NCBI GenBank assembly: GCA_018985225.1
Contig: JADGIF010000088.1
Location: forward strand, 1 to 21,806
Length of the DNA: 21,806 nucleotides
Reading direction: 5' to 3'
Source: Amoeboradix gromovi
Lineage: Eukaryota; Sanchytriomycota; Sanchytriomycetes; Sanchytriales; Sanchytriaceae
Shown here: piece by piece, positions 1 to 21,806 of the stretch
How positions within the stretch are numbered: the stretch's first letter is position 1
Layout of the letters: each line of letters starts with the position of its first letter
Translations under genes and position numbers: made by a program
Notes under the pieces: generated by a model
Databases searched by the model: none
Told to the model about the DNA's origin: nothing
The model's input: only the letters and a program-made list of their open reading frames with translations

Positions 1-157
1 AGAGATGTAGGGTCTTCTAGTTTTATTTTAAAAAGAGGAATACAATCAATGAAAGAAAATTGGTATAATAGAAGATCTTTTATTAATGATAGCATTTCCT
101 CTGTATGGAGCACCTCCTTTAAAAACGAGTTAGTCTAGTTTTTATATTTGGTGTCCC
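1..157 (+). mobile_element. Truncated end ('A end') of a TIR transposon/MITE
   Basis: This stretch matches the left part of the 19224-19740 element in reverse complement and the right part of the 3771-4063 element. Shared features are a GGGTCTTCTA-like start, a TTGGTATAATAGAAGATC block, a GGAGCACCT block and the terminal repeat. The terminal repeat (about 127-157) ends in ATATTTGGTGTCCCA. The other end of the element lies outside the window. The next gene starts 20 bp after this end. Confidence 0.75.
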
Positions 158-176
158 AAGTGTCGATCTCCTTGAA

Positions 177-620
177 ATGCGAATTAACAATCCATTCAAA
201 CGGCCATCAGTGGCATCCCCATCAGACTCCATTCCTGCGTCTAGATTAGCGCATCTGCTAAAGCCTAAACCAGTAATCGTAGACAATTTTGATCTTGATG
301 ACGATTTAGTATTAGAGAAACCTGAGTTTTCTGAGTTTGATCTTGAAATCATGAAAAGCAAGCGTACTCTAGATATGGTGGTTGAAGAAGTTGAACAAGT
401 CGACAAGGGCTATATTTTGAGTGGATGTTATATCATACTAGTCTATAAACGTCAGTTACTCTTTAATGAGTTGTTTCCAAAGAAGATTAAACATGTTGAT
501 GATGCACCAGGTATTAATGACGTTGTCAAGTTAACTGGATATATAACAAGAAACTTGCGTGACAATAAAATCCTTTATGTCACGAACACACAATACGTAG
601 AAGTGATTGGTAAAAGCTAA
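177..620 (+). CDS. Small uncharacterised protein, possibly OB-fold-like
   Basis: I do not recognise this 147-aa protein. The first 35 residues are basic and rich in Ser and Pro (begins MRINNPFKRPSV). An acidic patch (DLDDDLVLEKPEFSEFD) follows at about residues 38-55. The last 80 residues look like a compact beta-rich domain; the segment 'VVKLTGYITRNLRD...ILYVTN' is reminiscent of an OB-fold strand pattern, but this is only an impression. The ATG at 177 is the first in frame and lies 20 bp after a transposon terminus, so the promoter or a 5' exon may have been displaced. Coding status rests on composition and an ORF longer than expected by chance here. There is no functional assignment. Confidence 0.6.
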   Translation: MRINNPFKRPSVASPSDSIPASRLAHLLKPKPVIVDNFDLDDDLVLEKPEFSEFDLEIMKSKRTLDMVVEEVEQVDKGYILSGCYIILVYKRQLLFNELFPKKIKHVDDAPGINDVVKLTGYITRNLRDNKILYVTNTQYVEVIGKS

Positions 621-1039
621 AGAGAATGGTAAAACACCTGGGTTTTTTAAAATTGCACCTTAGATACTAAAGACACCTAGAGCAACGGATTGACAGAGAT
701 TATAAGTGATGCATATACTTGAGTTAATTCTTTTTTGCATGGCTCTAATGAATTCTGTTCATACTTGTTTTAAATAGAAGGCTCTGCTCAAATTTTATTA
801 TGCAACGACATAAACAATACAATTTCACTTTCATCTGTACGAATAAAAAATTAAAATCTATCTATTTTCAGTCAAAGCATTTACCTGTTACTCTTAGCTT
901 GCTGAAGTATGCGCGCATGCTGACTTAACTAACTTTTATTAAAGCACTTACAAGCTCTTTGTTGCATATGCAGGAAACAGTTTAATGTTCTCTGTTTGAA
1001 TAGAAAACACAAAGCGAAAACAGTTATTTGTTGAAGTAT
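621..1039. other. Intergenic region with no gene seen
   Basis: AT-rich spacer of about 420 bp between two convergent genes, holding both 3' ends. I see no ORF of note, RNA gene or repeat. Confidence 0.5.
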
Positions 1040-3007
1040 TTATTTTGCCACCTTGGAATTCCATCCAATGCACTGATCTACAACGTAATCAATTAAGTTC
1101 CCCACCAAACTAAGCCCAATTGTGGTTAACAGAGATCCTCCTGGTATGAATGTGAAATATTGCAAACCTAGTCTTAAAACATCTAGCGTTTGATGAACGA
1201 CAAGCATAAATCTTCTTCTTTTATACTCAACGGGCAAATTATTAGTGCTTCTTTTTGATATGGCTCGAACTTTCTTTATCGTCAGTGGTATTTTGAAAAC
1301 AACGAGTTTTAAAACCTTTTCAACAACATTCGGCATAAAAACGAAGGGGTTAGGTAGAAAACCCAGTGAATTACTAAACAGTCTTGCAATATATATTCTA
1401 ACATCCAGTTCCTTATAAACAGGTCTAAATATATCATGCGGCGAGGATAAAATAGAAGATATAAAGCTGGCTGAATTCCACAGAGGGTTGATCCAGTCTA
1501 CAACAGGCATATTACTAAGCGTTACAAAAGATGTTTGATAACTCAATGAGAATGAAAATGCAGTTTGGTCTGCCCAGTGCAATCGCAAAAGAGTGTCATA
1601 GTCCAAATACTGTAACTCTTCAAATGTTTTACAGCTTAGTATGCTCTGCTGATCTTGAGTAGTAAATTCTATGTTATGCTTGTTAAATATTAAGTTAATT
1701 TTAGCTGCCAGTGGCAATAGGAAGAAGTCGATTAATCTTAACTTATCATTTAATTGACTTGATATCCACGTAGTGATGCCTGGTATAATGAGTGGCAGCG
1801 TGGCTATACCAAATTGAATTCTAGAAAAGATCGAAATCAGCGGTTTTAAAGCATCAGTCACAATTTGAAATAACTTTATAATTATTGATTTGAATCCTTT
1901 CCAAATACCATTTAAAACGCCATTCAACGATTGCAGTACATCTGATAAAATACTTTTTGTATTTATGGATTTCAACTGGTCTAAACTGTCGCTTAAATCG
2001 TTGTATTCGGTGGTGTTTGTATGGTTCATTACTGGAGTCAAGATAGAATTTAGTTTATGGCTGCTGTAATTATAGTTACTAACTAAATCAATAGGGCTCT
2101 GGGAATGGACCATATCTATCGACTCTAAAAACGATCCGAAAAGCAAGTTGTTTGAGTTTTCCGCTTTGATGTTAATTTGAGAGGATTGGATATCTCCAAA
2201 GTCAGATGGCTTAACCTTTGATAAATTAATATTCTTTATGTTGCTTAATCCATGCTCAAATACCAAGTTTAAATAGTGCCACATTAGATTACGATTACTC
2301 TTCATCTTACCAAAGTCAAATGCTTTCTGGATACTTTGCACAACACTGAGTATGGTTTTTGATGCTTTCTTGAACTCATTTTTTAACCATTCCCACAACT
2401 TTTTCAATTTTTCAAGATGTCCATTAGTATAGTAGAGATCAGGAAGGCTGCTCACATCGAAGCTGATGTCCTTCTTTTTCATCTTTACATCCAAAGTTAG
2501 CTGGGAAACGGTTTTCAAGTTTTGTAGCAACTCCTCGTTGTTGCATTCAATTGCGGACAACTCCAAATGGGTAACTTTGTCCAAATCAACAACATAATTA
2601 GCGTTTTTGTACTCGATGTTAATAGGTAAAACATGGATGTCTTCATCTGAAAAGATTGGATATCTGAAATAAACTTCTCCAAATCTGTTAGATGTCAGAG
2701 TATCAACAACTATAACCTCGTTTTTAATCAAAAGTCTGGTAGGAGTAAAACGAACTACTGTCAATGGATCTACTTTCAACTGAGTATAATGTATTGAGAT
2801 TGGTTGATTATTCAACACAAACTGATGTAGTTCCTGATGAATATCAAAAGCAAGAAGAAAAGAAGAGAATAACATCAACGGCGATTTTTTGGAATCAAAA
2901 TACAATATATAAGATAAGTCACGGGTTTTAAAACCATAAAAGTTATTCCTTGGCGAATGGAAACTGTTTCTTGGATGGTTCATTGCCGACGCATGCTTGA
3001 TAAGCAA
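1040..3007 (-). CDS. Large uncharacterised protein (about 650 aa)
   Basis: One long open frame of 655 codons. The open frame begins with TTG at 3007; the first in-frame ATG is at 2983 (residue 9). An ATG at 2875 (residue 45) would begin MLFSSFLLAFDI, which looks like a short signal peptide, so the true start is uncertain and a 5' intron is possible. Residues about 70-190 are beta-strand-like, with 'FGEVYFRYPIFSDEDIHVLP'. Residues 200-395 are mostly amphipathic helix, including a Trp/Lys-rich helix at 198-216 and helices at 352-395. Hydrophobic stretches lie at about 388-415 (ending LPLIIPGITTW), 424-435 and near the C-terminus at 618-643 (GGSLLTTIGLSLVGNL). A basic block (KRRRF) is at 596-600. 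I recognise no family. It could be membrane-associated or secreted. Coding status is strong from length alone. Confidence 0.75.
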   Translation of the reverse strand: MLIKHASAMNHPRNSFHSPRNNFYGFKTRDLSYILYFDSKKSPLMLFSSFLLAFDIHQELHQFVLNNQPISIHYTQLKVDPLTVVRFTPTRLLIKNEVIVVDTLTSNRFGEVYFRYPIFSDEDIHVLPINIEYKNANYVVDLDKVTHLELSAIECNNEELLQNLKTVSQLTLDVKMKKKDISFDVSSLPDLYYTNGHLEKLKKLWEWLKNEFKKASKTILSVVQSIQKAFDFGKMKSNRNLMWHYLNLVFEHGLSNIKNINLSKVKPSDFGDIQSSQINIKAENSNNLLFGSFLESIDMVHSQSPIDLVSNYNYSSHKLNSILTPVMNHTNTTEYNDLSDSLDQLKSINTKSILSDVLQSLNGVLNGIWKGFKSIIIKLFQIVTDALKPLISIFSRIQFGIATLPLIIPGITTWISSQLNDKLRLIDFFLLPLAAKINLIFNKHNIEFTTQDQQSILSCKTFEELQYLDYDTLLRLHWADQTAFSFSLSYQTSFVTLSNMPVVDWINPLWNSASFISSILSSPHDIFRPVYKELDVRIYIARLFSNSLGFLPNPFVFMPNVVEKVLKLVVFKIPLTIKKVRAISKRSTNNLPVEYKRRRFMLVVHQTLDVLRLGLQYFTFIPGGSLLTTIGLSLVGNLIDYVVDQCIGWNSKVAK

Positions 3008-3770
3008 ATTAGATTATGCTTGATAAATGCTGATATTTTAATGGCTTTATTCAACATTTTTCTATTCAAAAAGTGCTGAAAAATATACTATACGAATTTT
3101 CTTGGACTCTTACAATAAAATAAACCCATTAAAAAGACTAGCATACTTAGCAAAGCTGATTAATTGAATTAATAAACAATTTTATCGTTTACATCATCCG
3201 TTAAGGCGACAAATATGTTTTTGGACTGGTATGAAAATACCAGTAACCCAATCTTTGGACCTAACTACCAAGCCAATTTAAAAATCATCTTTTGTTCATA
3301 TTCTTTATCTGTTTTGTACGAGGAACAATATCAGAGTGTTGACAACGGACAAATACATCAATATCTTCATTATCCTCACCAAAAGCATCAACTAAGAATA
3401 CGTATACAATGAAGTTTCCAAGGCAGTTAATAGCTACTTTGTGGAAAGAAGATGAAGCTGTTCCTTATCTAAATTCGATTTTATCTGGGAGATATGCTAC
3501 TAGACTTCACACAGGACAAAAAGGGCAGTATGACGCACATCATTAAACAAAGGCCGTCATACTCTTCCGATAGCAAAGACAAGTTTGGAATAGCAGTCTC
3601 ATATAATTACATGATTTCAGAACAAGAGATATTGTATGACATCGGACGACATAAGAGACAGGTCTTGCTGTCGTGCTACTCCATTTTTAGCTGATAATAG
3701 AAGGCCAATGAGGCTGCGTTTAAAGCTGCATTCAGTTAAGTATGACAATTTATTTAGTGCTGGATACAGT
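3008..3770. other. Degraded intergenic region, possible relic coding sequence
   Basis: There are two short plus-strand open frames (3215-3412 and 3494-3694). Neither resembles a family I can name and both lie next to transposon sequence. The second contains 'DSKDKFG' followed by 'IGRHKRQVLL', faintly like the middle of a Fanzor nuclease, but this is too weak to call. The region is probably decayed mobile DNA. Confidence 0.3.
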
Positions 3771-4063
3771 TGGGACATCAAATATAAAAACTAGACTAAC
3801 TTTCTGAAATAGTTTCAATCATTATATCAAGTGTGTATCAACCGATAGCAAATTAAATTAAATTAAATTAATCTGACTGATTGTACCTTTTGCTTAGAGA
3901 CTCAGAGACCTCGTATATTTGAAAGGGATAGTGGGTCATCTTGTTTTATTTTAAAGAAGGAATGACATTAATCAAAGAAGGACTTTTATTAATAATAGAA
4001 TTTCCTCCTTATGGAGCACCTGATTTAAAAACGGCTTGGTCTAGTCTTATATTTGGTGTCCCA
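3771..4063 (+). mobile_element. 293-bp MITE-like element with terminal inverted repeats
   Basis: The left end starts TGGGACATCAAATATAAAAA and continues CTAGACTAACTT (3771-3801). The right end is the diverged inverse, ending CTTATATTTGGTGTCCCA at 4063. The left 60 bp match the 'B end' also seen from 21422. The right 180 bp match the 'A end' at 1-157 and 19224-19405. It encodes no transposase. The 80-aa plus-strand open frame at 3941-4183 is an accident of the A-end sequence. No clear target-site duplication is visible. A short ATTAA pentamer run (about 3850-3871) lies inside. The superfamily is unassigned. Confidence 0.7.
3850..3871. repeat. ATTAA pentanucleotide microsatellite
   Basis: About four copies of a 5-bp AT-only unit, lying inside the 3771-4063 element between its B and A ends. 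Confidence 0.6.
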
Positions 4064-4401
4064 ACACTTGAAAGAAGAAATATAAAAAGTAATGAGTTCA
4101 CTGTTCGGTCAGTCAAGGAACTCTTCTCAGAAGCACCTACGAAGGAAGATGGGCATTGCACCGCTAAGATTAGCCCAGATTAGACAGGGTCAGATATGTG
4201 AAAGACAAACATCAGGCTCTGAGGAGTTCGACATTCTTACAGCAGGTTTCTGAGTATGTATATAATTGCACTTTATTGGGCAACATTGATGCAAAGCAAT
4301 TATTGGAAAGATATAGGCTACTAACATAAAATACAGCTCGATTGTTTTCTTGAATAAATCATTTATCGCGAATTTGTATGCATTTTTATATAATTTCGTG
4401 A

Positions 4402-4884
4402 CTTGATGGATGTAATCCCGAATATGTCAAACCTAAAGAAATAACTAACAGGTGCAGCATACATTCATCAACACTGAGGAACTGGTCCAAGCATGTAAGT
4501 ATTAGATGTTTTTCGACGCCAGGAAAGAGATATCTGCACAATTTATTCAAGGAACGCTTGAAGTTCAAATGTAAACAAAGAGGAAAGACGATGGTTGAAC
4601 GTAATGAAGCATATACTAGTCAGACATGTACAAGGTGCGGTTCCCTAAAGGAGACCAACTTAGAAACTTACACTTGTACCAATTTTCATTTGCAAATAGA
4701 TAGAGACCAGATGGCAGTAAGGAATATATACAAATATATGTATCCTTATTCAATTCCGGCTCAGGGTAGTGAAAGCGTGAGCAATCATTGTTACGGAGAT
4801 CTAGCATTGCTAGCTTCTATGTGGAAATTCTCGATTTTCTCGGAAATTGGGACTTTTAACAAGATGATAGAGAAAGAACCTTAG
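4402..4884 (+). pseudogene. IS607 TnpA N-terminus fused to TnpB/Fanzor C-terminus (deletion relic)
   Basis: The frame is open from the stop at 4399-4401 to the TAG at 4882-4884 (160 codons). Codons at about 4423-4536 read EYVKPKEITNR, then SSTLRNW, then STPGKRYL. This is the MerR-like helix-turn-helix layout at the N-terminus of IS607-family serine recombinases (TLR-W followed by a TPGGKR-Y wing; here one Gly is missing). Directly in frame comes the C-terminal part of a TnpB/Fanzor nuclease: FKCKQRGKTM, NEAYTSQTCTRCG (4603-4641, first zinc-ribbon Cys pair), a degraded second pair (C-T-N-F) and IDRDQMAVRNI (4696-4728) with the RuvC-III Asp. The recombinase catalytic domain, the RuvC-I/II motifs and any ATG near the start are absent. 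I infer an internal deletion in an IS607 element carrying a Fanzor2-type gene. A functional fusion is unlikely. Confidence 0.72.
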
Positions 4885-4923
4885 AAAAAGTGATTTACTA
4901 TTACAATAGGAGTTAAATGCACA

Positions 4924-5013
4924 ACAGAAAGGTCATTGCCATATTTCGGATGAAGCACGCCAGTGTGCTCACTGTAACCTAGCTTAGGATAGAAATGTAA
5001 ATGCGTAATAGTC
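4924..5013 (+). pseudogene. Second TnpB/Fanzor C-terminal scrap
   Basis: One plus-strand frame reads KGHCH...ARQCAHC, then NLA, a stop codon, and DRNVNA. This matches the C-x2-C second zinc-ribbon pair and the DRD-x-NA RuvC-III motif that close TnpB/Fanzor nucleases. The in-frame stop, RuvC-III change (DRN) and short extent mean only a relic remains. It lies about 40 bp beyond the end of the first relic, so two nuclease copies, or a duplication, contributed here. Confidence 0.4.
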
Positions 5014-5188
5014 TGTTATAAAAGGCGTATTGAGCGATTGTCAAGGAAGAGGTACTAGTGACCGATTTTTCGCCTAGAATACAGGTTATATATTATGAAC
5101 TCTCCACTTGCTTAATTCTAACTCTGGACACATTTTTTTAAACTTTTTCAAGTTTTTGCAGAGCGTGTCGCAAAAGGAGATTATTGAA

Positions 5189-5827
5189 ATGGAGGACTAT
5201 TTCGAGAATGAAATTCTTGATGTTCAGCAGGAACTAGTATTCCAACTAGCAGGTTTTGGACACAAAACTAGGCAAGTGCAAAAGAAAATAGCAGAAGTTA
5301 ACACAGACATTCGAAATACTTATAACAGGATAAAGTCGAAAAGACCAACTGATGAAATTAAGCTGGAAGACGAAAACGATGAGATTGGCAGCTGTATTGC
5401 CAAATATCTCAATATATTGAGCATGCAAGATGACCAAATAACTGCAATTAAAGACTTAAAGTCATTGATTGAAAAGAACGTTGAAAAAACTGGTACTCTA
5501 GAGGATGACAATTATGACTCTGTTTATTGTTATTGCGGTAGAACCTCTTCTAATATGATCTGCTGCGAATCTAACGACTGCTCTATTAAGTGGTATCATT
5601 TTGAATGTGCTGGTGTTAGCGACGAGGAAACACGCCCTGACAAGAAATGGATCTGCCATAGGTGTCTTTACGATGACTTGTGTAATAACTATAAATCTGA
5701 AATTGAAGCTCAGCAATCGAACCTGAAGAATACTAATAACAATTATTTGGATGACTTGGATGATCAAATTATACCTCTTAAACGTAAAATTATAGATAGC
5801 GAAGTCGAGGATACAATATCCAAGTAA
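5189..5827 (+). CDS. ING-family PHD-finger chromatin protein
   Basis: A 212-aa protein of the inhibitor-of-growth type, which in other eukaryotes tethers histone acetyltransferase or deacetylase complexes to H3K4me3 in the nucleus. The N-terminal 100 residues (MEDYFENEIL onward) form the helical ING domain. The PHD finger spans about residues 113-159 with C114, C116, C126, C131, H137, C140, C156 and C159. The methyl-lysine cage residues of ING fingers appear present: Y113, a Ser at 120/121, M123 and W135. The usual acidic Asp after the third Cys is Glu. A charged tail of about 50 residues follows and ends with a basic KRK patch. The start is the first ATG in frame; the frame is open 27 codons further upstream without ATG, so a short 5' exon is possible. 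It converges on the PDAT gene with 16 bp between stop codons. Confidence 0.88.
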   Translation: MEDYFENEILDVQQELVFQLAGFGHKTRQVQKKIAEVNTDIRNTYNRIKSKRPTDEIKLEDENDEIGSCIAKYLNILSMQDDQITAIKDLKSLIEKNVEKTGTLEDDNYDSVYCYCGRTSSNMICCESNDCSIKWYHFECAGVSDEETRPDKKWICHRCLYDDLCNNYKSEIEAQQSNLKNTNNNYLDDLDDQIIPLKRKIIDSEVEDTISK

Positions 5828-5843
5828 TAAATACTCATTTGTT

Positions 5844-7367
5844 TTACTGGCTGTCGATGTTTTCTATTATTTTGGGTAAATTGGAATGGATTTCTTCTTT
5901 TATTGTAGATCCACTTACGATCCGTATCATATCTCTCAGAAATTCTGGATGGTGCAGTACATCTACATGCAGTGCTGAGTAGTTTCCATGTTCATATTCC
6001 TTAGTTATTACTTTGATATTGTCTGGATTGTATTTATTTCTCAGCCATGCAGATTTGCAGGTATATCCCAAGCTTGTCAGGCTAACTGATTGGTCACCAT
6101 CGAGTCCTTCGGAATAACCACCTTGCTTATATCCTAATCTGTTTACATCTGAATCAATGTCCCATTTTGACCCTCCATCTTTTAGAGCGTAACTCATGTC
6201 GCTTGGTGTGCCTATCCCATATGTACAGTATATGGTATAGTTTCCAGCAGGTAGTTTTGACGCTAATGGATTTGCCCAACCAGCCTCTGTAGAGTCTACT
6301 TCTCCCCCTCTTAAATTTAAAGATTTCGCAAATTTTTGCATGCTTGGGTGTAGCTTATCCAAAATTCTACCTTGAACCTCATTAGCAGTTATAGCAGATC
6401 TTGGCTCACCATTTTCAAATATAGTAAACACCTGACCACCGGCTCTTTGAGTAAAGTTGCTTTGTGGGTCATTGTATTTCAATGGGTTATAGGTTCTATT
6501 GCCCCAAATACGATTACCGCCCATTGGGAACACAGAATAATAACTTCTAAAGTGGCTTAAGGTTTGCTGCCTCTTGTCAGTGTCCATAACTAGGTCCATT
6601 ACGGATTTAACAGCGCCAGAAGCCGTCTCTTTGATATAACCAGTTAAAACAGCTGATATGCCTCTAACAGTCCCTAAGAATGGAGTGCCATTAGATATCC
6701 AAGCATGAACATTCTTGTTCATCCAGTTGGCATCCAAGTTGGTAATCCATTGAATGAAATAAAGATTCATATTACCACCCATAGAATGAGATATAATAAC
6801 CGCTTTTTCCTTAGTTTTTTTTACCATTAGCTCAATCTCATTTTTCATTTTACTGAAAGTATTGTCGCGCTCTTCCATCATTGAGAATGACAGTCTCCAG
6901 TCGAATGGGACCATCCCTATCATACTTGGGTCGTATCCTATTGTTGCCAAGTTGGCGATCAGATGGGCCCAAACAGGATAACCGCCGAGAAAGTAGTCTA
7001 TGCTTTCGAATCCACGAGACGCTCTAACTTTATAACCGCTGGGCGAATCTCTGCCGTTTTCAGGATCCAAATCCATGTAGTCTAATACGCAATGACCATC
7101 AAGTAGCCACTTGTAAAAGCCCGACATTTTAGACCATATTGTCATTCTAAAATACTTGCCCAATCTTCCCTCGCAAGAGTCTTTTTTAACACTCCATGAT
7201 TCTAGTTTACTAGTAAGTAATCCAGGTATCAATAGAACAGGATGCTTCGGTTTCTCAGTCATATTAATAGCAGGGTAAAATACAGAAGAATGTGAATAAC
7301 CTAAACCGACAGTAAGCCAGTGATCCAACTGCGAGAGGATGCTAAAAGCGCAAAAAAAGATTAACAT
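5844..7367 (-). CDS. Phospholipid:diacylglycerol acyltransferase (PDAT/LCAT family)
   Basis: A 507-aa alpha/beta hydrolase of the LCAT/PDAT family. It transfers an acyl chain from the sn-2 position of a phospholipid to diacylglycerol to make triacylglycerol, usually at the ER. Visible landmarks are the oxyanion-loop segment HPVLLIPGL (42-50), the family block DYFLGGYPVWAHLIANL (124-140), FDWRLS (155-160), the nucleophile elbow SHSMGG with Ser195, the acid Asp425 in GDQSVSL, and His467 in ALHVDV. Yeast Lro1 is longer (661 aa), mainly at the N-terminus. Here the N-terminus is short with a weak hydrophobic stretch (about residues 2-23), so a membrane anchor is not certain. The ATG at 7367 is the only reasonable upstream start. 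Confidence 0.92.
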   Translation of the reverse strand: MLIFFCAFSILSQLDHWLTVGLGYSHSSVFYPAINMTEKPKHPVLLIPGLLTSKLESWSVKKDSCEGRLGKYFRMTIWSKMSGFYKWLLDGHCVLDYMDLDPENGRDSPSGYKVRASRGFESIDYFLGGYPVWAHLIANLATIGYDPSMIGMVPFDWRLSFSMMEERDNTFSKMKNEIELMVKKTKEKAVIISHSMGGNMNLYFIQWITNLDANWMNKNVHAWISNGTPFLGTVRGISAVLTGYIKETASGAVKSVMDLVMDTDKRQQTLSHFRSYYSVFPMGGNRIWGNRTYNPLKYNDPQSNFTQRAGGQVFTIFENGEPRSAITANEVQGRILDKLHPSMQKFAKSLNLRGGEVDSTEAGWANPLASKLPAGNYTIYCTYGIGTPSDMSYALKDGGSKWDIDSDVNRLGYKQGGYSEGLDGDQSVSLTSLGYTCKSAWLRNKYNPDNIKVITKEYEHGNYSALHVDVLHHPEFLRDMIRIVSGSTIKEEIHSNLPKIIENIDSQ

Positions 7368-9248
7368 GTTTAAAAGTGTGACTTGACCTCCTGTTGTAAA
7401 ATGAGGATACTGGATGTGAACACATCCAGGAGTTATTGATTGGCAAATGAGAAACCTACTCCTTGTAAAAGTCCAGATTTACGATAAACTCAAGAATATC
7501 CACAGAAACTAAAAAAGGCAAAAACTCTGTTGCAGCTGTCGGTCGCAATTCTCTATCCTGAGGCCGTATAAATTAGGTTCATATACTTCAAGTATAAATT
7601 ATTTGCTGTAAAGTGGTCTCTATCTAATTCCAACATCTTTGATATCTCAAGTGCCTGGGAAGCCCTTAGACATTCGCTGATCTTGGTTCAATGGCCTCTT
7701 TTTGTTTGCCGGATGTGAGTCTAGCATATAAAATGAGAACTCTTAAAGAAGTTGAAGAAAGATAAAGCAGTTCTTGAATGTACAGCAAACTCTATAAGAG
7801 TCTTTTGCTGGTGCTGAGATGCATCGGATGGGTTATGAGTAAAATCATGTTCTGCATTATTAGCAATTCCATTTGTTTGACGTATTATAGTAGAAACAAT
7901 TTGGACCCATTTGCAATTGATGAAAAGAAACAAAATAGAGTTTTATGCGGCTGAAGTCTAGAAAGAAAGCACATCGTAGCGATATAGCCTGTGTAACCAC
8001 AATAGATGACTTATTGAATTAAAATTAATAGCTCTTTGGAATTAAGTAGGTATACTGAGTGCTAAAGCGTCATTAAGATTGTCTGGTAAGATTTGTACTG
8101 CATGGATACTTTTTCTTTCGTTGCCTTCTCGCAAAAAAAGCAGATAGCAATGAGTTACTTTATCAAATTTTTAACGCGGTGTGTATTTTTGTCATCATAA
8201 AACCCAACATGTGCGAAAATAAATGTACTTTGAATTCCTCTTTTATGCCTGCAGAGTTTCCAAACGTGTTGTGCGAGATGCACCAGTTGGTCAAGCAAGT
8301 AAGGATTAGTACTTTGGAGCTCTATTCGGCGGTTTTGTTGCGCATAGAAACCGAAAGTCAGGTTTCACGCGAAAAATATTTTTGTGCAATCCAATCGAAA
8401 ATCTGAAGCTTTGCTTTAGATGTTTCGAACACAACTTGGTTATTCATTACAATCGTTCTTTGGGCCACACTGGAAAAAAGCCCAAACTGCATATCAGGAT
8501 GGGACCTTTGAGATTGTCTCATTACATCAGCGCATCCAAGCTCTTTGCTTCAAACTTGTTTTTCATGCTTAGTCAAATAAACGTGTACAACATTTTCTAG
8601 GCTAATACCAGTGTTGCTATCCCGATTAAAGACTTTCGTACAGCGTTCAATTTCCAAAAATTTTGATCATCTGTCCTACAGTGCTGAATATCTGACTTAA
8701 TTCTTTCAAGTACCTCAGGAGTAAATTATGATATCTCCTTGTAGGATTGAACGGTAATTAAACGATTTTCGTTCTTCCTTCAAATTCATGATGATTATAT
8801 AAACCAATGCCGTGTTCAAGATTTGCAAGCGTAAAGGAGGTAAGAACTATGGCTGCAAGTATGATAGTCTTACTGATCTTACTATCAGACTCAATAAGTT
8901 GAAATAGTTCGACTTCAATCACGCATTTTCAGCAGTTACATGAAGTGCCTCCAAATCCTCGTTTGGCCTGCTTTCGCAGTCTGAGACGATTTACATTAGC
9001 TTCTTAATCTTAATATCCAAGTGAAATTTATCTAAAACCTATAATGGCTGCTTTTGCTATAACACGAGATGAAACTACACAACCTCCGCAAGACTTATCT
9101 CCACAAAATAACACGGTTCAACTCAATTGAACCAGAAGCAGTGAAACATCAATAATTCTAGATGATTCTCCTATTTATCTTAAGTGGTGTAAAATATTCG
9201 TTAATTAATTCAATTATTTAGCATTAATTTTTCAAACCTCGTGTGACT
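7368..9248. other. 1.9-kb region without an assignable gene
   Basis: There is no recognisable tRNA, snRNA or conserved protein. Plus-strand frames at 8179-8406 (75 codons) and two overlapping frames at about 8382-8600 have coding-like amino-acid composition, for example SLQSFFGPHWKKAQTAY at about 8452. They change frame repeatedly, as expected of a decayed gene. The helical 'HQLVKQVRISTLELYS' part of the first could be the N-terminal region of a Fanzor-type protein, but I cannot support that by motif. The minus-strand open frame at 7721-7933 looks non-coding. The 5' regions of the PDAT gene and the thioesterase gene lie here. Confidence 0.35.
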
Positions 9249-9617
9249 ATGAAAAAAGGATTTGGATTTAACAAATTTTTATTCAAGAATTTGACAGAGA
9301 ATGGATCAAAATATAAATTTACTCCAACAGAAGATCATTTAAACTTATTCGAAACTGTACATGGTGGTATAATATCTTCTTTAGTTGATGTTACGACATC
9401 ACTAGAAATTTACAAGATAAAGCAGGATTTGGGTGTCAGTGTTGATCTTAACGTACAGTACATGAAACCATTAACGGGACCGTTTACACTGGAGCCTGTT
9501 ATCGACAAACTTGGAAAGTCGCTTGTTTTTACTACGTGTTTTATATATAACGATCTTAATCAACTAGCTGCGCTGGGTAGACACTTAAAGACTTTGAATA
9601 GACGCGTAAATAAGTAA
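9249..9617 (+). CDS. Hotdog-fold acyl-CoA thioesterase, THEM2/ACOT13-like
   Basis: A 122-aa 4HBT-type hotdog protein, predicted to hydrolyse acyl-CoA to free fatty acid and CoA. In animals the relative ACOT13/THEM2 acts on medium- and long-chain acyl-CoAs and associates with mitochondria. The signature N-L-F-E-T-V-H-G-G (Asn32, His38) is followed by Asp47 in SLVD and by GVSVDLNVQYMKP with Ser64. These correspond to the Asn/His/Asp/Ser active-site set of THEM2, with nearly the same spacing. The C-terminal strand 'LAALGRHLKTL' also fits. Length is close to the usual 120-140 residues. The ATG at 9249 gives the natural start; the frame is open two codons further up without ATG. Confidence 0.88.
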   Translation: MKKGFGFNKFLFKNLTENGSKYKFTPTEDHLNLFETVHGGIISSLVDVTTSLEIYKIKQDLGVSVDLNVQYMKPLTGPFTLEPVIDKLGKSLVFTTCFIYNDLNQLAALGRHLKTLNRRVNK

Positions 9618-9737
9618 ATCACTGATTCTTATAGTTAACGATCTTCTCCATCTGTGCTTTACATGACGTTAAAGCATCGCAACATGTGATTTATTTTATC
9701 ATATAAGAAAGACTAAACGCCCCTTCCGATAGTCTTT

Positions 9738-10034
9738 ATGGATATCTCTCAGCTACTTAATCCCTTAAATATCGATAATCCGGCCAAATGTCCAACCTGC
9801 GATAAAATATTTAGTAACAGACACGCTAGAGAGCGACATGAATCAACTGTTCACGTATCTGCTCTATTATGCCCCTATTGCAACAGAAAGGTAAAATATA
9901 GAGGGAGGCCAGATCTACTCAAACAGCACCTTGTTAGGTGTACTAAATACGTTCCATCGGTAACAGACGCTGCTTTATGGGAAAAAGAAGTTCGAAGTTT
10001 ATATACAACAATTCTGTTGAGGAGCAAGAATTAA
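9738..10034 (+). CDS. Small C2H2-type zinc-finger protein
   Basis: A 98-aa protein with one clear C2H2 finger (about residues 17-39: KCPTC, then FSNRHARERHESTVH). A second, altered finger follows (about residues 44-68: LLCPYC...LLKQHLVRC), ending in Cys in place of His. The remaining 30 residues are helical (WEKEVRSLYTTILLR). Two fingers of this kind can bind DNA, RNA or protein, and the sequence does not tell which. The ATG at 9738 is preceded by stops. No neighbouring gene is co-oriented closely enough to suggest a shared role. Confidence 0.75.
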   Translation: MDISQLLNPLNIDNPAKCPTCDKIFSNRHARERHESTVHVSALLCPYCNRKVKYRGRPDLLKQHLVRCTKYVPSVTDAALWEKEVRSLYTTILLRSKN

Positions 10035-10285
10035 ATATACCACATCATTTAGTAAATATAATCATCTTTTTACACGTTAAATTGTTTCCAATTAATTATG
10101 CGGGTTTTGATTTTGACCTATAATATAGAAATCTTACAGGTGAAATGAAAATTAACTCTGCTTGAAATTACTTCAAAAAGTTCGAAAATATGTGCCTCAG
10201 ATATTCTCGCAGACGCATAGGACCAGAAAACCTGTTGTGTCACCAAATTTTGTATTTAATAAAATGTGGAATACTTTGGTAACTA

Positions 10286-10606
10286 ATGCAATTGATCCTA
10301 TTTTTAACTCTGTCTTTAGCAATGACACCGCCACCACCAATACCGGCTGATTTAGGTGAAGGTGTTGGGCCAGATCCAGGTAGCCAAGGTGGTAAATCTC
10401 AAGTTGAAAACTTGGAAGACACGCAGGCCATAAAAGGCGCCAAACCAGATGCCATACCGCAGTTATTACGTTCAAGTTCAGGCGCTGGAGAGCAAGAGCA
10501 AATACCTGAAGAGTCTGCTGAAGTCAGGTTGACACCAATCAGACGTGTTAAAGAACCGGTACTCTTAAAGAGGCCTTTAACGAGAATAATACACCAAAAT
10601 AAATAA
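10286..10606 (+). CDS. Small uncharacterised Pro/Glu-rich protein
   Basis: The open frame gives 106 aa starting MQLILFLTLSLA, a signal-peptide-like stretch. A low-complexity hydrophilic body follows (TPPPPIPADLGEG, Gly/Gln/Glu-rich) with a basic end (RRVKEPVLLKRPL). The hydrophobic start may be false. 10279-10319 reads GTAACT...TTTTTAACTCTGTCTTTAG, a plausible 41-nt intron with a TTTTAAC branch site. If it is spliced, translation would begin at the ATG at 10322, giving a 94-aa protein with no leader. I recognise no family. It ends 57 bp before the uL6m start, on the same strand. Confidence 0.42.
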   Translation: MQLILFLTLSLAMTPPPPIPADLGEGVGPDPGSQGGKSQVENLEDTQAIKGAKPDAIPQLLRSSSGAGEQEQIPEESAEVRLTPIRRVKEPVLLKRPLTRIIHQNK

Positions 10607-10663
10607 TCTACCAGAATAATTTTGAGCCTTTGTCGGAAAGGAGATATCACTAAACTCTTACAA

Positions 10664-11284
10664 ATGCAATCTTTGATTTTAAGATCCCACTTTGGAAAGA
10701 CATCAATCAAAATCGATCCGGAAGTTGTGATAAACTACGAGTTACCGGTTGAAAATTTGAAATCTAATCCTAAGAAGTTCAATAAAGATTTACGTCCAAT
10801 GTTTTCTGTGGAAATATCGGGGCCACTAGGTAGCACATCTTTTCGTCTGTTTCCATTCATAAGACTTACCAAGACTGCAGAAGAACTGTATGTGGATATT
10901 GAGAATAAAGAAAATAAAATCGAGAAGGCAATGTGGGGCACAAGTAGGGCTCTGTTAAATAACGCAGTTATTGGTTGCACGCAGGGTCATAAATGCATAG
11001 TTACTTTAAAAGGTATCGGATACCGGGCTATCCTAGAGAAGGATGAAAATGGAATTGAAAAAATAGGAATTAAGGCAGGATTCTCCCACATCAAATATTT
11101 TAAAATCCCATATGGGGTCAAAGCGAATGTGATGCAGACAGCTATAGTACTATCTGGAGTGGATAAACAGCAAGTCAAGCTGTTTGCCGCGACTATTAGA
11201 GCTTGCCGTCCCCCAGAATCTTATAAAGGTAAAGGAATATACATTGACAACGAACTTGTTAAGCTCAAAGAAAGGAAAAAGTAA
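10664..11284 (+). CDS. Mitochondrial ribosomal protein uL6 (MRPL6)
   Basis: A 206-aa bacterial-type L6 protein of the large mitochondrial ribosomal subunit. The end is diagnostic: SGVDKQQVKLFAATIRACRP (164-183), then PPESYKGKGI (183-192) and a Lys-rich tail. The central VTLKGIGYRA (113-122) is the L6 beta-strand motif. The N-terminus (MQSLILRSHFGKTS) is basic, hydroxylated and without acidic residues, fitting a mitochondrial presequence. The ATG at 10664 is the first in this frame; the frame is open 14 codons upstream without ATG. Confidence 0.9.
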   Translation: MQSLILRSHFGKTSIKIDPEVVINYELPVENLKSNPKKFNKDLRPMFSVEISGPLGSTSFRLFPFIRLTKTAEELYVDIENKENKIEKAMWGTSRALLNNAVIGCTQGHKCIVTLKGIGYRAILEKDENGIEKIGIKAGFSHIKYFKIPYGVKANVMQTAIVLSGVDKQQVKLFAATIRACRPPESYKGKGIYIDNELVKLKERKK

Positions 11285-11483
11285 AACTCGTTAATAAATA
11301 GCATCCGTATTACCTTATTAGTTTGATATAAAATTAACTTTTGTAACCATGTGATTGCTATCAGTGATCTTCTGATTTAGAGTCTTAATCCGTGACTAAG
11401 TGATCTTCACGTGCCTTCATGCATTATTTGTTATTATACAAACGTAAGAATTATTTACTTGGGGCTGAAACTTTGTTTTTTAA

Positions 11484-12585
11484 ATGGGTTGCGGTTCTTC
11501 TTCTCAAAATCAAGATGGAAAACGAGCAAACGATGAAATTGACAATCAGATCAAGAATGATAGGCTAAAGATGAGATCAGAAGTGAAAATGTAATACATT
11601 ATTAATATAGGCTTTTACTTGGTGCTGGTGAATCTGGGAAATCTACCATTTTGAAGCAAATGCAACTTATTCATGGGTCTGGATACAGTAATGAGGAAAG
11701 AGAAGCATTCAAGGAAATAATCTTTAGCAATACTGTGCAAAGTATGCGTGTTATTTTAGATGCCATGGATACTTTGGGTGTTAATATTGATAACGACGCA
11801 AACAAAAAACACAAAGACGTGATTATAAACCAACCGTCTCAAATTGAGTCTGACCACTTTCCTAAAGAGGTCGCGTCCGCTGTCAAAGAATTGTGGAATG
11901 ACTCTGGTGTAAAGGAGTGCTTTAACCGTTCTCGCGAATATCAACTAAATGACTCCTCTAGATACTACTTTGATGCTATTGAAAGAATGACTGATCCAGG
12001 CTACTTGCCTACTGATCAGGACATCTTAAGATCTCGTGTGAAGACCACAGGAATTGTCGAAACTACTTTCAAAATTGGTGATTTAACTTATCGAATGTTT
12101 GATGTTGGAGGACAGAGAAGCGAACGTAAGAAGTGGATCCATTGTTTTGAGAATGTAACTGCTATCATTTTCATGGTCGCAATCTCAGAGTACGATCAAG
12201 TGCTATTGGAAGATGAGACAGTGGTATTTTATTATTTATGTAGAATAGAATGCAAGAGGCGTTGACCTTGTTTGACTCTATTTGCAACTCCAGATGGTTT
12301 GTCAAGACTTCGATTATTTTATTTTTAAACAAAATTGACTTATTCAAAGAAAAAATCAAGAGATCAGCAATCTCAAAGTTCTTTCCGGACTACACAGGCG
12401 GAGATGATTATGATGCGGCTTGTGAATACTTTTTACATCGTTTTGTAAGTTTGAACCAATCAGACGTCAAGCAAGTTTATACTCATTTTACTTGTGCAAC
12501 AGATACCACTCAAATAAAGTTTGTGATGGCAGCAGTTAATGATATTATTATTCAGACTAATTTACGGGACGTTGGATTGTTATAA
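11484..12585 (+). CDS. Heterotrimeric G-protein alpha subunit (Gi-like numbering)
   Basis: Three exons (11484-11590, 11611-12223, 12244-12585) give a 353-aa G-alpha, the usual length. The start MGCGSSS carries the Gly2 myristoylation and Cys3 palmitoylation sites. Exon 1 joins exon 2 just before the P-loop GAGESGKST (40-48). Switch I has R178 and T181 in RVKTTGI, switch II is DVGGQRSERKKW with Q204, then come FLNKIDLF (guanine specificity) and TCATDT. The end NLRDVGLL lacks the Cys at -4 that pertussis toxin modifies in Gi. It should couple receptors to effectors at the plasma membrane with a beta-gamma partner. Both introns are 20 nt. The gene converges on the globin gene with 39 bp between stops. 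Confidence 0.95.
11591..11610 (+). other. 20-nt spliceosomal intron 1 of the G-alpha gene
   Basis: The sequence is GTAATACATTATTAATATAG. Removing it restores the frame from MRSEVKM into LLLGAGESGKST, the invariant P-loop; without removal there is an in-frame TAA. It splits a codon after its second base. The TTAAT near the end may act as branch site. Confidence 0.9.
12224..12243 (+). other. 20-nt spliceosomal intron 2 of the G-alpha gene
   Basis: The sequence is GTATTTTATTATTTATGTAG, between codons (phase 0). Removal joins LLEDETV to NRMQEALTLF, the conserved alpha-subunit sequence. Unspliced, the frame runs out of register and stops at 12265. Confidence 0.92.
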
Positions 12586-12624
12586 CAAAATAAACGAGAT
12601 ATTAACAATAATTATTTTATTAAC

Positions 12625-15360
12625 TTATGGTATATCATTAAGTGCACGTTTCTGGCTGTATAGCGATTCCTTGGAAGCATGCGCAGATGGTAGTTTACCA
12701 TTGAGGTTACCATTGGATTCGATAGCAAGGAATTTAGCCTCGGAAGCTTGTCTCTTAGTCTTAGCAACGCTATCCGCGGTTTCTGAAGCTCTTCTACCTC
12801 TCAATGTACCTTTCTTAATAGGGCCCTCAATCATTAGATCAGCTACAGTTTGCAGAGCGGCAGTCCATGCTTCTTCGGTTTCGTAGTCAAATTCGGCCAG
12901 CAATATATCCCTTAGCGTCTTGATTAAACAGCTAGTGAGCTTATAATACATTTCCGGTTTAACACCCCAGTCCTCGTGTTGCTTCCCTAGTTCCCTGATC
13001 TTTTCCTCGTTTTCATCCAGGAATTCGAACTTTTTAACAACAATACTTAGCAATCCACCAAATGCTTTTGACTGACTAAACACATCAGGAAAAAATTTAA
13101 CGAAATCTTTGTCTTCTGTAAATAAGTTGTCATAGTACTTGTAACTAAAGATTGTGGTCGGGTTTTTTTGATATTCTAACGTATCTTTTGGGAAATGATT
13201 CAAAGTGATAGATTTAGTGTCTATTTTTAAAAGTAATATTCTTTCCCAACTGCGGGTTATTATTTTCACCTGCAATGGCGATAGCCTGCATACGAATGAT
13301 TTGGTAGGTCGGGATAACATAGTGTTTGTATCGGCCCTCCTCCTCACTCTCGGACCTTCGATTAAAAATGTATTTATTATGTCAGCTGCCTCGCGCCATG
13401 CAAATTTAGAGTAAGTGTCAAAAGTATCAATCAGAAATTCTTTTAATGTTGATATCAAACATTTGGTTTGCCATTCGTAATATTCTGATTTCATCATCAT
13501 TTGCTCAGATTGCTTTCTTCCTTGCTCTCTTATCTTTTCCTCATAATACTCTAAATATTCTATTTTCTCAGTTATGTTGAATATCATACTTCCGAATTCT
13601 TTTTTTTGCTTCTCCACAGAATTGTAAATCGATGAAAGCTCAGGATGTTCCCAACACAGATTATCGAAATACTTGATCGCAAAGATAGTTTGCATTTTAA
13701 GCTCGCTCTTGTTTTGACCTTGCAACAATAGTTGATCATTGCATTTAAACTTGAAAGAGGTAATCGGGATGTTTTTGGTCAATACCGTTTCCCATGTAGC
13801 ACGTATTCTTTCCAATTTTTCAGCAGAAAACTGGCCAGCTACTACGCTCCCAAAACCATCTTCGTTTTGCTGATTCATCTCTTTTTGCCCTTCAGCCATC
13901 ATTTGAATTATATTATCGATACAAGTCTTCCAAGACTTTAGCAGGTTCACAGAGAGCTTGTCAAGCAAAAATTCTTGAAGAGTTTTAATTGTTGCATCTT
14001 TGATCTTTGCAAATACTGAGAACGATAATTTGAACTGTTCCAAGTGAAATTTACCCAGATTCTTTGCAAACCGAACAAAATCCTTGGTATCCTCATATTT
14101 CACCAAAATGACATCAAACAAGCCATTAAACATTCTGGCTAATGAAGCATAATCTGCGAAATAATATCTAAAAGACGGATTTTCAAAAAATAAGGAATCA
14201 TACATTTTAAGGGTGAAATACTCTAAATTTGATGGCGCTGGGTTCTTGTCAAACAAGAGCTTCATGTCATACGTTTTAAATTTTAGCCTTTTAGGATCTA
14301 AATTCATGTTTTTAACTAGCTCCCAAGACCTTCTCATGTTACGCAGTTCCACTTGAGATATCTGATCCCCAGTCTTGTCTATTGAACTGCGATGCACAAT
14401 ATCCTTCTCATTTGCACCTTCAACCATCATATTAATAATAGTTGCGAAACCGTTTTTCCATGCTCTTTTAGCTGTGAACCCAAACGAGTCTCCAAGAATA
14501 ATATCGAAAGTCTCAATTAAACTATCACTAAATGCTTCCAAATTCTTTTTTTCAACCTGATATTCCTCTATGTGTCGTCTGCCTAATTTTTTGAAGTAGT
14601 AATTGTTTTCTTCAAGTCTATTTGATTTTGTTATCATTGCGTCTATCATTCTTGTGAATGCTTTACGTTGCGTGGATTCATCGGGAAACATAGCAGCTAG
14701 CGTAGGGTCAGTTTTGAATAATAAATCATAAAACTTGAAACAAAATATGGTAATAGGATCATTTTTCCTATTGCTACCATTTAACATTTTCTTCAGATCT
14801 TCGTTAACCAGTGTAATGCTCTCTGGTACTAATTTCAGTGCCAAAACCATATCCCATGGTTTTTTCATGCTCTCATTGTTTCCTTTTTTCTTATCAAAAA
14901 CCAGCTGTGTTAGAGATCGTCTTTTTCTTTCTGATTTGGTTCCAACAATTTGAGATGTTACGTCGGTCAAAGACAACTTCCAACTTTGCAACTGATCGAT
15001 GGATATCTTGTCTTGCAATGTATTTTCTAACACTAATATAAAATTATCCACCCAAGTTGCAAGTAAAATAGGATTTAAATTACCCAATATTATCTTGAGG
15101 TTGTCTATCCTATTACCGTCCACGGTCTTCAATATTATTCCCACTATATCCAGCAATGACTTGATTAAATCAGTGTTTAGATAGGATTTAATTTCCTGGA
15201 ATTGATTAATAACGTTATCCAAACTCAATAACATAAAAAACATCGCGTTATCGCATTCAAACTGGCTTTTGTCGATGTTTTCCAGTTGTATCCTATCAAA
15301 GTTGAAGTCTAATATCAACTTCCAAATACTATTCATAACCTCCACTGGTAAAGTAGACAT
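12625..15360 (-). CDS. Five-domain globin-fold protein (multi-globin)
   Basis: A 911-aa protein of five globin-like repeats at about residues 1-140, 165-318, 335-492, 510-672 and 690-850, plus a basic, Ser/Ala-rich tail. Repeats 2-5 share the pattern: helix A with Trp, FxxKxYDxLF, a CD-corner Phe, then exactly 32 residues between the E7 and F8 positions, and a closing helix with AW or SW. Proximal F8 His is present in repeat 2 (H263), repeat 3 (H439) and repeat 5 (H795). It is replaced by Gln617 in repeat 4 and apparently Asn96 in repeat 1. E7 is Gln in repeats 2, 4 and 5 (231, 585, 763) and Leu407 in repeat 3. So three repeats could bind heme and two probably cannot. Role (O2 storage, NO chemistry, sensing) is unknown. 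There is no signal peptide or membrane segment, so it is probably cytosolic. No introns are needed. Confidence 0.85.
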   Translation of the reverse strand: MSTLPVEVMNSIWKLILDFNFDRIQLENIDKSQFECDNAMFFMLLSLDNVINQFQEIKSYLNTDLIKSLLDIVGIILKTVDGNRIDNLKIILGNLNPILLATWVDNFILVLENTLQDKISIDQLQSWKLSLTDVTSQIVGTKSERKRRSLTQLVFDKKKGNNESMKKPWDMVLALKLVPESITLVNEDLKKMLNGSNRKNDPITIFCFKFYDLLFKTDPTLAAMFPDESTQRKAFTRMIDAMITKSNRLEENNYYFKKLGRRHIEEYQVEKKNLEAFSDSLIETFDIILGDSFGFTAKRAWKNGFATIINMMVEGANEKDIVHRSSIDKTGDQISQVELRNMRRSWELVKNMNLDPKRLKFKTYDMKLLFDKNPAPSNLEYFTLKMYDSLFFENPSFRYYFADYASLARMFNGLFDVILVKYEDTKDFVRFAKNLGKFHLEQFKLSFSVFAKIKDATIKTLQEFLLDKLSVNLLKSWKTCIDNIIQMMAEGQKEMNQQNEDGFGSVVAGQFSAEKLERIRATWETVLTKNIPITSFKFKCNDQLLLQGQNKSELKMQTIFAIKYFDNLCWEHPELSSIYNSVEKQKKEFGSMIFNITEKIEYLEYYEEKIREQGRKQSEQMMMKSEYYEWQTKCLISTLKEFLIDTFDTYSKFAWREAADIINTFLIEGPRVRRRADTNTMLSRPTKSFVCRLSPLQVKIITRSWERILLLKIDTKSITLNHFPKDTLEYQKNPTTIFSYKYYDNLFTEDKDFVKFFPDVFSQSKAFGGLLSIVVKKFEFLDENEEKIRELGKQHEDWGVKPEMYYKLTSCLIKTLRDILLAEFDYETEEAWTAALQTVADLMIEGPIKKGTLRGRRASETADSVAKTKRQASEAKFLAIESNGNLNGKLPSAHASKESLYSQKRALNDIP

Positions 15361-15539
15361 GATGTTTGGTGGCTTGAAGAAATAAATAAGCTAGTTGCAT
15401 GACGGTAAGTATACCGCTATCTGTATTCTAATTCTTCTTTTCATAGCTTTTTACTACCCTCATGTCTTGATTCAAAATTAAATATTACGATCGTCATATA
15501 TATGCGGTGAAACATGATCAAAGTTTATTTATTATTTCC

Positions 15540-17541
15540 CTAATTCATGTAATCAACCATCTGGACGTCCAGTTCTTCACTTTTACTAAACACTTCCGGT
15601 CCAAAACTCTTTCCACTCGTTCTTATCATTTTAACCACCTTATTCTTGATTTCTTCCAACTTTTCTAGTTCCTGCCTTCTTTGATTATCTCCCACTTCTG
15701 CAGTTAGACAGTGCATGTAATTCTTCCCAATGCACTCCAGTCCGTCCATGACAATTACAGAGCAGTCAGGTAAATAGCTTTTTAACTGCTCGTCAATTAA
15801 ATAACCACTCGCATTCTGTTTGAATATGTTGTTAAAATACTAAGTTAATTGTGACTACCTGCAACGCTTTTGTGTAATTCTCCTCTATCATGCATTCCTT
15901 AAAGTATACAATATTTAACAATCTCTTGGTGTCTTGTCGGTCAATAGTATACTCTCTTATGTATCTTTCGCTCAACGCAATCAATTCTTGCTTCTGAAAA
16001 GTATACAAAGGCACTCCCATGATCACCTTGACTAATGAGTCATTCAGTTTACTGATCACCGTGCTATAATCTTTGCAGTAGTCCCACAAAAACAGAGCGA
16101 CTTCTATCTTTTTAGACGTGAACGCCAGATTAGCTGCCAACGCTATAATTGAAGAATTGAATGAAACTGGGTTCATGTGTAATGCTTGTATAAACCTGTT
16201 AAGCTTTACAGGGCTGTTTAACAAATCTAATCTTTCCGTTGAGGTGCAGTGGACTAGTAGAGAGACCACTTGGGACTGAACAAATGTTTGATATTTTGAG
16301 TCTGAGTGTGGAATTAAAAACAGTAAATAATGCATCTTCTCATAAAACGATAAAAACGGAAGGTATCCTATCAGCAAGTTAGATATATGAAAAACCTTGT
16401 GATCCGGGTCGTACAGAACATTACCAAGGGTTATGTTTTCAGGCGTGGGTAGTTTGCTATAATGGAACAAGTACAAAGCAATATGAACAGCATCTAGAGC
16501 ATAGTTCGGGTCATCTAGGAGATTAGTGAGAGCCAAACCGTATTCACCAATAGCAAAGCATTTAAGAGCCTTATCGTGATTTGAACCTTTTACGAGTAGG
16601 TCCAATAAGGAAGGAAATTGCAACAACTTGTGAGAATAGAGATACAAGCAATACCAAAAGTAATGCTCCCAGGTATTGTGAACATGTCTGTCAACCAGAT
16701 CTTGTTGCTGCTTAGAAATAGCGTCACCTCGTAACAAATGCAAGACACAGTCATATGGGTCGTTAGGGTCGTTCAATTCAAGATCCTGGAGATTTACAGA
16801 CTCACCAGTGCGGATGAGAAAGTAACTACGATGACTAGGCTTGTCCTCCAGATGTTTGACTTTAAAGTAGCCAAGGACTAAATCCTTGGTAGTAAAGTTA
16901 TTACCAACCTTGGCTATGGCATGCTGGCGTTCACAAAGAGTCTCCATAACCTTTATGAACTCTTTTTCCAGGAATTGTTTGGACTTGTTAATTACTGAGT
17001 CTGTGGAATCGGCTTCAATGATAAAATGCACCATATGCCACAATCGAGATTTGTTGACATTGTACCATTCATTGATGGGAACCGAAGCAAATTTGGAGTC
17101 TCCACTAATCTTAAGATCAAAAGTAGGCTGCTTAGGTACAATGGCATTCTCCTTAACGCTTGAGACCACCTTGTTATAAATTGAATCAAGCTTTTTGATC
17201 ATAAATTGCTCGTATTTGAGCGTGGATTTGTGAAATGCCTTCAATATGGCTTGCTGTTCTAGCTCTTGAGTTTTGTCTAGTTTAGAAGCCCTTCTTTTGT
17301 GAAAGGCATTCTGATAACTATTTAGATGCTCTAGTGGCTTGGATGCTGGAGGTGCTTGAGCTGACAGTTTCTTTGAGATAGAATAGATGTTTGCAATGTT
17401 TGTAGCATAAGAATTCAAGTTTTTGGATTGCTGCAATAAAAATTGTAAGTCCTCGATATGCGAAGTCTGTGTCATGCTGACCCCTATAAAAAGAAAAACG
17501 GTTAGGAATGTACAGAAAATGAATAATTGCAAAGCTTTCAT
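15540..17541 (-). CDS. Nucleoporin Nup93/Nic96 family
   Basis: A scaffold nucleoporin of the inner ring of the nuclear pore, about 640-650 aa (Nup93 and Nic96 are about 820-840). Exons run from 17541 to 15859 and from 15815 to 15540, joined by a 43-nt intron; a 30-nt intron at 17484-17513 is also likely. A coiled coil at residues 25-120 fits the Nsp1-complex-binding N-terminus. The helical body contains NDPNDPYDCVLHLLRGD, then WEHYFWYCLYL, then DAVHIALYLFHY, matching the order of motifs in Nup93. The second exon ends SEELDVQMVDYMN, like the family C-terminus. The apparent N-terminal hydrophobic stretch (residues 4-23) is largely the translated 30-nt intron; the protein may start at the ATG at 17475. 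The gene follows ISCA1 after only 17 bp on the same strand. Confidence 0.82.
15816..15858 (-). other. 43-nt intron of the Nup93 gene
   Basis: On the minus strand it reads GTAGTCACAATTAAC at the 5' end, with a TTTTAAC branch-like site and ACAG at the 3' end. Phase 0. Splicing joins YTKALQ to NASGYLIDEQ and adds 91 residues that carry the family's C-terminal end; without splicing the frame stops within the intron. Confidence 0.85.
17484..17513 (-). other. Probable 30-nt, in-frame intron near the Nup93 start
   Basis: On the minus strand it begins GTACATTC, has a perfect CTAAC branch site and ends TTTATAG. It is a multiple of three without a stop, so the unspliced frame stays open and reads as a false membrane segment. 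It lies at codon 10 or, if translation starts at 17475, in the 5' UTR. Confidence 0.65.
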
Positions 17542-17558
17542 TTATTCTTCAAAAATAC

Positions 17559-17870
17559 TTAGAGCAGAAAACTTTGTCCGCAGCCACATGAATCTTTTAA
17601 ATTAGGGTTTGATATCTTTAATCCATTTTGAAGCTCATTTTCTTCATAATCGACAGTGCTTCCGATGAATCCCAATATGCTTTTATAATCTAGATAAATA
17701 TTTTTGTTAATAATGTCATCTTTGGGATGCACTTCATTTCTTGGGATATGTTGAATATTGTACATATGTCCGGAGCAGCCTTTTCTAATTATGGATAGTT
17801 TCAATACTTTATCATTTGGTAGCGATTGTTGTATGTGCTTGAGGGCTCTTGGAGTAAATTTTAAAAGCAT
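17559..17870 (-). CDS. A-type iron-sulfur carrier ISCA1/Isa1
   Basis: A 103-aa HesB/IscA-family protein, expected in the mitochondrial matrix, where with ISCA2 it helps build [4Fe-4S] clusters. The three metal-binding Cys are present: C32 in GCSG, C95 and C97 in SCGCGQSF. The family signature is near complete (TPRAL at 6-10, LKLSIIRKGCSG at 23-34, DYKSILGFIGSTVDY at 61-75, SNPN at 87-90). There is almost no presequence beyond MLLKF, so import may use an internal signal or a missed 5' exon. The Nup93 gene begins 17 bp downstream on the same strand. Confidence 0.93.
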   Translation of the reverse strand: MLLKFTPRALKHIQQSLPNDKVLKLSIIRKGCSGHMYNIQHIPRNEVHPKDDIINKNIYLDYKSILGFIGSTVDYEENELQNGLKISNPNLKDSCGCGQSFLL

Positions 17871-18064
17871 TTAGTTAGACGGAAAATTTAGTTTCAGATT
17901 CAAAATCAAGAAACAAGATGACACTACAAAAATCATTGGATACGCCGTCCATTGAGAACCCGTTGAGTATTAGTATCATCTATTATAGGACTAGTTTATC
18001 GGCTTGGGTTTTTTCAGTCATGTTAACTAATAAATACATCCCGTATATTCAAGCTTGCATTTTC

Positions 18065-18730
18065 ATCGGGATCGATCACTAGAGCATGTTTTGATATGTC
18101 TGTAGTCTCTTTCGTTTTCCATATTTCTTTCCACTGGCATCTTGTTTACAATTGTGGCATTTCGTTGATGGTGAACTCTTCAGGAATTACGAGCACTTGT
18201 CCAATCTCGAAAACTGAACACGATAGGGGGCTTTAATGCTCCGTTGAATGTCTTCTGTTTCTTTCTGTTCTTGTAACTCAATTCGAAATTACTCATTGTC
18301 TTCTGCCATGTATTTATTTCGATGTACATCACGTAAATGATCTTCTGCTTGAGTCCCAGACGTCTAAAACGCCATCGCTACAATAATTTCTGGCCGTAGA
18401 ACTATATCCTCTTTGGCACCAAAACATTGATGTACTTGATAAATGCCCTTGACTTTGATTTCTCATCCTCGATTTTGGTGACATCATATTTCTCTTTCAT
18501 ATACTAAAGTTTCTTTTGGCAATGGTTCTAAACATGAGATGTTTGTACTGTCTCTTTTAAAAGGATATCAAACGAGTTTTTTTCCAGGATCAATAAACGC
18601 ACAATCAGCACCTTGCAGCAGTTGCATGGTGTATAATTCGCTGAATTTCAATAGTTTACACTTATACCTAGGAATACTAAGTATAGAATTTATAGTTTGC
18701 CGTCCAACTTGTATTTCTAAACGGTATCAA
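18065..18730 (-). pseudogene. Fanzor (eukaryotic TnpB-like) nuclease pseudogene
   Basis: Read on the minus strand, several broken frames together resemble a Fanzor RuvC nuclease. The block from about 18730 includes RYKCKLLKFSELYTMQ, then ADCAFIDPGKKLV (codons for I-D-P-G at 18594-18583). This is the RuvC-I DPGK motif, followed by a stop. About 130 codons further on comes a frame with FSFRDWTSA, comparable to the (G)DWS segment before RuvC-II. EFTINE and then STKCHNCKQDASGKKYGKRK (first Cys pair at 18159-18148) follow, as in the zinc ribbon. At least five stops and shifts are present and no RuvC-III is seen. I infer a dead Fanzor1-like copy from the DPGK form and the spacing. Confidence 0.6.
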
Positions 18731-19223
18731 TGAATTCAATCTCGAGATCAAGATCTTCCCCTGGGTCTCTTATTTGTTTACGTGACATTAAAGATTACAA
18801 AGAGAAGTTAAATCAACGATATAAATTAAATTTATTTTTTTTAACCTACCAAGAAATTCCACATGGGAGCCATTTTAGAAAATGTCTGCAACTCTAAGTC
18901 AAAAGACCTCCTGGAAAGATTTGTCCCATAATATGCTACCAAGCCTTTTCTTAATATTAAAATGCACTGAAAATATCTCTTTCAAAATAACTTTGGCTGA
19001 TTAGCACTTTAGCTTATGCTGCAACTCTTCAACGTATAACCATTTCCATACTCTGTCTTGCTATTTATAATCTCGTCTTGCTCACAAACAAGGTAGCACC
19101 TGGATGTCTTTCTTTCGCACCTGATGAAATGCGGATGTTGGATTCCTAGTGTGGTTTCTAGATGTTCATCCTGCTTTGAAATGAGCACGTTTTTTCAGAA
19201 TGGGCTTCACGCATTACATCTTA
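18731..19223. other. Intergenic region, one unassigned open fragment
   Basis: It is AT-rich. On the minus strand, about 19190-19009 is open for 60 codons without an ATG and includes HPHFIRCERKTSRCYLVCEQ, which has protein-like composition but no family I know. It may be more of the adjacent nuclease relic or chance. Confidence 0.3.
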
Positions 19224-19740
19224 TGGGACACCAAATATAAAAACTAGACTAACTTGTTTTTAGAAGAAGTGCTCCATATGGAGGAAATGCTATCATTAAT
19301 AAAAGATCTTCTTCTATTATACCAATTTTCTTTCACTACCTTCAATCCCCTCTTCAAAATAAAAGTAGAAGACCCTGCATCTCGTTCAAATATGAGGTCT
19401 TTGAGCATCTAAGCAAAAGGTGCATTTTCTTAGACGGTACTCTTTTCTAGTGTCATTTTGTAATGTTATACTAACATCATTACTCTTATCTATTTCTTTG
19501 AAGTGTAATAGTGATATTTTATTTGAAATAAAGATTGGATGAAAGAGTAAGAGAAAAGCTGTACAAAATATTTATTTTTGAGATTTCGACACAAAAAGTT
19601 ATTTATTTTCCTTTTATACTCGTCAACTCCGCAACTAGCTGAATGTCCACTCGCTTCTTGAATCCATAAAATTAATGGAGCTGAAATAATGTTCCAAGTT
19701 GTTACAGAAAGTTAGTCCAGTTTTTATATCTGATGTCCCA
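19224..19740 (-). mobile_element. 517-bp MITE-like element with TIRs (A end + B end)
   Basis: The left terminus starts TGGGACACCAAATATAAAAA; the right terminus is its inverse and ends TATATCTGATGTCCCA. The left about 180 bp equal the 'A end' (1-157 and 3888-4063, inverted). The right about 222 bp equal the 'B end' (21422-21642, inverted). The middle (about 19406-19518) is specific to this copy. It has no coding capacity. The two unrelated subterminal regions show the element has distinct left and right ends, as autonomous transposons do. Flanking bases show no convincing target-site duplication. Confidence 0.75.
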
Positions 19741-19988
19741 CATGTAAGACCTAGAATAAAATGGACCTTGTATCAATACATCGTCTTCCGCTACTTAATT
19801 TTATCGGCTATAATGCAGTTCAAGCCCATATCACTAGTTCAAGAAATCCATCAAAATTATTAGTTGTCCATTCCTCCTAACGCCTACGTTAAATGTGAAG
19901 AATTCGAAAATCATGAAGATTTCAAACCTCACACTTCTCAAGTGTAGACAACTTGGGGAGATACCATTTGAGCATGTTCTTGCCTACA

Positions 19989-20240
19989 TTATTTTGAAGT
20001 ACCTGGATTGATATCTCTATGGTCTTGGTGACCGCATTGCTGACAATTAAGGTAAGTTATGGTAGAATAGGCCTCATTAATAATCAATAAACTTTGACCA
20101 TACAACTTACATTTATGCGTGTAATGACGCAACGATTGAATCCTTTCATAACGCTTGCAGCTACTACAAGTGTTGGACACATCATATTGTTTTTGAATGG
20201 TCACAACTCTAATGAACTTTGAGTTCTTTTCATTTCGCAT
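19989..20240 (-). pseudogene. TnpB/Fanzor C-terminal fragment
   Basis: A minus-strand frame reads HYTHKCKLYGQSLLIINEAY, then STITYLNCQQCGHQDHRDIN. The KCKxYGxxLxxxNEAYST segment before a C-x2-C-G is the stretch that joins RuvC-II to the zinc ribbon in TnpB and Fanzor2 proteins, and it parallels the copy at 4564-4641. Upstream in the same frame is another C-x2-C (NTCSSCKRYER). HRDIN after the second pair may be a collapsed RuvC-III. The frame ends after GTSK; the next frame continues NVGKNMLKW. No RuvC-I or recombinase part is visible. This is a degraded copy. Confidence 0.58.
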
Positions 20241-20380
20241 ATTCTGATGCGAAAAAATTGCTCCAAGTCGTGGATCTGCAAAGTGTTGAATGGTGACAAA
20301 ATACCAGTACCAATAAAAAGATGTCCTATGATATTGAGAGTTGTTTATTTTTTGTCTTTTTCACTTTCACGCCAACGGTC

Positions 20381-20587
20381 CTAGTTCTCCAGAGAATGAA
20401 GAATTCCAATGAGAAAAGGGCAACCAGTCGAATCATAATAGTTGTTGCTCAAGCTTCCAGATGACATTTTGCATTTGTCACACTTCAGAATTGCTTTCAT
20501 TGGGGTCTTTCGCCTTCTGCACATTTTACTGTAAATTTCTTCATGAAATTCAAGGAATGTCTTCCTGATGTTTAGACTATAACCCAT
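20381..20587 (-). pseudogene. Possible relic ORF with C-x2-C motif
   Basis: The frame is 68 codons, beginning MGYSLNIRKTFLEF. It contains CRRRKTPMKAILKCDKCKMS, a Cys pair after a basic stretch. It lies just upstream of, and co-oriented with, the TnpB/Fanzor fragment at 19989-20240. It may be part of the same or a neighbouring dead element, but I cannot match it to a specific nuclease motif. A short chance ORF is the alternative. Confidence 0.25.
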
Positions 20588-20929
20588 TCGTAGAGCCGTT
20601 TGCTAATATAGAAGAGTACATTCTATATCGCTTTCGGTGTCTTTGAATGTGACTGTTTCTAGCTCATATTATTGTAGATATTTGCAACAAACGAAAAAAG
20701 TAAATATCATGTTTTTATCAGATTAGTAAATTTAGTATCGGAGCAATACAACTCTTGTAATTAGAATAAACGATGTGTTTAGTTAAATAGATTACTGTTC
20801 AACTTGAATACATTTACTTAGATAGTAGTGCACAATTCATTAAGCATGTCCTAAATCAGCATAAAAGCTACAAGTACAGCAAATTTTGTAAAACAAACAC
20901 GCCGAAAATATAATACACCAATACTTAAT
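20588..20929. other. AT-rich intergenic region
   Basis: About 340 bp upstream of the relic and downstream of the bHLH gene. I see no ORF, RNA or repeat. Confidence 0.5.
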
Positions 20930-21334
20930 CTACTTTTGCAACCTCGAATGCATGTCTTGTACTAGATCTGCTGTTCTACGAAGTAACTCAGCTCTGGAGA
21001 GCTTAACGTTACCAAGAATCGGTAAAACAATACTTTCAAGATATTTGTAACTAATTTGTATCTTTTCTCTTCGTCTTTTCTCGCTTTGAAGATGCAGCTG
21101 TCGCTTGTCTTCGTTTGTTTTTAGGTTTCTAGCTTCGTTAATGTGAACTATATTAGAAGATTGAGAAACTGCAGCCGTTCCAGTTCCTGCGGAATTGGGA
21201 GAGTTTATCAAATGTGGCCGGATAGTTTGAGGTATTTTTGGAGTCTTGTTTTCATTGTGTTCTGCAGATGTGTTGAGGGGGTGCAATGGCTCGGCGTAGT
21301 AAAAGTTTGAATTTGAAGACATCCAATCGTCCAT
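20930..21334 (-). CDS. bHLH transcription factor (class B, Mlx/Ino4-like)
   Basis: A 134-aa nuclear DNA-binding protein. Residues 1-70 are Ser/Asn/Pro-rich and probably disordered. Residues 76-134 are the bHLH: basic region KRQLHLQSEKRRREKI with H81, E85 and R89 (H-x3-E-x3-R), the pattern that reads the CACGTG E-box. Helix 1 is ISYKYLESIV, the loop is short, and helix 2 is KLSRAELLRRTADLVQDM. The Tyr after Ile in helix 1 and the KLS(R/K)A loop end resemble Mlx and fungal Ino4-type factors. No leucine zipper follows; the protein ends at once, so it would pair through the HLH alone. The gene sits between two inverted copies of the transposon B end. Confidence 0.85.
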   Translation of the reverse strand: MDDWMSSNSNFYYAEPLHPLNTSAEHNENKTPKIPQTIRPHLINSPNSAGTGTAAVSQSSNIVHINEARNLKTNEDKRQLHLQSEKRRREKIQISYKYLESIVLPILGNVKLSRAELLRRTADLVQDMHSRLQK

Positions 21335-21421
21335 GGTGAATCTGGGTAGAAATTAATTTATCAATTGCACCAGGCACAATGATTGGTTTCTCTTGAAAAA
21401 ATTTCAATTCATTGAAGCATA

Positions 21422-21806
21422 TGAGACATCAAATATAAAAACTAGACTAACTTTCTGTAACAACTTGGAACATTATTTCAGCTTTATTACTTTATGGATT
21501 TAAGAGACGAGTGGACATTCAGCTAGTTGCGGAGTTGGCGAGTATAAAAGGAGAATAAATAACTTTTTGTATCGAAATTTCAAAAATAAATATTCTGTAC
21601 AGCTATTCTCTTGCTCTTTCATCCAATCTTTATTTCAAATAAACCTCTGATTCATAATACCAACTCATAGTACTGATTCTTAATACCAACTCATAGTACT
21701 GATTCATAGTACTAATTCATAATACTGATTCATAATACTGATTCATAATACTGATTCATAATACTGATTCATAATAGGGTATATTTTCATTTAAGAACTA
21801 TCCAGA
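21422..21806 (+). mobile_element. B end of another TIR element, running off the window
   Basis: It starts TGAGACATCAAATATAAAAA (one change from the TGGGACATC consensus). Over about 221 bp it is a near match to the inverted copy at 19518-19740, including the TTGGAACATTATTTCAGCT and CTAGTTGCGGAGTTG blocks. After 21642 it diverges into a tandem repeat. The matching A end would lie outside the window. Confidence 0.7.
21647..21776. repeat. Tandem repeat, ten 13-bp units
   Basis: Ten exact-length units fill 130 bp. Units 1, 7, 8, 9 and 10 are CTGATTCATAATA. Units 2 and 4 are CCAACTCATAGTA, alternating with CTGATTC(A/T)TA(A/G)TA variants. The identical copies at the right side point to recent expansion there. 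It lies at the inner edge of the transposon B end. Confidence 0.9.

Follow-up and report, generated by a model that had tools for sequence, protein, structure and literature searches.

Non-autonomous derivatives of DNA transposons and of bacterial insertion sequences (MITE-like elements) keep both ends, have undergone internal deletion and occur in high copy number with decayed coding remnants. The element analyzed here, located in a window of 21,806 nucleotides of Amoeboradix gromovi DNA (the whole stretch that was analyzed), belongs to a family that shares all of these properties. It differs from MITE-like elements in the lack of terminal inverted repeats above chance, in a presumed serine recombinase instead of a DDE transposase, and in its remnants, which consist of an HTH and a nuclease C-terminus.

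The closest described systems are the IS607-type elements with Fanzor2 (Bao and Jurka, 2013, PMC3627910; PMC10711439; here and below, both papers are cited for the passages concerned). The insertion of IS607 uses matching dinucleotides, and the fingerprints of Fanzor are a DPG motif at RuvC-I and a catalytic Glu that precedes the zinc ribbon by six residues (PMC10711439, in part). The window element resembles these systems in its TnpA-like HTH, in a Fanzor C-terminus that includes the zinc ribbon and the alternative Glu, in the AG at both ends without inverted repeats or target duplications above chance, and in longer relatives within the genome that carry DPG and an IS607 TnpA. In contrast to them, the element has neither a recombinase catalytic domain nor the Fanzor RuvC-I and everything upstream of it, and it is 532 bp long and belongs to a family of about 260 copies. 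Other non-autonomous mobile elements associated with Fanzor are the Fanzor1 elements CRe-1, CRe-2 and CRe-3 in Helitrons (PMC3627910, in part) and the SfAV Fanzor1 element (PMC10711439, in part). In those, Fanzor1 is found within other transposon types, whereas the present family holds the C-terminal piece of Fanzor2 alone, with IS607-like ends. Among the literature matches listed, neither a published high-copy non-autonomous IS607-Fanzor2 family of a eukaryote nor a study joining "Fanzor" and "Sanchytri" was found.

With a probability of roughly 0.92, the element at 4333-4864 is a high-copy non-autonomous IS607-Fanzor2 deletion derivative and not a small DNA-binding gene. The observations behind this reading are the common ends and junction, the copy number, the missing catalytic parts, the longer relatives and the neutral decay. 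The ancestor would have been a eukaryotic IS607 transposon encoding TnpA (a serine recombinase) and the Fanzor2 nuclease, from which most of Fanzor and the catalytic domain of the recombinase would have been lost by an internal deletion, leaving the left end together with the TnpA HTH codons, and the right end together with the C-terminal codons of Fanzor. TnpA made elsewhere would have bound both ends in trans, and the copies would have been inserted at an AG dinucleotide without target duplication. By analogy to IS607, mobilisation in trans by TnpA is probable. A guide-RNA scaffold used by a Fanzor supplied in trans may still be encoded in the right end; as an RNA-guided nuclease, the window element itself would be without most of the protein, and the RNA fold of its right end is a predicted one.

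Ends, copies and domains of the element

The coordinates of the element and its parts are compiled in Table 1. The copies share the start given there, and their flanks are near random except that purines are preferred directly ahead of the left end. Many copies end with ...TTTTAACGAGGAG, and the window copy ends with ...TTTTAACAAGA. The best-kept 29-mers of the element are located in the left end, starting at 4345-4350, and are exact in 22 of 47 copies at 4345 and 4346.

Table 1. Positions of the element, its parts and a second derivative in the window.
Feature	Position	Strand	Basis or remark
Complete short element of 532 bp, class A copy	4333-4864	+	blastn boundaries common to many copies; ends of 48 copies
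Left end (LE)	4333-4404	+	begins (R)CAGCTCGATTG
Spacer between LE and HTH piece	4405-4428	+	length and sequence vary among copies
Open frame of the HTH-TNB fusion	4402-4884	+	160 codons; last 20 bases are flanking DNA beyond the element
MerR-like HTH of IS607 TnpA	4420-4545	+	frame aa 7-48; hhalign to TnpA N-termini
Deletion junction TnpA HTH / TnpB/Fanzor "FKERLKF"	4545-4546	+	class A compared to class B copies
Fanzor C-terminus	4546-4740	+	aa 49-109; PF07282, E 1.2e-16; residues counted in 48 copies
Alternative RuvC-II Glu (E of NEAYTSQTC)	codon 4606	+	Ealt definition from PMC10711439 (in part)
Zinc ribbon	Cys codons 4627, 4636, 4675; fourth site codon 4684	+	fourth site is Phe in the window copy
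RuvC-III Asp	codon 4699	+	kept in the window copy
Right end (RE), possible guide-RNA scaffold	4741-4864	+	hairpins predicted
Second derivative, other IS607-Fanzor family	19878-20248	-	PF07282, E 1.2e-6

Allowing up to three mismatches, 262 matches to a left-end 29-mer and 264 matches to a right-end 35-mer were found in 6.78 Mb of the A. gromovi genome, corresponding to a family of about 260 copies or ends, and the reversed-pattern controls of both motifs gave 0 matches. The protein search of the genome with the frame resulted in at least 154 matches. Copies with the junction of the window element were designated class A, those with a different junction that retains more of Fanzor class B. A first locus set contained 48 end-to-end copies (31 class A, 13 class B and 4 others), and the enlarged set used for the comparisons comprises 48 class A and 33 class B copies. 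The junction at 4545-4546 is common to all 48 class A copies collected. The source is a SPAdes assembly in single-cell mode (PMC8371127, in part), which would speak for a chance in-frame repeat or an assembly chimera with no element behind it. This explanation is contradicted by independent flanks, as the identical junction occurs in 48 copies with differing flanks in those examined, and by the number of matching ends (about 260, compared to 0 in the controls), so that its probability is practically negligible.

At the right end, AG was identified in 68 of 86 copies; at the left end, counted singly, A was found in 65 and G in 69 of 80 copies. In 48 copies, neither the flanks nor the ends compared in inverted orientation were more alike than shuffles or internal pieces (one pair shares 5 bases). 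The lack of target duplications and terminal inverted repeats above chance is as expected for IS607. The AG target was inferred from the composition of the ends, since no convincing empty insertion site was present among the loci searched, the one candidate listed being a self match. In two copies (L045 and L057), right-end-like sequence is located immediately before the left end, which, judged from the sequence, suggests that they were inserted at, or next to, the end of a different element. Hairpins in the right end were predicted by RNA folding; covariation gave no support (2 double changes, where shuffles averaged 2.5), and a comparison to Rfam up to an E-value of 5 was without a match.

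The frame extends from stop to stop, with TTG as the first codon after the stop and without ATG at its start. Its residues 46-109 match the Pfam family Cas12f1-like_TNB (PF07282) above the curated cut-off, and the NCBIfam models guided_TnpB (E 1.1e-11) and IS607_TnpB (E 9.8e-6) match the C-terminal part below their cut-offs. The sequence NEAYTSQTCTRC fits the pattern of the alternative RuvC-II Glu of Fanzor2, which consists of E, six residues and CxxC (PMC10711439, in part). The predicted zinc ribbon is present, but the window copy does not hold the complete set of four cysteines with the RuvC-III Asp: the ligand sites read C, C, C and F with the Asp kept, whereas the fourth site is a Cys in 41 of 48 class A copies.

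For the HTH part as a single sequence, no decisive profile match was obtained (RacA 0.071; MerR 0.22), because it is too short for such searches. When eight HTH rows were scanned singly, NF033518 transpos_IS607 was matched by two (best E 0.012), Xre-MbcA-ParS_M by three (best 0.0017) and the BldC HTH family, which was matched better, by five (best E 1.7e-4). These mixed matches show that the rows represent an HTH, and IS607 is not singled out by them. The alignment of the eight HTH copies was then compared to the N-termini of five IS607 TnpA proteins from this genome, which resulted in an hhalign probability of 96.8 (E 2.6e-10). When four of the eight HTH rows were used, the score was 51.0, and the highest score among 100 column shuffles was 23.7. 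No match to the serine recombinase catalytic domain was found in the frame in profile scans. The original prediction that one open frame joins the HTH of an IS607 TnpA to the C-terminus of TnpB/Fanzor thus holds (hhalign 96.8; PF07282, E 1.2e-16). Of the separate profile checks proposed for the two halves, that of the TnpB/Fanzor part was positive, and that of the HTH was positive as an alignment, with nothing decisive for the single sequence.

Longer relatives and the internal deletion

The genome contains 13 matches to IS607 TnpA, 7 of which are above the curated cut-off. Locus L054 combines a TnpA with one stop and an open frame of 672 codons containing Fanzor, and L053 an open frame of 245 codons containing TnpA and a Fanzor with one stop. 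The serine recombinase catalytic domain is present in L053, L054 and others. A DPG motif at RuvC-I was identified in six Fanzor relatives (L053, L054, L036, L091, L035 and the C61 relic). The RuvC-I region is deleted from the window element, and DPG is known from the relatives, including the C61 relic that shares its TNB and right end. The closest solved structure to the Fanzor of L054 is the TnpB-like protein L79 (9b0l, E 3.9e-16), which we take to be the mimivirus Fanzor2.

The C61 relic runs from RuvC-I into the TNB and right end of the family, with an identity of 87.0% to the window copy and 91.6% to a class B copy. As it continues into these parts, it represents the Fanzor of the parent, and among the loci searched it appears, by its sequence, to be the only representative. 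At this locus (L052; contig C61, about 7345-8180), the parent-family Fanzor relic adjoins a TnpA fragment on the opposite strand, apparently as a rearranged IS607 element. The genome search suggested earlier thus recovered numerous protein matches and longer relatives, but no full-length element with the left and right ends of the family was present among the loci searched (6.78 Mb). By comparison with L054, the deleted length would be about 1.6 kb.

An internal deletion could be shown directly in another family. The second derivative in the window consists of a TnpA start (20248-20175) joined to a TnpB C-terminus (20140-19878) on the minus strand, and it aligns to two places of the C68 relic L035 that lie about 1.5 kb apart, with an identity of 79% over 72 bases at one and of 81% over 286 bases at the other. 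It arose independently of the element at 4333-4864. A frame of 123 codons at 19989-20360 (-) joins its TnpA start and TnpB end in one frame. The IS607 gene order and the origin by internal deletion, both part of the original prediction, are supported, the latter by the deletion seen against L035, and so is the view that an IS607-Fanzor2 element was once active in a eukaryote. The prediction had further assumed one deletion at one place: the deletion itself stands, a single event at a single site does not, as the family has been amplified to about 260 copies.

Coding capacity of the fused frame

The frame had been described as conserved for 160 codons, with a small DNA-binding product as a possibility. 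It is open in the window, yet an open HTH part was found in 9 of the 48 class A copies, an open TNB part in 16, and both in one frame in 3. The singletons are distributed over the three codon positions as 24:25:28 (HTH), 40:45:47 (TNB) and 35:24:30 (tail) for the 48 copies, and as 22:26:21 (HTH) and 34:42:37 (TNB) for 31 copies. From these sequences, the private changes of the copies are judged to be neutral.

Maintenance of the frame as the gene of a small protein that binds DNA or has a regulatory role, derived by domestication or acting as a repressor of transposition, would explain that the window frame is open for 160 codons despite its rank of second among 48 copies in private changes over 4429-4864 (13, compared to a mean of 6.2). 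Against such a gene, these changes, read in this frame, are 12 non-synonymous to 1 synonymous, with 5 in the tail beyond the conserved domain; in addition, a zinc ligand is lost, the frame starts without ATG, and HTH variants present in three or more copies are distributed as 15:18:17. Purifying selection on the HTH-TNB frame was not found, either in the changes of the window copy or in the shared HTH variants, and a maintained fusion gene is very improbable. The conserved HTH-TNB gene was rejected as a candidate on the basis of the few copies open throughout, the neutral private changes and the zinc ligand lost in the window, and the in-frame join most likely encodes no maintained protein. 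The fusion itself is thus confirmed, and its original interpretation is supported in part, because the frame is not conserved and the family is amplified. The remnant is matched by 40 predicted proteins of EukProt, which is a warning for annotation.

A different picture was obtained for the TNB part when variants present in at least three class A copies were analyzed. By codon position, these were distributed as 15:14:40 (p = 8e-5), and 34 of 69 were synonymous compared to an expected fraction of 0.21, a value taken from the comparison of 31 copies; the tail gave 12:13:13. The contrast between HTH and TNB depends on the sharing threshold, with p-values for the third position of 0.31 (at least two copies), 0.015 (at least three) and 0.014 (at least four), and for synonymous against other variants of 0.54, 0.064 and 0.078, respectively. 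In class B, variants found in at least 2 of 33 copies were distributed as 8:7:20 in the upstream Fanzor piece, 14:14:34 in the TNB, 25:33:25 in the 5' part and 17:16:9 in the tail. The 41 TNB variants that each of the two classes contains in two or more copies gave 8:7:26, those of class A alone (at least three copies) 3:4:11, and those of class B alone (at least two copies) 4:5:4 (n = 13). These distributions show coding constraint in the Fanzor part among shared variants and none in the HTH. The constraint in the TNB would be unexpected under a purely non-coding history.

It could be due to a maintained mini-protein of the Fanzor C-terminus with the zinc ribbon and the RuvC-II/III residues, best preserved in class B and with an effect on transposition or the guide RNA, the HTH being an irrelevant remainder. 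The skewed shared variants of both classes fit to this explanation, as do several class B copies with an open frame of about 144 codons. Conversely, the variants of class B alone are unskewed, singletons are neutral, the zinc ligand C2 is altered in 11 of 48 class A copies, and in 19 of 48 the stretch of the element from the last stop to the Glu codon contains no in-frame ATG. Overall, a mini-protein is considered unlikely, though clearly less so than a gene for the entire fusion. A nuclease-dead Fanzor lineage was suggested by the LP[E/S]F column, which is a Ser in all 33 class B copies. It was rejected, because the window has the catalytic Glu at the position described for Fanzor, six residues ahead of the zinc ribbon (PMC10711439, in part).

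Mixing of copies and neighboring features

For the region 4546-4864, the tree of the copies contained 20 changes of the class label, compared to a mean of 26.1 and a minimum of 19 in 500 shuffles; for the tail alone, 19 changes were found with a shuffle minimum of 18. The nearest neighbor belongs to the other class for 23 of 48 class A and 8 of 33 class B copies. The two classes are thus strongly mixed in this region, with some association left. An apparent separation of the classes (2 changes) was false, as it came from a tree including 21 class-defining bases.

Linkage between common sites of class A (n = 47) decreased with distance: r2 was 0.18 at up to 10 bases, 0.063 at 11-30 bases and 0.026 at 161-300 bases, where the floor 1/n is 0.021. 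A similar decay was observed for class B (0.193, 0.092 and 0.034). An unrelated inverted-repeat family of this genome (MITE control; 26 rows, among which L115 and L006 are cuts of one place) was used for comparison. Compared to class A, it comprises a smaller number of copies and sites, with 20 common sites in 294 bases compared to 70 in 532 for 26 class A copies. The correlation of linkage with distance was -0.162 in the control (18 of 1000 permutations as low) and -0.375 in class A (0 of 1000), so that the control shows a weaker trend, and linkage at long range is also low in the control.

Classes with different middles largely share their 3' halves, and from the sequences compared the copies resemble a pool in which sequence is exchanged; both the number of copies and the mosaic character of the family are unusual. 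The pattern is read as exchange among copies, with the coding constraint inherited from Fanzor-coding members. Homoplasy, short-range multi-base mutations or assembly artefacts may also have contributed to the linkage pattern. More specifically, ectopic gene conversion in a pool of about 260 copies, perhaps induced by Fanzor breaks via right-end RNAs, might reshuffle the 3' Fanzor part between short elements and longer ones, which is a doubtful proposal at present. If it were true, the RuvC/zinc-ribbon constraint would persist in elements unable to encode the nuclease, while the HTH drifts. The family suggests that a nuclear genome can harbor hundreds of short copies amplified from a serine-recombinase transposon of prokaryotic type. 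The longer TnpA/Fanzor relatives together with the recombined-looking variation make it testable whether Fanzor aids persistence or sequence exchange.

Several other features were observed in the window. Just downstream of the element, the third frame at 4955-5030 (+) contains CAHCNLA*DRNVNA, which resembles another zinc ribbon/RuvC-III remnant; the motif had no convincing match among the relatives compared. A diverged RE-like remnant at 7454-7732 (-), with 68% identity over 7462-7623, overlaps the upstream end of a stop-to-stop LCAT frame. An inverted-repeat MITE copy of about 290 bp with terminal repeats of about 30 bp is located at 3771-4064 (+), and MITE pieces are also present at 1-161, 19219-19749 and 21411-21659. 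Of 600 first-look MITE candidates, 40 were scored, and the other 39 are 79-88% identical to the window copy. Seven of the ten window frames scanned match Pfam families, including LCAT, G-alpha, globin, Nic96 and HLH. The globin domains are found as two matched stretches in a frame of 921 codons at 12628-15390 (-).
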